A stretch of DNA of 64,000 nt from an uncultured Muribaculaceae bacterium (GTDB taxonomy: Bacteria > Bacteroidota > Bacteroidia > Bacteroidales > Muribaculaceae), in assembly GCA_947381945.1 (NCBI GenBank), contig CANCXM010000017.1, positions 1-64,000 on the forward strand. Reading direction: 5' to 3'. Of the stretch, positions 1 through 64,000 are shown piece after piece. A program made the position numbers and the translations under genes. Numbering within the stretch: position 1 is the first letter of the stretch; the number at the start of each line of letters is the position of its first letter. The notes below the pieces were generated by a model. The model was not told the origin of the DNA and searched no databases. It was given only the letters and a program-made list of their open reading frames with translations.

Positions 1-341
1 CCTTTTTAAGACAGATTTCCCATTTTCTCATTTGCTGCTGCAAAGTTAGAGTTTACTCGACGCTCTTTCTTGACTCGCTGGAATCTGGTAAATTCAAGAA
101 TCAGTCAAGAATGTAGCAATGGTAAGCGGCACTATGTGGATATGTATATTGACCACGTTGGTTTCGCTATGGCGTTGCCAATGCGTTTATGCATATTTGC
201 GTGAGGCCTCTGCTCCGTTGCTCGTTCTACTGATTCGGGCAATACCAGAGCCTCAGCGAGTGGGAGCGAGCAATAAGTATGGCTCTCACGCTTTTTTACA
301 ATTAATATGCCGATGCCGGGGGCCCTGAGGCAGATAAAAGT
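1..341. other. Left-edge intergenic region, no convincing gene
   Basis: No credible protein gene is visible before the lipoprotein that starts at 342. The only open frame (119-328) has no signal peptide or recognisable family and looks like chance. The right half is structurally suggestive. A GGGAGC/GCTCTC stem at 262-267 and 282-287 precedes a six-T run at 292-297, and TTGCTCG (218-224) can pair with CGAGCAA (267-273). This could be the terminator of something upstream or a small structured RNA; the evidence is weak. Confidence 0.4.
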
Positions 342-1178
342 ATGAAAAACAGTTATAAGTTTTTTGCAATGGGACTTGTTTCCCTCATGGGTGTATCGTT
401 CGCTTCTTGCAGCGATGACGATGATCCTAAAGGACCGGAAAATGTGGAAGGTCCTTCAGTTGAGAATGTGTTTACTGAAGGTTTGCCCTCGAATGTGGAT
501 GGTGCTACATTCACAACCAATGAAAAGGGACAGCTCACAAAGATTGTCGACGGTACCACAAGTATTACTTTTGAGTACGGCTCGTTCAATCCGTCGAGAG
601 CCAGCAACTTTACAGTTCTCATGAAAAAACGAGACTCAGCATATCCCACCGAAGGTAGCGATATTTATATGGAAATCAACAAGCAAGGTTTTGTTTCATA
701 CGCTTATCAAGTATATCTTGACGGAGACGATGCTGATGAATGGTGGTTCGAATATAACAAGGATGGACAGCTCACTCGCCTTAAACGTACTGAAAGCGGA
801 GATGATTTCAAGATAGCCTATACTAATGGAGACATCGCCAAGGTAACGCATGATGAAGATGACGGCGACCATCGTGAGTATACTATCAACTACACCAACA
901 CTGAGTATAAGAATGTTGTCGCAAACAAAGGCTGCCTTATGCTTTTCGATGATTTCTTCGAGGTGGATATGGATGAGATGGGCGAAGCTTATTTCGCAGG
1001 CCTTCTTGGTAAAGCCACAAAGAATCTGCCGATGGGTTACAGTGAAACCGGTAAGGAAGGTAGTGGTTCCTATACATATAATGAGACTTATCATTGGGTT
1101 TTCAACGCTGATAATCTGCCCGTTAAATTTTGGAAGGGCGATTACGAGAATGAGGCAACGACGTTCTCTTGGAAATAA
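342..1178 (+). CDS. DUF4595-type surface lipoprotein
   Basis: This is a 278-residue secreted lipoprotein of unknown function. An N-terminal hydrophobic stretch ends in a lipobox (SFASC, Cys23) followed at once by SDDDD. In Bacteroidota such an acidic run after the lipidated cysteine acts as a lipoprotein export signal to the cell surface, so surface exposure is inferred. The body has repeated short beta-strand segments with GQLTK/GQLTR turns near residues 63 and 144, and a C-terminal part (LGKATKNLP) resembling DUF4595. It stands alone, with a structured terminator about 80 bases downstream. The family assignment is by eye; the lipoprotein nature is firm. Confidence 0.75.
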   Translation: MKNSYKFFAMGLVSLMGVSFASCSDDDDPKGPENVEGPSVENVFTEGLPSNVDGATFTTNEKGQLTKIVDGTTSITFEYGSFNPSRASNFTVLMKKRDSAYPTEGSDIYMEINKQGFVSYAYQVYLDGDDADEWWFEYNKDGQLTRLKRTESGDDFKIAYTNGDIAKVTHDEDDGDHREYTINYTNTEYKNVVANKGCLMLFDDFFEVDMDEMGEAYFAGLLGKATKNLPMGYSETGKEGSGSYTYNETYHWVFNADNLPVKFWKGDYENEATTFSWK

Positions 1179-1257
1179 TCACCTATTGTTGTAAGCGGCA
1201 ATGTGACATAAGCTTGCCGGATGGCAATCGTTAAGCTCCGAAGCAGCGATGCGGTGG

Positions 1258-1332
1258 TAGCCCCACATTGAGCGGCAACGCAATGAAGCCCGAAAGGTGA
1301 AATTGCGTACCGAAGTGTGGGGTTATCTTTTT
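1258..1332 (+). terminator. Nested hairpin with U-run after the DUF4595 gene
   Basis: TAGCCCCACA (1258-1267) pairs with TGTGGGGTTA (1316-1325). Inside it ACGCAAT (1278-1284) pairs with ATTGCGT (1302-1308), closing a small loop. TTTTT follows at 1328-1332. The outer stem plus U-run fits an intrinsic terminator for the upstream gene. The internal stem makes it more elaborate than needed. Confidence 0.6.
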
Positions 1333-1406
1333 CTAAATTTTTTATGTCCGGATGAACTGATTCGGGGAAAATCGCGTTATTAGAAATGAACGTCAACTAT
1401 TGTTTT

Positions 1407-2591
1407 ATGAAAGGGAAATCAAGATTGTTAATGGTGTTAGCAGCGTTATGTCCTCTGGGCTTGTCCGCCCAGGGGATTGCTGACGTTGTGGCAGCTCTGG
1501 AGAAGACAGGCTGCTTCGAGGCTGACGCGACTTTCAACGTATCGCTCCCGCAGAGCGAGAACGATGTGGTCTATAATGTGAAGCTTTCGTCGGCTCCCGC
1601 TCCGTCAAGCCGTCTGTCGCCCTGTGACTACATCACCGAGTGGAGCCTCGAAACTCCCTCAGGTCCGGTCAAAGGGTTTTCGGCTTATTTTGACGGACAC
1701 CATTACCGCTACCGCAACGAACGTCTGCAGGAGTACCATCTCGAATGGGACTCCATCCCTTTCATGGCCCGTGGCAATTCGGAAGGTGTGCAGGCTTCGG
1801 CGCAGTTCACCGACCTCTATCCTGCGTATATCGCCAAGGAGTTGACCAAGATGTCGGCCGACAAGCGCTATTCCCTGACCGTGAAGCCCGACGCGATGTT
1901 TGACGGGAAGAAGGCTGTCGAGGTGAAGGCAGTGATGACTGTCAACGATGTCGAAGCCATGGAGAAGCGTTTCATCTTTGATTCCTCCACAGGTCTTCCG
2001 CTCAGAATCGACACCGAGAGCAATCCCGGACAGATTACGGAGCAGTCGATGCTCGTCAGCTACACCTATCCCGCTGAAATGCACTGTCCGGAACTCAGTG
2101 AGGAGACTTTGACGGCAAGCTATCCGGAGGTTTTCGAGAAATACAGAGAGAATAATTTCCGAATCGAGAACCTTGCGGGAACCCAATTGCCGACCTTTTC
2201 GCTCCCCACGACTACCGGTGAACGTTATACCTACCACCGCGGCGACAGTTTCGCTGTCCCGACAGTAATCGCCCTCCTTGATCCGACCGCAGGATTCAAC
2301 GCCGAGATTGTCGAAGCTGTGAGAGGTGCCGTCGACCGTCTGCCTGCGCAGGCTGATGTGATATGGGTGTTCAATTCGACCAATGTCGATGCAATTGAAA
2401 GTGTGGTGCCTCAGATCCGTGTCGGAGAGCATCTGCTGATGAATGGAAAGTCCCTTGCGCGTGACTGCGGGGCAGCCTCGCTCCCTGTGGTCATAATGGC
2501 CGAGAGCAGCGGAAAGGTGAAAAATGTCGTGCTCGGATTCAACAAGGAGCTTGGTAATGTTGTTTTACAGACGATGGCCCTGGTCGAATAG
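1407..2591 (+). CDS. Secreted LolA-like / thioredoxin-fold protein
   Basis: The open frame begins at 1386, but the ATG at 1407 (MKGKSRLL) gives a clean signal peptide ending near LSAQG, so I prefer it. The mature N-terminal half (about residues 20-250) looks like a LolA/LolB-type beta-sheet domain. The C-terminal part (about 260-394) starts with TQLPTFSLPTTTGERY, which is typical of AhpC/TSA or TlpA-like domains, but lacks a CxxC pair. It is therefore unlikely to be a disulfide oxidoreductase. The thiol peroxidase gene follows 72 bases later on the same strand. Function is unknown; periplasmic or outer-membrane-associated by inference. Confidence 0.65.
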   Translation: MKGKSRLLMVLAALCPLGLSAQGIADVVAALEKTGCFEADATFNVSLPQSENDVVYNVKLSSAPAPSSRLSPCDYITEWSLETPSGPVKGFSAYFDGHHYRYRNERLQEYHLEWDSIPFMARGNSEGVQASAQFTDLYPAYIAKELTKMSADKRYSLTVKPDAMFDGKKAVEVKAVMTVNDVEAMEKRFIFDSSTGLPLRIDTESNPGQITEQSMLVSYTYPAEMHCPELSEETLTASYPEVFEKYRENNFRIENLAGTQLPTFSLPTTTGERYTYHRGDSFAVPTVIALLDPTAGFNAEIVEAVRGAVDRLPAQADVIWVFNSTNVDAIESVVPQIRVGEHLLMNGKSLARDCGAASLPVVIMAESSGKVKNVVLGFNKELGNVVLQTMALVE

Positions 2592-2663
2592 TCCGTCCAT
2601 CCGGTCGCCACATCGCACAGTGATTACTTTAACTGTTTGAAATAAAGAAAACTATTATATATA

Positions 2664-3173
2664 ATGGAAACTGTATTATTTAAAGGTCAGCCCTGTCACA
2701 CTTGTGGCACTGTCCCCACCATTGGTGAAACCGCTCCTTGCTTCCACCTTGCAGGAGCCGATTTGTCGCAGCTTCTCTGCACTGATTTCGCAGGAAAGCG
2801 CGTAGTCCTCAACATCTTCCCGAGCCTCGACACTGAGGTGTGCGCCCGCAGCGTCCGCCGTTTCAATGAGGAAGCCGCCAAGCTTGATGACGTCGTTGTC
2901 ATCTGCGTGTCAATGGACCTTCCCTTTGCAATGGGCCGTTTCTGCACCATCGAGAACATCAAGAATGTGCTCTTCGGTTCAGCGTTCCGTTCGCCCCTCT
3001 TCGGTCAGAAGTATGGCGTGCAGCTCGTCGACGGTCCCCTCGCAGGTCTTCTTGCCCGTTGCGTGCTTGTGCTCGATGAAAACCGCCGTGTGATTTTCCG
3101 CGACCTTGTCGAGGAAATCACCAACGAGCCTGACTATGATGCCGCTCTCAAGGTTCTGAGAAAGGAAATCTGA
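2664..3173 (+). CDS. tpx: Thiol peroxidase (Tpx)
   Basis: Atypical 2-Cys peroxiredoxin of 169 residues that reduces peroxides with thioredoxin as electron donor. The peroxidatic cysteine is Cys60 in FPSLDTEVCARS and the resolving cysteine is Cys94 in DLPFAMGRFC, matching the two diagnostic Tpx motifs in order and spacing. Length is normal for the family. There is no signal peptide, so it should be cytoplasmic. Extra cysteines at 11, 14, 26, 39 and 81 are unusual in number. A strong hairpin terminator follows the stop. Confidence 0.95.
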   Translation: METVLFKGQPCHTCGTVPTIGETAPCFHLAGADLSQLLCTDFAGKRVVLNIFPSLDTEVCARSVRRFNEEAAKLDDVVVICVSMDLPFAMGRFCTIENIKNVLFGSAFRSPLFGQKYGVQLVDGPLAGLLARCVLVLDENRRVIFRDLVEEITNEPDYDAALKVLRKEI

Positions 3174-3212
3174 TAAAAGGCATATCCTCCCGATAAGGGA
3201 AGTTAATAAAGG

Positions 3213-3251
3213 AATCCGGACAGTGATTGCCACCGTCCGGATTCTTTTTTT
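3213..3251 (+). terminator. Intrinsic terminator of tpx
   Basis: AATCCGGAC (3213-3221) and GTCCGGATT (3235-3243) form a perfect 9-bp stem with a 13-nt loop, followed by CTTTTTTT. It lies between the convergent tpx and phospholipase genes and should serve tpx. Confidence 0.85.
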
Positions 3252-3272
3252 ATTGTATGGGTAAATTAGAGT

Positions 3273-4124
3273 TTAGTAATCGCTGAACAGTTTCGGCTTG
3301 ATGACGAAGCCGACGCGGATGGTCGAATGGAATTCCTTATAGGCAAGGAGGCCTTCGCCATAGCCGTTGTAGTATTGGACAAAGAGGTATTGGTTGTCGC
3401 GGGGGAAGACGCGGTAGTTGAATTCAACCGTAGTGTTGTAGTTCAGCTTCCAGCCTTTGCGTTTGACAAGGTTGACGGCGAGTCCCCATCTGCCGTTGGG
3501 CGAGGTCATGGCCGTCCCGACCTGATATATGCCGCAATAGTCGAGGATGTCGCGGTTCTCCGAGCCGTCAATGATGGGTATCCATGCTTTGGCGTGGACG
3601 AGCAACTGCGGATCAATCATGAAGCTTCCCGCGATGCTGATGCGGTTCCATGAGCGTGAGGCCGCCGCGTCGCGTCCGTTCGATTCATGTTCGGCGATGA
3701 GGCTGACTTTGCCGACATAGCGTCCCTTTACGAAAAGAGGTTTCGTCAGACCGATACCCGGATTGAAGTTGAGGTCGGTCATTGGCATGGAGTTTTCAAG
3801 GATGTTCCAGAAACACTTCTGGGTATAGAAGAGGTAGAGGTATGTGCCGAAAGGCAGGGTGCTTCGGGTGAGCCTCTGCGAGATGGACAACTGGAACTTT
3901 ATATTGCTGTTCTCGCGTGTGATGCGTTGGCCGACAGGGCAACCGAATATGAAGTAGTTGTCCTTGTAGAGTCCGAAGTAGGGTCCATCGTCAAACGCAC
4001 GGCGTATGCTGTCGTTGTTTATGTCATCGTTGCCTGTCGTCACAATCTGTGCCTGCGCTCCGTCGCGCGACCCGGCAAGCAGCATGATGGTGAATGCAAT
4101 GGCGATTCGCAATAGTGTTTTCAT
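3273..4124 (-). CDS. pldA: Outer-membrane phospholipase A
   Basis: Beta-barrel outer-membrane phospholipase that cleaves acyl chains from phospholipids reaching the outer leaflet. The OMPLA signature is clear: EHESNGRDAAASRSWNR, with His147, Ser149 and Asn160 (numbered from the ATG at 4124) matching the catalytic triad of the family. I chose 4124 because it gives a classical signal peptide (MKTLLRIAIAF to AQAQ) and lies just downstream of a TATATTTG promoter element at 4158-4165; the open frame itself extends to 4205. About 283 residues, normal for the family. It is divergently transcribed from the lipoprotein at 4191. Confidence 0.9.
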   Translation of the reverse strand: MKTLLRIAIAFTIMLLAGSRDGAQAQIVTTGNDDINNDSIRRAFDDGPYFGLYKDNYFIFGCPVGQRITRENSNIKFQLSISQRLTRSTLPFGTYLYLFYTQKCFWNILENSMPMTDLNFNPGIGLTKPLFVKGRYVGKVSLIAEHESNGRDAAASRSWNRISIAGSFMIDPQLLVHAKAWIPIIDGSENRDILDYCGIYQVGTAMTSPNGRWGLAVNLVKRKGWKLNYNTTVEFNYRVFPRDNQYLFVQYYNGYGEGLLAYKEFHSTIRVGFVIKPKLFSDY

Positions 4125-4157
4125 CCGGTGTGGAATAAATAGCCTTGAATATGAGTG

Positions 4158-4185
4158 CAAATATAGTGAAAAATTAGTAATTTTG
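4158..4185. promoter_or_regulatory. Divergent TAnnTTTG promoter pair
   Basis: On the minus strand TATATTTG (4165-4158) lies 33 bases before the pldA start. On the plus strand TAATTTTG (4178-4185) lies only five bases before the ATG at 4191. Both match the Bacteroidota -7 consensus. The plus-strand promoter would start transcription at or very near the ATG, suggesting a leaderless message. Confidence 0.5.
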
Positions 4186-4190
4186 CGCTC

Positions 4191-5438
4191 ATGCGCTATC
4201 TTCATGTTATACTCATGTCCCTCCTCGTTGTGCTGACGGGGTGTGGCAACGACGAGGAGTTCGTGATAAATTGTGAAATTCGCGGGCTCGGCTCCACGGG
4301 TGTGGAGATGTATTACACCTCACGCGGCATCCAGCATTCGAGTTTCCACCCTGTCGACGGCAAGGTGGCGCTCCACGGTGTGTCTTCGGAACCGACGCTT
4401 GTTGAGGTCTATACGATGGACAATCAGCCTCTCTTTTCGTGCGTGGCACGCAACGGTGATGAAATCAGCGTCAAGATGGAAATGGATAAGCCGTCGACGT
4501 TGAAGATTAAGGGTAACGATGCTTCCGAGCAATATGCCCGCTTCGTGGCAGAGAATGATTCCCTGCTCCGCAGCAACGATGTGGCTGCCATCAATGCGCT
4601 CGTTGCCGATGAGGTGCGCCGTCATCCCGACCGGATGTCGTCGGCTCTCCTTCTTGTGACCCGTTTCAATGCGCGCGGCTATGAACTTGAGGCCGACTCG
4701 CTCATCAATACACTCAAACCTGAGGCAAGGGCCAACGGTGTGATCGGTGCCTATCCCCGACTTGTCGGAGAGCAGGTGTCGACCTCTGCGCGTGGAAATG
4801 TGAAGCCCATGACCATACAGACCGGTCGGCAGAACCGGCGCGATACGGTGGTGCGCTACTGGCCGTCAAACCAGAGCTATAGCCTGATTGTAGTGACAGG
4901 CAACGGTAAGGGTGACAGTGTGCGCCGTGTGCTCCGCGAACTGACCAAGTCGCTCCACGAACGCCGTTTCAAGGCTCTCGAACTCGCCGCGATGGGCGAC
5001 AGCACTTCCTGGGCCATCGCTACCGCGCGCGACAGTGCCAAGTGGATGCAGGGTTGGTTGCCGGGCAGTGTTGCCTCTCCGGCAGTCCGTGCGCTTGCAA
5101 TCCCTTCGGTTCCGTTTTTTATCGTGACAGACAGCACCGGCCGTCAGATTTACCGTGGTCATTCGATAGTTGCTGCGGAGGATACGGTGAAGGCGCGTCT
5201 TGAACGCTTCCTGAAGTCGGGAGATGGCGAGGAGCAGGACAATGATGCCGCCGGTGAGACTGCGGTTCCGGCTGCCTCAGCAGTGAAAGCTGATGATACC
5301 CGCCCTACCAAGGCGCGCCTGCCTCGGCCTGAACTTGAAAAAATGCAGGCTCTCCCTGCGGATGGCCGACAGGATGAAAAGGTTCGTCCCGCCCGACAGC
5401 TTCAGCGGACAGCCGACAGCCGCAGGGTGAAACAATAA
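4191..5438 (+). CDS. DUF4369/thioredoxin-fold lipoprotein with charged tail
   Basis: Lipoprotein of 415 residues. The lipobox LTGC (Cys18) is followed by GNDEE, an acidic stretch compatible with surface export. Residues about 25-110 resemble DUF4369, the N-terminal beta domain common on Bacteroidota TlpA-like proteins. Residues about 215-345 resemble a thioredoxin fold with the cis-proline region IPSVPFFIV, but no CxxC is present, so a redox role is unlikely. The last 65 residues are a low-complexity Lys/Arg/Glu/Pro-rich tail, probably disordered. No function can be assigned. It diverges from pldA. Confidence 0.65.
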   Translation: MRYLHVILMSLLVVLTGCGNDEEFVINCEIRGLGSTGVEMYYTSRGIQHSSFHPVDGKVALHGVSSEPTLVEVYTMDNQPLFSCVARNGDEISVKMEMDKPSTLKIKGNDASEQYARFVAENDSLLRSNDVAAINALVADEVRRHPDRMSSALLLVTRFNARGYELEADSLINTLKPEARANGVIGAYPRLVGEQVSTSARGNVKPMTIQTGRQNRRDTVVRYWPSNQSYSLIVVTGNGKGDSVRRVLRELTKSLHERRFKALELAAMGDSTSWAIATARDSAKWMQGWLPGSVASPAVRALAIPSVPFFIVTDSTGRQIYRGHSIVAAEDTVKARLERFLKSGDGEEQDNDAAGETAVPAASAVKADDTRPTKARLPRPELEKMQALPADGRQDEKVRPARQLQRTADSRRVKQ

Positions 5439-5561
5439 GTCGCGGGTTTTCACGTTGGTAAATAGTATGCGGTGCGGTAGATGCCGGGTCAAAATCTCGG
5501 CCCGATGTGATATTTTGCCGCCACGCACATTTTTCTTGAAAACCAAGCTCAATTTACCACG

Positions 5562-6953
5562 ATGAAAACACTCCTCAGAATATTTTTTACTCTCACGGTC
5601 CTCTCGGCTTTCTCGGCCTGCATCGAGGATGGTATTGACACGTCGCCCTCCGCGCAACCCGAATTTTCGGTCGATACGCTGAAAATGGGTGTAGTGTTCA
5701 CCGGCCAGGCCACGCCTACAAGCCGTTTTATGGTCTATAACCGTCATGGCAAGATAATCAATATCAGTAATATCTCGCTGCGAGGGGGGGACGGGACCTT
5801 CCGCATCAACGTTGACGGCTTTGCCGGCACGGAGTTTCAGAATGTGGAAATCCGCCCCAACGACTCCATCTATGTCTTCGTCGAAGCCACCCTCCGGCCC
5901 AATGGCGCGCCTGCACTCACGGATTTCAACGATATTCTTGACTTTACCACCAACGGTGTGACCCGCAGCGTTGTGCTCAACGCATCCGGTCAGGATGTGG
6001 AGCGTCTGCGCGGTCTTGTGGTCGATGCCGACACGCGCCTCGAAGCCGGATACCCCTATCAGATTTTCGATTCGCTTGTCGTGGCCAAAGGTGCGACCCT
6101 CACGGTTGGCGAAGGGGTGATGATGCATTTCCACGACAAGGCTTTCATGCGTGTCGAGGGGAGTCTCGTGACGGAAGGTACGCCCCAAAATCCTGTCAAC
6201 ATGAGCGGTGACCGTACGGGCAACGTCGTTTCCGATATTTCCTTTGATTTAATGGCCTCGCAGTGGGAGGGTGTGCATTTCACTCCTGAAAGCCGAGGCA
6301 ACAGACTCAGCCATACAGTCATCCGCAACACCGTTGCGGGCGTGATGGCTGATTCTCTCTCGCAGGTCGACATGCTCAACTGCCGTCTGCGCAACAGTGC
6401 CGGATATTCGCTTGCAGGCCGCTACGCCGACCTGACCCTTACCGGTTGCGAGATTGCCGAGGCTGCCGACGGTGTGATGGCGCTCATTGGTGGCAAGGCA
6501 ACCGTCAGCAACTGCACCTTTGCCAACTACTATCTTTTCTCAGCCTTGCGCGGAGAGGCTGTGCAGCTCTATCATCTGAACTACAGTGATGATGACGGTT
6601 CGGGTATGCCCTTCATGGAAGCCGAATTCAACAATTGTATCTTTTATGGCAATGGCACGGACTTCTCTCCGGGCGATCTCACCGGAAGCATGGTCACGGT
6701 GCGCCGTTCGCTCCTGAAAAGCAACGGCAGCGACGACTCAAATTTCATCAATTGCATCTGGGGGGAGGATCCCCTCTACTACACAGTCCGTTCCGACTAC
6801 TACTTCGACTACCGTCTGCAGCCGGAATCACCTGCCATCGGCACAGCCGACCCGGCGCTCATCCCCGAAGCAGGGCGCAAAGACTTCTATGGCACCGACC
6901 GAGGTTCCAACCCCAACCTCGGCGCCTACCAGACCGCCAAGGAGGAAGAGTGA
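5562..6953 (+). CDS. Right-handed beta-helix lipoprotein
   Basis: 463-residue lipoprotein; the signal peptide ends at SAFSAC (Cys20). Residues about 30-140 form an Ig-like region (FMVYNRHGKIINISNISL), followed by a long parallel beta-helix (about 150-440) with recurring short strands and N/G turns (VIRNTVAGVM, CRLRNSAGYSL, CTFANYYLF). The C-terminus has the SPAIGTADP and NLGAYQ motifs common at the end of Bacteroidota choice-of-anchor/beta-helix surface proteins. No catalytic motif was recognised, so it may be a carbohydrate-binding or lyase-like protein. It is convergent with the TonB-dependent receptor, with only 27 bases between. Confidence 0.75.
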   Translation: MKTLLRIFFTLTVLSAFSACIEDGIDTSPSAQPEFSVDTLKMGVVFTGQATPTSRFMVYNRHGKIINISNISLRGGDGTFRINVDGFAGTEFQNVEIRPNDSIYVFVEATLRPNGAPALTDFNDILDFTTNGVTRSVVLNASGQDVERLRGLVVDADTRLEAGYPYQIFDSLVVAKGATLTVGEGVMMHFHDKAFMRVEGSLVTEGTPQNPVNMSGDRTGNVVSDISFDLMASQWEGVHFTPESRGNRLSHTVIRNTVAGVMADSLSQVDMLNCRLRNSAGYSLAGRYADLTLTGCEIAEAADGVMALIGGKATVSNCTFANYYLFSALRGEAVQLYHLNYSDDDGSGMPFMEAEFNNCIFYGNGTDFSPGDLTGSMVTVRRSLLKSNGSDDSNFINCIWGEDPLYYTVRSDYYFDYRLQPESPAIGTADPALIPEAGRKDFYGTDRGSNPNLGAYQTAKEEE

Positions 6954-6980
6954 AGTTCTCTTCGTGAAAAGCATCGCGGC

Positions 6981-9611
6981 TCAGAAGGTGTATTTCAGGG
7001 TGGCGAGGAATTCGATGGGGCGCAGATTGAAGGTATAGGTGTAGAGGTCAGCGTCCGTGAAGTAGCTGTATGTATAGGTGCGGCAGTTAGTGAGGTTCTT
7101 GGAACTTAGCTCGATGTCAAACCGCCTGATGTGGCAGCGGATACCTGCACCGATGAAGAAGCTCTCTTTTGCGACATCCGAAGCAAGTGATGTGTGGTTC
7201 CAGTAGAGTTGTGTGTACAATTCCACTGATTTTACGGGATGCACTGATGCGGAGAACCGTCCCTCCATGTCATTGACACTGTTGCGCACGCCAAGTGATT
7301 TTATCTTTTGGACCGAAGGGCGGTACCATCCCTCTGCCGAGAATTCCAGAACGTTGGCCACAGGATTGCTGCGGATTGCAGCGTGGATGGTGTAGGAAGT
7401 GTTTTCAACGGTATAGGGAAGCTTTTGGCGCAACACTTTGCGTTTGAGCCGTTCAAGATGGGTGTCGAGGGTGAAGGTGGTGCGCCACGCCCTGACATTT
7501 TTCGCTATGTTGAGACCGAGATTCAGCATGTCGCTCTTGTTGCCGGAATTCTCGACGGTGGTGCTGACCTCTCCGGGCGTAACGGTGCTGCCGCTGATGC
7601 GGTTGTTGTGGCCGATGCGGTAGAGGCCGGTGAAGGTGATGAACACCGCGTGGATGGGGTTCTTGTAGAATACGTTGGTCATGGCGCTGTAGCCTTCGCG
7701 CTCGTTGAGCAGTCCGCTTCCGAGAGTTGTGCGCTGGCGGTAGGTCGTGTAGACCGGATTGAGAATGAAGTCCTTTATCCCTCCGAGAGTCATCTGCCGT
7801 CCAAGTGTAAGGGAGGCTTTGATGTTGAGGGGCAGGACTCCGTGGATACCTATTCTCGCACCGGCATCCACACGGTGTGCGGGATAGGAGGCGGAAGTGA
7901 GATGGTTGTCGTAGTCCAAGGCGGAATAGCTCACTGGTATTTGGACTTTGAGTGAGAAGCGGGTGCCGGGTTTGAATTGATATTCAGGCTCGATGGTTGT
8001 TTTGAGGGTGTAGCCGCTGACGTTGTTCGAGGCGTTTCCGGCGGTCTCGGTGATGTATGTTGATCTGAAGCGGTCATAGACCGATTCGAAACGCAGGTTT
8101 GCGCCTATGTGTGAATACTCTCCGAGCATCCATGAATAGCCCGTCTTTTCATCCGTTGTGAATGAAAGCGCGCTTCCCTTCTGCCGGAGCATGGTCGAGC
8201 CTGCATCCGTGGCGCTGAGGTCGGCTGTTGGGGTAGTGGTCACGGCGATGTCGGATTTGACCGACAGGACACGGTTGCCGGTGCGGATTGTCGCATCGAG
8301 TGTGTTGGTAAATGCGTAGTCGTCCGTCCGCGAATGTTGGCTGATGTCGCGGGTGTTGAAAATCGAATAGCGGTTGTCGGCGAAATGGCCTTTGAAGGTG
8401 AATTTGTCGGAGATGTAGCGCCGGGGAGCGTTGTGCTCGACGTTGATATTGAGTTTTGCCTCGCGGGAGTGCGGTCGGCTTCTGACGGTCTCATTGAAGC
8501 CGATGTCGGGGTCCGAACCGTTGTTGTAGCTAATGCTTTCGGAGTTGACTGTCCGGTTGTCCTCGTCGGTATAGTCGGCGGTTATGCCGAGTTTGCCGAA
8601 CTCTCCCAGTTTCCTTACGGTATTGACCGAGGCGGAGGCGGAAGTGTTGTCGAAATATCTTTCGGCCGGTATTTTCGCAGTGCCGAAGGGTGTGTCGCCG
8701 TAGAGGGTCGATGCTGCTGAGGATTTGGCGGTGAACTCGCTGATGAGGTTGCCGGTCTCGGTAGTGTATGATTTTCCCCAGTTGTTCCCCTTGCCGGTCA
8801 CAAGCACTTGCATCTTCGGGGCGACGAACATGCTGAAAAGTTCGCCGAGCCATTTCGCGTTGCCGTCATCGTCGGCTCCCGCACCTCCGGTGACGTGGCC
8901 CACCGGTTTCAGCATACTCTTCTTTTTCATTTTCAGATTGATGGCAGCCCTGTCGCTGAAGGCTATGTCCTTAAGCACCCGCTTGGGCTGATGGTTCTCG
9001 TAGACGTTGACAGAGATGATGTCGTCGGGCGAGATGTTTTTAGTCGCTATCGCGTAGCGCCCCGACACCACGTCGAGTCCCTCGATGTAGAAACGGTTGA
9101 TGGCCTCGCCGTTGTAATAGATGGTTCCTTTGTCATTGACCTCCACCCCCGGAAGTTTCTTTATCACATCCTCGATTGTGCGGTCTGCCGCGCCACGGAA
9201 TGAGGCGACGTCGTAGGTCAGCGTGTCGCCTGTCATCTTTATTGGCGGAACCTTGACCACCACTTCTTTCAGTTCCAGAGGAGCCTCATCGAGCGTGATT
9301 TTCATATCATCCCGCAGTTCGGTTGCCGGAATCTCCTTTGTCGAGAATCCGAGATAGGCTATGCGCACGACCGACCCTTTGGCCGGAGCAGTGGCTGTGG
9401 AGAGGCGGAAACGTCCCTTGCCGTCGGTCGAGGAGAAGGCAAGAGTCGACCCGCCCGGCCCTATCAGCTTCACCACCACACCCGCAAGCGGTTCTCCGGA
9501 GTTGTCCACCACCAGTCCGCTCCCCTGCCACTGCGCTGCATGGCAGCGGATGGCGGAAAGAAGCAAAATCACGGTGAGGATGGCTGTCGATATGTGGGAG
9601 ATGGTTTTCAA
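6981..9611 (-). CDS. TonB-dependent receptor of the GLPGLI-associated type
   Basis: 876-residue outer-membrane receptor. Order: signal peptide (1-25), a carboxypeptidase-regulatory-like Ig domain (about 27-110), a TonB plug (about 115-230; DVIKKLPGVEVNDKGTIYYNGEAI), then a long beta-barrel ending in LKYTF. There is no SusD partner. The start is a TTG at 9611-9609 that overlaps the TGA stop of the upstream GLPGLI gene (TTGA, 9611-9608). No ATG lies between it and an in-frame stop upstream, so TTG use and translational coupling are likely. The substrate is unknown. Pairing of such receptors with GLPGLI proteins is a recurrent Bacteroidota arrangement. Confidence 0.85.
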   Translation of the reverse strand: MKTISHISTAILTVILLLSAIRCHAAQWQGSGLVVDNSGEPLAGVVVKLIGPGGSTLAFSSTDGKGRFRLSTATAPAKGSVVRIAYLGFSTKEIPATELRDDMKITLDEAPLELKEVVVKVPPIKMTGDTLTYDVASFRGAADRTIEDVIKKLPGVEVNDKGTIYYNGEAINRFYIEGLDVVSGRYAIATKNISPDDIISVNVYENHQPKRVLKDIAFSDRAAINLKMKKKSMLKPVGHVTGGAGADDDGNAKWLGELFSMFVAPKMQVLVTGKGNNWGKSYTTETGNLISEFTAKSSAASTLYGDTPFGTAKIPAERYFDNTSASASVNTVRKLGEFGKLGITADYTDEDNRTVNSESISYNNGSDPDIGFNETVRSRPHSREAKLNINVEHNAPRRYISDKFTFKGHFADNRYSIFNTRDISQHSRTDDYAFTNTLDATIRTGNRVLSVKSDIAVTTTPTADLSATDAGSTMLRQKGSALSFTTDEKTGYSWMLGEYSHIGANLRFESVYDRFRSTYITETAGNASNNVSGYTLKTTIEPEYQFKPGTRFSLKVQIPVSYSALDYDNHLTSASYPAHRVDAGARIGIHGVLPLNIKASLTLGRQMTLGGIKDFILNPVYTTYRQRTTLGSGLLNEREGYSAMTNVFYKNPIHAVFITFTGLYRIGHNNRISGSTVTPGEVSTTVENSGNKSDMLNLGLNIAKNVRAWRTTFTLDTHLERLKRKVLRQKLPYTVENTSYTIHAAIRSNPVANVLEFSAEGWYRPSVQKIKSLGVRNSVNDMEGRFSASVHPVKSVELYTQLYWNHTSLASDVAKESFFIGAGIRCHIRRFDIELSSKNLTNCRTYTYSYFTDADLYTYTFNLRPIEFLATLKYTF

Positions 9612-10465
9612 TCTGATTCCATTGGGTTAAAGAAACGTCTTCTGTGGTCTATCGCGGGAGTGCCGTCAGTCTTTGTAGGTGCCAGAGGTGAACCGTTGAC
9701 AAAACTTCCGGCATCCGTCTTGTATTCTTTCTTCATCTTGTTGAACGATTTGCGGTCAATCGGGATGATGAATGAACCGGCCGTGAAACCGAACGGTTTC
9801 GAACTCTTTCGGATCTGGACGGCTTCAAGTCGGTGTTCATGCTTTGAATCCTCGGCTTTGAGTATAAGTCCGGGCAAACCGTTGAATTTCCAAGGACCGT
9901 TGTCGACGGGAATTTCTTCGGTGTACCAGACATTCCAGTCGCGTCCTCGAAACGTGGCTACAGCCTTTTGGCATTTGTAGCCGCAGACAATATCCGTATC
10001 CTCTGTAAGACTCCAGTCAAAATGAGGAAGCTCCTCTTCATATCTGTATCTGTCCATGAAAAGCTGCTCGTCGTTAGCGAGTTTGTTGTTCGCGATGTCC
10101 TTTAGGATTTTCCCTCCGGATTTGTAGTTCATCCTATAGCAAAGTTGCAACCGATCGTTGAATCTGATTCCGTCAGGATAATCAACACGGATAACAGAGT
10201 CTTGACGGTAAGCCCCATAATCGGCATAATAGCTCTTTAGCCGTCCGATTTCAAGTATTTCATGCTGAGTATTGGTCTTATTGAGGACAGGGTCATGTAT
10301 GATATGCATATAGACACATTCCATGTAGCTTGTGTCTGCGACCTCTATTTTCTCCGGATAGGTCATCATGTCAGCTCCTTCACCCTCAATTGAAATCTGT
10401 TGGGCGCGTAGGGAAAGGGCTGATGACAGAGAAAGTATGACAAGAAGAGTGGTTTTTACTATCAT
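9608..10465 (-). CDS. GLPGLI family secreted protein (copy 1)
   Basis: Secreted protein with the family-defining motif NGLPGLILKAED near residue 205. I chose the ATG at 10465 (MIVKTTLLVILS), which gives a signal peptide ending near LRAQQ. The frame extends to 10492, but a TAAATTTG promoter element at 10497-10490 makes that earlier start impossible from this promoter. The stop overlaps the TTG start of the TonB-dependent receptor. Function is unknown; the family is predicted to act in the envelope with its receptor. It is clearly diverged from copies 2 and 3 while keeping the same motif order. Confidence 0.9.
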   Translation of the reverse strand: MIVKTTLLVILSLSSALSLRAQQISIEGEGADMMTYPEKIEVADTSYMECVYMHIIHDPVLNKTNTQHEILEIGRLKSYYADYGAYRQDSVIRVDYPDGIRFNDRLQLCYRMNYKSGGKILKDIANNKLANDEQLFMDRYRYEEELPHFDWSLTEDTDIVCGYKCQKAVATFRGRDWNVWYTEEIPVDNGPWKFNGLPGLILKAEDSKHEHRLEAVQIRKSSKPFGFTAGSFIIPIDRKSFNKMKKEYKTDAGSFVNGSPLAPTKTDGTPAIDHRRRFFNPMESD

Positions 10466-10489
10466 TATGCGATGAATTAGTTCTGATAG

Positions 10490-10497
10490 CAAATTTA
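10490..10497 (-). promoter_or_regulatory. Promoter -7 element for GLPGLI copy 1 and receptor
   Basis: TAAATTTG on the minus strand fits the TAnnTTTG consensus and places the transcription start near 10483, about 18 bases before the ATG at 10465. It implies a two-gene unit separate from copies 2 and 3. Confidence 0.55.
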
Positions 10498-10671
10498 TGT
10501 TTTATAAACGAATTTTGCAAATAATATGAGATTTATTTAGTCTGTAACGATTGAAAATTCGTTTAAAGCGCTGTTGCCAGTGGTTATATTATGGCACATT
10601 ATTAATGATTGCAATGATTATTGGATGCCCATCACTAATGGAACCAATGTCGCTTTTAACATGTCTTTTTC

Positions 10672-11514
10672 TCAATCCTTTTCAATGGGGTTGTAGAAAA
10701 GGCGTTTGTGGCCGAATGGAGATGAGCCGTCAGGCTTCTTGGGGAGGTTTTGTGAGCCTGCGAGGAAGGTGCCGACATCCATCTTATAGTCATTCAGCAT
10801 TTTGTTGAAGGTCTTTCGGTCAGTCGGGATGAGGAACGAGCGGATTTTATAGCCGAATTCCTTGTCGCTTTTGCGCACCTGCATGGCCTCGATGATGTGC
10901 TCATTCCTGTCATCCTGAATTTTGAGGATGAGTCCCGGTAATCCTGAGAATTTCGCCGGGCCGTTATTTACCGGAATCTCCTCGCAGTACCATGCGGTCC
11001 AGTTGCGTCCACGGAAAGTTGTGGTCGCGGTCTTGCACGGATGTCCGCATACTTCTTCAATGCTGTCTGTCAGCGCCCATTCGAAAACCGGAATCTCTTC
11101 TTTGTAGATATAGTGGTCCATGAAGATTGTTTGGTAATGAGATAGGACATTAGATTCAAAATCCTTAATCTCCTCGGTCAGAGATGTTTCCGAGAATCTG
11201 TCCGCAATTTCATTATATTTTCTTCTTGTAAGTCCGTTCGGATGGTCAGCAGCAATGATTGAATCACGCATGTATACATCATAGAGTGCATATCTGCTTG
11301 CTTTTTTCCCGATTTCGAGGATATAATCCTTTATCTCGCTACTTTGGTAATAAGGATCGTAGTTTACATGTTCGTAGACACATTCCATGTAGCTCCGGTC
11401 AACCATTTGGCGTTTTCCCGGACGTACGATCTTGTCATCACTTGGTTGACAAAAAACGGCTGATGATACTGCGGAATAGAGTATGAAAAACAGGGTTGCT
11501 AAGAATGGTTTCAT
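10672..11514 (-). CDS. GLPGLI family secreted protein (copy 2)
   Basis: 280-residue secreted protein with signal peptide (MKPFLATLFFILYSAVSSAVFCQ) and SGLPGLILKIQDD near residue 190. Roughly nine residues in ten match copy 3 just upstream, with near-identity over the last 80 residues and long identical nucleotide runs, so the two are a recent tandem duplication or are homogenised by conversion. The segments DRSYMECVYEHV, TTFRGRNWTAWYCEEIPVNNGP and FLIPTDRKTFNKM are shared. Two Cys in CGHPC near residue 150 could form a disulfide. Molecular role unknown. Confidence 0.9.
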   Translation of the reverse strand: MKPFLATLFFILYSAVSSAVFCQPSDDKIVRPGKRQMVDRSYMECVYEHVNYDPYYQSSEIKDYILEIGKKASRYALYDVYMRDSIIAADHPNGLTRRKYNEIADRFSETSLTEEIKDFESNVLSHYQTIFMDHYIYKEEIPVFEWALTDSIEEVCGHPCKTATTTFRGRNWTAWYCEEIPVNNGPAKFSGLPGLILKIQDDRNEHIIEAMQVRKSDKEFGYKIRSFLIPTDRKTFNKMLNDYKMDVGTFLAGSQNLPKKPDGSSPFGHKRLFYNPIEKD

Positions 11515-11556
11515 GTTATTGTCTATATGGAGATTAATGCTTGCTCAAAGCATGTT

Positions 11557-12402
11557 TCAATCCTTTTCAATCGGGTTGTAGAATAGGCGTTTGTGGCCGA
11601 ATGGTGAGGAGCCGTCAGGTTTCTTTGGCAGGTTCTGTGACCCTGCGAGGAAGGTGCCCACGTCCATCTTATAGTCATTCATCATTTTGTTGAAGGTCTT
11701 TCGGTCAGTCGGGATGAGGAACGAGCGGATTTTATATCCGAATTCCTTGTCGCTTTTGCGCACCTGCATGGCCTCGATGATGTGCTCCTTTTTATCATCC
11801 TCAATCTTAAGTATTAGTCCCGGCAATCCCGAGAATTTTGCAGGACCGTTGTTGACCGGAATCTCCTCGCAGTACCATGCGGTCCAGTTGCGTCCACGGA
11901 AAGTTGTGGTCGCGGTCTTGCACGGATGTCCGCATACCTCGTCAATGCTGTCGGTCAGCGTCCATTCGAAAACCGGCATCTCCTCTTTGTAGATATAGTG
12001 GTCCATGAAGATGGTTTCGTAGTGAGATAGGACATTGGATTCAAAATCTTTAATCTCTTCGGTCAGTGATTTTACAGAAAATCGGTCGGATATGGCATGA
12101 TATTCTCCGTTTGTTAGCCCATTCGGATGGTCAGCTGCGATGATGGAATCCCGCATATAAGGTTCGTAGAATGCATATCTGCTTGCTTTTTTCCCTATTT
12201 CCAATATGTAATCTTTTATTTCGGTACTTTGGTAATAAGGATCGTAGTTTACATGTTCATAGACACACTCCATATAGCTCCGGTCAACCATTTGGTGTTT
12301 TCCCAAGCGTGCAGGCTTGTTGTTGTAGTCAGATTGACAGAAAACTGCTGATGATATTCCTGAATAGAGGAGGAAAAACAGGATTGCGAATATTTTTTTC
12401 AT
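11557..12402 (-). CDS. GLPGLI family secreted protein (copy 3)
   Basis: Near twin of copy 2, separated from it by 42 bases. The ATG at 12402 (MKKIFAILFFLLYSG) gives a proper signal peptide; the frame runs 21 codons further upstream but that extension is hydrophilic and lies over the hairpin at 12431-12464. The motif SGLPGLILKIEDD is present. The duplicate differs mainly in residues 90-115 (after NGLT) and at scattered sites. Probably exported to the periplasm or outer membrane. Confidence 0.9.
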   Translation of the reverse strand: MKKIFAILFFLLYSGISSAVFCQSDYNNKPARLGKHQMVDRSYMECVYEHVNYDPYYQSTEIKDYILEIGKKASRYAFYEPYMRDSIIAADHPNGLTNGEYHAISDRFSVKSLTEEIKDFESNVLSHYETIFMDHYIYKEEMPVFEWTLTDSIDEVCGHPCKTATTTFRGRNWTAWYCEEIPVNNGPAKFSGLPGLILKIEDDKKEHIIEAMQVRKSDKEFGYKIRSFLIPTDRKTFNKMMNDYKMDVGTFLAGSQNLPKKPDGSSPFGHKRLFYNPIEKD

Positions 12403-12430
12403 GAGAGATTTGTTTTGGAAAGAGATAAAT

Positions 12431-12464
12431 TGATAGGGTGCTTTAAGGGAATAGCACCCTATCA
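12431..12464 (-). terminator. 12-bp hairpin between small peptide gene and GLPGLI copy 3
   Basis: TGATAGGGTGCT (12431-12442) pairs perfectly with AGCACCCTATCA (12453-12464) around a 10-nt loop. There is no long U-run, so it may be an attenuating or processing hairpin rather than a full terminator. Confidence 0.5.
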
Positions 12465-12475
12465 TTAGAAGGGTT

Positions 12476-12664
12476 CTATCTATGGGTACATAGAATAATA
12501 TCTAATTCATTAAAATAGGCCTCAGCTTCAGCAGGATCAGCAAACGCCTCTCTGTCGACAGTCACAGTCTGTTCACCACAAATCTTTGAGGTGTACATTA
12601 CTTCTCCAATACACGGGAGTATCGCCGAAGCAATGCAAAAGCATGAAATGAATAATTTTTTCAT
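12476..12664 (-). CDS. Small secreted two-cysteine protein
   Basis: 62-residue product with a typical signal peptide (MKKLFISCFCIASAILPCIG) and a short mature part holding two cysteines (KICGEQT and ILCTHR), which could form a disulfide. No family recognised. It lies between a DUF3244-like gene and the GLPGLI duplicates on the same strand, with 77 bases to the former. The signal peptide supports it as a real gene. Role unknown. Confidence 0.6.
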   Translation of the reverse strand: MKKLFISCFCIASAILPCIGEVMYTSKICGEQTVTVDREAFADPAEAEAYFNELDIILCTHR

Positions 12665-12741
12665 GAATTTTGGAATTGAAGGTTAATATTAAGATTGTTT
12701 GTCTCTATTGTGGCCACAACAGAAGTTTATTTCAGTCTCGA

Positions 12742-13113
12742 TTAGAATGTTAATTCCCCATAGAAAATTTGATTACCGTCGGTGCGGCATGAGATGTGGA
12801 ATGTGCCGATTAGAAGGGGTATATCGGTTTCGGGCATCTGCTTGGTCACTATGCCGGTCCAAACAGGAGATTCTTCCTCTCCGATGGTTATTGAGATGAA
12901 TTCAATATCGTCGGGGATGGTAAAGGCAAGGTGTCCGGCACTGTAACGGCATTCAAGGAATATATTTGAAGGTACTTTCGGATATTTGTATTTACCGGGT
13001 ACAAGAACGATGTCAGTCTCACTATCAGTTGTCTTCTCAATGCTTTCTGCGAAGCATCTGATGGATGGGACGGACAGGAATAGGATGGTTAGAAATACAA
13101 GGGTTGTTTTCAT
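12742..13113 (-). CDS. Small secreted protein resembling DUF3244
   Basis: 123 residues with a signal peptide ending near RCFAES. The mature part is one small beta-sandwich-like domain (YSAGHLAFTIPDDIEFISITIGEEE and a final GTFHISCRTDGNQIFYGELTF), similar in pattern to DUF3244 proteins of Bacteroides. The similarity is by eye only. A TAACTTTG promoter element at 13147-13140 lies about 27 bases before the ATG, so this gene probably heads a minus-strand unit running into the small peptide and GLPGLI copies 3 and 2. Confidence 0.65.
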   Translation of the reverse strand: MKTTLVFLTILFLSVPSIRCFAESIEKTTDSETDIVLVPGKYKYPKVPSNIFLECRYSAGHLAFTIPDDIEFISITIGEEESPVWTGIVTKQMPETDIPLLIGTFHISCRTDGNQIFYGELTF

Positions 13114-13139
13114 GTTCAGAAGAGGTTTGTTGACATGGG

Positions 13140-13147
13140 CAAAGTTA
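13140..13147 (-). promoter_or_regulatory. Promoter -7 element for the DUF3244/GLPGLI unit
   Basis: Minus-strand TAACTTTG, a good TAnnTTTG match, predicts transcription starting near 13133, about 20 bases upstream of the ATG at 13113. Confidence 0.5.
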
Positions 13148-13226
13148 GGTGTTTAGGCTGATATAGCCAAAAAAAATCACAAGATAAAATTAGTCAATGT
13201 GTAGGTATGTGTTTGCTTGATAGATG

Positions 13227-13267
13227 GTTACATCCTGACTAAAATTAAATTTTAGTCAGGATGTAAC
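13227..13267. repeat. Near-perfect 41-bp palindrome
   Basis: GTTACATCCTGACTAAAATT (13227-13246) and its exact reverse complement (13248-13267) are separated by a single A. It lies between the TPR regulator stop (13363, minus) and the DUF3244-like promoter. It could be a bidirectional terminator or a large operator; no U-run follows. Confidence 0.8.
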
Positions 13268-13362
13268 TGTGGGCTATAATATGCTGGTATTTAATATCTT
13301 ATTAAAATAAGAGGCGAGACAAAAACGGGTATTATTGTTGTAAATAACTGATATGCAGTTGG

Positions 13363-15000
13363 TTATTTTATAGCATCAAGAAACAGTTGTCGATTCGGGC
13401 TGTCGGAGGCTTCAAATTTGGCTTTCAACCGCTTCCTGCAATTATATATTGCCATCATTTTTTCGGCTTTAAGGAAGAGGGCAATCGAGGAGTTGGAAAA
13501 GCCGAGACGGGAGTAGAGGAAGAAGATGTACTGCTCATTTTTGAGTTTCGGGAATTCGGAGCGGAGTTTCTGCATTATGTTGTCGAAATGACTGTTGGCA
13601 TAATTCTCAAACTCCGTGAGTTTTTGTGAGTCAGATGAATATTTGTTGAAAATCTCCTTGATGTTTGTGGTGAGGCGCATTCTCATCTTGTCAGACTCCT
13701 CTTCGTTTAAAATCTTGCAGATGCAGTTGATTTCATCAAATGACTTGGCAAGGAGAGAGTGGATCGGGTCGTGGCGGGATGCCGCAGCAGCTTCTCTCTC
13801 TTGAAGAATTTCGCGCAGCCTGAGTGCTTGGTCTATAAGTGATGAGATGCGGGCTTTGTTGCGCCGACGGTGAGATATGCCGAAATAGATACCGGCAATG
13901 ATGACGAGCAGGAGCGTGGAGGCCACGCCCCATAGTTTAAGCCGGGCCGCGCGGAGCTTGCCGGCATTCACGGCAGCCTTATAGTCCTGGTATTCTATCA
14001 ATGTCCCCACAAGATTTTGTCTATGTCCTTCCCGGAATGCATTTTTACTGTCAGAATTCATCAGTTTGAGCATTTCAAGGGCTTTATGGATTGAATCGGC
14101 CGAGGCGTAGAGATTGTATTCCATCCAGTGTCGCTTTACGGGATTAAGGTCACTGGATATTTCACGCGCGATGCACCATGCGCTGTCGGGCTGCCCGTTA
14201 CGCAGATAGAGGACTGCAAGATAGGCGGAATCCTCCGGAGTGGTCTCAGTGCTTCGACAAGCCTGCCTGTAGTAATTCAGAGCTTTCTCATGGTCATTAG
14301 TGGCCAGGCATGACAGTCCGAGCAGAGCATTGGCATTGTGTTCAAGCAAGCTGTCATTATGGACACGGGCCGAGTCGAGGGCCTGACGGGCGAGTGACAT
14401 TGCGGAAGTGTAATCTTCGTTGCAATGCCGGGCAATGGCAAGATTGATGAAGGCATGGCGGAGGAACAGCGGATTGCCGGCGCGGCGGAAATTTTCCATC
14501 CCGATTTCAGCAAACAGCAGCTCCTCCTTAGCGCAATAGTTATCGTGATATATCTGTGAGAGGGTGCGGGCGCTCATTGCAATCCAGAACGGGTCGTCGA
14601 GTTCCTTTGCCATCTCATGACTGTCGGTGAGTGACGCGAGCGCCTTGGTATAGTTCTGAAGTTCATAATTGACATCACCGAGATAGAAGTTGGCGAGCAT
14701 CAGGTGATAGCAGTCTCCGGAGTCAAGAAAGAAGTCGGTCGCTGAGGCGATGAGTGAGTCGTTTTCGAAGGGAAGGTAGCACTTGCTCCGGGCTTGGGTG
14801 AGGAGCAGGGCGTGGAGCGCACGGTCGCGGTCCGAACGGAGTCCGGATGAGGGGATGGATTCGAGGATGGCAAGCGCGGAATCGGGACGTTCGTTCATTA
14901 TGGTTTCCGCTTCGGCCAAAGAACAGCGCGCTTCTCCGCTCCCGGTGCAGGAGCAGATAAGCAGAAACAACAGGGGTATAAGCAGGAGTCTATGTGTCAT
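13363..15000 (-). CDS. TPR lipoprotein-like membrane regulator with cytoplasmic HTH-like end
   Basis: About 545 residues from the ATG at 15000; an upstream GTG at 15018 is less likely because a TAATTTTG promoter element lies at 15037-15030. Order: signal or lipobox (LICSC), tetratricopeptide repeats (about 35-330; ALASLTDSHEMAKEL, ALNYYRQACRS), one transmembrane helix (about 357-377; LWGVASTLLLVIIAGIYFGI) with HRRRNK after it, a coiled-coil segment, and a C-terminal helix-turn-helix-like region (LGFSNSSIALFLKAEKMMAIYNCRKRLKAKF). This architecture recurs in Bacteroidales as a putative membrane-bound transcription regulator. The target is unknown. Confidence 0.75.
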   Translation of the reverse strand: MTHRLLLIPLLFLLICSCTGSGEARCSLAEAETIMNERPDSALAILESIPSSGLRSDRDRALHALLLTQARSKCYLPFENDSLIASATDFFLDSGDCYHLMLANFYLGDVNYELQNYTKALASLTDSHEMAKELDDPFWIAMSARTLSQIYHDNYCAKEELLFAEIGMENFRRAGNPLFLRHAFINLAIARHCNEDYTSAMSLARQALDSARVHNDSLLEHNANALLGLSCLATNDHEKALNYYRQACRSTETTPEDSAYLAVLYLRNGQPDSAWCIAREISSDLNPVKRHWMEYNLYASADSIHKALEMLKLMNSDSKNAFREGHRQNLVGTLIEYQDYKAAVNAGKLRAARLKLWGVASTLLLVIIAGIYFGISHRRRNKARISSLIDQALRLREILQEREAAAASRHDPIHSLLAKSFDEINCICKILNEEESDKMRMRLTTNIKEIFNKYSSDSQKLTEFENYANSHFDNIMQKLRSEFPKLKNEQYIFFLYSRLGFSNSSIALFLKAEKMMAIYNCRKRLKAKFEASDSPNRQLFLDAIK

Positions 15001-15029
15001 CAGGTTTGCGTGTGTCACGTTCGGTACTG

Positions 15030-15037
15030 CAAAATTA
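15030..15037 (-). promoter_or_regulatory. Promoter -7 element for the TPR regulator
   Basis: Minus-strand TAATTTTG predicts a start near 15023 and a leader of about 22 bases before the ATG at 15000. Confidence 0.5.
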
Positions 15038-15070
15038 ATGATAAAATTGATATTTCAATGGCCGATGGAA

Positions 15071-15113
15071 GATTATAGCTCCCGAACAAATACTTTGTGC
15101 GGGAGCTATAATC
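15071..15113 (-). terminator. Hairpin after the serpin gene
   Basis: GATTATAGCTCCCG (15071-15084) pairs with CGGGAGCTATAATC (15100-15113). The loop can extend the stem through ACAAA/TTTGT. The hairpin lies between the serpin stop (15164) and the next minus-strand promoter. Confidence 0.6.
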
Positions 15114-15163
15114 AGTAGGATGCTCAGATATAATTTATGTCTGCGTGTATTCGACTTAAAAGT

Positions 15164-16381
15164 TTAAAGTTTATTGATGCGGCCTGTAAAGAGAATCGCG
15201 CCTGTGGATGTCTCCTCTATTATGAATGCAAATGGGCGGTCGATATGGAATTCGACCTCCTCGAAGTAAATATCTGTGTCACCTCCAACAAGTTCAGTCA
15301 CAGCTGTCGCAACCGTACCTTTTTCATCAACTTCAATACTGGTGAACTGTTCTGACTTTGCCAGATGAGTATTTCTGTCAGACATGGCCGACAAATCGGC
15401 ATTCTCGCCATCATATACCTCGCCGAGACCTATACGTTTAAAATATTCGTCGAGTTCAAAGTGAGTTGTTATGTTGAATTTAGGCATTTCGAGCTTGCAA
15501 TCTCTGATAATCCTGTCTTTTTTCCATGCCGACCACGCGTATGAATCGAGTTCCTGCAACGCATCGCCGAGTGGTGTGTCTTTGGACGGGAGAAGAAGTA
15601 TCATCGCGTATGCCCCGTTGCCGTAATTCATGCGGGCAAGTTCATATTTCTCCGCTTTGAAATAGTACATGTTTTCATCTTTGCACATGGTTGGCACTTT
15701 TGAAACAGTCCCGTCTGCATTGTTGAAATCCTTGCTCACAGTATTCTCTGTTTTAAATGGTTGTTGCCATTCGCTTTTGAAATATAAGGCGTTGAGAATT
15801 ATAAATGTAGCTTCGTCAGTGTAAGGGCTGCTGATTACCTTTGGAATCATGCCGTCAGTATTTGAAGAGCACCATTTATTGATTTTCTTCACTGCTTCTT
15901 CGGTCGAAAGGTCTATTGTCGCGGCATTGGCCCGGTAGAAGTCCGCCACAGAACGAGAATACGAAGGAAGAACATTGAAACCGTCGTTAAGCCATACGGA
16001 GTTGGCAATGTAGAGGCTGGTTTTCTTATCGGCTTTGGGAAGTTCAGAGAGCAAGCGTTTATTCAAAGTATTAAGATCTCCGATGGAATTGCAGCCAAGG
16101 ACAGTGGTAATCTCGTCAAGGGTTTTTCCCTGTGCACCATTGGCAAGCATACCGAGAGCAAACTGTATGCTCAGAGGCGATACCATAAAATTAGGCTCGT
16201 CTGAACAGGCGTCAAAATATCGTAGCATATCAAATGTTGAGTTGATTTGGGTATTGACAATCCCTATATCATGAATGCCAAGTACGATATCTTTACGCAC
16301 ATTATTTTCTCCCTTATCATCACTGCTGCACGCACTGAAAAGAAGGGCAAACATCAATAGTAAAGCATTATGTTTTTTCAT
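15164..16381 (-). CDS. Serpin family lipoprotein (protease inhibitor)
   Basis: 405-residue serpin with a lipobox (LLFSAC, Cys18) followed by SSDDKGEN, suggesting a lipid-anchored and possibly surface location. Serpin landmarks: NFMVSPLSIQFALGMLANGAQG (about 64-85), FIILNALYFKSEW (193-205), the hinge VDEKGTVATAVT (351-362) and the terminal FAFIIEETSTGAILFTGRI. The hinge keeps small residues at P12-P10, as in inhibitory serpins, so it should trap a protease. The reactive loop is rich in Gly, Asp and Thr (ELVGGDTD), with P1 around Thr369-Asp370 by counting. Only 15 bases separate it from the upstream C10 protease. Confidence 0.93.
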   Translation of the reverse strand: MKKHNALLLMFALLFSACSSDDKGENNVRKDIVLGIHDIGIVNTQINSTFDMLRYFDACSDEPNFMVSPLSIQFALGMLANGAQGKTLDEITTVLGCNSIGDLNTLNKRLLSELPKADKKTSLYIANSVWLNDGFNVLPSYSRSVADFYRANAATIDLSTEEAVKKINKWCSSNTDGMIPKVISSPYTDEATFIILNALYFKSEWQQPFKTENTVSKDFNNADGTVSKVPTMCKDENMYYFKAEKYELARMNYGNGAYAMILLLPSKDTPLGDALQELDSYAWSAWKKDRIIRDCKLEMPKFNITTHFELDEYFKRIGLGEVYDGENADLSAMSDRNTHLAKSEQFTSIEVDEKGTVATAVTELVGGDTDIYFEEVEFHIDRPFAFIIEETSTGAILFTGRINKL

Positions 16382-16396
16382 AACTTTTAGTAATTT

Positions 16397-17656
16397 TTAT
16401 TTAGTAATCGAAAAATATTGAACATTATATTTATAATCTCTTTCGGAATTATATGCAAATACCTCATCATAGAAATATCCATCGTTAATGCCATCAAGCC
16501 CCCAATTGAAATAATTGTATAATTCCTCGTTTATACAATCAGACAGTATATTCCACTCAAGTGAATTAATATTTCTTACATATTCAATCACATGAGTTGA
16601 TCTATATTTATGCCCACTTACAACCCACATGTGACCTACTGATTTTTCCTGATTATTTTCTGTATATTTCCGATCACCACGTACTAATATAATTCCTCCA
16701 CCAACACCTCTAAAACATAGTTTTTTATAATTTGTTATTGGGCTAACGTTGTAACCCAAAGCTTTTATGGTTGCTCTTGTGTTGGAAGTTGCAGTCGAGG
16801 TCCCATTCGGACCTGAGTAATCTGAATTAGATCGGTGACCTAATTCTCTCATTAGCCTTCCTATGGTTGAATGCGGTGCATTTGGGTAACAGCAATAATC
16901 GGAACTTCCACTTATATGACGTTTGATATTATCCCAATCTAGGGTTATTTCCGCTTTTCCGCCATTCAAAAAAGATAAAGATAGGCTTTTGGGATATTCA
17001 AAATAACTCATAGCCATAGCCGCTGCCGTGTTGCTGCATCCGGCGATATTATTCGGACAGAATGTTCCATATATGCCGGTTTGCCCCCATTTCATTTTTA
17101 CTCGTGGCAATATTGTATCTCCATGAACTTCTACTTCTCGTCTTACTTCTTGGATAACGAAATCATTAGGATTTTGGCTTGCAGATGTATCAATAGAAGA
17201 TTTTGCTACATAATCAACGGCCATATCCATAAACATAGCCAAACCGGGATTGTCACACTCTTCTATAGAGGTATATCTTCCTGATTCTGTAACGGCAAGT
17301 AATGGGGAGTCTTTAGTTCTCTTTGCGGAAATGACAGCAAAACCAGACTCATCCCTATAATTAATTACATATATAAGGGTGTCTGATTCAGACCGTGAGA
17401 TTGCTGATGTAATATACCTAATATCATCGAAGTTAACAACATGGGTAATGGAAGAACGAGATGCTTGAGTGTCATCGAGCATAGACCTTGCATCATTCGC
17501 AATCTCGATTGCCTCGGAGAGAGTACGAGTTGAAGTCTGTCGCATCTCAGTGATATTATTGTTAAAATCAGATTGAAACGGTTCGTTTATTTCTGATTTA
17601 CATGATACTAAGATGCCTAAAGAAAGCGGTAGTAGATAATAGGGATTTGATTTCAT
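16397..17656 (-). CDS. C10 family cysteine protease (streptopain-like)
   Basis: 419-residue secreted papain-fold protease of the SpeB family; a lipobox-like LVSC (Cys19) suggests lipid anchoring. Residues about 65-130 match the Spi-like inhibitory prodomain (YVINYRDESGFAVISAKR). Catalytic Cys207 lies in WGQTGIYGTFCPNNIAGCSNTAAAMA, His342 in GHMWVVSG, and the conserved Trp385 in FNWGLDGINDGYF. The active-site context GCSNTAA departs from the usual GCVATAM. Its codon use is visibly A+T-richer than the neighbours, hinting at transfer. The serpin follows 15 bases later, so they are probably co-transcribed. Confidence 0.9.
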   Translation of the reverse strand: MKSNPYYLLPLSLGILVSCKSEINEPFQSDFNNNITEMRQTSTRTLSEAIEIANDARSMLDDTQASRSSITHVVNFDDIRYITSAISRSESDTLIYVINYRDESGFAVISAKRTKDSPLLAVTESGRYTSIEECDNPGLAMFMDMAVDYVAKSSIDTSASQNPNDFVIQEVRREVEVHGDTILPRVKMKWGQTGIYGTFCPNNIAGCSNTAAAMAMSYFEYPKSLSLSFLNGGKAEITLDWDNIKRHISGSSDYCCYPNAPHSTIGRLMRELGHRSNSDYSGPNGTSTATSNTRATIKALGYNVSPITNYKKLCFRGVGGGIILVRGDRKYTENNQEKSVGHMWVVSGHKYRSTHVIEYVRNINSLEWNILSDCINEELYNYFNWGLDGINDGYFYDEVFAYNSERDYKYNVQYFSITK

Positions 17657-17791
17657 GATAGTTTAGATTAAATAATAAATCATATCTCGTGGTCTCTGAT
17701 AGTTCCTCATTAGTTGCATTATCATCTCCCGTATTCATGCTGATGGAGAAAATGAGGAGAAATACTGCAAGTAAATTTTTGAAATAACATA

Positions 17792-17838
17792 TAGTGCATC
17801 ATCTTGTATAGTGCATCATCTTGTAGTGCATCATCTTG
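17792..17838. repeat. Three tandem copies of TAGTGCATCATCTTG
   Basis: Exact copies lie at 17792-17806, 17809-17823 and 17824-17838; the first two are separated by TA. They lie about 145 bases upstream of the parE promoter element. Confidence 0.95.
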
Positions 17839-17982
17839 TATTTTTTTGAGGTTGGGGGTGGCTCAAAGATGGTCGGTGTGCAGAAGGCTAACACAAACAG
17901 AAATATGTAAAGAATGATATTATACATCTAAGGTCGAGAGTTTATTTGCCCTCAAAGATAAGGATTTTTGACGGAAATTTCG

Positions 17983-17990
17983 TAAATTTG
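17983..17990 (+). promoter_or_regulatory. Promoter -7 element for parE
   Basis: TAAATTTG predicts a transcription start near 17997. An ATG at 18000 would be almost leaderless; the ATG at 18030 would have a leader of about 33 bases and is preferred. Confidence 0.5.
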
Positions 17991-18029
17991 CCTCAAAAGA
18001 TGAAAATTCCATCCAAAGCGCTGAGAATC

Positions 18030-20015
18030 ATGATAAACAACGACGATATCGCCTCTGAAAACGTAGAGTTCATCGCTGAAAGCGGTGGCAACGGCTTGGA
18101 CAACGAGAAAACCACCGAGACGCAGATTGCTGCGGACTACAGCGAGGACGACATCAAGACCCTCGACTGGAAGGAACATATCCGCCGCCGTCCGGGCATG
18201 TATATCGGTAAGCTCGGCGACGGTTCGAATTATGACGACGGTATCTATGTGCTCATCAAGGAGGTGCTTGACAATGCCATCGACGAATACATGATGGGTT
18301 TCGGCAAGCAGGTGACTGTCGACGTGGCCGACGGGACTGTGACGGTGCGCGACTTCGGCCGCGGTGTCCCCTTGGGTAAGCTCGTCGATGTCTCCTCGCG
18401 CATGAACACCGGCGGCAAATATGATTCCAAGGCTTTCAAAAAGTCGGTGGGTCTGAATGGTGTCGGCATCAAGGCCGTCAACGCCCTCTCGACTGAATTC
18501 TACATTGCCAGCGTCCGCGACGGGATGCGCAAGAGCGTCCTCTATCATTGCGGCGACATAGTTGAGGAGAGTGATGTCGAGCCGACCGACGAGCCAAACG
18601 GAACCCTCGTGCGTTTCACCCCCGACAATACAATCTTCCGCGACTACAGCTACCGCGATGATTTCATCGTGCCGCTCATCAAGAACTATACCTTCCTCAA
18701 CACCGGGCTTGCCATGATATTCAACGGCAAGCGCTACATCTCGCGCAACGGTCTGCTTGATTTGCTGAAGGATGCGATGACGACCGAACCCCTCTACATG
18801 CCCATCCATCTCAAAGGTGAGGACATAGAGATAGCCATCACCCACGCCAACCAGCGCGGCGAGGAATACTATTCATTTGTCAACGGTCAGCACACCACCC
18901 AGGGCGGCACTCACCTGACAGCCTTCAAGGAAGCTGTGTCGAGGACAATCAAGGAATATTTCAAGAAGGATTTCGACTACTCCGACATCCGCAACGGCAT
19001 GATTGCGGCCGTGTCCATCAAGGTCGAGGAGCCGGTGTTCGAATCGCAGACCAAGACCAAGCTTGGAAGCCGCGACATGGGGCCGGATGGGCCGACAGTG
19101 GCCAAGTTTGTCGGTGATTTCGTCAAGACCGAGCTTGACAATTACCTCCACCGCAACACCGATATCGCCGACATCATCCTCAAAAAAGTGCAGGAGAGCG
19201 AACGCGACCGCAAGGCAATGGCCGGAATCACCAAACTGGCCCGCGAGAAGCAGAAGAAAGCCAATCTCCACAACAAGAAACTGCTTGACTGCCGTGTGCA
19301 TCTCAACGACATCCGTGGCGATGAGGAGAAGAAACTCGCCTCGTCGATTTTCATCACCGAGGGTGACTCCGCTGCAGGCTCAATCACCAAAATACGCGAT
19401 GTGTGGACCCAGGCCGTGTTCTCACTGCGAGGCAAGCCCAAGAACTCCTACGGCGTGCCCGCCAAGATTCTCTATGAGAACGAGGAATTCAATCTCCTGC
19501 AGGCCGCGCTCAATATCGAGGAGGGTATCGACGGGTTGCGCTACAACAAGGTCATCATCGCGACCGATGCCGATGTCGACGGAATGCACATACGCCTGCT
19601 TCTCCTGACCTTCTTCCTCCAGTTCTTCCCCGACATGATTAAGAAGGGCCACCTCTACGTCCTCCAGACACCCCTCTTCCGTGTGCGCAACCACAAGACC
19701 ACAAAACGCGGTGCGCGTGGCGGAGGCGGACAGGCCGACGATACATACTACTGCTACACCGATGAGGAACGCATCGCCGCCATCGAGAAACTCGGCGACA
19801 ATGCGGAAATCACCCGATTCAAAGGTCTCGGCGAGATTTCTCCCGAAGAGTTCCGCGGCTTCATCGGCCCCGACATGAGGCTCGACCGCGTTACGCTCCG
19901 CAAGGAGGATGCCGTGGCAGAACTGCTCGAATTCTATATGGGCAAGAACACCATGGAGCGCCAGAATTTCATCATCGAGAACCTCGTGGTGGAGGATGAC
20001 TCCGAAATAAGCTGA
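18030..20015 (+). CDS. parE: DNA topoisomerase IV subunit B (ParE)
   Basis: ATPase subunit of the type IIA topoisomerase that decatenates chromosomes together with ParC. GHKL ATPase motifs: [10 protein letters not shown] (N box), DFGRGVPLG and [11 protein letters not shown]. Then the transducer domain, then TOPRIM with [10 protein letters not shown] and [14 protein letters not shown]. The C-terminal [11 protein letters not shown] is typical of ParE/GyrB. The frame is open from 17946, but the first 28 codons precede or overlap the promoter element, so 18030 (MINNDDIAS) is chosen; 18000 is the alternative. A GyrB-like paralog cannot be excluded, but the length and the lack of a GyrB insertion favour ParE. 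coaD follows 11 bases later. Confidence 0.88.
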
Positions 20016-20026
20016 AAAACGGATAT

Positions 20027-20470
20027 ATGAACACTATACTTTTCCCCGGATCCTTCAACCCGTTCACTGTCGGCCATCAGTCGCTCGTCGAGCGAGTGTT
20101 GCCGCTTTTTGACCGTGTGGTCATAGCAATGGGTGTGAACTCCGGAAAACGCTACGACTTTTCTGTGGCGGAAAACCTCGCTGCCATCACCCGCCTTTAT
20201 GCGGATGAACCGAAAGTCAAGGTAATCAGTTATGAAGGATTGACAGTGGATGCCTGCCGTCGCGAAGGTGCGCGATGGATGCTCCGCGGAGTGCGCTCGA
20301 CGGTCGATTTCGAATATGAGCGCAACCTCGCCGACATCAACCGCCGGATTTCAGGCATAGAAACCCTGCTGCTTTTCACTCTTCCTGAATATGCCGCCGT
20401 CTCCTCGTCGGTGGTGCGCGAGTTGAAGGCCTACGGCCACGATGTCAGTGAATTCTTACCGAAGGAATAG
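20027..20470 (+). CDS. coaD: Phosphopantetheine adenylyltransferase (CoaD)
   Basis: Transfers AMP from ATP to 4'-phosphopantetheine, the fourth step of coenzyme A synthesis. 147 residues. The nucleotidyltransferase motif GSFNPFTVGHQSLVERV is at the N-terminus, RGVRSTVDFEYERNLADINR binds substrate, and the C-terminal AVSSSVVRELKAYG matches the ISSSxVRE motif. It probably shares a transcript with parE. Confidence 0.95.
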   Translation: MNTILFPGSFNPFTVGHQSLVERVLPLFDRVVIAMGVNSGKRYDFSVAENLAAITRLYADEPKVKVISYEGLTVDACRREGARWMLRGVRSTVDFEYERNLADINRRISGIETLLLFTLPEYAAVSSSVVRELKAYGHDVSEFLPKE

Positions 20471-20562
20471 ACCCGGTCAGTCATCAGCAGAAACCGAAGT
20501 TGGCTTATAAAAGAAACATAAGGATAACACATACACGAACAAGAACGATTTATACGAAAAAC

Positions 20563-22161
20563 ATGAAGAAAACAATTCTCGCCATAGTGCTTGCGGGACT
20601 TGCCCTGACCTCATTCGGCCAGATGCAGATTCAGTTCACCCCCGAGCGCAAATTGCGTTATGCCGAACAGATAATCGAGAATTATTATGTCGACACGGTC
20701 GACACCACCAAGGTCGTCACCGAGGCGATTGTGGCCATGCTCAAGACTCTCGACCCGCATTCCACCTACTCCTCCCCCGAGGAGACCCGCGAACTGACCG
20801 AACCCCTCGAAGGAAACTTCTCAGGCATCGGCATACGATTCCAGATGGTCAACGACACGCTTTATGTGATAGAGTCAGTGGCCGGAGGGCCGTCGGAGAA
20901 GATGGGCATCATTCCCGGTGACCGCATCATCGAGTGTAACGACACCGTCATCGCCGGAGTGAAAATGAAGAATTCCGGCATCATGAAGGTGTTGCGTGGT
21001 CCGAAAGGGACGATTGCTAACCTTAAGGTGCTCCGCAAGGGGAGCGCAGAGCCTCTTGAATTCCGCGTTGTGCGCGACGACATTCCCATCTACAGTGTGG
21101 ATGTGGCCTACATGGTCAATGACTCCGTCGGCTATATCTCCCTTTCCCGCTTTGCCGAAACCACTACCGACGAGGTGAAGGAGGCGATGAAGAACCTCCG
21201 CAAGCAAGGTATGCGCCATCTGATTTTCGATCTGACCGACAACGGTGGCGGCTACATGCGTCCCGCTACCGAACTCTCTGAAATGTTTCTTGACAAGGGG
21301 GATATGATTGTCTATACCGAGTCGCCGAAAAACGGAATGTCGGAATTCGTGGCCGAACGCCGCGGTGACTTCCGTGATGGCCGCGTTGTTGTCATGGCCA
21401 ACCAGTTCTCCGCCTCTGCCTCCGAAATCCTTTCGGGAGCCTTGCAGGACAATGACCGTGGTGTCATTGTTGGCCGGCGCACCTTCGGCAAGGGCCTTGT
21501 GCAGCGCCCCTTCCCCTTCCCCGACGGCTCGATGATGCGCCTGACAGTATCGCGCTACCACACTCCATCGGGTCGCTGCATACAGAAACCATACGTCGAC
21601 GGTGATGACGAGGCTTATCAGCGCGACATGATTGACCGCTACAATTCAGGTGAGTTCATGAATGCCGACAGCATCCATCATTTCCCCGATTCACTGAAAT
21701 TCTACACCAAGCGTCTCCACCGTCCCGTCTATGGAGGGGGTGGCATCATGCCCGACAAGTTCGTGCCCATCGACACGACGATGTATTCCGCCTATTACCG
21801 CGACCTAATTGCAAAGGGTGTCATCAATACCTTCTGCGTCAATTATGTTGATGCCCATCGTGGCGAAATCAAGCAGCGCTATGCCACCGACAATGACTAT
21901 GTGAGGGATTTCACCATCACTCCCGAACTGATGCAGGGAGTCATTGACCTCGGCAAGAAGGAGGGAGTGGAGTATAACGAAGAGGAATACAATCGTTCGC
22001 GTCCCATACTTGAAGCCATTGTCAAGGGGCTTATCGGACGCGATATCTATGAGCAGGCTACCTATTCGAAAGTCGTCTCGCCCTTCGACCCGATTTTCTC
22101 CGAGGCCATTGCCATCATCAACGACCCTCAGAAGTATAACTCCTACCTTGCAGGTAAGTAA
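20563..22161 (+). CDS. S41 C-terminal processing protease (CtpA-like)
   Basis: Secreted Ser-Lys protease of 532 residues that trims C-termini of envelope proteins. The ATG at 20563 (MKKTILAIVLAG) gives a signal peptide ending at SFGQ; the frame extends to a TTG at 20500, which would bury it. A PDZ domain lies at about 85-170 (GIGIRFQMVNDTLYVIESV, GIIPGDRIIECNDT). The catalytic S41 domain has QFSASASEILSGALQD (nucleophile Ser within 283-287) and Lys310 in TFGKGLVQ. It lies 92 bases after coaD and probably has its own promoter. Confidence 0.92.
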   Translation: MKKTILAIVLAGLALTSFGQMQIQFTPERKLRYAEQIIENYYVDTVDTTKVVTEAIVAMLKTLDPHSTYSSPEETRELTEPLEGNFSGIGIRFQMVNDTLYVIESVAGGPSEKMGIIPGDRIIECNDTVIAGVKMKNSGIMKVLRGPKGTIANLKVLRKGSAEPLEFRVVRDDIPIYSVDVAYMVNDSVGYISLSRFAETTTDEVKEAMKNLRKQGMRHLIFDLTDNGGGYMRPATELSEMFLDKGDMIVYTESPKNGMSEFVAERRGDFRDGRVVVMANQFSASASEILSGALQDNDRGVIVGRRTFGKGLVQRPFPFPDGSMMRLTVSRYHTPSGRCIQKPYVDGDDEAYQRDMIDRYNSGEFMNADSIHHFPDSLKFYTKRLHRPVYGGGGIMPDKFVPIDTTMYSAYYRDLIAKGVINTFCVNYVDAHRGEIKQRYATDNDYVRDFTITPELMQGVIDLGKKEGVEYNEEEYNRSRPILEAIVKGLIGRDIYEQATYSKVVSPFDPIFSEAIAIINDPQKYNSYLAGK

Positions 22162-22273
22162 GGAGCTATTTTATAAATCTTTATGACTGAGGCCTGAAAC
22201 CGATAGCCTTGCCGGATTGTTAGATTGTCAGGAGCGCGTTGACGCTCTGATGTTTCACTAATAATTAACCGTC

Positions 22274-22681
22274 ATGGCTTACAAGATTGAACAAATCGAG
22301 GGTATAGGTGAGGCTTACGCCCGCAAACTCGAGGCAGCCGGCATAAAGACGACTGAGGATCTTCTCGAAAAGTGTGCGACACGCAAAGGTCGCGAAACCG
22401 TTGCTGAGGAAACAGGTATCAGCGAGAAACTTATATTGAAATGGACTAATCATGCGGATCTGTTCCGCATCAAAGGTGTCGCCGGACAGTTCGCCGAACT
22501 CCTTGAGGCGGCCGGTGTCGATACAGTGAAAGAGTTCCGCCACAGAGTCGCTGCCAACCTGCAGCCGAAGCTCGTGGAAGTAAATGAGGCCAAGAATCTT
22601 TGCAACCGCGTGCCGTCAGTGTCAGAGGTCGAGAAGATGATTGTCCAGGCCAAGGAACTTGAACCGATCGTGACATATTGA
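22274..22681 (+). CDS. DUF4332 helix-hairpin-helix protein
   Basis: 135 residues, no signal peptide. Two related helix-hairpin-helix-like repeats are visible: IEQIEGIGEAYARKLEAAGI with KTTEDLLEKC (residues about 5-35), and LFRIKGVAGQFAELLEAAGV with DTVKEF (about 62-92). This pattern is the DUF4332 signature, found in predicted nucleic-acid-binding proteins. The exact role is unknown. A 26-bp hairpin lies about 70 bases downstream. Confidence 0.85.
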   Translation: MAYKIEQIEGIGEAYARKLEAAGIKTTEDLLEKCATRKGRETVAEETGISEKLILKWTNHADLFRIKGVAGQFAELLEAAGVDTVKEFRHRVAANLQPKLVEVNEAKNLCNRVPSVSEVEKMIVQAKELEPIVTY

Positions 22682-22751
22682 CCTGTTTATAGAAAATCTA
22701 TATATAGTTAGAAACTATACAGGTTTACATAGTTAGAAATTATAAATACGA

Positions 22752-22808
22752 GTCGAAATTATAAATGCTGGATGCTCAAATCGAGCATCCAGCATTTATA
22801 ATTTCGAC
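22752..22808. terminator. Perfect 26-bp hairpin
   Basis: The arms at 22752-22777 (starting GTCGAAATTATAAATGCTGG) and 22783-22808 are exact reverse complements around the 5-nt loop AAATC. The length is well beyond a normal terminator. Because it is symmetric it could act on both converging transcripts. Confidence 0.75.
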
Positions 22809-22948
22809 GGTCAATTGTGTAGCCGTAGATAGAGTTGAGCAGCCAGAGCTGTGGATTAAAATAGAATATAGTTAGATTAATTAGGATTAGATTAAGATAG
22901 AGTTAGATGAAAATAGATTCGACAGAGAATCCGAATAAGTATTATCTA

Positions 22949-23006
22949 TACTCTATACTTTAATCTCTATACTAAACAAAGTACTCTATACTTTAATCTC
23001 TATACT
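22949..23006. repeat. 25-nt direct repeat, two copies
   Basis: Identical 25-nt blocks (starting TACTCTATACTTTAATC) at 22949-22973 and 22982-23006. Each contains two minus-strand copies of AGTATAGAG. The same AGTATAGAG unit is repeated after aroK at 58054-58111. The repeat ends 14 bases from the lipoprotein stop. Confidence 0.9.
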
Positions 23007-23019
23007 GAAACTAACAGCA

Positions 23020-23556
23020 CTACTTACCCATGAGATCCTTGACCTTGTCGGCACCTGCCTGTGCGGCATCTGCTGCTTTTGCCTTAGCCTCATCGACAGC
23101 TTTCTTTGTCGCATCCTTGGCCTCGTCTACTTTTTCAGCTGTAGCGGCCTTGGCCTGGTCAACTTTGGCTGCGGCTGCGTCCTTGACGGAGTTTACCGCA
23201 GATTTTGTAGAGTCTACTGCATTCTTTGCAGCGTCTTTTGCTGCTTCAAGTGCTGAATCGGCTTTGGCTTCAAGACTTAGACCTGTGAATGCTGCTGCGG
23301 CAGCTGCGTCCTTGGCCTGAACGGCGGGAGTCACTTCATTGAGGAATGCTTCAGCGGCACCGTCCTTACCCTCTTTCACGAGTTGGTCGGCATATTCCTT
23401 TGCCTGTTGTACATAGACTTTGAGGCTGTCGGGGTTTGTGCAGTTTTCGATTTTAGTTTTGAGTGCTTCGCCTTTGTCTTCGGCTTTCTTCTCGGCGCTG
23501 CATGAAGCCATGCAAACTGCGCCTACAATTGCAATAGAAAGAAATAGCTTTTTCAT
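23020..23556 (-). CDS. Ala/Lys-rich helical lipoprotein
   Basis: 178-residue lipoprotein; lipobox MASC (Cys19) followed by SAEKKAEDK. The second half (about 95-175) is a run of imperfect 11-residue amphipathic repeats rich in Ala, Lys, Asp and Val (DAAKNAVDSTK, EKVDEAKDATK, KKAVDEAKAK), like LEA-type or apolipoprotein-like helices. It probably forms an elongated helix or coiled coil in the envelope. It lies downstream of porU, beyond a strong hairpin, so it has its own promoter or depends on read-through. Function unknown. Confidence 0.8.
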   Translation of the reverse strand: MKKLFLSIAIVGAVCMASCSAEKKAEDKGEALKTKIENCTNPDSLKVYVQQAKEYADQLVKEGKDGAAEAFLNEVTPAVQAKDAAAAAAFTGLSLEAKADSALEAAKDAAKNAVDSTKSAVNSVKDAAAAKVDQAKAATAEKVDEAKDATKKAVDEAKAKAADAAQAGADKVKDLMGK

Positions 23557-23579
23557 AATAAAAATATATAATCTATTAT

Positions 23580-23624
23580 AAAAAGCGTGGAGCGGATAAA
23601 AAGTTCATCCGTTCCACGCTTTTT
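23580..23624. terminator. Bidirectional terminator after porU
   Basis: The 18-nt arms at 23580-23597 and 23607-23624 (AAAAAGCGTGGAGCGGAT and its complement with one G-T pair) give a U-run on both strands. It lies 17 bases past the porU stop. Confidence 0.85.
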
Positions 23625-23640
23625 ACTCCGGCAATCCACA

Positions 23641-26600
23641 TCAATGCGGAGCGACGGCTATGCGCTTTGTCTGCGATGATGTGCGGCCTTCTGACGAGAC
23701 GGTGGCGCGGTAGATGTAGATGCCACGGGTGACGCGTGAGCCGGAGGAGTTCGTGAGATTCCATGTGACAGGACGTGAGGCATACATGTCGGCGCGTCCG
23801 CGGGACTCGGAGGTCCAGACATGGGCACCGTTGAAATCGAATACCTCAATCTTAAGGTTGAGCATCGCATCGGGACGGTCATGGGTCACATAGAAGTTAG
23901 CTTCGGTAGTGGCCGGGTTTGCATCGGAATATACGTCGAAAATCTTGGGTGCAAGGCCGGGCGAGACGAAGAAGTCGATGGAGGCAGAGGTTGAGTTGCC
24001 TCCGGTGTCCCATACGGTCAGTGTGGCCGTATGGTTTCCGGCTTTGAGGTCGGATAGCTGATAGAGGATGGTTCCTGCAGGCGAACCGTCGGCATCCGGA
24101 GTGAAGAATGTGGCCACATCCGTGTGGTTCTGATCCTTGTCGATGCGTACACTCATCTGGCGTCCGATACCTGCGGCTGACATGTTGAGGGCCACATCAT
24201 CGCTGACGCGCGCTATGAGCATCGGGTTCTCATCGACTTTATCGGCAGATTTGAAGTCCGAATGGTTGAGGTACAGTTCCTCGATGACCGGAGGGACATC
24301 GTCGGCTGAGGCGGTTTCGTCGTAACCGTAGACATACAGGTCACGGCACACGCCCGATGCCTCTGCGCCGTTATTGTCATCGGCAGCGAACATCGAGATG
24401 GTTGCGGGACGGAAATTGTCGGCAATCTCTTCAGGCATGTTGATGGTGATTTCAAACTCTCCGTTGGTGACCTGAGTGCGTCCGGCATACAGACGGTCGC
24501 CCTGCTCGTCAAAAGTGACGGATTTACCGTCGTCTCCGGAACTTCCGGCATTGCTCGGTCGTCCGAATGTCGTGAAACTCTTCTCTGCATCGTAGAGGGT
24601 CATGGAGAGCCAGCCGTTGAAGCTGTCGATACGTTGACCTTCGGGATTGCAGATATGACCGCGCACCACCGAGCGTGAGCGTGCAGCAAGTGTCGGTTGG
24701 GTCTCGCCGTTGACCTCCTCGCCGTTAATGGTGAGGATGCGGACGGAGTTGGCCGGAGTTGCCAGACGCAATGCCGGGTCGGCGAAGAGAAGGAAGCGGC
24801 GGATATTGTCGTCGCCAAATTTTCCGCCGGAGAGGCGGTTCTTGGCTCTGCGGAACACCTCGCCTATAGGCTGGATATTGCCGTCGTTGGCACGGACGGC
24901 AAGTTCGCGTGCGATTGCTCCGGACAGCACACCGTTGCGTACGATAAGCACCGGGCGCACGGCGCAGAAACCGCCGATTGCACCTCCGGCATCAGTGAGC
25001 ATCAGCGATTCCATACCTGATGTAGCGTTGCCGTCGACCTGTCCGAACGAGCATGTGGCTCCATAGAAGAAGAAGGGATGGCGGAGATAGAGGCTGTTGA
25101 GATAGCTTGCGGTGAATATGCCGTCGTTCGAGAGATTGGTCAAAGCTCCGTGTCCGATATAGCTCCAGAACACGATTCCGTCCTTGAAAAGGTTGTCGAT
25201 TTTGGCTTTGGCTTCTTCCGAGGTGCCGTTGCGCAGGGGGTAAGCGTCGATGTAGACTTTATGGAAGGTGTAGTCGCTGCCGAAAGAGGTCTGCTTCATG
25301 AGTCGCTCGATGGAGTCGGACTGCTGGAGATGATCAGCGTTGTTGCCTTCATCGCTGAAGAGGAGGATGCGGTTGCGCCATTCGCTCTGGTGGGGAGTAT
25401 TGACGTAGGAGACGAAACGGTCCACATAGTTCTTCATGAGGTCGAGGCTTCGGGCAGGTATTCGTCCGACAGCTATACTCAGGCCATCATACGCCATTCT
25501 CAGACCGGAATTGTCTTCAAGGAAGCCGAGCATGTCATCGGTGCAATATGATTTGCTTTCGCTCAGACCGAGATCTGTCTGCCAGATAGGGAGCGTCACA
25601 GCCGGACTCCCCTTCATGGCTGAGGTCAGGCGGCGGTGGTCGTGATGGACACCGCCTGCGAGAAGCACATATTGGAGTTTGCGCTCCGACGTGCCTGCGT
25701 TGCCACGGTCATAGAACATCTTCAGCATACGGCGGAGAGCGTTGATGTCGGGTGAGCCGGAACCGAATTCATTGTAAGCCTGTTCGTCGGTCACGACGAG
25801 TACTTTCAGATTGCGCGGCTCGGCGGAGTGGACAGCCGCGATTCTGCGGCATTGTTCCAGATATGAGGCCGGGCTGACGATGACCAGGTCGGGCACCTCC
25901 TCGGCATGTATGTTCTGGTTCGACACCGCGCCCACCAAGCGTGGCGATGGGAGCGAGCTTGTGCTTGTCCATGCAGCGTAGGTGCGGAAGCCGCTGTAGT
26001 CGTTGGTCCAACCGCTGTCAGTGAGAGGCATGGCTATGGGGGAGGCAGGATTGGTCACGTCCCACACGCGTGTGTCGGCCTTAGCTCCTTCAAGCCTGAG
26101 CGAGCGGTTGGTAGAAGTGAACACGAGAGTGCCTGTGGCAGGAAGTGACAGTGAGCGGGTATAGGTGACGGTGAGGCGTTCGAGGTTTGCAAGGGTCACG
26201 GGAGCTGAGATTGTCACTCCGACGCCGAAGGCAAGCGATGTCCCTTTAGGTGTGAAGCGCTTGCGTATGCGGCATGTATCGCCCCAGAGTGAGCTTTTAC
26301 GGACGTAGTCGGAGCGTCCGGCCGGAAGTGTCTGGCCGTTGGCGCTGATGGTGAGCCCGACTGTCGCACTTGTGCATTTTGCGAAAAATTCGCATTGCAT
26401 CCACACCTCAGTGTCTTCCACACGTCCCGGAAGTTGGAAATTAAAGGTTCGCGATGGTGTGTAGCGGAAATCCTCGCCGACAAGCTGATGACCGCTTTCC
26501 GCAGGAGTGATGAGGTCCTGCTCATGCCACAGACGTTCGATGAAGGTCGTGGCCGGGGTGGCCGACGGTGCGCTTCCTTCGGTTGGGATAGTGTTGTCGA

Positions 26601-27033
26601 TTTCCGTTTGGGAGTCGGTCAGGTAATAGTAGCCCTTTGTGGTGTAGGGATTGAGGGAGTGGTTGAAGATGTCGTTGCGTTCGCGGGTCCACACTCCCGG
26701 GCCTTGGGCGTAGAATACAAGTCCGGATGCGGTGAGTTCGCTTTTCACGAGCGGGAGGTCATCGACGTATGACGATTGGCTCAATTGGTCGGGAATGCGT
26801 GCGCCTCCATAGCCGAAGACCCTGACCTTGGACGGATCGGAGAAGCCCCATGAGCGGAGGGAGGAGTTGGAAATGAAATGTGGGCCGCTCTCTTCAACAC
26901 TTATCTTTACCCATCGGCCTGTCGAGAGGACCGACGATGGTGCGTAGGAGTCGAGTGTGAAAGCATTCATCGCGGAGGGAGCGACGGTTGCGGAGAGAAT
27001 GAGGAGGAATATGTTGCGGACGAAGCTTTTCAT
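23641..27033 (-). CDS. porU: Type IX secretion system sortase PorU
   Basis: 1130-residue gingipain-family (C25) protease-like sortase that removes the C-terminal signal of type IX cargo and attaches A-LPS at the outer membrane. Order: signal peptide (1-24), beta-rich N-terminal region (about 25-370), C25 catalytic domain (about 380-760) with His628 in YIGHGALTNLSNDGIF and Cys661 in FFFYGATCSFGQVDGN, then Ig-like domains. It ends in a type IX-like C-terminal region (SRVTRGIYIYRATV). Length and motif order fit PorU rather than a secreted gingipain. PorV, usually adjacent in other genomes, is not in this window. Confidence 0.93.
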   Translation of the reverse strand: MKSFVRNIFLLILSATVAPSAMNAFTLDSYAPSSVLSTGRWVKISVEESGPHFISNSSLRSWGFSDPSKVRVFGYGGARIPDQLSQSSYVDDLPLVKSELTASGLVFYAQGPGVWTRERNDIFNHSLNPYTTKGYYYLTDSQTEIDNTIPTEGSAPSATPATTFIERLWHEQDLITPAESGHQLVGEDFRYTPSRTFNFQLPGRVEDTEVWMQCEFFAKCTSATVGLTISANGQTLPAGRSDYVRKSSLWGDTCRIRKRFTPKGTSLAFGVGVTISAPVTLANLERLTVTYTRSLSLPATGTLVFTSTNRSLRLEGAKADTRVWDVTNPASPIAMPLTDSGWTNDYSGFRTYAAWTSTSSLPSPRLVGAVSNQNIHAEEVPDLVIVSPASYLEQCRRIAAVHSAEPRNLKVLVVTDEQAYNEFGSGSPDINALRRMLKMFYDRGNAGTSERKLQYVLLAGGVHHDHRRLTSAMKGSPAVTLPIWQTDLGLSESKSYCTDDMLGFLEDNSGLRMAYDGLSIAVGRIPARSLDLMKNYVDRFVSYVNTPHQSEWRNRILLFSDEGNNADHLQQSDSIERLMKQTSFGSDYTFHKVYIDAYPLRNGTSEEAKAKIDNLFKDGIVFWSYIGHGALTNLSNDGIFTASYLNSLYLRHPFFFYGATCSFGQVDGNATSGMESLMLTDAGGAIGGFCAVRPVLIVRNGVLSGAIARELAVRANDGNIQPIGEVFRRAKNRLSGGKFGDDNIRRFLLFADPALRLATPANSVRILTINGEEVNGETQPTLAARSRSVVRGHICNPEGQRIDSFNGWLSMTLYDAEKSFTTFGRPSNAGSSGDDGKSVTFDEQGDRLYAGRTQVTNGEFEITINMPEEIADNFRPATISMFAADDNNGAEASGVCRDLYVYGYDETASADDVPPVIEELYLNHSDFKSADKVDENPMLIARVSDDVALNMSAAGIGRQMSVRIDKDQNHTDVATFFTPDADGSPAGTILYQLSDLKAGNHTATLTVWDTGGNSTSASIDFFVSPGLAPKIFDVYSDANPATTEANFYVTHDRPDAMLNLKIEVFDFNGAHVWTSESRGRADMYASRPVTWNLTNSSGSRVTRGIYIYRATVSSEGRTSSQTKRIAVAPH

Positions 27034-27144
27034 GAAGTTCGGACGGTGTGTGGAGTTTACTTTGTGCAGTGTGTATGGTGATTGGTCGGGAGAGAGTGGA
27101 ATGATGGTTGGTCTATCTGATTAATAACGTGTTGACGGTGGCTA

Positions 27145-27882
27145 TTATTGCATTATCGCAGTCGTCTGTTTTCGTCCGGTCGGGTCATCGAGAAATGCAG
27201 CCCATTCGTCGGCGGTACCGGCAAAAGCGTTGATGTCGACCGGATGGTTTATGCCGTTGACACGGCCATTGTGTGTCCCTTGCCATAATACCCAGTCGAT
27301 TTCTTCCGGCTCGTCGACCAGTGAGCATATCCAGAGCGGATAGCCTTCGAGACGGCCGCGGACGAAGCGGGCAAAACCGTTCTTGTTAGTATAGAGCATC
27401 ACTTTGTGGCCGTGGTTTTCGAGATGGTCAATCATCTCCGACAGGCGGTTGAGCACCATCTGTGTCGGCTGGCTGTTGGGGTTGGCCCACTCCTCGATGT
27501 CGATTATCAACGGCAGGTCTATCTCGCGCGATGCGAGCGAATTGAGGAAGTTGAGACCCTGCATGTAGCCGGGTGTATCGAAACGGAAGAAGTGATAGGC
27601 ACCGACTTTCAGCCCTGCCTCGCGGGCTTTGCGGATGTTGTCGATGAATTTACGGTCCTTGAATGTCCCCCCTTCTGTGGCTTTGATGATGACAAAAGAG
27701 ATGCCGTCAGCCGCCACTTTGTGAAAGTCGATGTCGCCGTTGTGGGCACTGATGTCTATGCCGATGATTTCGAAACGGCTTCGGTCGGGATAAATTTTTT
27801 TCGGGCCGTTGCCTCCATGGCCACATCCTGAAAGGAGAGCGGTCAAAATCATGGTACAGACTATGTGGAGGAAGGGCTTCAT
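27145..27882 (-). CDS. GH25 lysozyme-like lipoprotein
   Basis: 245-residue lipoprotein of glycoside hydrolase family 25, which cleaves the MurNAc-GlcNAc bond of peptidoglycan. Lipobox LLSGC (Cys20). GH25 motifs: GIDISAHNGDIDF near 41, FVIIKATEGGTFKD, GAYHFFRF, the catalytic acidic pair in LPLIIDIEEW (about 122-131), and LWQGTHNGRVNGINHPVDIN near the end. A TAATTTTG promoter element ends only four bases before the ATG, suggesting a leaderless message. It may act in the periplasm on its own wall or on other cells. Confidence 0.9.
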   Translation of the reverse strand: MKPFLHIVCTMILTALLSGCGHGGNGPKKIYPDRSRFEIIGIDISAHNGDIDFHKVAADGISFVIIKATEGGTFKDRKFIDNIRKAREAGLKVGAYHFFRFDTPGYMQGLNFLNSLASREIDLPLIIDIEEWANPNSQPTQMVLNRLSEMIDHLENHGHKVMLYTNKNGFARFVRGRLEGYPLWICSLVDEPEEIDWVLWQGTHNGRVNGINHPVDINAFAGTADEWAAFLDDPTGRKQTTAIMQ

Positions 27883-27886
27883 GTCA

Positions 27887-27894
27887 CAAAATTA
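27887..27894 (-). promoter_or_regulatory. Promoter -7 element abutting the GH25 start
   Basis: Minus-strand TAATTTTG, then TGAC, then the ATG. With the usual spacing, transcription would start at or within a base or two of the ATG. Confidence 0.45.
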
Positions 27895-27926
27895 GCAATT
27901 ATTTCGTGAAAACGTGCGGAAAAGCG

Positions 27927-27934
27927 TAAATTTG
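27927..27934 (+). promoter_or_regulatory. Promoter -7 element for the first GH28 gene
   Basis: TAAATTTG predicts a start near 27941 and a leader of about 28 bases before the ATG at 27969. The divergent GH25 promoter is 33 bases away. Confidence 0.5.
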
Positions 27935-27968
27935 CGATAGAAATATAAACATACTTGAAATATTGACC

Positions 27969-29300
27969 ATGAACAGACTTTTTACAGTAATTCTCGCTTC
28001 GGTTCTGACGCTTGGCGCTATCGCTCAGACTTCAACAACTGAGCAGCCGGAGTTTGTCGGCACAGTTCTCAACATGAAGGCTCCCTCGTTTGCCGACCGC
28101 ACTCTGAGCATCGCAAAGACAGGTGCGAAGCAGGGCAAACTTTCGACAGCGGCCATTCAGAAAGCAATCGACAAAGTATCGGCCCAGGGTGGCGGAACAG
28201 TGCTCGTGCCTGCCGGACAGTGGCTTTCCGGGCGACTGATGCTCAAAAGCAATGTAAACCTCCACATTGATGAGGGGGCTACGCTCGAATTTACCGGAGA
28301 GGTGAAGGATTACCTTCCTCTTGTCGATTCCCGCTATGAGGGTGCCGATGTCAAGTCGCTCGGTGCGATGATATATGCCAACGGTGCGGAGAATATCGCC
28401 GTGACCGGAAAGGGACATCTCAAGGCTCCTTCGCGCGAATGTGAGATTACCGGCAAGATGGACACCGGACTTTCCGTCACGGCTGAGAAGAAAATCGAAT
28501 CTGGTGCCGCCCGCGAGGCCACTCTCGACAAGATTTATATGCCTACGTTCATCGGCCCGGTCAACTGCCGCGGCATACTGATTGAGGATGTGACGCTCGA
28601 CGGTTCGATTTTCTGGAACATCGCACCGGTCTATTGCGAGAATATCATCATCCGTGGTGTGACCGTCAACAGCCACGGTCATCCGCGCACAGACGGTATC
28701 GACATCGATTCGAGTGTCAACGCACTCATCGAGAATACCACGCTTGACTGCGGAGATGATTGCTTCACCCTCAAAGCCGGTCGCGGAGAAGAGGCGGTCG
28801 AGCTTGGCCGTCCGACTCAGAATGTGGTCATCCGCAACTGCCGTGTGAAGCGTGGTGTTGGCGGTATAACTATCGGTACGGAGACTGCCGGTTTCATCCG
28901 CAATGTCTATGCCGAGAATGTCGTCATGGAGAATCCCCGTATGCCGCTCTACTTCAAGACCCGTCGTCCGAGAGGCGGAGGTGCCGAGAATATCTGGATA
29001 AGGAATATCAAGGTTGAGTCGGCCTCCGGACCTGCCATACAGATGGACATGCTCGGCAGTCCGTCGTGGATGGGAGCTTTGGCCGAACGTCTGCCTGCAC
29101 AGCCTGTCGGAAAGGTGACTCCACGTTTCAGCGATATTCATGTCGATAATATCGAGGTCGGTGAGTGCCGGATTTTCATTCAGGCCAAGGGTCTGCCGGA
29201 GATGCCGGTCGAGAACATGACAGTCACCAATGTGAAGTCAAAGAACAAGAATATAAAACTTCAGGATGTCGGCACCATCGAAATCACCTTCGCCGACTGA
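27969..29300 (+). CDS. GH28 polygalacturonase-type enzyme, copy A
   Basis: 443-residue secreted beta-helix glycoside hydrolase acting on polygalacturonan or rhamnogalacturonan. The ATG at 27969 gives the signal peptide MNRLFTVILASVLTLGAIAQ; a TTG at 27963 is also in frame. GH28 landmarks: RTDGIDIDSS near 240, CGDDCFTLKAG near 262 (catalytic Asp pair), then RGVGGITIGTETAG. The canonical third motif is GHGG, but here Val replaces the His, so activity or specificity may be altered. First gene of the pectin locus. Confidence 0.9.
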   Translation: MNRLFTVILASVLTLGAIAQTSTTEQPEFVGTVLNMKAPSFADRTLSIAKTGAKQGKLSTAAIQKAIDKVSAQGGGTVLVPAGQWLSGRLMLKSNVNLHIDEGATLEFTGEVKDYLPLVDSRYEGADVKSLGAMIYANGAENIAVTGKGHLKAPSRECEITGKMDTGLSVTAEKKIESGAAREATLDKIYMPTFIGPVNCRGILIEDVTLDGSIFWNIAPVYCENIIIRGVTVNSHGHPRTDGIDIDSSVNALIENTTLDCGDDCFTLKAGRGEEAVELGRPTQNVVIRNCRVKRGVGGITIGTETAGFIRNVYAENVVMENPRMPLYFKTRRPRGGGAENIWIRNIKVESASGPAIQMDMLGSPSWMGALAERLPAQPVGKVTPRFSDIHVDNIEVGECRIFIQAKGLPEMPVENMTVTNVKSKNKNIKLQDVGTIEITFAD

Positions 29301-29318
29301 CGGCAAATGGCGTATACG

Positions 29319-29443
29319 GGAAGGGTACATAAGGACATAAGGTCAGAAGAGACATAATTAATATAGATGTAAAGATTTTCTGCAAATATTTAGATAATAA
29401 ATAATTATGTCTCTTCTGACCTTATGTCCTTATGTACCCTTCC
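29319..29443. repeat. Perfect 42-bp inverted repeat between the two GH28 genes
   Basis: The left arm 29319-29360 (beginning GGAAGGGTACATAAGGACAT) and right arm 29402-29443 are exact reverse complements around a 41-nt A+T-rich spacer. The arms are related to those at 51531-51649. Probably a gene-end structure and part of a dispersed repeat family. Confidence 0.95.
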
Positions 29444-29483
29444 GTCTGATTTTCACCATTTTCATATTGAAAAATCAATTACC

Positions 29484-30851
29484 ATGAATACAATATTCAA
29501 AACCTTATTATCCCTGGCTTTAGGACTTGGTTATGGAATGCCGGTTTCTGCAGCCGTGCATGATATAACCGTTTACGGGGCGGTGAGCGATACTACCCGC
29601 CTCAGCACCGAGGCTGTCCAGCGTGCGATTGATGAATGTTCAGCCTCCGGTGGCGGGACTGTCCTCGTGCCGTCGGGCAATTACAAAATCGGTAGCATTT
29701 TCCTCAAAAGCAACGTCACGCTCAATCTTGAGAACGGCGCTACTCTCTATGGCAGTACCGACATCAAGGACTATACTCCTGTGAAGACTGACTATGTGTC
29801 GCTGCGCACCCACACACCGACAATCCAGCTCATCTATGCCGACAAGGCTGAGAATGTCGCCATCACCGGCGAGGGTACGATTGACGGTCGTGGCAAGGCC
29901 TTTCCGAAACTGTCGTGGAACGACGAGGGTATCACTCGTCCGCACCTTTTGCGTCTCATCCAATGCAAGGATGTGAAGGTGACGGGTGTCACGTTGAAGA
30001 ACTCCGGATGCTGGATGCAGCACTATCTTGCCTGTGACAAGGTGAAGATTGACGGAATCACAGTCATCAACCGCAATAATTACAACAATGATGCCCTTGA
30101 TCTCGACGGTTGCCACGATGTGACTGTCTCCAACATGATTGCCGATTCCGACGATGACGCAATCACTCTCAAAAGCACTTCGCCCCGACTTTGTGAAGAC
30201 ATTGTCATCAGCAACTGCGTGGTGTCGAGCCATTGCAATGCAATCAAGCTCGGAACCGAGACCAACGGCGGTTTCCGCAACATCATCATCCGTGGTATTG
30301 CCGTCAAGCCCTCGGCTGACCAGTCGAGCCAGTATTTCGGTTATCCCGGAGGCATAGGCCACGGTGCGATAGTGCTTGAAATAGTCGACGGCGGCACCAT
30401 GAGCAATGTCGATATAGGCGACATCACCATCCGTGGCACTGAGTCGCCGATATTCATCCGTCTTGCCGACCGTGCGCGTCCATATTCACCTGATGTGCCG
30501 GTCGAGGGTGTCGGGTCCATGCAGCGCATCTGTCTGCACGACATCATGATTGATGAGGCAGGGCCGACCGGTTCGTCAATCACAGGTCTGGAAGGTCATC
30601 CGGTGTGTGATGTCGAGTTGCGCAACATCCGCATCCGTCAGCAGGGCGGACAGAAGGCCGTTGCTGCTCCTGAGGATGAAAAGCGTGCGGAATATCCTGA
30701 ATCGACAATGTGGGGCATTCTCCCGGCCAAAGGTTTCTGGCTCAACCATACCCGCAACATCACTTTTGACAATGTGACAGTCGAGACCATCAACCCCGAC
30801 GAACGCGAAATCTACGTCGCAACCGATTCTGAAGGAATGGTGGTGAAATAG
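29484..30851 (+). CDS. GH28 polygalacturonase-type enzyme, copy B
   Basis: 455-residue secreted GH28 enzyme. The ATG at 29484 (MNTIFKTLLSLALGLG) supplies the signal peptide ending near SAAV; the frame runs 20 codons upstream into the inverted repeat, which I discount. Motifs: NNDALDLDG near 201, DSDDDAITLK near 222, and SSHCNAIKLGTETNGGFRN near 244, where the conserved His is present, unlike in copy A. It belongs to a different GH28 subgroup from copy A. Possible substrates are rhamnogalacturonan or xylogalacturonan backbones. Confidence 0.9.
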   Translation: MNTIFKTLLSLALGLGYGMPVSAAVHDITVYGAVSDTTRLSTEAVQRAIDECSASGGGTVLVPSGNYKIGSIFLKSNVTLNLENGATLYGSTDIKDYTPVKTDYVSLRTHTPTIQLIYADKAENVAITGEGTIDGRGKAFPKLSWNDEGITRPHLLRLIQCKDVKVTGVTLKNSGCWMQHYLACDKVKIDGITVINRNNYNNDALDLDGCHDVTVSNMIADSDDDAITLKSTSPRLCEDIVISNCVVSSHCNAIKLGTETNGGFRNIIIRGIAVKPSADQSSQYFGYPGGIGHGAIVLEIVDGGTMSNVDIGDITIRGTESPIFIRLADRARPYSPDVPVEGVGSMQRICLHDIMIDEAGPTGSSITGLEGHPVCDVELRNIRIRQQGGQKAVAAPEDEKRAEYPESTMWGILPAKGFWLNHTRNITFDNVTVETINPDEREIYVATDSEGMVVK

Positions 30852-30905
30852 GGTACATAAAGTCAAAAGGGAAGGGCCAATAAGCCTAATAAGCCCAATA
30901 GGCAT

Positions 30906-30964
30906 ATAAAACCTCAAAGAGGATTGACAGCATAATCAACTGTCAATCCTCTTCGAGGTTTTAT
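30906..30964. terminator. Long hairpin at the convergent GH28/GH105 junction
   Basis: The 25-nt arms at 30906-30930 and 30940-30964 (ATAAAACCTC at the outer end) pair with one mismatch around a 9-nt loop. It is flanked by further inverted AATAAGCC/GGCTTATT sequence, so it is probably a bidirectional terminator. Confidence 0.85.
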
Positions 30965-30980
30965 CGATTAGAGATAATCA

Positions 30981-31038
30981 GGCTTATTTGACTTATTAGG
31001 CTTATTAGGCTTATTGGGCTTATTAGCCCTATTAGCCC
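30981..31038. repeat. 9-bp tandem repeat GGCTTATTA
   Basis: At least five variant units (GGCTTATTT, GGCTTATTA, GGCTTATTG, GGCTTATTA, GCCCTATTA) lie in line just beyond the GH105 stop. Their complement (AATAAGCCTAATAAGCCCAA) lies at 30879-30898, giving an outer imperfect stem around the hairpin. Confidence 0.85.
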
Positions 31039-31051
31039 TTCCTTAATGGCT

Positions 31052-32182
31052 TTAAAGTTTATAGACTTCCGAGCCTGCGAGGAGGACGCAACCTGTTCCG
31101 TAGTCATCGAAGTCGGGCTTGGAGTCATACTTGACGGGTTGTCCGTCCTTAGGTTCTTTGCCTGTACCCTGCACATAGCCGATGTAGCCGTTGGGGTGGA
31201 TGGCTTCGTTCACGATAGCGTTCCAGCCCTTGGTGAGCGAGGGAAGATATTTGTCGCGGTCGAGGATACCGTTGTTGATGCCCCATGCCATACCGTAGAC
31301 AAAGAGAGCGGTGCCGGTGGTTTCCTTACCGCAGAAGTTGCTGTCGTCGTGGAGGCTGACATTCCAGAAACCGTCCTCTCGCTGACACTTCACGGCAGCA
31401 TCGAGCATGGCTTTGAGGTCTTTGATGTAGACATCGCGGTGGGGATCATCCTCGGGGAGTTCCTGAAGCACTTTGGCGAGGGCTGCGACAACCCAGCCGT
31501 TTCCGCGTGACCAGTAGCAGTTCTTACCGTTGGGTTCCTTGTAGGGGGGGACGAAGTCCTTGTCGCGCCACCAGAGGCCCTCTTTTTCGTTGAAGAGACC
31601 GCCTGCAAGAGTGTTGCGTGACCATTCATACATCTGCCATGCCTTCTCGTTGTAGCGCTGGTCACCGGTGAGCGCGCTCATTTTGGCAAGGAGGGGCATA
31701 CCCATCTGGATGGCATCAATCCATGTCCAGTCGTCAACCTGGGGTGTGTTGACGAGCATGTTCATGCAAGCCTTGGTTTTGGTGAGCATCTTGGGCTCCG
31801 GAGTGAGACGGTAGAGGTCTACGTAGGTCTGTCCGCAGCAATAGTTGTCGGCGTTGCGGGTGGTGGTGTCGTCGCGGCGCATACCCCACTTGAAACCGTC
31901 GCCCCATTTGTAGGCATAGTCATAGTAACGGTTGTCGGGATAAATCGAGTGGAGGGCCATCAGACCTTCGAAATAGACGGCGCGGGTCCAGATGTTGGCC
32001 TCATAGACTTTCTTGCGCGAGTAGTACGGAATTCCGAGCAGAGGGTCGGGATGATTTTTCAGATAGAGGTCGTTGACCTTGATGAGTGTCTTGAGTGTTT
32101 CCTGACGGGGAGGAAGCTTGTCGGCAGCAGTGGCCGGAAGCATGAAAAGCACTGCGAGAGCTGTGAGCAATAATTTTTTCAT
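31052..32182 (-). CDS. GH105 unsaturated glycuronyl hydrolase
   Basis: 376-residue secreted (alpha/alpha)6-barrel enzyme that removes the unsaturated uronic acid left at the non-reducing end by pectate or rhamnogalacturonan lyases. The ATG at 32182 (MKKLLLTALAVLFMLPATAA) sets the signal peptide; the long upstream frame lacks export features. Motifs: CCGQTYVDLYRLT, DWTWIDAIQMGMPLLAK holding the catalytic Asp, YWSRGNGWVVAALAKVL, and DDYGTGCVLLAGSEVYKL at the end. Last gene of the four-gene minus-strand operon. Confidence 0.92.
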   Translation of the reverse strand: MKKLLLTALAVLFMLPATAADKLPPRQETLKTLIKVNDLYLKNHPDPLLGIPYYSRKKVYEANIWTRAVYFEGLMALHSIYPDNRYYDYAYKWGDGFKWGMRRDDTTTRNADNYCCGQTYVDLYRLTPEPKMLTKTKACMNMLVNTPQVDDWTWIDAIQMGMPLLAKMSALTGDQRYNEKAWQMYEWSRNTLAGGLFNEKEGLWWRDKDFVPPYKEPNGKNCYWSRGNGWVVAALAKVLQELPEDDPHRDVYIKDLKAMLDAAVKCQREDGFWNVSLHDDSNFCGKETTGTALFVYGMAWGINNGILDRDKYLPSLTKGWNAIVNEAIHPNGYIGYVQGTGKEPKDGQPVKYDSKPDFDDYGTGCVLLAGSEVYKL

Positions 32183-32210
32183 GGGGTATGGAGTTGTGAG
32201 TTTTGAGTTT

Positions 32211-35030
32211 TCAGTTTTTAGTAGAGAGGGTGAGGGGAGTGAGAGTAACTTTTGAGTTGAGGCCGGATGGAATCGTGGGCCAATCGCCGAAGCTGAATTT
32301 CTTGGCATTGGTCACAGATGCAATGTTGGCATCCTTGAATATCCGCCAGTTGACACCGCGGCGCTCGAAGTCGGCTATACGGTTGGCCTGAAGGTTGGTC
32401 ACGTCAATTTCAAGAGTGTTGACACCGGGTCGGAGGAAGCGGCCTATGTTGAGGGTGAAAGGTACGCTCCACACTTTTCCAGCCGGCTGGCCGTTGACTT
32501 TCACATCTGCACTTTCGCGCACGTCGCCGAGGTCGAGCATCCAATCGTCGGCAACCGAGGGGTCGTCAATGGTGAATTCGACGGTGTAGCGTCCGGTTCC
32601 AAAGTTGATGGCTGCATTCGGGTCGGGGAGTGCGCACCATTGGGTGAGGGTATCTGTCGAGAAAGTGCCTTTGATTGCGGGTTCGCTTTTCGGGAAGGAG
32701 AGCGACCATCCGCGGTCGATGACCATCGGTTCTCCCTTGGACTCGACGTAAGCCCATTTTTCGCAGTCGGTTCCTGAGGGGAATGATTTGAGCATGACTG
32801 ATTGTCCGGGCGCGAGTTGCAGACGTACCTCTGTGTCACCTTCTGCTGAAGTGCGTGTTTCGGCCATTCCCTTTCGTCCTGTGACGGGGTCGAAGATTTC
32901 AACGGCCTTGGCCGGATTGACAAGTCTTACCCATCCGTCGAGGGGACGGTCTTGCAGGAGCGATGCGAAATAGTTATGTCCGCCGGCCTCATTGCGGCGG
33001 CGTATCATCGACAGTCCGTTGATGGTGCGCATCGGCTCAGCCTTGACCCCGGTCAGCGGAAGTGCCTCCGCGAAATCGGGAGCGGTGATGATGCGTCCCT
33101 TTCCGTAAGGACTTACAGTGGCCTTGTTGCCGATTGTGGGAATTGTGGCAGTGAGGTCCGTAAGTTCTTTTTTGCGTGCTTCTGCATTGGCGAGGCCGGG
33201 GACTTCGGATGGTGCTGTCCCGATGAAAAGGACTGTCGCACCCTCATTGGCCAAATCAAGTATGCGTCTGAGTGTCGCGGGTTGCATGAAACGTGCGGGG
33301 GGAACTATGATTGCACCGTAGCTTGCACCGCCGTTGGCTTCGAGCTTACCGGAAGTGCCGACGGTGATGCGGTTGAGAAGTTCGTCAGAGATATAGTCGG
33401 CGTCATAACCGGCTTTGATGACTTCACCGACAGCGCGCTTGATGTCGGGCATACGTTGGTGCATCTTGTGGATGTCAAACATCAGGTAGGGGTTGCCGCC
33501 CTGACGTTGCCAGATTTCCTCGATAGGGAAGTAGAGGAGGAAATCATTGTCGGGCACTCCTGCCGAGAGGAATGACTGGACGCGGGTGACATAACCGAAC
33601 AGCGAGTCGGCATCCTGCCAGATGCTGTTGGTCGGCGACATGTTGATTGACGCGTAGAACATCCAGCCCGGGAATTCCACACCCTTGGGAGAGTAGGGCG
33701 CACCGTGGAAGTAGACGTGGTTCACGCCTGAGCAGAACATCTGGTCCAGCTCCGGTTTGCAGCGCGAGAGAGATGTGCGGAAGTGTTCGGTCAGCCATGT
33801 CAAGGTTTCGGCCGATGTGAGTTTCTTGCCGGTGATGTGGGCTGCTGATGAGGCGAATTTCAACACTGCCGGATCCGAGTCACTGGGACGGGTCGGGCCG
33901 TCCTGATTTAGTCCGGGAATTGAGAAATCGGTTTGTCCGAAGGATTCACATTCAGGAATGTCGACCGCGGCATAGAGGTCGATGATGTTGGCGGGTGAAC
34001 CGTGGCTCTGGTTGCGGATTCTCGCTCCGTTGGCATGGGCACGGGCCATCCACACTTCGGTGAAGTTGTCGCGGAGCATACGGGCGAGAGTGGCGCGGTA
34101 GTCGCGCACCACGCGTGAACGCAGGTCGTCGTGGTTTTTCTCATCGAGGAATTCCGGGAGGTAGGCTTCAAGACTGTAGCCATGGTCCTTGCGGAATTCA
34201 TCGAGGATATTGTCGGCCCAGTCCGAACCGTAGACTTCGTAGGAGTCGTTGAAGAACGTGTCGGGGATTTTGCATCCTGACTCGGCGAAAGCGCGGTCGA
34301 ACCGGTCGAGATAGTGATTGACTGCGACACTGTCGTAGTGGTTCACGACAAGACCGACACCACCCGGGGCGGCACGTTTGACTTTCTGGAAGGTACGACC
34401 CGAAAATACGGCATAGACCGTCCAGTCCCCTTTGGCCTTGGGCGCTTTCCATGAGAGAGTGCCGTCGGCGCGGAGTTTGGATGTGATATTGATGCGCTTG
34501 TCGCCGTTGCAGGCCATGATGACCTGAAGAGTCGCTACCGGTGCTTGCTTTGCATCCTTGGGGACGATTTTTTCAGTCAGTTTTTTGCCGGGCGCTACGG
34601 TCCACTTCTCGACCACGCGTTTGCGGGCACTGTGGTCGGTGGTGACTTCCGGACCGCCGAAAGGCCAACCGGTGCCGTTGTTCATGTCAATCTGCAGGCC
34701 GAGGCGGTCACCTTCGGCTATTGTATGGCCGAGCATCTGCATCCATTTTGGCGACAGATAGTCGATGTCGTTGGCCTCGTTGCCCTTCACACCGTAAATA
34801 GGCGTGATTTCTACGCCTCCAAGTCCTTTCTTTGCAAATTCCTCAAGGTTGAAGGTCAGACCTTCGCGGTCAACGGCACTGCCGAGCCACCACCAACGGA
34901 CAAAGGGCCTGTTTTCAACCGTCGCGGGATACCAGTCGGTCGCATGGTTGTCCGGCGCGGGAGGAGTGGAAGCCTGCGCACCGGTCCATGACAGCAATCC
35001 GAGTAGGAACAGATTTTGAATACGGTTCAT
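32211..35030 (-). CDS. GH106-type alpha-L-rhamnosidase
   Basis: 939-residue secreted enzyme predicted to release rhamnose from pectic rhamnogalacturonan. The signal peptide ends near GAQAS. The N-terminal RPFVRWWWLGSAVDREGLTFNLEEFAKKGLGGVEI is the GH106 hallmark, followed by GDRLGLQIDMNNGTGWPFGGPEVT. A Rossmann-like middle (GAIIVPPARFMQPATLRRIL, about 600-700) and a C-terminal galactose-binding-like beta-sandwich (DVKVNGQPAGKVW to ANRIADFERRGVNW) match the family layout. Separated by 28 bases from GH105 and 56 bases from the DUF4450-like gene. Confidence 0.88.
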   Translation of the reverse strand: MNRIQNLFLLGLLSWTGAQASTPPAPDNHATDWYPATVENRPFVRWWWLGSAVDREGLTFNLEEFAKKGLGGVEITPIYGVKGNEANDIDYLSPKWMQMLGHTIAEGDRLGLQIDMNNGTGWPFGGPEVTTDHSARKRVVEKWTVAPGKKLTEKIVPKDAKQAPVATLQVIMACNGDKRINITSKLRADGTLSWKAPKAKGDWTVYAVFSGRTFQKVKRAAPGGVGLVVNHYDSVAVNHYLDRFDRAFAESGCKIPDTFFNDSYEVYGSDWADNILDEFRKDHGYSLEAYLPEFLDEKNHDDLRSRVVRDYRATLARMLRDNFTEVWMARAHANGARIRNQSHGSPANIIDLYAAVDIPECESFGQTDFSIPGLNQDGPTRPSDSDPAVLKFASSAAHITGKKLTSAETLTWLTEHFRTSLSRCKPELDQMFCSGVNHVYFHGAPYSPKGVEFPGWMFYASINMSPTNSIWQDADSLFGYVTRVQSFLSAGVPDNDFLLYFPIEEIWQRQGGNPYLMFDIHKMHQRMPDIKRAVGEVIKAGYDADYISDELLNRITVGTSGKLEANGGASYGAIIVPPARFMQPATLRRILDLANEGATVLFIGTAPSEVPGLANAEARKKELTDLTATIPTIGNKATVSPYGKGRIITAPDFAEALPLTGVKAEPMRTINGLSMIRRRNEAGGHNYFASLLQDRPLDGWVRLVNPAKAVEIFDPVTGRKGMAETRTSAEGDTEVRLQLAPGQSVMLKSFPSGTDCEKWAYVESKGEPMVIDRGWSLSFPKSEPAIKGTFSTDTLTQWCALPDPNAAINFGTGRYTVEFTIDDPSVADDWMLDLGDVRESADVKVNGQPAGKVWSVPFTLNIGRFLRPGVNTLEIDVTNLQANRIADFERRGVNWRIFKDANIASVTNAKKFSFGDWPTIPSGLNSKVTLTPLTLSTKN

Positions 35031-35086
35031 GTATTGTTGTGTGATAATGTGATGGTAAAAGTTGGTGTGAGGAGAGGGTTGCGGTT

Positions 35087-38000
35087 TCAGGGACGTTGGA
35101 GTGTGAGTCCCATGAGGCCGATGACCACATCGCCCGAGAGTGTCTCGAGTGAGAGTGATGCCAGTTCACGCTTGGGGTCTACGGGAATGTCAAGAACCAC
35201 ACCGGCTCCACCTTTGATGAAGCGGTCGCCGACACCCTTGATGCCGAGTTCATCGCCGAGATTGCGGCTCATACGGCCCGAGGCGAAGTGCAGACGGTAG
35301 GGAGGCAGTGCGCCGGGAGCCTGTGCGAAGGCATGGTCGTCATGGTAGAAGTCAAGTTCGATGGGCGCCCAGTTGTGAGGGTTGATGAGCGGAGTGACCT
35401 CTTCGCTTCCGTCGGCGTAGCGGACACGGATGAGGCCGTTCTCAATGCCCCACTGCATGTGGTTGGTCGAACCTGCCATGAGCAGGTAGAGGTGAGATGC
35501 CTTTCCGGAAAGTGCTACGGATGCGCTGTCGGGATAGTTGTCCCAGAGAGAGGTGAAGAGGATATTGCTGCCTTCGGCGGGAAGTGCAAAGGGTATGCCG
35601 GCTTCGGTGCGCAGGATTCCGCCTTCATTAGCAAGGCGTGAGCGGAGCCCTGAGTCGTCGATGTCGGCCGTGAGTTTGGGATGACACCATTCGCCGATGC
35701 CTTGCTTGGGAAGCTGGAGGGTGGTCACGTCGGGACGCGGTGAGAGATATTCGTTGCGGAAGATGTCGGTCACCGAGGCATTGTAGTTGCCGGTGAGGTC
35801 GGCAGTCTCACAGAGGTCGCTCTTGATGTCGTCAAATCCGTTGGCGGGAACCGGCGAGGATTTCACTGCATTTTGGTCAATTTCGGGAATCCACCATGCA
35901 AGTTTCCCGTCGGTCATCTCGCGGAATTTGACAGGGCCTTCCGCGCGGTTGCGTCCGGTGGCCTCGGGCTTGAAAGATGCACTTTCGACAATCTCGATTT
36001 CAAGTTCGGGGGAGTTACCGGCATAGACGGTGATGCGCGGTGTGGAGATGGAATTAGGTGTCACTCTCCATTCCGCATCCTTGCCGTTGACCTTCACGCT
36101 CTCAATGCCTTTGGCCGGAACTGTAAGTTTGACGGATGACCGTTTGCCATAACGGTTGGATATGTTGTAGACCGATTTGCGGTCTGTGCGCTTGAAGCTG
36201 TATGAGAGGTCGGGAAGATTGACAGATGCCTCGTCCCATGAAGCGGGGAAACCGGGCACGATGTCGATTTTGGGATTTCTTTCGATGAGGTTTGGACGTA
36301 TGCCGAACAACCCTTCGGTCAGTGCGCGGCTCCAGACACCGATGGGGTCGGCGAAGTCGCGGTAACATTCTCCTCGGGCGGCATCGTAGTGGCTTATCTG
36401 CCCGAAATTGAGGGGGGAGGCACCGAGATACATATTGTCCATCGCCACGCTCTTCATCAAGTTGTAGGCTTCCTCGTTGCGCCCTGCCTGCCAGTAGGCA
36501 AGCGCGGTATGCATCACTTCGGCAATAGCCACATTATTGATACTCCACGAGTAGGGTTTCCAGTTGGTGGTGGAGAGTGTAGCCATGCCATCTTCCATGC
36601 CTTCGCCCTTGACGGGAATGTGGGGAGTCTCGCGGTCGATATAGGTGGTGGCAGCATAGCTCTTGAAGGGGTCAGCGATTTCCGAGTCAATCGCATGATA
36701 GATGGTCCAGAGAGCGGCTGACGGATGCAGACGCTGATGGCCTCCCTTGTCCTTGTATTCCGCCCAGTGGCCGAGTTCTGGCATCCACAGGACGCTGTCG
36801 ATGGCTGCGGCTATCCCGTCAGCTTCCTTGACGAACGGAGCCGGGTCTTCACCGATGGCGCGTGCGACAAGAGCTGTCATTCGGTTGGCGAAGAGGTTGT
36901 AGGCCGACGAGTGGGTGACGGCACCTCCGCTGTAATAGAGGGCATCGCTTGCCCAGATGCAGCAGTATGCGTCGTAGAGATGGTCACCGTCGGGGTCGAA
37001 GTTGAGTTTTTCCCATTCGAGGTGACGTTTGATGACAGGGAAGAGTGAGCGCATGGCCTCGGTGTCGCCTGTGTGGCGGAAATGGCGCAGGAGTGCGTCG
37101 ATGTAGACGAGGTTCATGTCGTAGTGCGACATTTCGTCCTTCTTGCCCGGACGGCGGCAGATGTAGCCGTTGCTATACATGGGTGTGCCCCATTTCTTCT
37201 CGGCGCGGGCAAGGTTGAGGGTGGAATCCTGACGCGGATGCGTATAGATTGGGGGGATGTCCGTAATCTGGTTTGCTGCGTATGTGTTAAAGTGGGTGAG
37301 CGCACGGTCATGGCGGCCTATAGCATCACCGACGTATGCGCCTCGCCAACCGAGGTGGGGCGTGCGCCAGCCGATTGAGCCGTGGAGCCATGCGTTGCCG
37401 CTCCAGATGCCGTCGGCAGCCACAGCGAGTGCGCCGCCAATCGGGTTGAGCCATGCGTCGGGAGTGTTGAACTCGACGTTGGCCGCGAGTTCGGCTCTCT
37501 CGCTTTCTGCCTTCTTCATCAGTGATTCGAGACTCGCTTTAGGAGCGTCGGCCGAAGGGAAGAGGGCAATGTAGGCGGTTTTTCCCGGCTTGATGCTGAT
37601 TTCACCCTCGTAGGCCGGGAGGGAATTGATGGTGTAGGTCTTGGAGGGGATTATGAGGGTGAGTTTCTTGCGTTCCTTGGCTCCGTATTCCACGTTGACT
37701 TTGTCACCTTTGACAGTGTAGATATTCCCCTTGCAATACTCCGGCTTGAGGTCGAAGCAGGTCGGGTCGTCAACACCGAGGTCACCTTCACGGTAGAATT
37801 TCTTTTCTGCCACACCTCCGAAACGGACGGGGATGGTGACGGTTTTCTTCGTGGTGTTGGTGATTGCCCAGAGTGCCATATCCTCACTGCGCATCACCTG
37901 TGCCTCGACTTTCACGCCACCCTGCTCGTAGTCCATGCGTCCGGGAGTGTAGCGTGCGGTGCATTTGCCTTCCGGGAGGGTCAGGCGGAGGTTGCCGCCC

Positions 38001-38215
38001 ATGCGGGGAAGGTAGATGCCGAACTCGGGGGTGTCCGAACAGTCCATGCGGAAGCCGGAGTGTGCGCCGTAGAGCGCACGGTTGAAACGTGACTTGCCGT
38101 CGGTGGTTACGGCTGAGTTGCCGTCAGGCACATAATGCTGCGGGCGAATATCACTCTTGGCGACGGCAGTGAGTGCAGTCGCCAAGAGGATTACGCTGAT
38201 TATTTTAATTTTCAT
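35087..38215 (-). CDS. DUF4450-like large secreted glycosidase candidate
   Basis: 1042-residue protein with signal peptide (MKIKIISVILLATALTAVAK). Order: N-terminal beta-sandwich (about 25-245; PEFGIYLPRMGGNLRLTLPEGK), an (alpha/alpha)6-type helical domain (about 255-650; WSGNAWLHGSIGWRTPHLGWRGAYVGDAIG, DAYCCIWASDALYYSGGAVTHSSAY), and a C-terminal beta-rich region (about 740-1042). I recall this layout as DUF4450 proteins found in pectin loci, but the name is from memory and the activity is unknown. Its operon position suggests removal of a pectic side-chain sugar. Confidence 0.65.
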   Translation of the reverse strand: MKIKIISVILLATALTAVAKSDIRPQHYVPDGNSAVTTDGKSRFNRALYGAHSGFRMDCSDTPEFGIYLPRMGGNLRLTLPEGKCTARYTPGRMDYEQGGVKVEAQVMRSEDMALWAITNTTKKTVTIPVRFGGVAEKKFYREGDLGVDDPTCFDLKPEYCKGNIYTVKGDKVNVEYGAKERKKLTLIIPSKTYTINSLPAYEGEISIKPGKTAYIALFPSADAPKASLESLMKKAESERAELAANVEFNTPDAWLNPIGGALAVAADGIWSGNAWLHGSIGWRTPHLGWRGAYVGDAIGRHDRALTHFNTYAANQITDIPPIYTHPRQDSTLNLARAEKKWGTPMYSNGYICRRPGKKDEMSHYDMNLVYIDALLRHFRHTGDTEAMRSLFPVIKRHLEWEKLNFDPDGDHLYDAYCCIWASDALYYSGGAVTHSSAYNLFANRMTALVARAIGEDPAPFVKEADGIAAAIDSVLWMPELGHWAEYKDKGGHQRLHPSAALWTIYHAIDSEIADPFKSYAATTYIDRETPHIPVKGEGMEDGMATLSTTNWKPYSWSINNVAIAEVMHTALAYWQAGRNEEAYNLMKSVAMDNMYLGASPLNFGQISHYDAARGECYRDFADPIGVWSRALTEGLFGIRPNLIERNPKIDIVPGFPASWDEASVNLPDLSYSFKRTDRKSVYNISNRYGKRSSVKLTVPAKGIESVKVNGKDAEWRVTPNSISTPRITVYAGNSPELEIEIVESASFKPEATGRNRAEGPVKFREMTDGKLAWWIPEIDQNAVKSSPVPANGFDDIKSDLCETADLTGNYNASVTDIFRNEYLSPRPDVTTLQLPKQGIGEWCHPKLTADIDDSGLRSRLANEGGILRTEAGIPFALPAEGSNILFTSLWDNYPDSASVALSGKASHLYLLMAGSTNHMQWGIENGLIRVRYADGSEEVTPLINPHNWAPIELDFYHDDHAFAQAPGALPPYRLHFASGRMSRNLGDELGIKGVGDRFIKGGAGVVLDIPVDPKRELASLSLETLSGDVVIGLMGLTLQRP

Positions 38216-38281
38216 CAGTTTCTTGTATGTGTGGAAAGTCTCAGATCATTTGTGGAGGAATAAGGAGTCGGAATGCCCGGA

Positions 38282-40387
38282 TTAGGGGAGGGGCTTGATG
38301 CCTTCCCAGCGGACATCCCATGTGCCGTCCTTCGGGAATCCGGGATTCTCGGTCTCGCAACCGTCCCAGCCGGCACACATGAGGGCCACTGCGGTGAGCA
38401 GACCACCGTTGCCGGGGAGATAGCAGCGCAGACGGTTGTCCTGGAAGTTATGACCGTTGGGGAGGTAGGTGTTGGTGCGCTTGTCCATGAGGAGGGCGTT
38501 GAGAGCCTTCTCGGGGTGTCCGAGACGCACGGCGTTCATGGCTGTTGTCGGGTAGTCCCAACCCCATGTCTTGTCCCAGTTCCAGTTGTCGTAGACCCAG
38601 TCGAAGGTGTTGTCCATGATGTCGGGCTGGACGAGGGGTGAGTGGGGAAGGATACCAACGGCTGCAAGCACGGCCATGTGGTCGGAGGTCAGACGGATGT
38701 CGCTGTATGTTTCGGGTGCGGTCTCGGCTGCGAGATAGAGGCTGTCTTTCGCAGCAAGGGGCGAGAGGGCTGCAACGATTTCATCCCATTCGGCCACGCG
38801 GGGTTCACCCTTGCGCTCACGCCATTTCTGCGCGGTGTTGAGGGCGAAGTGCCAGTAGGAAAGCTCGAAGGGGGGATTGACGGTCTCGGCTGCACGGAGT
38901 GTCTCCTGGGCGGGGATGATGCCGCGGAGTGTGTAGCGGCCGAGTGAATCCTTGTCGGCGAAGTCAGCCATGAATTCGGCTGTGCCCTGCACGAGGTCAT
39001 AGTAGCGGTTGATGATGGCGCTGTCCTGCTGTGCGCGGTAAGCGAGTTCGGCAAGGTAGATGAGGTGGGGCTGCTGCCAGATGAGGAATGAACCTACTTT
39101 CGAGGGGGCCTCGATGCCGGAGGGGTCGGTCATCTTCATCCAGCGGAGACCCTTGAAGCCCTGACGTTCGGCAATGTCGCGGGCGACTCCTGCCGAGCTT
39201 TCATACCAGGGGAGGGTGCGGTTGAGAAGGTCTTCGTGTCCCCAGAGTGCGAACTGGGCCTGATGCCACCATATCATCTCCATGTGGAATTTTCCGAACC
39301 ATGAATTGTAGGTGAGGCCGGTTTCCTGAGGTGGAGTTGAGCCTGCACACTGGATGGCGAGGAGGTATTGCGAGAGGACTACACGGCGTTCGAGTTCCGA
39401 GGCGCGCGGGTCGGTGCAATGGCTGAAGTCGACCACACCGCCTTTTTTCCAGAAGTCTGTCCAGTAGGCCGAGGATGCGTCGCGTGTCTCAGCAACTGAG
39501 GGATTGGCGTTGTCGGCAGCTTCGGGGGTGAAGGTTGCTGTGACTGTCCATTCATCGGCAGTCGGGGTGATGGTGGCAACGTTGCGGCCTGTCATCACGG
39601 GAGCCTCAGCGCCGGTCCATGCGAGGTTGATGTAGTATGTGGTCGAGTCGAGGGTGTGGCGCAGGGTTGCGTGGTTTTCATCCGATGCCACGATTTCAGT
39701 GATGTGGAGCGAATCGGCATCCCAGTTGCAGGCGTCATCGCAGTGACCGCCTGTCGGGTAGGGGAGACGGAGTGCCACAGGCAGACGCTTTTCAGACTTG
39801 ATGGAGGCTGCGACCATATCTTTTTCGGGGTGAACGTAGGTGCGGACACTCACGGGCGCGCCGTCAACCTTGAAATCAGAGCGGATTTCACCGTTCCACA
39901 TGTCGAGGGTCTGGTCAATGTCGGTAATCTGTTCGGGGTTGAGGTTTGCGAAACCGAGGGCACCGAGATGCAGACGGTGGGGATTGACGCGATACCAGTT
40001 GGCTGCCTGGCGGTTGCGGCCCTGCTCGTTGAACTGGACAGAATATGGCTCCATGCGTCCGCGTCCGAAGTCATAGTCCTTGAGGGTTTCCTCAAACTTC
40101 AGATTTTCGGGATTTGAAAAACTGTGCCATCCCCACTGGCTCTGTGTTCCTAAGGGCACACCCTTGCTATAGAGTTCGGGGAACGACTGGAGACCTGTCA
40201 CATCGACTGTGACTGCAAACTCGCCGTTACCCACCGAGAGCGACGCCATTGTGTCGATAGCGGTGATGTGAGGATTGTTTCGCTCAACGAGAGCCTGACG
40301 GTCAATGGCTGATGCACTCTGACACGCCACGAATGCCTGCAGCGGAAGCGTGCACGCTGCGGCATAAAAAAGATTCTTTAATGTCAT
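38282..40387 (-). CDS. Six-hairpin glycosidase-like lipoprotein
   Basis: About 701 residues from the ATG at 40387 (MTLKNLFYAAACTLPL); LQAFVAC gives a lipobox. N-terminal beta-sandwich (about 30-290; TMASLSVGNGEFAVTVDVTGLQSFPE) followed by an (alpha/alpha)6-type domain (about 300-690) with NSWFGKFHMEMIWWHQAQFALWG, GSFLIWQQPHLIYLAELAYR and WGWDYPTTAMNAVRLG. The fold resembles GH65/GH95-like six-hairpin enzymes, but I cannot place the family. First gene of the operon 40387-31052. The frame runs 18 codons further upstream, but the hydrophobic signal starts at 40387. Confidence 0.65.
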   Translation of the reverse strand: MTLKNLFYAAACTLPLQAFVACQSASAIDRQALVERNNPHITAIDTMASLSVGNGEFAVTVDVTGLQSFPELYSKGVPLGTQSQWGWHSFSNPENLKFEETLKDYDFGRGRMEPYSVQFNEQGRNRQAANWYRVNPHRLHLGALGFANLNPEQITDIDQTLDMWNGEIRSDFKVDGAPVSVRTYVHPEKDMVAASIKSEKRLPVALRLPYPTGGHCDDACNWDADSLHITEIVASDENHATLRHTLDSTTYYINLAWTGAEAPVMTGRNVATITPTADEWTVTATFTPEAADNANPSVAETRDASSAYWTDFWKKGGVVDFSHCTDPRASELERRVVLSQYLLAIQCAGSTPPQETGLTYNSWFGKFHMEMIWWHQAQFALWGHEDLLNRTLPWYESSAGVARDIAERQGFKGLRWMKMTDPSGIEAPSKVGSFLIWQQPHLIYLAELAYRAQQDSAIINRYYDLVQGTAEFMADFADKDSLGRYTLRGIIPAQETLRAAETVNPPFELSYWHFALNTAQKWRERKGEPRVAEWDEIVAALSPLAAKDSLYLAAETAPETYSDIRLTSDHMAVLAAVGILPHSPLVQPDIMDNTFDWVYDNWNWDKTWGWDYPTTAMNAVRLGHPEKALNALLMDKRTNTYLPNGHNFQDNRLRCYLPGNGGLLTAVALMCAGWDGCETENPGFPKDGTWDVRWEGIKPLP

Positions 40388-40484
40388 CGGACTTAAGTCT
40401 ATGAATGGTCTGTTTAAGGTGAAAATTCTTGCACTGCCCATATTGCCTTGCCTGTAAAACGCACTGCAATGGTTAGATTCTTCG

Positions 40485-40492
40485 CAAAGTTA
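40485..40492 (-). promoter_or_regulatory. Promoter -7 element for the rhamnosidase operon
   Basis: Minus-strand TAACTTTG lies between the HepT stop and the operon's first gene, predicting a leader of about 90 bases. Confidence 0.4.
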
Positions 40493-40543
40493 ACACTTTT
40501 CCCCCAAGCAATCAAATCAAACACCCCCTCACCGCAAGAAAAA

Positions 40544-40894
40544 TCACTCCAAGTTCAGTTCAGGTAATTGCATTAACAATGTTCGGAGTGGTTGTAGATC
40601 GGATTCTATGGTTGATAAAAGTCTTTCGGGCTTGATTTGATAATAACCATGCACAAGCACATGTCGCATCCCTATTATAGATGGCCATGGAATCTGAGGG
40701 TTAGAAGAGCGGATTGCCTCTATTAATTTGTAGGCAGCTTCACCAATGATTTCTACCCATTTCACAATACCGTAAAATAAGATAGGATCAGTAGTAAGTT
40801 GTTCTGCGGTATATCGCTGTTGAGCGTTTATGATTTGGTCAATTGCTTCTATCATGTGGAGCAATCGTTCACGATCTCTGATTTTTTCTCTCAT
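40544..40894 (-). CDS. hepT: HepT-type HEPN ribonuclease toxin
   Basis: 116 residues, all-helical HEPN/DUF86 family. The RX4HXY catalytic motif is intact (MRHVLVHGYY). In known systems this toxin cuts RNA and is silenced when the partner MntA adenylylates its Tyr. The reading frame overlaps the upstream MntA gene by 26 bases, so the two are translationally linked. The unit sits between the pectin operon and the acetylesterase. Confidence 0.9.
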   Translation of the reverse strand: MREKIRDRERLLHMIEAIDQIINAQQRYTAEQLTTDPILFYGIVKWVEIIGEAAYKLIEAIRSSNPQIPWPSIIGMRHVLVHGYYQIKPERLLSTIESDLQPLRTLLMQLPELNLE

Positions 40895-41186
40895 AAATCA
40901 GGATTTTATCATGTTCAACAGATTGGAGGGCGAAAGGCATTAGCGTATCCTTCTCAACGAGATCTACGGATCGGTGCAATAGAGATGTGAGCGCAGAATG
41001 CATTCCACCGAGTGTAAAGAGTGTTATCTTTTCTTCTGAATCAAATTCAAGGAGTATATCGACATCGCTTTTTTCAGATTCTTCTCCACGCGAATATGAC
41101 CCGAATAGCCATACTCTGGTGACGGGTTGCGTGGAGAAATATTTTCTCAATTTAGGAATTAAATCTGTAGCTGTTAGTCTTGTCAT
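40869..41186 (-). CDS. mntA: MntA-type minimal nucleotidyltransferase antitoxin
   Basis: 105 residues with the polymerase-beta-like motif GSYSRGEESEKSDVDILLEF, a perfect GSX10DXD, and a third acidic strand (RSVDLVEKD). The family transfers AMP groups to HepT to neutralise it. It is the first gene of the pair, preceded by a TATATTTG promoter element at 41214-41207. Confidence 0.92.
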   Translation of the reverse strand: MTRLTATDLIPKLRKYFSTQPVTRVWLFGSYSRGEESEKSDVDILLEFDSEEKITLFTLGGMHSALTSLLHRSVDLVEKDTLMPFALQSVEHDKILIYERKNQRS

Positions 41187-41206
41187 TCTTGAATCTTTAC
41201 ATTTTG

Positions 41207-41214
41207 CAAATATA
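41207..41214 (-). promoter_or_regulatory. Promoter -7 element for mntA-hepT
   Basis: Minus-strand TATATTTG, predicting transcription from about 41200, roughly 14 bases before the mntA ATG. Confidence 0.5.
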
Positions 41215-41363
41215 GCGAATATTTAATTATTAACAAGTTGCACTATGAAATTAGAATTTGAAGAATATTTAATTTTAGGCTGTCTTCGTTGCCTGCCGTG
41301 AAAATAGTAACGGCAATAATATGTTAAAAAAGATTAAGCGAATAGGCCTGGGTTCGTGGAGGA

Positions 41364-41396
41364 TTGCCTTCTGAACGGATATTATGTCTAAATTTG
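41364..41396 (+). promoter_or_regulatory. Bacteroidota-type promoter for the acetylesterase
   Basis: TTG at 41364-41366 and TAAATTTG at 41389-41396 are 22 bases apart, close to the -33/-7 layout of Bacteroidota sigma-ABfr promoters. The predicted leader is about 80 bases. Confidence 0.6.
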
Positions 41397-41482
41397 CAAG
41401 GCTTTAGGATTTCCGGTAATTTCTAAAGCGGATGTGCACTGTGCAGAATTCAATAATACCATACGATAAAAACTTTATTATC

Positions 41483-42328
41483 ATGAAATTTCTTTCATCA
41501 CTCTTAGTAGCTCTCGCGCTTCCGGCAATGGCTGTGGCGCAGGTTCCGTCCGATACCATCACCGTGTTCATGATCGGCGACTCTACCATGGCCAACAAAC
41601 CTCTCGACAAGGAGAATCAGGAACGCGGTTGGGGACAGATGCTCCCTATCTATCTTGAGGGTGCAATCAAGGTCGACAACCACGCCGTCAACGGTCGTAG
41701 TTCCAAAAGCTTTATCAACGAGGGCCGTTGGGAAAAAGTGCGCGAGCAGATCCGTCCGGGTGACTATGTAATCATTCAGTTCGGTCACAATGACGAGAAG
41801 CCGAAGGAGGACCGCCATACCGATCCCGGTTCCACTTTCGATGCCAACCTTAAGAAGTTTGTCAATGAAACCCGCGAGAAGGGTGGCAAACCGATTCTTA
41901 TGAACTCAATCGTGCGCCGCAACTTCCCGGTTGGCGATGCAGTTGCCGAGGACACCGATGACCTGCGAAAGACATGGAAGAAGAATATCAATAACTATCC
42001 TGCCGAGGGTAAGATTCTTGTTGACACTCACGGTGACTATGTCGTTGCTCCGCGCAATGTGGCCAAGGAACTCGACGTTCCCTTTGTCGACATGAACGCG
42101 CTCACCCATGAGCTTGTCCAGGATCTTGGTCCCGACAATTCAAGAGCCCTCTTCATGTGGATGCCTGTCGGAAAATATGAATTCGCTCCCGAGGGACGCA
42201 TTGACAACACTCACCTCAACGTCTACGGAGGCATAGTTGTGTCGCGCCTCGCTGTCAACGGTCTTGCAGAGGCTGTCCCCGAACTCCGCCCCTACATCCG
42301 CCGCACTGTCTATAACCTCAATAAGTAA
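41483..42328 (+). CDS. CE12 rhamnogalacturonan acetylesterase
   Basis: 281-residue secreted SGNH esterase that removes acetyl groups from pectic galacturonate. The ATG at 41483 (MKFLSSLLVALALPAMAVAQ) gives the signal peptide. Block I FMIGDSTMANKP holds the nucleophile Ser, block III IIQFGHNDEKP, and block V DNTHLNVYGG holds the Asp-His pair, all typical of CE12. It completes the pectin locus functionally, since deacetylation opens the backbone to GH28 and GH105 enzymes. Confidence 0.93.
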   Translation: MKFLSSLLVALALPAMAVAQVPSDTITVFMIGDSTMANKPLDKENQERGWGQMLPIYLEGAIKVDNHAVNGRSSKSFINEGRWEKVREQIRPGDYVIIQFGHNDEKPKEDRHTDPGSTFDANLKKFVNETREKGGKPILMNSIVRRNFPVGDAVAEDTDDLRKTWKKNINNYPAEGKILVDTHGDYVVAPRNVAKELDVPFVDMNALTHELVQDLGPDNSRALFMWMPVGKYEFAPEGRIDNTHLNVYGGIVVSRLAVNGLAEAVPELRPYIRRTVYNLNK

Positions 42329-42359
42329 TTCCTTATTCCGGGCTGCATGACAGGCCGGG

Positions 42360-42482
42360 GATAGAAAAAGGCAGAAGGAACATAAATTTTTTTTAGAACC
42401 GAAAGGCTTTCAGCGCAGGCAAAACACCTGATTGCATATCGGTCCTGATGAAAAATTTATGTTCCTTCTGCCTTTTTCTATC
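42360..42482. terminator. Perfect 32-bp inverted repeat at a convergent junction
   Basis: The arms 42360-42391 (beginning GATAGAAAAAGGCAGAAGG) and 42451-42482 are exact reverse complements around a 59-nt spacer. The spacer contains ACCGA/TCGGT and CAGG/CCTG pairings. A and T runs flank the arms. It lies between the acetylesterase and the LytTR regulator and probably terminates both. Confidence 0.85.
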
Positions 42483-42499
42483 GCAGTATGTTTTTCATA

Positions 42500-43189
42500 T
42501 CATAGCCATTTCATCAGATCGTCCTTGTAGCTGCGCGACACAGTTATGGTCGTCCCCGGAAGATGAAGCATATTGCCCTCGATGCACTCCACTTTTTCCA
42601 TGTTGACGATATAGGATTTATGGACTTGCAGGAAGCCATGCGAGGGGAGATCGGCAACGAGGTTGCGCAGCGGGCAACGAGTGATGACAGCTCCGCTATC
42701 CGTGACTATCTTGACATAATTCTCGACAGCTTCGAGATAGAGAATGTCGGCAAAACGGATTTTGTGGAATTTCTTGTCGGATTTCACAAAGAAAAAATCC
42801 CGTTTTTCAGGATGCGCCGTAAGGTCGGCGAAATCGCAAGCCTTGGTCACTGCCTGTAGAAAGCGCGCGAAAGGGATGGGTTTGAGAAGATAGTCGACGA
42901 CGTTGAGTTCGTAGCCCTCAAGTGCATACTGACTGTAGGCACTGGTGATGATGACCATCGGATGATGCCCGACAGTACGGAGATAGTCAATTCCCGAAAG
43001 CAATGGCATTTCAATGTCGAGGAAGATGAGGTCGGTTTCCAATCCGGCCCTGAGCATGGAATCGAGTTGCAGGGTATCCTCACATTCTCCCTGCAATTCA
43101 AGGCGGTCGACGCGCCCGATATATCTGCGTAACCCATCGCGGGCAAGCGGTTCGTCGTCCACGATAATACATTTAAGTTTTCTGTTCAT
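42500..43189 (-). CDS. LytTR family response regulator
   Basis: 229 residues. Receiver domain (1-120) with IIVDDEPLAR, phosphoacceptor Asp in LIFLDIEMPLLSG (about Asp57) and the conserved Lys in LLKPIPF. LytTR DNA-binding domain (about 130-229) with FFFVKSDKKFHKIRFADILYLEAVENYVKI. Partner of the kinase just upstream (42-base gap). A TAACTTTG element at 43254-43247 inside the kinase gene could give an additional promoter. Confidence 0.95.
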   Translation of the reverse strand: MNRKLKCIIVDDEPLARDGLRRYIGRVDRLELQGECEDTLQLDSMLRAGLETDLIFLDIEMPLLSGIDYLRTVGHHPMVIITSAYSQYALEGYELNVVDYLLKPIPFARFLQAVTKACDFADLTAHPEKRDFFFVKSDKKFHKIRFADILYLEAVENYVKIVTDSGAVITRCPLRNLVADLPSHGFLQVHKSYIVNMEKVECIEGNMLHLPGTTITVSRSYKDDLMKWL

Positions 43190-43231
43190 AGCAGTCTGTT
43201 TTTTGAGGAATACGGTTGGGAGAATGCCGTG

Positions 43232-44278
43232 TCATTCAACCGGACGCAAAGTTAATATGGCTTTGAATTCGTTATTATCCTTTGTCAAGGATAGCGAATG
43301 GGTGCCGTCGGGGTATAGCAATTCAAGCCTCCGGCGCAGATTTTCGAGGCCCAGTCCCGAATCAGCTTTCCGGACAGCGCCATTGTCAGGATTGACAGTA
43401 TTAGTGACCGTCAGGATGAAATTTCCGTCAGCCATTGCAAATGTGATGGATATTCTGCGGCTTCCTCCGAGGTGCTTGAACGCATTTTCCACCAGTGGAA
43501 TAAGCAACAACGGGTAGATTTTCAGCCCGGATGGCGGATTGGATATTCTGATGTCAAGTTTCAATGAACGAGATACACGCATACGGCATAGCTCAATGAA
43601 TTTTTCCATTGCTTCAAGCTCATTTCGGATTTCCACAGGTTGCTCGGGGGAGTAAAGTTGATAGCGCAACACTTCCGAAAGACATTCGATGGTGTGGCGC
43701 GGGGCCTCGTTGCTTTCGTCAATCTGCACATAGATTGTGTTGAGCATATTGAATAGAAAGTGAGGATGATACTGGGCGCGCAGTAGCCGCAGTTCGGTGT
43801 CGAGTTGCCGGTTGCGTGTCTTTTCGAGTGTTAGGGTCTGGTTCATCAGCCATCGTTCGCGTTCGCTGTTGCAATAGTAGGCATAATAGAGGCAGGTGAA
43901 GAGGACGACTATTGTCGCCGGCAGGATGAATTGCGTGAAGCTGACACCGTCTAATGTGAGCGAGTGGGACAGTACCATGCCAAGACCTACCGACAGGGCT
44001 GCGAAGAGACTTGCGATGGCATATTCCAGCGGGGCTTTCCATCCGCGTCGCCGCGCGGTGTGCATGAGCAGCGGGGCAAGCAGTATAAGCTCAATGGAGT
44101 AGAACCACGCAAGCAGCGATTCCGTCACAATGAATGTCGTGGAGTGGGCATTCCAATAGTCCTCGCCTATGGTGAGGTCATGGGCGACCCTGACAATGGC
44201 CATGAGCATTGCCGCGAGAGCGAGTGAGGTGAGAAGTTTATGGAGTGCCGGTTTCAGTTTCCGTGACAGATGTTTCAT
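43232..44278 (-). CDS. LytS-type sensor histidine kinase
   Basis: 348 residues. Four predicted membrane helices (about 12-150), a short coiled coil, then the His-kinase domain with the H box LRAQYHPHFLFNMLNTIYVQ, LIPLVENAFKHL (N box) and DSGLGLENLRRRLELLYP (G box). No extracytoplasmic sensor domain is apparent, so signal input is through the membrane part. It lies 30 bases after the outer-membrane receptor. A TAATTTTG element (44290-44283) ends four bases before its ATG, so an internal leaderless transcript is possible. Confidence 0.93.
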   Translation of the reverse strand: MKHLSRKLKPALHKLLTSLALAAMLMAIVRVAHDLTIGEDYWNAHSTTFIVTESLLAWFYSIELILLAPLLMHTARRRGWKAPLEYAIASLFAALSVGLGMVLSHSLTLDGVSFTQFILPATIVVLFTCLYYAYYCNSERERWLMNQTLTLEKTRNRQLDTELRLLRAQYHPHFLFNMLNTIYVQIDESNEAPRHTIECLSEVLRYQLYSPEQPVEIRNELEAMEKFIELCRMRVSRSLKLDIRISNPPSGLKIYPLLLIPLVENAFKHLGGSRRISITFAMADGNFILTVTNTVNPDNGAVRKADSGLGLENLRRRLELLYPDGTHSLSLTKDNNEFKAILTLRPVE

Positions 44279-44308
44279 GTCTCAAAATTACTGGAAAATA
44301 ATTTCAAA

Positions 44309-46558
44309 TCAAAGTCTTTCGAGTTCTTCGGGACCTTTACGCTCCTTATAGTTCGCTGTCTTTCTGCCGGAATGGAACTTATAGTTGAACGAGAAGCCTG
44401 CAATCCGTCTGTATTCCGTCTCTTCGTAGTATGATTTGCGTCCTCCGAGTGGAATTTGAGTGCGGGTGGTGTTTGTGGCGAGAATGTCTCGGACAAACAG
44501 TGTCAATGCAGCCTTTCCATCATGGAAATTCTTGCGCACTGCGGCATCGATGTTTCCGAAAGGGAGCAATGTCACCTGTCCGTAGGCCATTTTGCCGGTG
44601 TAGGAGGCTTTCAGTTCTGCAGTCCAACCTTTTCCGAAGTCAAACTGATTGTCCATGCTCAGCATCGGCGTCAGTCTGCGTGTGGATTGTCTTGCGTCCT
44701 TGTCTTTCCAGTCATAGCGGTTGTAGACACCTGTCGCTGTGAATGTCGAACGGATTCGGCGGCCGACAGGCAGATTGGCCACGACGACTCTGACACCCGT
44801 CCGGAGGAAGTAGGGGAGATTCTCTGCTCCGGCATAGATGCAGCGGTCCGATATTTCATGATAGCTTTTCATTATGACATCGTCGGAGCGGGTGAGGAAC
44901 AGGGCGGCTTGCAGCCATCCGCCGTAGGAGAGACCGAGCTGGACGTTGTCGGAAGTTGATGCATGAAGGTTGATGTTACCGCCGGAATGTGTGTATTCGT
45001 CAAAGATGTAGACGAACGGATTGAGGTCGGCGTAGTTCGGACGGTCGATTCTCCGTGAGTAGGATAGCATCATGGCGAGGCCGGAGCCTGACAGGTATTT
45101 GATTTCCGCCACCGGGACGATGTCGAGGGTATTGACATGGTAGGAAGTGTCGGCAGCGGTCTCGTTGCCTGAAAAATGGCCACGCAGTTTTTCGTGCTCG
45201 AGACGCGCGCCGACTGTAGCGGTCAGGTGACCGCGCGTGAAAGAAATCTGTGTGTATGCGGCATTGGTGTTGGCTTTGTAGCGGAAGCGCGAGCTGAGAT
45301 TGTCGGCAGGAATAGGAAGCCCGTTGGTAAGTTCGAAATAGGCCCCTGAGTTGCGGATGTCTATGAAAGTCGTTTTGGCTCCAGCTTCAAGGCGCCACAT
45401 CTTGCCTATCGGGAGTGTGAGGTCGATCTGCCCGATGTTCCATCGGATATGGCCCCCGACATTGCTGCGGAGAGTGTCGGCCGATGTCGGTTCGAGTAGC
45501 TGGTGCTCGGTGGTGTTGAAGCGGAAGTGGTTGTAGCCTGCGGTCAGTCTTGTGCCGGAGGAAAATGTGTGGTCGAAATATATGTCGGCCATTACATTGC
45601 GCCAACGTTTACGGTTGTGATTGTCCGAGCGGTCCTCCTCATGCAGGGCCGGAATTTCCATGTCCATGCGTCCGAATTCGTTCTGTCCGTTACGGCTGAG
45701 GGTCAGCGAGGTCCCGATGACTGTGTTTTTTCCGGGACGGTAGCGCCAGCCTCCTTTAACGGTGTGGGCGTTCGATGTGCGACGTCGGGTTGATAGCTGT
45801 AACATCCGGTCTCCTTCTTTCAGGGTGTAGCGTTCGATGTCCATTCGTATTCTCTGCCGTGCGGCGAAGAAAGAGTAGAGCAGGTTGAATTCCGATCGTC
45901 CGGCATTGTAGGTCATATTCACGTTGCCGTGGCCGCGTAGGTTGCGCCAGGCCGATGCGCCGCTGTTCAGCCCGAGTGTGAAGCCTTGTTCGCGCACTCT
46001 GCGGGTGCTGATTTCTATCACTCCTGCCTTGTCGGACGCATCGTCCTTGGCGTTGGCTGTCGTGCGCAGGCCGATTGTGCTTATAGTCGAGGCCGGAAGC
46101 GACCGAAGATAGTTGGCAAGCTCCCGACCTTTGAGATATGTCTTTTGTCCGTCGATGCTGATTGTTGCTCCGGAGTTGCCATAGAGACTGACAGCTCCAT
46201 CGCTGCTGACGTTCACTCCGGGAATTGATGAGAGAGCGTCGAGCAGAGTGCCTGACTGCCCCATGACTGTCGATTTCAGGTCGTAGATTGTTTTGTCGGG
46301 TGTGACTCTTACGGATGGCCGCTTGGCAGTCACCACGACTTCATTCAGAAGCTGTTCGGAAAATCCCGGTATGCTGTCTGTCGCAATGACGGTCGTGTCG
46401 GATTGCCCGAAGAGCTGCATTGGCAGATATAATGATATGGCAGCGACGATTGCAGAAGCAAGGTACTTGCCGGGATGGCAGATTGTGCATTTAAGATTGA
46501 ATAATGTCGGTATTCTCATGGATATAGGATGCTGTTTTGTCATATAGACCGGTTGCAT
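44309..46558 (-). CDS. TonB-dependent outer-membrane beta-barrel protein
   Basis: Up to 749 residues. The N-terminus is uncertain: ATGs at 46558, 46543 and 46519 are all in frame, and the export signal (YLASAIVAAISLYLPMQLFGQ) ends about residue 52 of the longest form. The plug domain follows (LNEVVVTAKRPSVRVTPDKT, LLDALSSIPGVNVSSDGAVSLYGNSGATISIDG), then a barrel of the outer-membrane beta-barrel family type. Unlike the receptor at 6981 it lacks the N-terminal Ig-like domain. It heads an operon with a LytS/LytTR pair. Ligand unknown. Confidence 0.85.
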   Translation of the reverse strand: MQPVYMTKQHPISMRIPTLFNLKCTICHPGKYLASAIVAAISLYLPMQLFGQSDTTVIATDSIPGFSEQLLNEVVVTAKRPSVRVTPDKTIYDLKSTVMGQSGTLLDALSSIPGVNVSSDGAVSLYGNSGATISIDGQKTYLKGRELANYLRSLPASTISTIGLRTTANAKDDASDKAGVIEISTRRVREQGFTLGLNSGASAWRNLRGHGNVNMTYNAGRSEFNLLYSFFAARQRIRMDIERYTLKEGDRMLQLSTRRRTSNAHTVKGGWRYRPGKNTVIGTSLTLSRNGQNEFGRMDMEIPALHEEDRSDNHNRKRWRNVMADIYFDHTFSSGTRLTAGYNHFRFNTTEHQLLEPTSADTLRSNVGGHIRWNIGQIDLTLPIGKMWRLEAGAKTTFIDIRNSGAYFELTNGLPIPADNLSSRFRYKANTNAAYTQISFTRGHLTATVGARLEHEKLRGHFSGNETAADTSYHVNTLDIVPVAEIKYLSGSGLAMMLSYSRRIDRPNYADLNPFVYIFDEYTHSGGNINLHASTSDNVQLGLSYGGWLQAALFLTRSDDVIMKSYHEISDRCIYAGAENLPYFLRTGVRVVVANLPVGRRIRSTFTATGVYNRYDWKDKDARQSTRRLTPMLSMDNQFDFGKGWTAELKASYTGKMAYGQVTLLPFGNIDAAVRKNFHDGKAALTLFVRDILATNTTRTQIPLGGRKSYYEETEYRRIAGFSFNYKFHSGRKTANYKERKGPEELERL

Positions 46559-46728
46559 TGTAGTGATTTTGTAAGGCGAAATTACCGAAGAGCCATATAT
46601 CTATAAAATAATAGTGACAAGCTGCACGAATGGCATGTCAAGATGCATATTGAAAATAAGATATGCAGACAATGAAATGTTTTTGGTCGTTGAATCAGAT
46701 TGAATTTGATATTGGACTTGGGGGAAAT

Positions 46729-46989
46729 AAAAAACCGGCGTGGGGGGAGGGTTTCACAACCATCGGCCACGCCGTTTTAAACAATAGCATCAATTTCAAA
46801 AATAGATTACATAAGCCAGGCTTGTCAGCGGTTCAGCCGGACTGAGCCTGCCTTGTATTGTCCAAGTGTTTTTTATCAAATTTCGTATAAATTATCGTAT
46901 ATCTTTCGTATAAATTAATCTATATATTCGTATAAATTATCTTGGTGAATGAGGGCGCTTTCGCGTTTCATTTACACGATGCAAAATTA
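46729..46989 (-). ncRNA. Candidate small RNA or leader with an 18-codon open frame
   Basis: Promoter element TAATTTTG (46989-46982) and terminator CGGCGTGG/CCACGCCG (stem 46774-46736) plus six U (46734-46729) on the minus strand delimit a transcript of about 245 nt. Near its 5' end is a short frame, MKRESALIHQDNLYEYID, from 46971 to 46915. Downstream are three TTCGTATAAATTA repeats (plus-strand reading) and a CAGGCT...AGCCTG stem with an internal CAG-CGG/CCG-CTG extension. It could be a regulatory RNA, a peptide gene or a cut-off leader for the receptor operon. No known RNA family was recognised. Confidence 0.35.
46882..46941. repeat. Three copies of TTCGTATAAATTA
   Basis: Copies at 46882-46894, 46905-46917 and 46927-46939, with a period of 22-23 bases. 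Confidence 0.85.
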
Positions 46990-47063
46990 CTACGGGATTG
47001 CAAGCTTTGCCATACCTAAATTTGAGTAATTTCACATATTTTCCTTTGTCGGAGTAATTGAAA

Positions 47064-48188
47064 TCAATTAGAATGGCCGGTCAATGGCTGTTTTCGACCG
47101 TCCATAATGGCTTTGACGCGGTCGAAAAATTCGGGATTCGCTCCTCGCTGTATTGCCGCGATTTTCCCTTCCGGGTCAATGAGGACGGTGACAGGGATTG
47201 ATGTGATTCCGAGCGCACGGACAGGATTTGCATTGCTGTGGTCGGTCGGGTCGTTGAGAAGGTTTATCCACGGCATGTCGAACTTGTCTAAGAGCGGACG
47301 CCATATAGGGGCCTGATCATCTATGTCGATGGTGATGACAGTGCAACGGTCGACATATTCTTCTGAAAATTCTCTCAAAGCTCCGAAGCCACGGATGCAA
47401 TGACTGCACCAGCTGGCCCAGAAGTCAAGAAGCACCCAGTTTCCTTGAAAGGAAGAGAGCGATATTTTTCGGCCAGTCGAATCGGGCAGACAGAAGTCCG
47501 GCATGACGGCGCCTTCCTGCATCATCGTCTGAGCATTGAGGTCAGCCCGGCTTTTGGCTGCGATTTGCCGCAGGAAAATATATTCATCTCCGGCAACTGA
47601 ATTTTCAAGTGCCGGGTCCAGTTCGTCGAAATACATTGCCATGGCTTCATGAGATGACCAAACGAGTGCATATACGCCTATCGGCTCATTCTTGTGGGCC
47701 ATAGCATAAGCGGAATAAAATTGGGAGGTCAGTGCCATCTTTTCTGTGAATGACATCGTCGAGTCGCTGTTGGCCGACATGAATTCCGCACCCTGTCCGA
47801 AAAGCGAACTGATGCTGTCGATGAGCGGCGAGCCGGAGAATGTGGCGTTGCGCAGACGGCCATCGACTGTCACCGTGATTTCGTCGTTGATGTCAATCGG
47901 GCGTATTAGAGAACCCGGTTCAAAATTCTCTGGATTGGAGATGCTGAAGGAATATGGTCGGTTGATGTTGTAGCGGACGGTGGCCGAAGAGTCTTTTACC
48001 ACGACGGTGTCGCGGAAAATAAGCTCTGCTGTCGGATTCTCTTTGTCACGGCAGCGTCGTTCAATTATGATTTTTTCAGGGGGATTCTGCTTGAAGATGA
48101 CTTTGAGGACCGCAGCTTCCGTCACTCCGGAGAGGGCGGTCAGGGCTAACGAGGCAGAGAGTAATGATAGCAGATGGTTGTGTCGCAT
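47064..48188 (-). CDS. TlpA-like periplasmic thioredoxin with DUF4369-like N-terminus
   Basis: About 374 residues. The ATG at 48188 (MRHNHLLSLLSASLALTALS) gives the signal peptide. The upstream ATG at 48225-48227 lies only two bases past a TAACTTTG promoter element (48237-48230) and so would not be in the message. The N-terminal beta domain (about 25-120) resembles DUF4369. A helical linker follows, then a TlpA/AhpC-type domain (about 225-374) with LLDFWASWCSHCIRGFGAL, an intact CxxC (CSHC), and the cis-proline segment ITSIPVTVLIDPEGKI. Likely reduces or rearranges disulfides in the periplasm. Confidence 0.88.
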   Translation of the reverse strand: MRHNHLLSLLSASLALTALSGVTEAAVLKVIFKQNPPEKIIIERRCRDKENPTAELIFRDTVVVKDSSATVRYNINRPYSFSISNPENFEPGSLIRPIDINDEITVTVDGRLRNATFSGSPLIDSISSLFGQGAEFMSANSDSTMSFTEKMALTSQFYSAYAMAHKNEPIGVYALVWSSHEAMAMYFDELDPALENSVAGDEYIFLRQIAAKSRADLNAQTMMQEGAVMPDFCLPDSTGRKISLSSFQGNWVLLDFWASWCSHCIRGFGALREFSEEYVDRCTVITIDIDDQAPIWRPLLDKFDMPWINLLNDPTDHSNANPVRALGITSIPVTVLIDPEGKIAAIQRGANPEFFDRVKAIMDGRKQPLTGHSN

Positions 48189-48229
48189 GATGTGAGGGGT
48201 GAGTTTTAGGTTGAGAGTTCTGTTCATTG

Positions 48230-48237
48230 CAAAGTTA
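48230..48237 (-). promoter_or_regulatory. Promoter -7 element for the TlpA-like gene
   Basis: Minus-strand TAACTTTG. The predicted start (about 48223) lies downstream of the first in-frame ATG and so decides in favour of the start at 48188. Confidence 0.5.
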
Positions 48238-48414
48238 AGTTATTTTAGTTGTTAAACAAAAGAATTAATGATAAAATGCAGAATTGAGGGTGATAATATG
48301 CATAAAATGGGTAAAAGTATATTTTTAATTGCTCTAAGGTTCAGAAAATCAGGTGAGGTAAACAGATATTGAAAAAAATTCCATCAAAAACTTTCATGTT
48401 TCAAAAATAGCGTC

Positions 48415-48450
48415 TACATTTGCGGTGTACTATTATACTAATACACCATT
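48415..48450 (+). promoter_or_regulatory. ABC operon promoter with YtrA-type operator
   Basis: TACATTTG (48415-48422) is the -7 element. Immediately after it GGTGTA (48424-48429) and TACACC (48442-48447) form an inverted repeat with a 12-base spacer, and the outer spacer bases are also partly symmetric (CTA/TAA). It covers the predicted transcription start and ends three bases before the ATG. The published operator of Bacillus YtrA is AGTGTA-N13-TACACT (from memory), so this is very probably the site of the operon's own GntR repressor. Confidence 0.7.
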
Positions 48451-49305
48451 ATGCTTAAAGTCGAAAACCTTACTTTTTCCTACCGGCGCAAGGCCCGTCC
48501 GGTGCTCAGCGACTTCTCTCTTGAGGTCGAGGCGGGAGGCGTCTACGGACTTCTCGGTCGCAACGGAGCCGGAAAGTCGACCTTGCTCTATCTGATTGCA
48601 GGGGCACTTACCCCGAAGAGCGGACAGGTGCTGTTTCGCGATGTGAACACCCGTCGCCGTCTGCCGGAAACTCTCTCCGATATGTTTATTGTTCCTGAGG
48701 AATTCACTCTCCCGCGCATACCTCTTAAGGACTATCTGAAAGCCAATACAGCTTTCTATCCGCGCTTCTCGCATGAGGATCTGCGCCGTCATCTTGAAAT
48801 CTTCGATATGGACATGGACCTTAATCTCGGCGCGCTGTCGATGGGTCAGAAAAAGAAGGCCTTCATGAGCTTCGCTCTTGCCTGCAACACTTCGCTGCTT
48901 CTGATGGACGAGCCGACCAACGGTCTCGACATCCCCGGCAAAAGTGCTTTCCGCCGTTTCATCGCGCAGAACATGACAGATGAACGAGCCATCATCATAT
49001 CAACCCATCAGGTGCGCGACATCGACCGTCTGCTCGACCATGTCATCATCATGGATCATTCAAACGTGCTTCTCAACGAGAGGGTAGACCGCATCACCGA
49101 CCGGTTGAAGTTTTTTGTCACTGATTCGCGTGAGGTCATTGATTCGGCCCTCTACTCACAGCCCTCTCTCGAAGGCACTTCCGTCATTCTTCCCAACGAA
49201 GACGAGATGGAAACCGAACTCAATCTCGAAACACTCTTCGAGCTTTCAATGGCAAAACCGGCCGTAGTTAAGGATATGTTTAACCGAAATACCGATAAAC
49301 AATGA
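48451..49305 (+). CDS. ABC transporter ATP-binding protein (YtrB-like)
   Basis: 284-residue ATPase. Walker A GRNGAGKST (36-44), signature LSMGQKKKAF, Walker B LLLMDEPTNGLD and H-loop IISTHQVRD are all present. The C-terminal 80 residues form the regulatory tail seen in YtrB/YhcH-type exporters. It overlaps the permease by four bases (ATGA), so the two are translated together. Substrate unknown; relatives respond to cell-wall-active peptides in Firmicutes, which may not apply here. Confidence 0.92.
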   Translation: MLKVENLTFSYRRKARPVLSDFSLEVEAGGVYGLLGRNGAGKSTLLYLIAGALTPKSGQVLFRDVNTRRRLPETLSDMFIVPEEFTLPRIPLKDYLKANTAFYPRFSHEDLRRHLEIFDMDMDLNLGALSMGQKKKAFMSFALACNTSLLLMDEPTNGLDIPGKSAFRRFIAQNMTDERAIIISTHQVRDIDRLLDHVIIMDHSNVLLNERVDRITDRLKFFVTDSREVIDSALYSQPSLEGTSVILPNEDEMETELNLETLFELSMAKPAVVKDMFNRNTDKQ

Positions 49306-50120
49306 GCAATAATCAGACTTTCAGCCTCTCCCGTATGCTTCTTTTGTGTCGCCGTGATCTGAGTGAACGCTGGCGTCAGCACCTGGTATCCATCGGTACA
49401 CTTTTGGGAATACTGCTTGTGATAGCTGTCATGACAGCCTTTAATGTCAGCCGCTGGAACGACCCGGAGACATGCAGCCATTTAATGATTACGTATGAAC
49501 TGCCATTTTTTATTGTATCACTGTTCTTTTTCGGCTGTCTGATGGCTTCAACGGCTTTCAAATCTATGTCGACCCCGACAGGAGCGCTGTCAACCCTCAT
49601 GCTTCCCGCTTCGCAGTTCGAGAAGTTTCTTTACAGGTGGATTATATCCGTCCCGTTGGCTTTCCTGCTGTTTTTCGTATGCGCTGTGATAGCCGATTGG
49701 CTCCGTGTTCTCTTCGTTGATTTCTATATGGGAATTGAGGTGAGTACGATAGACTGGTGTAAGTTGATTTTCCATTCCGCGGACGCCGGCTTCAACACTG
49801 ATGCCGCTTCATGGATAGTCCTGCTTATCTTCTTCATGACGCAGTCATTCTTCCTTGTGGGTTCCGTCGTTTGGCGACGCTCGCATTTCGTCAAGACATT
49901 TTTCAGCATGTTTGTCATCACGCTCATCTACGGACGCGTGGCTGTATGGATCTATGATTTATTTCAAAAAGAGGATTTGTTTTACGGAGCGCCGCCTCTG
50001 CTTGATAATGACAAGACTGTTTTCTGGTCGGCCGCTATCCTTATGACTGTCATCTCGCTCTTCAACTATCTACTGACCTACCTTAGATTCCGCGAGTCGG
50101 AAATCATCAACCGATGGTAG
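49302..50120 (+). CDS. ABC transporter permease
   Basis: 272 residues with about six hydrophobic helices (for example GTLLGILLVIAVMTAFNV, FFIVSLFFFGCLMAST, WIISVPLAFLLFFVCAVI, FSMFVITLIYGRVAVWI). The opening NNQTFSLSRMLLLCRRDL and the TPTGALSTLMLPASQFEKFLYRW segment are typical of Bacteroidota ABC-2-type permeases. It is the second gene of the operon; the GntR gene begins 18 bases after its stop. Confidence 0.88.
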   Translation: MSNNQTFSLSRMLLLCRRDLSERWRQHLVSIGTLLGILLVIAVMTAFNVSRWNDPETCSHLMITYELPFFIVSLFFFGCLMASTAFKSMSTPTGALSTLMLPASQFEKFLYRWIISVPLAFLLFFVCAVIADWLRVLFVDFYMGIEVSTIDWCKLIFHSADAGFNTDAASWIVLLIFFMTQSFFLVGSVVWRRSHFVKTFFSMFVITLIYGRVAVWIYDLFQKEDLFYGAPPLLDNDKTVFWSAAILMTVISLFNYLLTYLRFRESEIINRW

Positions 50121-50138
50121 TTAACAGAAAGGATTACA

Positions 50139-50513
50139 ATGATATTCAAGGAAAACAACAAGGCCATCTATCTTCAGATAGCCGATAAGATTTGCGACGA
50201 CATCCTGACAGGCCATTTCATCGCAGGCGCACGCATCCCGTCGGTGCGAGAGTATGCCGCCTCGCTTGAGGTCAATGCCAACACGGTGATGCGCAGCTAT
50301 GAGTATCTCGAACGTCTCGGCGTGATTTTCAACCGCCGTGGAATCGGGTTCTTCATCGCCGACACGGCACGGGATGTGATAGTCAATGAACGCAAACAAA
50401 CTTTTCTCAACGGTGAAATGAAATATCTTTTCCATCAGCTGATGCTTCTCGGCATTTCGCCGGAAGAGGCAAAAACAATGTATGAAAACTATTTAAAAGA
50501 GAACAACAAATGA
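50139..50513 (+). CDS. GntR family repressor, YtrA subfamily
   Basis: 124 residues: a winged-helix GntR domain (1-75; IADKICDDILTGHFIAGARIPSVREYAASLEVNANTVMRSYEYLE) followed by a short helical tail of about 45 residues, the layout of the YtrA subfamily, which dimerises without a large ligand domain. It is the third gene of the operon and overlaps the next by four bases. The inverted repeat at 48424-48447 is its expected target, giving negative autoregulation of the whole operon. Confidence 0.92.
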   Translation: MIFKENNKAIYLQIADKICDDILTGHFIAGARIPSVREYAASLEVNANTVMRSYEYLERLGVIFNRRGIGFFIADTARDVIVNERKQTFLNGEMKYLFHQLMLLGISPEEAKTMYENYLKENNK

Positions 50514-51355
50514 AACGTACAACATATATGATGCTCGGGGCCTTCATCTGTGGTCTCCTATTGGTTTCGGCGTTCAGCCTTATCCTTCTCACCGGAGGAA
50601 GGGACCGAAAAGAGATGGACAAGGAACGCGAGTTTGGAGGAAGCAAAATTGAAATTCCCCTGCCCGAATCTTTCAGCAGCATTGCGTTTGAACTGGAGGA
50701 TGATGATTCCGGTTTCCGTATCGGAAACTTCAAGGGTATTGCCGTTGAGGTTTCGGACTCTGTAACCGCTCCTGTTCTTCGGGCCAATACGGCATGGCGC
50801 AAGATTCTCAATATCTCTACGACTGTTGACACGCTCAACGTCCGCATTAACTTAATGCAGCTCTACGATTCCATCAAGGCGAGCGGAAGCTTCATGGACA
50901 TACGCTATCTTGACAGTTCAGAATCATGGCCACTTACAGTTGTGGTTCCCCGCAGTATGACTTTGAAGAATATGAGCAATAGCTGGAACTCAATTCTGGT
51001 GAGAAACATGACTTGTGGAACGATGACAGCGCATGTGTATAAGAGATTGGTGCTGGATTCATGCCGCATCGACACTCTGCATAGCACCTCTCCCGGCATG
51101 AAAGAATTGAAATTGGAAACTTCGACTGTTAAACAAGCATCACTGGCTCAACCTTCCGGAGAACTGAGGGTAAAATGCGTTGACAGTTCAAGTTCAATCG
51201 GTAGGATTACCGTTGAAGGTGATAGAAAAAGCGATTCAAGTCTCCTCAACCTGACTTCGGCCAACTTCGGAGCGGTCAACTGGACTCCGCTTGATTCGAC
51301 TGCCAAGATGAATATCCGTGTTCACAAACCTGTTGAACTCGTTTCTGGAAAATAG
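50510..51355 (+). CDS. Membrane-anchored protein with putative adhesin-like beta domain
   Basis: 281 residues. One N-terminal transmembrane helix (about 6-30; YMMLGAFICGLLLVSAFSLILL), then RDRKEMDKE, then an extracytoplasmic beta-rich domain (about 45-270) with short repeated strands (RLVLDSCRIDTLHST, LRVKCVDSSSSIGRITVEGD) resembling DUF4097-type putative adhesin folds. It overlaps the GntR gene by four bases. Co-occurrence with the ABC transporter suggests an accessory or sensing role; none is demonstrated. Confidence 0.75.
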   Translation: MKRTTYMMLGAFICGLLLVSAFSLILLTGGRDRKEMDKEREFGGSKIEIPLPESFSSIAFELEDDDSGFRIGNFKGIAVEVSDSVTAPVLRANTAWRKILNISTTVDTLNVRINLMQLYDSIKASGSFMDIRYLDSSESWPLTVVVPRSMTLKNMSNSWNSILVRNMTCGTMTAHVYKRLVLDSCRIDTLHSTSPGMKELKLETSTVKQASLAQPSGELRVKCVDSSSSIGRITVEGDRKSDSSLLNLTSANFGAVNWTPLDSTAKMNIRVHKPVELVSGK

Positions 51356-51401
51356 TAAGTTTTTTTAAGAAAGATTGTTTTAGTATCCATGTAAGTTTCC
51401 A

Positions 51402-51516
51402 TAAATTTGTAACGCGGACTGATTTGAACATACAATGGGATTATATATAAACTGCGATAAAACTTTCATTCCCATAATCGGTTAAGCTTCCGATTACTTC
51501 AAATCAGTCCGCTTTT
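51402..51516 (+). ncRNA. Candidate 100-nt small RNA with three-way structure
   Basis: TAAATTTG (51402-51409) would start transcription near 51415, almost exactly at the first base of a closing stem: GCGGACTGATTTGAA (51414-51428) pairs perfectly with TTCAAATCAGTCCGC (51498-51512), followed by TTTTCTCTC. Inside, ATGGGA/TCCCAT (51435-51440, 51470-51475) and AATCGG/CCGATT (51476-51481, 51490-51495, 8-nt loop) can form two hairpins. A promoter at the 5' edge and U-rich 3' edge suggest a discrete RNA. A plain operon terminator is the alternative. It does not match 6S RNA in size or shape. Confidence 0.45.
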
Positions 51517-51530
51517 CTCTCTAAACAATT

Positions 51531-51649
51531 GCGGGAAGGGTACACAAAGACAGAAAGTCAGAGGGGACATAAGATAATTTTCAGCTATTTGTTTGACTGA
51601 AAAAATCTTATGTCCCTTCTTGCCTTATGTCTTTATGTACCTTTCCCGC
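51531..51649. repeat. Imperfect 45-bp inverted repeat related to 29319-29443
   Basis: The left arm 51531-51575 (GCGGGAAGGGTACACAAAG at its start) and right arm 51605-51649 match at 38 of 45 positions when one is reverse-complemented. The right arm is clearly homologous to the arms at 29319-29360/29402-29443 (shared GTACATAA, GACATAAGG and GACATAA blocks). Confidence 0.85.
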
Positions 51650-51695
51650 TTGTACCTTTCCCGCTTGTACCATTCCCGCTTGTGCCTTTCCTGCT
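51636..51695. repeat. Four tandem 15-bp units TGTACCTTTCCCGCT
   Basis: Units at 51636-51650 and 51651-51665 are identical; 51666-51680 and 51681-51695 differ at one and two positions. The array begins inside the right arm of the inverted repeat and stops eight bases before the U32 stop codon. Confidence 0.9.
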
Positions 51696-51703
51696 TATAG
51701 GGG

Positions 51704-52966
51704 TTAGTCTTGTTGGGTTTTGGCGGCGGGTGTTTCCTCCCAGATATAGAGGCGGTCGGAGGGGCGGATTTTGCGGGGTACTTTTATTGAGAAATTGTCG
51801 CCTTTCTTCACCGATGGGACGGGATCGTATTCAAGGCGCAGTTCCTCGACGGTCATTATCAAGGCACCGGTATCGGTCCCGGTGATGACAACCTCGTCGC
51901 CAACATGCAATTCTCCCGCTTCCATGACGAATTCACCAACACCGAGTTTCGGGAAGTAACGGACGCCCTTGGCCACATAACGTTTGACGCGTGTGGCCGA
52001 CGAACCATATTTGGCCGACCATTCGCCGAGGCGCTGGCCGAGATAGTAGCCGTCCCAGAATCCACGGTTGAAGATTTTGGACAGTTCCTCGTCCCAGCGG
52101 GCAATCTTGTCATCAGTGAAATCACCGGCGCAGATGGCGTTGATAGCCTCGGAGTAAGCCTGCACAGCGATTTTCACATATTCGGGACCGCGCGCGCGTC
52201 CTTCGATTTTGAACACACGCACTCCCGCATCAATCATCTTGTTGAGGAAGTGGATGGTCTTGAGGTCCTTGGGCGACATGATGTATTTGTTCTCCACGGC
52301 AAGTTCGTCGCCGGTCTCGCGGTCGGTGACGGTGTAGCCTCGGCGGCATATCTGGGTGCAGGCTCCGCGGTTGGCACTCGAATTCATTTCGTGGAGGCTG
52401 AGGTAGCATTTGCCTGACACGGCCATGCAGAGGGCGCCGTGGCAGAACATCTCGATGCGGATGCGCTCACCCTTCGGGCCGCGGATGTCCTCGCGCTCGA
52501 TTGCATCGGAAATGGTCTTGACCTGGTCAAGATTGAGTTCGCGGGCAAGCACCATCACGTCGGCAAACTGAGCGAAGAATCTTACAGCCTCGATATTTGT
52601 CACGTTGAGCTGGGTGGAGATGTGGACTTCAACGCCGATGCTGCGGGCGTAGGTGATGGCTGCGATGTCGCTGGCGATGATTGCCGATATGCCGCTCTCC
52701 TTGACCGCATCAATGACTGAGCGCATCTTGTCAAGCTCGCCGTCATAGATGATGGTGTTGACTGTCAGATAGGTTTTCACTCCTGCCTCATCGCAGATGG
52801 AAGCGATGTTGCGGAGATCGTCGAGGGTGAAGTTGACCGAGGAGCGGGAACGCATGTTCAGACCCTCGACACCGAAATATATGGCATCAGCTCCGGCCTC
52901 GATTGCGGCGTGGAGCGACTCGTAGCTCCCGACGGGAGCCATGATTTCAAAATCTTTTCTGTCCAT
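51704..52966 (-). CDS. U32 family protein, TrhP-like tRNA hydroxylation factor
   Basis: 420 residues. TIM-barrel-like N-terminal half (MAPVGSYESLHAAIEAGADAIYFGVEGLNMRSR) and the U32 cysteine cluster IEMFCHGALCMAVSGKCYLS with ANRGACTQICRRGY (four cysteines of the expected Fe-S ligand set). C-terminal beta domain about 330-415. Members with this layout (TrhP/YegQ) are needed for 5-hydroxyuridine formation at tRNA position 34; a peptidase role is historical. Two minus-strand promoter elements (TACCTTTG 53033-53026; TAAATTTG 53051-53044) lie upstream. Confidence 0.85.
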   Translation of the reverse strand: MDRKDFEIMAPVGSYESLHAAIEAGADAIYFGVEGLNMRSRSSVNFTLDDLRNIASICDEAGVKTYLTVNTIIYDGELDKMRSVIDAVKESGISAIIASDIAAITYARSIGVEVHISTQLNVTNIEAVRFFAQFADVMVLARELNLDQVKTISDAIEREDIRGPKGERIRIEMFCHGALCMAVSGKCYLSLHEMNSSANRGACTQICRRGYTVTDRETGDELAVENKYIMSPKDLKTIHFLNKMIDAGVRVFKIEGRARGPEYVKIAVQAYSEAINAICAGDFTDDKIARWDEELSKIFNRGFWDGYYLGQRLGEWSAKYGSSATRVKRYVAKGVRYFPKLGVGEFVMEAGELHVGDEVVITGTDTGALIMTVEELRLEYDPVPSVKKGDNFSIKVPRKIRPSDRLYIWEETPAAKTQQD

Positions 52967-53025
52967 TGGATAGTGTGGTTTGGATGGCGGTCAGAACGAT
53001 AATCCGTGGGTTGCTGACCGCAGTG

Positions 53026-53051
53026 CAAAGGTAGTCAAAATCGCAAATTTA
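53026..53051 (-). promoter_or_regulatory. Two candidate -7 elements for the U32 gene
   Basis: TACCTTTG at 53033-53026 and TAAATTTG at 53051-53044 both fit TAnnTTTG. Leaders would be about 54 and 70 bases. Confidence 0.4.
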
Positions 53052-53116
53052 TCCAAAAAGAGCGAAGCAGCGGGAAATGTTGCCGACTGCGTGGGGATGC
53101 TTTCGGGGAAATTTGC

Positions 53117-53124
53117 TAATTTTG
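53117..53124 (+). promoter_or_regulatory. Promoter -7 element for ruvB
   Basis: TAATTTTG predicts transcription from about 53131. The GTAGGGACGC-type half element at 53161-53188 would then sit in the ruvB 5' untranslated leader. Confidence 0.45.
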
Positions 53125-53160
53125 TAGCTTGACGTTTATGGCGGAAGGTATATGCTGTCC

Positions 53161-53188
53161 GGCATACGCGCTGCAGCGCGTCCCTATA
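53161..53188. repeat. Half copy of the palindromic GTAGGGACGC element
   Basis: The sequence starts GGCATACGCGCTGCAGCGCG and ends TCCCTATA. It matches the right arm of the element at 54260-54350 and contains its own palindrome GCGCTGCAGCGC. Confidence 0.9.
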
Positions 53189-53237
53189 GTCAAGGGGATG
53201 GTTGCGTTGCGGCAAATCACTACAAAAGACTCTCTAA

Positions 53238-54254
53238 ATGGATTCAGAATTCGATATACATGACCGCGTGAGTGCGGACAAGGATTTTGAGAAGGCTTTG
53301 CGGCCATCGTATTTTGACGCGTTCAACGGTCAGGAGAAGGTCGTGGAGAATCTCAAGGTTTTCGTGCAGGCGGCACGGATGAGAGGGGAGGCCCTCGACC
53401 ATCTGCTGCTGTTCGGCCCTCCCGGACTCGGCAAGACCACTCTCGCAGGTATCATTGCCAATGAACTTGGTGTCAACTTCAAGGTGACCTCAGGCCCCGT
53501 GCTTGACAAACCCGGCGACCTTGCGGGCATCCTGACCTCGCTTGAGGAGAACGATGTGCTTTTCATTGATGAAATCCACCGCCTGAGCCGCGTGGTGGAG
53601 GAGTATCTCTACTCGGCTATGGAGGACTACCGCATTGACATCATGATTGACAAGGGGCCGGGTGCGCGCTCCGTGCAACTTTCGCTCTCGCCGTTCACAC
53701 TTGTGGGCGCTACGACGCGCTCGGGTATGCTGACGGCTCCTATGCGTGCGCGTTTCGGCATAAACTGCCATCTGGAATACTACAGCCATGAGGTGCTTGA
53801 ACGTATCATAAAGCGTTCGGCGGCACTTTTAGGCGTGAAATGCACGCCTGAAGCGGCCCATGAGATTGCCCTCCGCAGCCGTGGCACTCCCCGTATAGCC
53901 AACTCGCTTCTGCGCCGTGTCCGCGATTTCGCCCAGGTGAAGGGCAACGGTGACATCGAGCCTGAAATTGCTCGTTTTGCCCTCGAAGCGCTCAATATTG
54001 ACCGCTATGGTTTGGATGAGATGGACCATAAGCTCCTGTTGACCATGATAAATAAGTTTGAGGGTGGCCCGGTGGGCCTCTCGACCATCGCGACGGCCAT
54101 AGGCGAGGAGCAGGACACCATCGAGGAGGTCTATGAACCATTCCTGATAATGGAGGGTTTCTTAAGGCGTACACCCCGTGGCCGTGAAGTCACTTCGCTG
54201 GCTTACACTCATCTGCATCTCAATCCTCCCACATCAATGGGGAGTCTGTTTTGA
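53238..54254 (+). CDS. ruvB: Holliday junction helicase motor RuvB
   Basis: 338-residue AAA+ ATPase that drives branch migration of Holliday junctions with RuvA. Motifs: [13 protein letters not shown] (Walker A, about 59-71), [12 protein letters not shown] (Walker B), [19 protein letters not shown] (sensor 1 and arginine finger), and the C-terminal winged helix with [28 protein letters not shown]. Normal length. It is flanked on both sides by related palindromic repeats. Confidence 0.97.
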
Positions 54255-54259
54255 TTGGA

Positions 54260-54350
54260 TTGTAGGGACGCGCTGCAGCGCGTATGCCTGACAGATTGGG
54301 CACAATATGGGTAGTTCATTTGGCATACGCGCTACAGCGCGTCCCTACAA
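54260..54350. repeat. Palindromic GTAGGGACGC element with 29-nt arms
   Basis: Arms at 54260-54288 (TTGTAGGGACGCGCTGCAGC at the start) and 54322-54350 are inverted copies with one mismatch, around a 33-nt spacer. Each arm is itself partly palindromic. It starts five bases after the ruvB stop and ends 36 bases before the flippase gene. Confidence 0.93.
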
Positions 54351-54386
54351 GCACACGTTTTAAACTATATATTTATATAAACGAAA

Positions 54387-55877
54387 ATGGCAGGAATAAA
54401 ATCACTCGCCAAGGATACGGCCATCTATGGCCTCAGCAGTATTATCGGACGTTTTCTCAACTGGTGTCTCGTTCCGCTCTACACCCAGATGTTTCCGTCG
54501 TCGGAATATGGTGTGGTAAGTTACATCTACGCCATCGTGGCTCTCGCGCTCATTGTCCTCACCTACGGTATGGAGACCGGTTTCTTCCGCTTCGCCAACC
54601 ATGAGCGCTATAAGGATCCGATGGAGGTGTACTCGACATCGCTTATCTCGCTTGCAGTCAGTTCGACGGCTTTCCTCGCGCTCGTCATGATTTTCATCAA
54701 GCCGATTTCCGGTGCGATGCACTCAGCGCTTCATGAATCCTACGTCGTGATGATGGCGATAGCCGTAGCCTGCGATGCGTTTACCGCCCTGCCGTTCTCC
54801 TATCTGCGTTTCCGCAAGCGTCCGATGCGCTTCGCTGCCTTGCGTCTGGTCAACATCGGTCTCAACATTGGGCTCAATCTTTTCTTCATACTCATCTGTC
54901 CGTGGTTGTGGGCGCAGACTCCCGGTTGGATTTCGTGGTTCTACAATCCTGATTTCGGCATAGGCTACATCTTCCTTGCCAATATGATTACGTCGGTCAT
55001 CAACGTCGTCCTGCTCCTTCCCGAACTGCGGGGTTTCCCCTATAAGTTCAATCCGCGTCTTTGGCGCGAGATGCTTGCCTATTCCGCCCCGTTGCTTGTG
55101 CTCGGTATCGCCGGAGTGATGAACCAGACCCTCTATTCAATCCTCTTCCCGATTCTTTATCCCGATAAGACGGAGGCCATGTCGCAGTTGGGTATCTACG
55201 GTGCTAACCTTAAGATTGCCATTGTCATGGTGATGTTCACCCAGGCTTTCCGTTTTGCCTACGAGCCATTTATTTTCGCGCGCGCCAAGGAGCGAGGCGA
55301 CGGTCAGTTGCAGAGTTATGCCGACGCGATGAAATATTTTGTCATCTTTGCCATGATTATCTTCCTCGCTGTGATGTTCTACCTCGACATCCTGCGCCAT
55401 TTCATAGCTTCAAGCTATTTCAGCGGACTTAAGGTCGTGCCGATAGTTATGGTCGCCGAGTTTTTCTTCGGGGTGTTTTTCAACTTGTCGCTATGGTATA
55501 AGCTCACCGACAAGACTGCATGGGGCATGTGGTTCTCGCTTCTTGGCCTTGTCATTACGGTGGTGCTGAACGTCCTGCTCGTCCCGCGCTACGGCTATAT
55601 GGGCTGCGCTTGGGCCTCCTTTGCATGTTACGGAACAATGATGCTGGTCAGCTACATCATGGGACAGGTGAAATATCCCATCAACTACGGCCTGTCGCGT
55701 CTGACATTCTACTTCGTAAGCGCCATAGCGCTATGGTTCTTCTCCGAACTCATCGCGTTCACCTACAAACCGTGGCTCAACATGATGATCCGCACCCCGC
55801 TCCTCATAGCCTACATCCTCATGGCCATGAAAATCGAGCATATCACCCTCCGCGACCTCATCCCGAGAAGACGGTGA
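54387..55877 (+). CDS. Polysaccharide flippase (Wzx/MATE-like)
   Basis: 496-residue integral membrane protein with about 14 hydrophobic helices. The N-terminal AKDTAIYGLSSIIGRFLNWCLVPLYTQMF and the EYGVVSYIYAIVALALIVLTYGMETGFFRF segment are typical of the polysaccharide biosynthesis/flippase family that moves lipid-linked oligosaccharides across the inner membrane. No glycosyltransferase genes are nearby, so the cargo is unknown. Confidence 0.88.
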   Translation: MAGIKSLAKDTAIYGLSSIIGRFLNWCLVPLYTQMFPSSEYGVVSYIYAIVALALIVLTYGMETGFFRFANHERYKDPMEVYSTSLISLAVSSTAFLALVMIFIKPISGAMHSALHESYVVMMAIAVACDAFTALPFSYLRFRKRPMRFAALRLVNIGLNIGLNLFFILICPWLWAQTPGWISWFYNPDFGIGYIFLANMITSVINVVLLLPELRGFPYKFNPRLWREMLAYSAPLLVLGIAGVMNQTLYSILFPILYPDKTEAMSQLGIYGANLKIAIVMVMFTQAFRFAYEPFIFARAKERGDGQLQSYADAMKYFVIFAMIIFLAVMFYLDILRHFIASSYFSGLKVVPIVMVAEFFFGVFFNLSLWYKLTDKTAWGMWFSLLGLVITVVLNVLLVPRYGYMGCAWASFACYGTMMLVSYIMGQVKYPINYGLSRLTFYFVSAIALWFFSELIAFTYKPWLNMMIRTPLLIAYILMAMKIEHITLRDLIPRRR

Positions 55878-55881
55878 GAGG

Positions 55882-57003
55882 CTATCGGATTGAGGTGTTC
55901 AGCAGCAGTTCCCCGCAGTTGCTGTAGACCTCGTCGAAAATCTCACGGCAGCGTTTCTCACTTATTTTTGCTCTTGTGCCGACCGCAATCATGTCGGTAA
56001 GAGTCGGTTGGCCGGTCTTGTTGACAGATGTGGCATGTTCGCCGTTATAGCCCTCTTGGCATACGGTTAAATCGTAGGCCGGAGCAAGATGCCATGCCCA
56101 TTTCCCGTTGGAATTCTGACGCACGATAAAGGAAAAATTCTTACAATGATCATCCTTGTTGTCCGTAAGGTAGTTGAACACCATCCGTCGGAACATTTCC
56201 TCCACATCTGCAGTCTTTTTTGTTAGGAATCCGGTAAGGGCAAGGAGGTTCGAATAGTCAAGTATCGGCATTGAAAGCGATACACCGGTGAGAGCACCGG
56301 CGGTGGCGATATGGAGCCGTTGACCGTCCTCATCTATGTCAAAGCGGCGGCTTGCGAAATACCTGTCGTTTACGAGCTTGAAATCCGGAATGTCCAGCCC
56401 GCATTTTCTCGCTGTGAGATTGTGGAAAAATTCCTGTCTGCCCATGTCGAGAGGGTCGTATGTGTGACGGAATTTTATCAGCCAATGGCCTTCTGCATCC
56501 TTGAAGATGGATTTGGGACGGCAACCTCCGCTGTTTCCGCTGTTGAAGAGCAGAAGTTCGGCATCGTCATCGTTGCGTTCACGGAGCACTTCAAGAGCTT
56601 TTTCCTGGAGCATATCGAAATCATCGGTCTCCATGTCATGGAGCATATGGTTGGCCGGTTGATAGGTCAATGCGCCCATACCTCCGTTTCCAACGAGGCT
56701 CAGGCGGTCAAGTGCTGACAAAGAGCTGTCATCAATTCCCTCCCGGAGCAATGCCTTGTGAAGGAGGTAACGCCCATAGCCATCAGGCAGACTGTCTTCA
56801 AAAATTCCGAAGTTTCCGTAAAATGGTTCGGGGTTAGCGATGAATACTCCCGGACGCAGAGGCAAATCAAGAGGTGAGATTGAAAAGCCGTTGGCAATCC
56901 AATCTTTATCATATTCGAACATACACAGCCGTTTGTCCGAACCCAGTGAGAGTGTTCCCACCAGAATGTCACGGTAGCTGACTGAAAGGCGGTCTATTTT
57001 CAT
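55882..57003 (-). CDS. hipA: HipA-type kinase toxin
   Basis: About 373 residues from the ATG at 57003 (MKIDRLSVSYRDILVG); the frame extends 42 codons upstream into the antitoxin gene, without HipA similarity. N-terminal subdomain with FEYDKDWIANGFSISPLDLPL; glycine-rich loop region SGNSGGCRPKS; catalytic segment FNYLTDNKDDHCKNFSFIV (Asp and Asn of the kinase motif) and APAYDLT (metal-binding Asp). Known HipA proteins phosphorylate aminoacyl-tRNA synthetases and halt growth. It overlaps the HTH gene by 35 bases and stops only four bases from the convergent flippase stop. Confidence 0.9.
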   Translation of the reverse strand: MKIDRLSVSYRDILVGTLSLGSDKRLCMFEYDKDWIANGFSISPLDLPLRPGVFIANPEPFYGNFGIFEDSLPDGYGRYLLHKALLREGIDDSSLSALDRLSLVGNGGMGALTYQPANHMLHDMETDDFDMLQEKALEVLRERNDDDAELLLFNSGNSGGCRPKSIFKDAEGHWLIKFRHTYDPLDMGRQEFFHNLTARKCGLDIPDFKLVNDRYFASRRFDIDEDGQRLHIATAGALTGVSLSMPILDYSNLLALTGFLTKKTADVEEMFRRMVFNYLTDNKDDHCKNFSFIVRQNSNGKWAWHLAPAYDLTVCQEGYNGEHATSVNKTGQPTLTDMIAVGTRAKISEKRCREIFDEVYSNCGELLLNTSIR

Positions 57004-57334
57004 TTTTATGTCCTCGTTTGCGGTTAGCGTTCTTGCGTATGAATGAAAGTTCCTCCAGAGTGGTGAATTTTGGCTCGGAAAAAATGTTCTTGATTTCCGA
57101 AACGTAGCCGAAACTGATGGCAAGTGCAATCAGGTTGTGGAGCGAGATGAGTCCGGTACGCTCGAAGCGGATAAGATTGGACACTGAGATACCCGCCTCT
57201 TTGGCCACCTCCTCGCGCGTCATGCCCCTCTCCACTCGCCTGCGCTTGAAGTCCTCGGCAATCCCTTTTCCGATGTCACCCGGATTATCGGCCATATATG
57301 CATCCAATATGGATAATATTTTATTTGTATACAT
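56969..57334 (-). CDS. hipB: HipB-type HTH antitoxin
   Basis: 121 residues. Xre-type helix-turn-helix at about 30-80 (RRVERGMTREEVAKEAGISVSNLIRFERTGLISLHNLIALAISFGY), followed by a basic tail (KNANRKRGHKNEN). Precedes and overlaps hipA, as in HipBA modules, and should bind both the toxin and its own promoter. Promoter element TATCTTTG at 57379-57372 lies about 38 bases before the ATG. Confidence 0.9.
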   Translation of the reverse strand: MYTNKILSILDAYMADNPGDIGKGIAEDFKRRRVERGMTREEVAKEAGISVSNLIRFERTGLISLHNLIALAISFGYVSEIKNIFSEPKFTTLEELSFIRKNANRKRGHKNENRPPFSQLP

Positions 57335-57371
57335 GTTATTTTGTAGATAAAAGTTTAAATATTATCTGTTA

Positions 57372-57379
57372 CAAAGATA
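57372..57379 (-). promoter_or_regulatory. Promoter -7 element for hipBA
   Basis: Minus-strand TATCTTTG, predicting a leader of about 30 bases before the hipB ATG. Confidence 0.5.
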
Positions 57380-57485
57380 GGATTTTTTGTTCTCTCCTCC
57401 AAAAAATCAATTTCCCTTTTGCAAATATACCACCCGAATATTCCACTTTTGGTGCGATAATGCAAAACGAAGCGAAAAAAATGGT

Positions 57486-57493
57486 TAAATTTG
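57486..57493 (+). promoter_or_regulatory. Promoter -7 element for aroK
   Basis: TAAATTTG predicts transcription from about 57500, leaving a 17-base leader before the ATG at 57517. Confidence 0.5.
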
Positions 57494-57516
57494 CATTGTT
57501 TGACAAATAACTACAG

Positions 57517-58074
57517 ATGAAAGCGATATTTCTTATAGGCTACATGGGGAGCGGAAAGTCCACTCTCGGCAAGGCGTTGGCCCGGCGTTGCGACGTTGAG
57601 TTCATTGACCTTGATGACTACATCGAGGCCCGTGCGGGCAAGAAAATACGCGAGATTTTCGCCGATGAGGGTGAGGCCGCTTTCCGCGACCTCGAACGAC
57701 GTATGCTCGTGGAGGTCAGCGGAAAAGACAATGTGCTTGTGGCCTGTGGCGGTGGCACTCCGTGCTTCGGCGACAATATGGAACTGATGAACAACTGCGG
57801 AATCACTGTGTTGTTGCAGACCTCACATGCCCGCCTGTTCGAGCGCCTGAAACGCGGTCGCCACAAACGTCCGCTTATCGCCAATCTTTCTGATGACGAG
57901 CTTGATGTGTTCATCACCGAGCAGCTTGCCAAACGTATGCCACACTATGGAAAATCGGCCGAAGTGTTTGACTCGACCCTTCTTGAAGATGAGAATCAGA
58001 TTGAAGAGAAGTGTGAGGCTTTCATCAGTCGATTTGGTTTACCGGTGAAGGGGAGTATAGAGGAGAAAGTATAG
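57517..58074 (+). CDS. aroK: Shikimate kinase (AroK)
   Basis: Phosphorylates shikimate at the 3-hydroxyl in aromatic amino acid synthesis. 185 residues. Walker A GYMGSGKST (8-16), shikimate-binding DLDDYIEARAGKKIREIFADEGEAAFRDLE, GGGTPCF, and lid RGRHKRPLI. The final codons (GSIEEKV) and the stop are encoded by an AGTATAGAG tandem repeat, so the C-terminus looks repeat-derived. The repeats may have displaced the original end by a few residues. Confidence 0.95.
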   Translation: MKAIFLIGYMGSGKSTLGKALARRCDVEFIDLDDYIEARAGKKIREIFADEGEAAFRDLERRMLVEVSGKDNVLVACGGGTPCFGDNMELMNNCGITVLLQTSHARLFERLKRGRHKRPLIANLSDDELDVFITEQLAKRMPHYGKSAEVFDSTLLEDENQIEEKCEAFISRFGLPVKGSIEEKV

Positions 58075-58111
58075 AGAGGAAAGTATAGAGGGGAAAGTAT
58101 AAAGTATAGAG
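58054..58111. repeat. AGTATAGAG tandem repeat across the aroK stop
   Basis: Exact AGTATAGAG units at 58054-58062, 58068-58076, 58082-58090 and 58103-58111 (spacing 14, 14, 21), with GGAGAA or similar between. The aroK TAG stop at 58072-58074 lies inside the second unit. The same unit occurs in reverse at 22949-23006. Confidence 0.92.
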
Positions 58112-58128
58112 TATAAAGTGTAAAATAT

Positions 58129-59310
58129 ATGGTTCAGGACATTCCCACTCCGCAGGAGCAAGCTCAGGAAACATGCACGGCTCACCGAGGTTTCACTATC
58201 GGTCTGCCGGCTTGTGAGTACCCGTACGAGCGCCGTTTCCCAATCACTCCCGAAGCTGCCGGTCAGCTGATCGAGCGAGGTTTCCGTGTGAAGATGCAGG
58301 AAAACGCCGCCCAGTGCATCAACTATGGCGATAACAGCTACATGCGTGTCGGGGTCGAGATTTCGACTCGCGAGGAAGCACTGCGCAGCGACATAGTCAT
58401 ACATCTTGCTCCGATGACGGCTCCGGATGTCCGCAAGATGCGTCGGGGAGCCATGTTGCTGACCTTGCTGAAGCCCTCGCATCAGGATTGCGAGGCGGTC
58501 AAGGAACTTCTGCGCCGCCATGTCATCTCCATAGCTGTTGACCTTATAGAAGATTCGCGTGGATGCACTCCCTTTGCCGACATTCTTGCGGAAATCGACG
58601 GACGAGCATCAATAGCAATGGCTTCGTCGCTTCTTGCCGATTCGACCCGTGGGAAAGGTATTCTGCTCGGAGGCGTGGCGGGAATCATCCCCTGTGAAAC
58701 GCTGATTATAGGTTCGGGTATTGCTGCCTGTGCTGCCGCGCGCTCGGCTGTCGGACTCGGTTCGACGGTGAGGATGTATGACAACGATGTCTATTCCCTC
58801 CGCCGTGCGCAACAGGAACTCGGACCGTGGGTCATCACTTCCACGCTTCATCCCCATACGCTTGAAAATGCACTCCGCAGTGCCGATGTGGTGGTCGTCA
58901 CCCCGACCCAAGAGCCTTTTGCCGTCAGCCGTGAGCAGACCGACATTATGAAACGCGGTGTCCTTACCTTCGACCTCGCTTCCGACACCGGTGCGGCTTT
59001 CCCGTCAATGCTTGCTGTGGATCTTGCCGGTGCTTTTGCCGTGCGCAATTCGGCTTCCATCCGTGACCGTGTCTGCTTCACCCATACCGGATGTGCGGTT
59101 GCGCGCACCGCTGCAATGGCTCTCAGCAATACTTTCCTGACGCTGATGAGTTCGATTGTCAGTTGCGAGGGGGTAAGCAATGCCCTGAAATTGCTGCCGG
59201 GAATGCAGAAGGCGACCTTCACATTCTTCGGACGCATTGTCAATCCGCTCATCGCCCGCGCCACAGGGATGCGCAGTGTCGATATAAGCATCTATCTAAC
59301 ATTATCCTGA
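58129..59310 (+). CDS. Alanine dehydrogenase/transhydrogenase-family protein, divergent
   Basis: 393 residues. N-terminal catalytic-like domain (ERRFPITPEAAGQLIERGFRVKMQENAA) and NAD-binding Rossmann domain (ETLIIGSGIAACAAARSAVGLGSTVRMYDND, about 187-217), ending with the AlaDH/PNT-type TLEN and VVVTPTQEP region. The Lys and His that bind pyruvate in alanine dehydrogenase (usual VKEP and LHLA motifs) are not seen: the corresponding stretches read VIHLAP and LLTLLKP. The fold assignment is good; alanine deamination is therefore uncertain. It lies 54 bases after aroK and 35 before the RNase H gene. Confidence 0.75.
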   Translation: MVQDIPTPQEQAQETCTAHRGFTIGLPACEYPYERRFPITPEAAGQLIERGFRVKMQENAAQCINYGDNSYMRVGVEISTREEALRSDIVIHLAPMTAPDVRKMRRGAMLLTLLKPSHQDCEAVKELLRRHVISIAVDLIEDSRGCTPFADILAEIDGRASIAMASSLLADSTRGKGILLGGVAGIIPCETLIIGSGIAACAAARSAVGLGSTVRMYDNDVYSLRRAQQELGPWVITSTLHPHTLENALRSADVVVVTPTQEPFAVSREQTDIMKRGVLTFDLASDTGAAFPSMLAVDLAGAFAVRNSASIRDRVCFTHTGCAVARTAAMALSNTFLTLMSSIVSCEGVSNALKLLPGMQKATFTFFGRIVNPLIARATGMRSVDISIYLTLS

Positions 59311-59345
59311 ATCTAAAACATAACGCAATAGTCAGAGTAAAGTAA

Positions 59346-59990
59346 ATGGCACCGAGAAGGAAATTTTATGTCGTGTGGAACGGTTATGCCACCGGAGTCT
59401 TCGACTCCTGGGAGGAATGTCAGCTTCAAGTGAAAGGCTATCCTGATGCCAAGTACAAGAGCTTTGACTCACAAGAAGCCGCAGTGGCCGCCTATCGTGG
59501 CGACCCTGCCGAGCAGCTCGACATACTTAAAGCCATAGCCAAAGGTCCGGCGGTCAAGGTCAACTATGAGGCTATTCCGGAAATCAAGCTCGACGCGCTT
59601 GCCGTCGATGCCGCTTGCTCGAAGAATCCTGGCCCGGTGGAATATCGTGGGGTGTGGGTGCGCACGGGTGAACAGATTTTCCATATCGGACCTCTTCAGG
59701 GTGGTACAAATAATATAGGTGAATATCTTGCGCTTGTCCACGGTCTGGCCTTGCTTCATAAGCAGGGACAGCCTTACACACCTATATATACCGATTCGCG
59801 CACGGCCCGCTCGTGGGTGCGCAACCGTCAGCCGAAAACCACATTGAAACCAACGGCTCAGAATGCGGAACTTTTCGACATGATGCGCCGCGCCACCGCA
59901 TGGCTCCAAAGCCACGAAATCACCAACCCGATTCTCACTTGGGACACCCCCAACTGGGGCGAAATTCCCGCCGACTTCGGCCGGAAGTAA
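59346..59990 (+). CDS. Ribonuclease H1 with viroplasmin-like domain
   Basis: 214 residues. An N-terminal hybrid-binding (caulimovirus viroplasmin-like) domain at 5-50 (KFYVVWNGYATGVFDSWEECQLQVKGYPDAKYKSFDS) is joined to an RNase H fold at about 80-214. The metal-binding residues are evident: Asp in AVDAACSKNPG, Glu in NNIGEYLALVHGL, Asp in IYTDSRTARSW and a C-terminal Asp in ILTWDTPNWGEIPADFGRK. It degrades RNA in RNA-DNA hybrids. Confidence 0.93.
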   Translation: MAPRRKFYVVWNGYATGVFDSWEECQLQVKGYPDAKYKSFDSQEAAVAAYRGDPAEQLDILKAIAKGPAVKVNYEAIPEIKLDALAVDAACSKNPGPVEYRGVWVRTGEQIFHIGPLQGGTNNIGEYLALVHGLALLHKQGQPYTPIYTDSRTARSWVRNRQPKTTLKPTAQNAELFDMMRRATAWLQSHEITNPILTWDTPNWGEIPADFGRK

Positions 59991-60016
59991 GGCAATTATC
60001 ACAGTAGGTATATCCA

Positions 60017-60153
60017 GTAGGGACGCTTTTCAAAGCGTCCGCAACAGCATAGAGAAAAAGAGAATACCAGAATTGATTAACGTTTTAATGAATCCCGGAT
60101 CTGATGTATTTTATTCGTATTCGGGTTGCGGACGCTTTGAAAAGCGTCCCTAC
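60017..60153. repeat. Perfect 29-nt-arm GTAGGGACGC element
   Basis: The left arm 60017-60045 (GTAGGGACGCTTTTCAAAGC at its start) and right arm 60125-60153 are exact reverse complements around a 79-nt spacer. The first nine to ten bases are shared with the ruvB-flanking element. The right arm supplies the stop codon (60150-60152, minus) of the MFS gene. Confidence 0.95.
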
Positions 60154-61460
60154 CGGAGGGATTTGGGTTTGTAGCCGTGGAGGGCGTAGTAGAGCATGAA
60201 GAGTTCGCAGACGAGGGCGATGACCCATGTCCATTGCCAGCCTCCCCATGCGTCGGCGAGTATGCCTTGAAGTACGGGGAAGACAGCTCCGCCGAACACT
60301 CCCATCATGAACACACCGGAAGCCTTTGATGTGTATTTGCCGAGCTTGTCAATGGCGAGGGTGAAGATGCAGCCCCACATCACCGAGTGGCATAGGCCGA
60401 CCGAAACGAGCACCCAAAGATTGTTGGATATTATTGCTATTATGATGAGGATGGTCGCGAGGATGGTTGTCACGATGAGCAGCAAGCGTGGAGGAACATT
60501 CTTGAAGAACGAGAATATCAGACGGCCCACCATTAGTCCTCCCCAGTAGAGGGTTGCGAGGAGTGCGGGGATTCCGAGATCGAGACCCCAGAGCACAATG
60601 TGGTCCTTGCCGAAGAAGGAGGGTCCCATACCTTTCTCAATCAGTTCCATCGCATGGAGATTGACGTTGACACCTACTGCAACTTCCGTGCCGACGTAGA
60701 AGAAGATTGCCACTACGCCGAGGGTCAGATGGCGGAACGACCACACGCTCCTCTCCAGTTTCTCTTCAGGATTCGAGCGCGTTCCCTCGATGTCGGGCAG
60801 ATGCAGACGCGAGGTGACGAGGAGTGTCACTGCTATGCAGAGCGCGATGAGGATGAAGGGGATGAGCAGACTGTCGGCGGTCACGCTTTCGATGGCTACA
60901 CCTGCGAAGATGATGCCGGTCACGAAAAATGGCGCGATGGTGGTGCCGAACGAGTTGGTGGCGCAGACGATGTTCATGCGTTGGACCGGTTTGGTGCCAG
61001 GAAGTTCGTAGGCAGCAATATAGGGGTTGATGACCACCTGGAGCAAGGCTGCCGAGGTTCCCATCAGGTATGAACCGAAGAGAAACACGAAATATGCTCC
61101 CGGAATGGAATCAGTGCCGACAGTGACATGTAGGTCGGGGGAGATTTTCACAACCCACGATGAGAGCGCATACATCAGCAAGCCTCCACACATCACCCCG
61201 AGGGCACGCATGAGAGTGGTCTTGTAGCCGTGGCGGTTTATCCATTTGCCTCCGGTGGAGCTGTTGAGCAGGTAGCCGAGGAAAAAGAAGAATGAGATGA
61301 GGGTTGTGAGAGTGTTGCGCAGTTCGTCGGCATTCGAGAGGAAGGCCACTTTCATGGGGCCCTGAAACTGTCCGTTGACAGTTGTCAGGAAACCCACGAT
61401 AAAGTAGATGAAGGTCAGGACGAGAAATGGTCCCGCCGTCGGAGTTTTCTTGTCAGTCAT
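60150..61460 (-). CDS. Sugar MFS transporter, fucose permease (FHS) type
   Basis: 436 residues with about 12 membrane helices. The N-terminus FLVLTFIYFIVGFLTTVNGQFQGPMKVAF and later VVINPYIAAYELPGTKPVQRMNIVCATNSFGTTIAPFF are typical of the FHS family (FucP, GluP) that imports sugars with protons. It follows the mannitol-dehydrogenase-family gene by 12 bases and should be co-transcribed with it. Its stop codon lies in an inverted-repeat element. Confidence 0.9.
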   Translation of the reverse strand: MTDKKTPTAGPFLVLTFIYFIVGFLTTVNGQFQGPMKVAFLSNADELRNTLTTLISFFFFLGYLLNSSTGGKWINRHGYKTTLMRALGVMCGGLLMYALSSWVVKISPDLHVTVGTDSIPGAYFVFLFGSYLMGTSAALLQVVINPYIAAYELPGTKPVQRMNIVCATNSFGTTIAPFFVTGIIFAGVAIESVTADSLLIPFILIALCIAVTLLVTSRLHLPDIEGTRSNPEEKLERSVWSFRHLTLGVVAIFFYVGTEVAVGVNVNLHAMELIEKGMGPSFFGKDHIVLWGLDLGIPALLATLYWGGLMVGRLIFSFFKNVPPRLLLIVTTILATILIIIAIISNNLWVLVSVGLCHSVMWGCIFTLAIDKLGKYTSKASGVFMMGVFGGAVFPVLQGILADAWGGWQWTWVIALVCELFMLYYALHGYKPKSLR

Positions 61461-61472
61461 GGCCTTGCGGTG

Positions 61473-62915
61473 TTAGAGGATGGATTCGAGGACCGGCATG
61501 GCTCCGCGCTCCGCAATGGCCTTGCACATTTCGAGATAGAGACCGACGAATTTTTCCTCCTTGCTGAGGTCTGTTGCAGTGAATGCAGAAAGGCCGAGGA
61601 AATCCACGGGATTGTCGGAAGAGATGAGGGCTTTGTCGGCCTCGGTCATCCAAGGTTCGGCGATTTCGAAGTTCTCACCGTTATCGTCCGTGTGAAATTT
61701 GAGATAGTGACGGTAAGCAGCGAAGAGATAGCCCACACGGCAGAGGTCAGCTTTCCCGTCGGAAAGCATTTTGATTAAGTTAGGCATGATATAGACGGGG
61801 AACTTCGAAATGCCGTCGAAACATAGGCGCGCAACCTGGTCGCTGACGCTGCGGTTGGCGAAACGCTCGATAAGTGTCTGCTTGTAGAGTGCGAGGTCAG
61901 TGTTGCCGGGTGCGGGGACAAACGGGGTGATGTCGGTGTCCATGAACTCGCGCACGAGCGTGACTATGCGTTCGTCGTGCATGGCTGCATCGACCTTGCG
62001 GTAGCCTGCGAGGAATGATGGGTAGGAGAGGAGTGTGTGGGATGCGTTGAGCAGACTCAGCTTCATGTTTTCGTAGGCCGTAACGTCGTCGGTGAATTCC
62101 ACACCGACTTTTTCCCAAGCGGGGCGGCCGGCGGCAAATTTGTCTTCGATGACCCACTGGATGAAGTCCTCACAGTAGACGGGTGCCTTGTCATCGGTAC
62201 CGTTCATTTCGTTGAGACGCTTGATGTCTTCCGGACGGGTAGCGGGTGTGATACGGTCGACCATGCTGTTGGGGAAGGTCACGTTGGTCTTTGCCCACTC
62301 GGCAAGCGCGGGATCCTGAGCCTCAAAGAAGGTCATGAACGCACGGCGGGCAGTGTTGCCGTTGTGCTGGAGATTGTCGCATGAGAGGATGGTGACGGGA
62401 GCGCCCGAACGCTCCATGCGGCGGCGCAGTCCTTCGGCGATGAATCCGAAAGCGGTTGTCGGGACAGCCGGGCGCTTGAGGTCTGCTGCTACCGCGGGAG
62501 TTTCGAGCATGAAGGCTCCTGTGGCACGGTCGGTGTTGTAGCCACCTTCGGTGATGGTGAGGGTGATGATTTTGGTCGCAGGGTCAGCGATTTTTTCAAT
62601 GATGGCTTCGGGATTTTCACCGGCCCAGAGAAGTTCGGTGAGTGAGCCTATGGTATATGCCTCGTCATTGCCGTCACGGCCACACACGGTCAGGGTGTAT
62701 TCGCCGTTTTGGCTCTTGAGTGCTTCGTAGAGTGCGCGGTCCTGCGGCATGAGCATTGCGCCGCAGATGGCCCATCCGCTCTGCGAGGGGTCGGAGAGAA
62801 GAAGGTTGGTGTAGAATTCTTCGTGGGCACGGTGGAAGTTGCCTACACCTATGTGAAGGATACCTGTCGAGAGGTTTGAACGGTCGTAGCTGTAAGGTAA
62901 GATTTGATTTTTCAT
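61473..62915 (-). CDS. Mannitol dehydrogenase-family reductase (fructuronate reductase type)
   Basis: 480-residue long-chain polyol dehydrogenase. Rossmann start ILHIGVGNFHRAHEEFYTN, then FPNSMVDRITPATRPED, the catalytic-lysine region YENMKLSLLNASHTLLSYPSFLAGY and the C-terminal helical domain. The family includes mannitol 2-dehydrogenase and D-mannonate oxidoreductase (UxuB); sequence alone does not decide. Linked to an FHS permease and a LacI regulator, it suggests a sugar-alcohol or hexuronate use operon. Promoter element TATCTTTG at 62983-62976. Confidence 0.88.
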   Translation of the reverse strand: MKNQILPYSYDRSNLSTGILHIGVGNFHRAHEEFYTNLLLSDPSQSGWAICGAMLMPQDRALYEALKSQNGEYTLTVCGRDGNDEAYTIGSLTELLWAGENPEAIIEKIADPATKIITLTITEGGYNTDRATGAFMLETPAVAADLKRPAVPTTAFGFIAEGLRRRMERSGAPVTILSCDNLQHNGNTARRAFMTFFEAQDPALAEWAKTNVTFPNSMVDRITPATRPEDIKRLNEMNGTDDKAPVYCEDFIQWVIEDKFAAGRPAWEKVGVEFTDDVTAYENMKLSLLNASHTLLSYPSFLAGYRKVDAAMHDERIVTLVREFMDTDITPFVPAPGNTDLALYKQTLIERFANRSVSDQVARLCFDGISKFPVYIMPNLIKMLSDGKADLCRVGYLFAAYRHYLKFHTDDNGENFEIAEPWMTEADKALISSDNPVDFLGLSAFTATDLSKEEKFVGLYLEMCKAIAERGAMPVLESIL

Positions 62916-62975
62916 GATTGTATTTCTGTTTATATTTAGAGAGGTAAGAATTGATTATTTCTCAGATTTGTAGTG

Positions 62976-62983
62976 CAAAGATA
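62976..62983 (-). promoter_or_regulatory. Promoter -7 element for the reductase-permease operon
   Basis: Minus-strand TATCTTTG with a predicted leader of about 54 bases. The LacI-type operator cluster lies 48-90 bases upstream of it. Confidence 0.5.
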
Positions 62984-63030
62984 GGCCGGAGAAAATACTA
63001 TAATAAATAAATTGGTGTTATTATTAATGA

Positions 63031-63072
63031 GAACGTTTGCGGGAACGTTTCCAAAATCTGCAAACGTTTTCA
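63031..63072. promoter_or_regulatory. LacI-family operator cluster
   Basis: AACGTTT occurs at 63032-63038, 63044-63050 and 63063-63069. The last lies in TGCAAACGTTTTCA (63059-63072), a near-perfect palindrome with the central CG typical of LacI/CcpA-family sites. The middle lies in GGAACGTTTCC. The cluster sits between the divergent regulator and operon. Confidence 0.75.
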
Positions 63073-63130
63073 TCTTCCCCAAACTTTTCATCCGGAATTA
63101 ACCCTGACTTCCTAATCTGCCCCTAAACAA

Positions 63131-64000
63131 ATGAAGCGTATCACCATCAAGGACATTGCACGGACACTCTCGTTGTCGGTATCGACCGTCTCCCGTGCGC
63201 TTACCGGCGACAAGAACATCCGCACCGAAACACGCGATGCCGTCATTGCTGCTGCCAAGCGTCTGGGCTACCGTCCCAACCCGGTGGCCAAGAACCTCAA
63301 GGCCGGACATTCCAACACTGTCGGTGTACTTGTCCCGGAGATGGTTACCCCCTACGCGGCCAAAGTCATCGGCGGAGTGCAGAGTGTACTCTACGGGAGA
63401 GGCATTAAGGTGCTGATAGCTGATTCCGGTGAGGATTCGGATAAGGAACGCGACAATCTTGCCCTGATGGAGCAGTTTATGGTCGATGGTATCATCATCA
63501 GCCTCTGTGACTACAAGCGGAACAACGATGAGATACGCCGTTTGGCTGAGGCGGGAATGCCCATCGTGTCCTACGACCGCATGGCGCGTGGTCTCGATAT
63601 TCCGCAGGTGACTGTCGATGACTATATGAAGGCATTTTTCCTTACCGAGAAATTGATTCTCGGTGACCGTAAGACGGTTGTCCATCTTCAAGGACCGGAT
63701 TGTGTCTACAATTCCATCGAGCGTTTCAGGGGCTATCGTGATGCGATGGCGAAATACCGTCTGCCGGTCACGCCCGAGATGGTCATCAGGACCGGCCTGT
63801 CGTTTGCCGACGGAGCAGAGGCGGCCGACAGAATCATGCGGGAATGCCCTTCATGCGATGCAATCTTCGGATTCACCGACACGGTTGCCATCGGTGCGAT
63901 GAACCGCATGAGGGAACTCGGCCGGTCAATACCGGAAGGTGTCGCGGTGGCCGGATTTTCAGGGACGGAGCTTTCAACCATAGTCTATCCCCAGTTGTCG
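63131..64000 (+). CDS. LacI family transcription regulator (truncated by window end)
   Basis: The ATG at 63131 opens a frame that continues to the window end, so the C-terminus is missing (290 codons present). N-terminal LacI helix-turn-helix: MKRITIKDIARTLSLSVSTV then SRALTGDKNIRTETRDAV, with hinge helix NPVAKNLKAG; then the periplasmic-binding-protein-like domain (VGVLVPEMVTPYAAKVIGGV, VDGIIISLCDYK, DAIFGFTDTVAIGAM). Divergent from the permease-reductase operon, with LacI-type operators between, so it very probably controls that operon in response to its sugar. Confidence 0.93.
   Translation, partial: MKRITIKDIARTLSLSVSTVSRALTGDKNIRTETRDAVIAAAKRLGYRPNPVAKNLKAGHSNTVGVLVPEMVTPYAAKVIGGVQSVLYGRGIKVLIADSGEDSDKERDNLALMEQFMVDGIIISLCDYKRNNDEIRRLAEAGMPIVSYDRMARGLDIPQVTVDDYMKAFFLTEKLILGDRKTVVHLQGPDCVYNSIERFRGYRDAMAKYRLPVTPEMVIRTGLSFADGAEAADRIMRECPSCDAIFGFTDTVAIGAMNRMRELGRSIPEGVAVAGFSGTELSTIVYPQLS

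Follow-up and report, generated by a model that had tools for sequence, protein, structure and literature searches.

A structured RNA at the 3' end of a Muribaculaceae ABC-transporter/GntR operon is probably a narrowly distributed antisense small RNA, with a complementary susC leader in a sister species

The operon and the structured element that follows it

The window, that is the whole 64,000-nt stretch of DNA analysed here, contains on its forward strand an operon for an ABC transporter and a short GntR regulator (Table 1). The regulator has 124 aa and matches PF00392, while the product of the last gene (281 aa) has no match in Pfam or NCBIfam. The last stop codon is followed, after an AT-rich gap of 58 nt, by a structured element, and the next gene downstream, which encodes a U32 peptidase, is convergent. 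A 15-bp closing stem, two inner hairpins, a U-run and the motif TAAATTTG had been described at this place in the original prediction, and all of them were found at the positions given there, with TTTTCTCTC as the U-run directly after the hairpins and closing stem. The minimum free energy of the element is -36.4 kcal/mol, compared with -15.3 +/- 2.9 kcal/mol for dinucleotide shuffles (z -7.24, with 0 of 200 shuffles as low), and a sequence search finds a single copy in the genome. A stem and a U-run after an operon are features of a terminator, yet the hairpin encloses about 70 nt, and a consensus terminator scan made no call. As had been stated before, the element belongs to no known RNA family: Rfam gave no match at or above the gathering threshold. 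At permissive thresholds Rfam returned nothing credible, the miRNA-like scores being located on a neighbouring palindromic repeat.

This repeat (51531-51649 or, taken more widely, 51531-51680) separates the element from the U32 peptidase gene and is unrelated to the small RNA (sRNA). It consists of an imperfect palindrome with 50-nt arms (82%) and, after it, tandem units of 15 bp, TTGTACCTTTCCCGC, and is the source of most BLAST matches of the intergenic region, with dozens of matches across the same genome and about 20 in the relative G002. The repeat is a dispersed REP-like or MITE-like family.

Table 1 Features of the operon and of the RNA element in the window, with the evidence for each.
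Feature	Positions	Strand	Evidence
Host operon: ABC ATPase, permease-like protein, short GntR regulator, 281-aa protein	48451..51355	+	ORFs; Pfam PF00005 and PF00392; NCBIfam; same gene order in G007
TAAATTTG, candidate sigma-ABfr -7 box (TAnnTTTG)	51402..51409	+	Sequence, pattern scan; without conservation at the G007 homolog
Structured RNA, about 103 nt, candidate sRNA doubling as operon terminator	51414..51516	+	Fold z -7.2; G007 homolog with 7 compensatory pairs
Closing stem, 5' arm, perfect 15 bp with 51498-51512	51414..51428	+	Sequence, fold
Hairpin A, ATGGGA/TCCCAT stem (51435-51440/51470-51475), open loop of 29 nt	51435..51475	+	Fold
Loop seed ATATATAAACTGCGATAAAACTTT, antisense to the G007 susC leader	51443..51466	+	24 contiguous complementary nt
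Hairpin B, AATCGG/CCGATT (51476-51481/51490-51495)	51476..51495	+	Fold
Closing stem, 3' arm	51498..51512	+	Sequence, fold
U-rich end TTTTCTCT	51513..51520	+	Sequence; GTCCGCTTTT in G007 too

The motif TAAATTTG fits the -7 consensus of Bacteroides promoters, TAnnTTTG (PMC7366714). This pattern has 38 matches in the 64-kb window, compared with 23.7 expected by chance; a single match to so common a pattern, in the 58-nt AT-rich gap, is no more than modest evidence of a promoter. The sole TTG upstream, at 51375-51377, lies 24 nt from the -7 box, a poor spacing for a -33 element. In the related genome G007, where the gap between the stop codon and the stem is 31 nt, no TAnnTTTG match is found at the right place. 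Since the box is not conserved there, the earlier claim that the RNA has its own promoter is left without backing from the comparison. That the RNA derives from the 3'UTR, by processing of the operon transcript or by sharing its terminator, is no less likely than that it has a gene of its own.

A homolog with compensatory changes in the same genus

The element is concluded to define a new and narrowly distributed family of probable sRNAs. A stem-pattern search found the RNA in 2 of the 397 Muribaculaceae genomes, and by sequence search G007 alone among 27 genus genomes has it. A covariance model from homologous intergenic regions had been proposed as a check, and a model built from the window sequence alone recovers the G007 RNA (34 bits, E 3.5e-4 in that genome). 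The homolog sits at the orthologous locus, after the ABC, permease, GntR and last genes in the same order. In G007 an IS66 insertion (L200:4040-6560) separates the last gene from the end of gntR and thereby breaks up the operon ahead of the RNA. Identity between the two genomes reaches 96% for RuvB and 82% for the ABC ATPase and drops to 32% for the last operon gene, which indicates that, where sequence evolves fast, the two species have diverged well. Sampled other members of the genus have simpler, different hairpins at the orthologous place. An exact 18-mer search of 84,980 species genomes gave 10 matches in unrelated taxa, about the chance level, and none in Muribaculaceae, in a collection that seems not to contain G007. 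With one mismatch allowed, the loop core gave scattered single matches across the family, weakly above a reversed-pattern control.

The minimum-energy fold of the G007 homolog (z -6.1), computed independently, has the same three-helix layout. In a model-guided alignment, 21 of the 27 base pairs could be compared, belonging to the closing stem and hairpin A, and all 21 are kept: none is broken, 7 carry changes in both partners and 3 in one partner. The double changes affect 3 of the 15 pairs of the closing stem, in which 3 more are changed on one side, and 4 of the 6 pairs of the hairpin A stem. When the partners were slid by 1-3 columns as a control, pairing fell to 25-57%. Thus the compensatory base changes whose absence from homologs would have refuted the original prediction are present, as seven double changes, and the support they give is good, not overwhelming, since the alignment was fitted to the structure and the two genomes that carry the RNA allow one pairwise comparison. 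The sequence of hairpin B in G007 (GCCTGA/TCAGGC) is unrelated to that in the window, so that its conservation is limited to its presence. The loop core ATATATAAACTGCGATAAAAC (21 nt) is identical in the window and in G007; the stems and hairpin B diverge. The element is therefore a conserved non-coding structured RNA (z -7.2 and -6.1, seven compensatory changes, no pair broken). Regarding the original picture of a small RNA with a three-way fold, distinct from a plain terminator, the homolog speaks in its favour through the seven double changes, the absence of broken pairs among 21 and the invariant loop.

Complementarity between the loop and a susC leader

A functional clue absent from the earlier account comes from the leader of a susC gene. 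The loop of the G007 sRNA is a perfect 25-nt complement of this leader, from -38 to -14 relative to the ATG, for a chance expectation of about 1e-7 in that genome. Exact matches to the core occur at two loci in G007, the sRNA itself and its antisense site (C1:1203452-1203476); hence, in this genome, the RNA is complementary to an mRNA encoded elsewhere. The window loop has 24 contiguous nt complementary to the same G007 leader, within a 35-nt antisense match at 91% (E 1e-6). The duplex of the leader with the window loop is predicted at -39.5 kcal/mol (z about -12; shuffled leaders -12.3 +/- 2.3 kcal/mol) and with the G007 loop at -34.9 kcal/mol, 9.5 SD below shuffled leaders. In the predicted fold of the leader the target site is mostly unpaired (0.68).

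The target ORF in G007 matches SusC/RagA (TIGR04056, N-terminal part) and PF13715, and ends after 135 codons. At this place (L093:3991-4600) the truncated SusC-type gene is followed by a 130-bp element with ends AATTACAACAGTTCGGTAA / TTTACCGAACTATTGTAATT, present in at least 15 copies in G007 and also found in G009. Given the cut at 135 codons and the dispersed repeat, this susC could be what is left of a gene, or could belong to a locus that switches.

A second relative, G016 (82% complete), has no copy of the sRNA, and the reading frame of its homologous susC runs on for 624 codons or more, until the stretch read ends. Its leader is kept beside the start codon and has diverged at exactly the seed site, the pattern expected, in this single case, if the sRNA holds the site in place. 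A covarying sRNA matching the diverged leader was sought in G016, and none was found.

In the window's own assembly, no complementary susC leader was found with an 18-mer allowing up to 3 mismatches, a wobble-aware 23-mer or a 14-mer core, all at chance or control level. The 30 best SusC loci, searched for a target by energy or by contiguous match, have at most 10 contiguous complementary nt and no convincing site. Several SusC matches of this assembly are located at contig ends. The target of the window species either lies beyond the assembly, has been lost, or is another gene. Two weak leads come from the same genome. One is TTATCGCAGT (10 nt), in the susC signal-peptide region of C9 (L139/L130). 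The other, on C39 (L002:1501-1580), is a 21-nt stretch, 59-79 nt ahead of a predicted 261-aa ORF, that matches the loop and hairpin of the sRNA in antisense at 90% (E 0.35).

Proposed role, alternatives and known systems

The conserved RNA is probably an antisense small RNA of narrow distribution, with a susC target identified by complementarity in the sister species only. We favour, with reasonable though limited confidence, a structured sRNA at the 3' end of the ABC-transporter/GntR operon whose loop pairs with a susC leader and blocks translation. The closing stem and U-run would end transcription and protect the RNA, which would accumulate as a stable species, and the three-way junction would display the 29-nt loop in single-stranded form. 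By analogy to the FopS sRNAs (PMC11697453), this loop would pair in trans with the 5' leader of the mRNA of a SusC-family outer-membrane porin, so close ahead of the start codon that translation could not be initiated. Pairing would thus most likely repress susC, and we infer that the window species has or had a target of the susC type. Made together with the ABC operon, the RNA would link the signal of the operon, which might be stress from antimicrobials or on the envelope, to a reduced output of porin. Against this reading stand the lack of a matching susC leader in the window's own assembly, the truncation of the G007 susC, the restriction of the RNA to two genomes and the IS66 insertion in the G007 operon.

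The element might also be no more than an intrinsic terminator of the ABC operon, elaborate in form but ordinary in function and inactive in trans. Its short distance from the last stop codon in both genomes, its GC-rich stem ending in a U-run, and the simpler hairpins found there in other sampled genus members are all compatible with this, but a terminator has no need of an invariant 21-nt single-stranded loop, of an extra conserved inner hairpin or of a loop that is a 25-nt antisense copy of the leader of another gene; we hold this explanation to be distinctly improbable. It is unlikely, too, that the loop pairs with a non-susC partner in the window species and that the susC match is a peculiarity of G007, where the leader of a susC remnant could act as a sponge, or the sRNA could be an inverted copy of the leader whose target has since been lost. 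The lack of a susC target in the window's own assembly and the truncation of the G007 gene fit such a partner, as does the fact that, apart from susC, the window's own genome offers nothing better in antisense than the weak 21-nt site before the 261-aa ORF. Against it, the window loop matches the G007 leader past the core, partly better than the sRNA of G007 itself, which suggests that this leader was the ancestral partner.

Transposon ends and recombination sites can also be perfect inverted repeats, and instead of an antisense RNA the shared sequence could in principle be such a mobile or recombination element, or else a protein- or DNA-binding motif. This is very improbable, for the shared 21-nt core is not palindromic, the compensatory changes point to RNA, and searches of phage, plasmid and viral collections, at the sensitivity of each, did not find the element. 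The end of a mobile element was rejected on the single copy per genome and on flanks with no target-site duplication.

Among known systems, FopS/GibS of Bacteroides thetaiotaomicron comes closest to the antisense sRNA that we favour. The FopS sRNAs, about 65-70 nt long and present in 14 copies, have a seed near the 5' end and canonical sigma-ABfr promoters, include one 3'UTR-derived member, and are shown to block the translation of susC mRNAs, by a proposed pairing near the start codon (PMC11697453). The window resembles them in its candidate box, which also fits the sigma-ABfr type, and in a predicted pairing near the susC start codon. However, its RNA is about 103-121 nt long with the 5' end sealed in a stem of at least 15 bp, it is single-copy where FopS is multicopy, and instead of a segment near the 5' end it uses as seed a long hairpin loop, for which one target match of 25 nt is known. 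With an architecture so different, the window RNA would work like FopS yet stand outside the FopS family. GibS is a trans-acting base-pairing sRNA of Bacteroides that acts on translation initiation regions (PMC7366714, PMC11697453). It differs from the window RNA by its two seeds R1/R2, another promoter type and non-susC targets. Among enterobacteria, CpxQ and MicL are 3'UTR-derived envelope-stress sRNAs that lower the synthesis of outer-membrane proteins. Like the window RNA as proposed, they originate where a transporter or stress operon ends, but they are Hfq-dependent and have short seeds.

Muribaculaceae are a dominant family of the mouse gut, and to our knowledge very little is known of their regulatory RNAs; among the papers listed by a literature search on the family together with small RNAs, none dealt with them. 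With a long guide displayed in a loop and a susC target that can be named, the present RNA lends itself to direct testing, and it suggests that control of susC by sRNAs extends, in Bacteroidales, past the FopS family. More tentatively, and with some doubt on our part, it could represent a new class of Muribaculaceae sRNA, a three-way-junction RNA on an ABC/GntR operon whose long guide loop co-evolves with one susC leader, wiring the response to envelope-active compounds to the post-transcriptional silencing of a particular glycan porin.

Other features of susC genes were observed in these genomes. In the window's own genome, three SusC genes (L125, L128 and L129, on C41 and C22) have an identical 5' end (ACTTAACTATTAGGTATGAAAAAGCTG...) and differing upstream regions, and two of them are in opposite orientation on one contig; they look like a recombining, phase-variable set. 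In G007 (L093:3740-3800) and G016 (L101), susC genes are preceded by a CTTTGCA box and, about 40 nt further upstream, by a run of eight G (GGGGGGGGTAATTT), which is possibly a slippage-prone promoter element.
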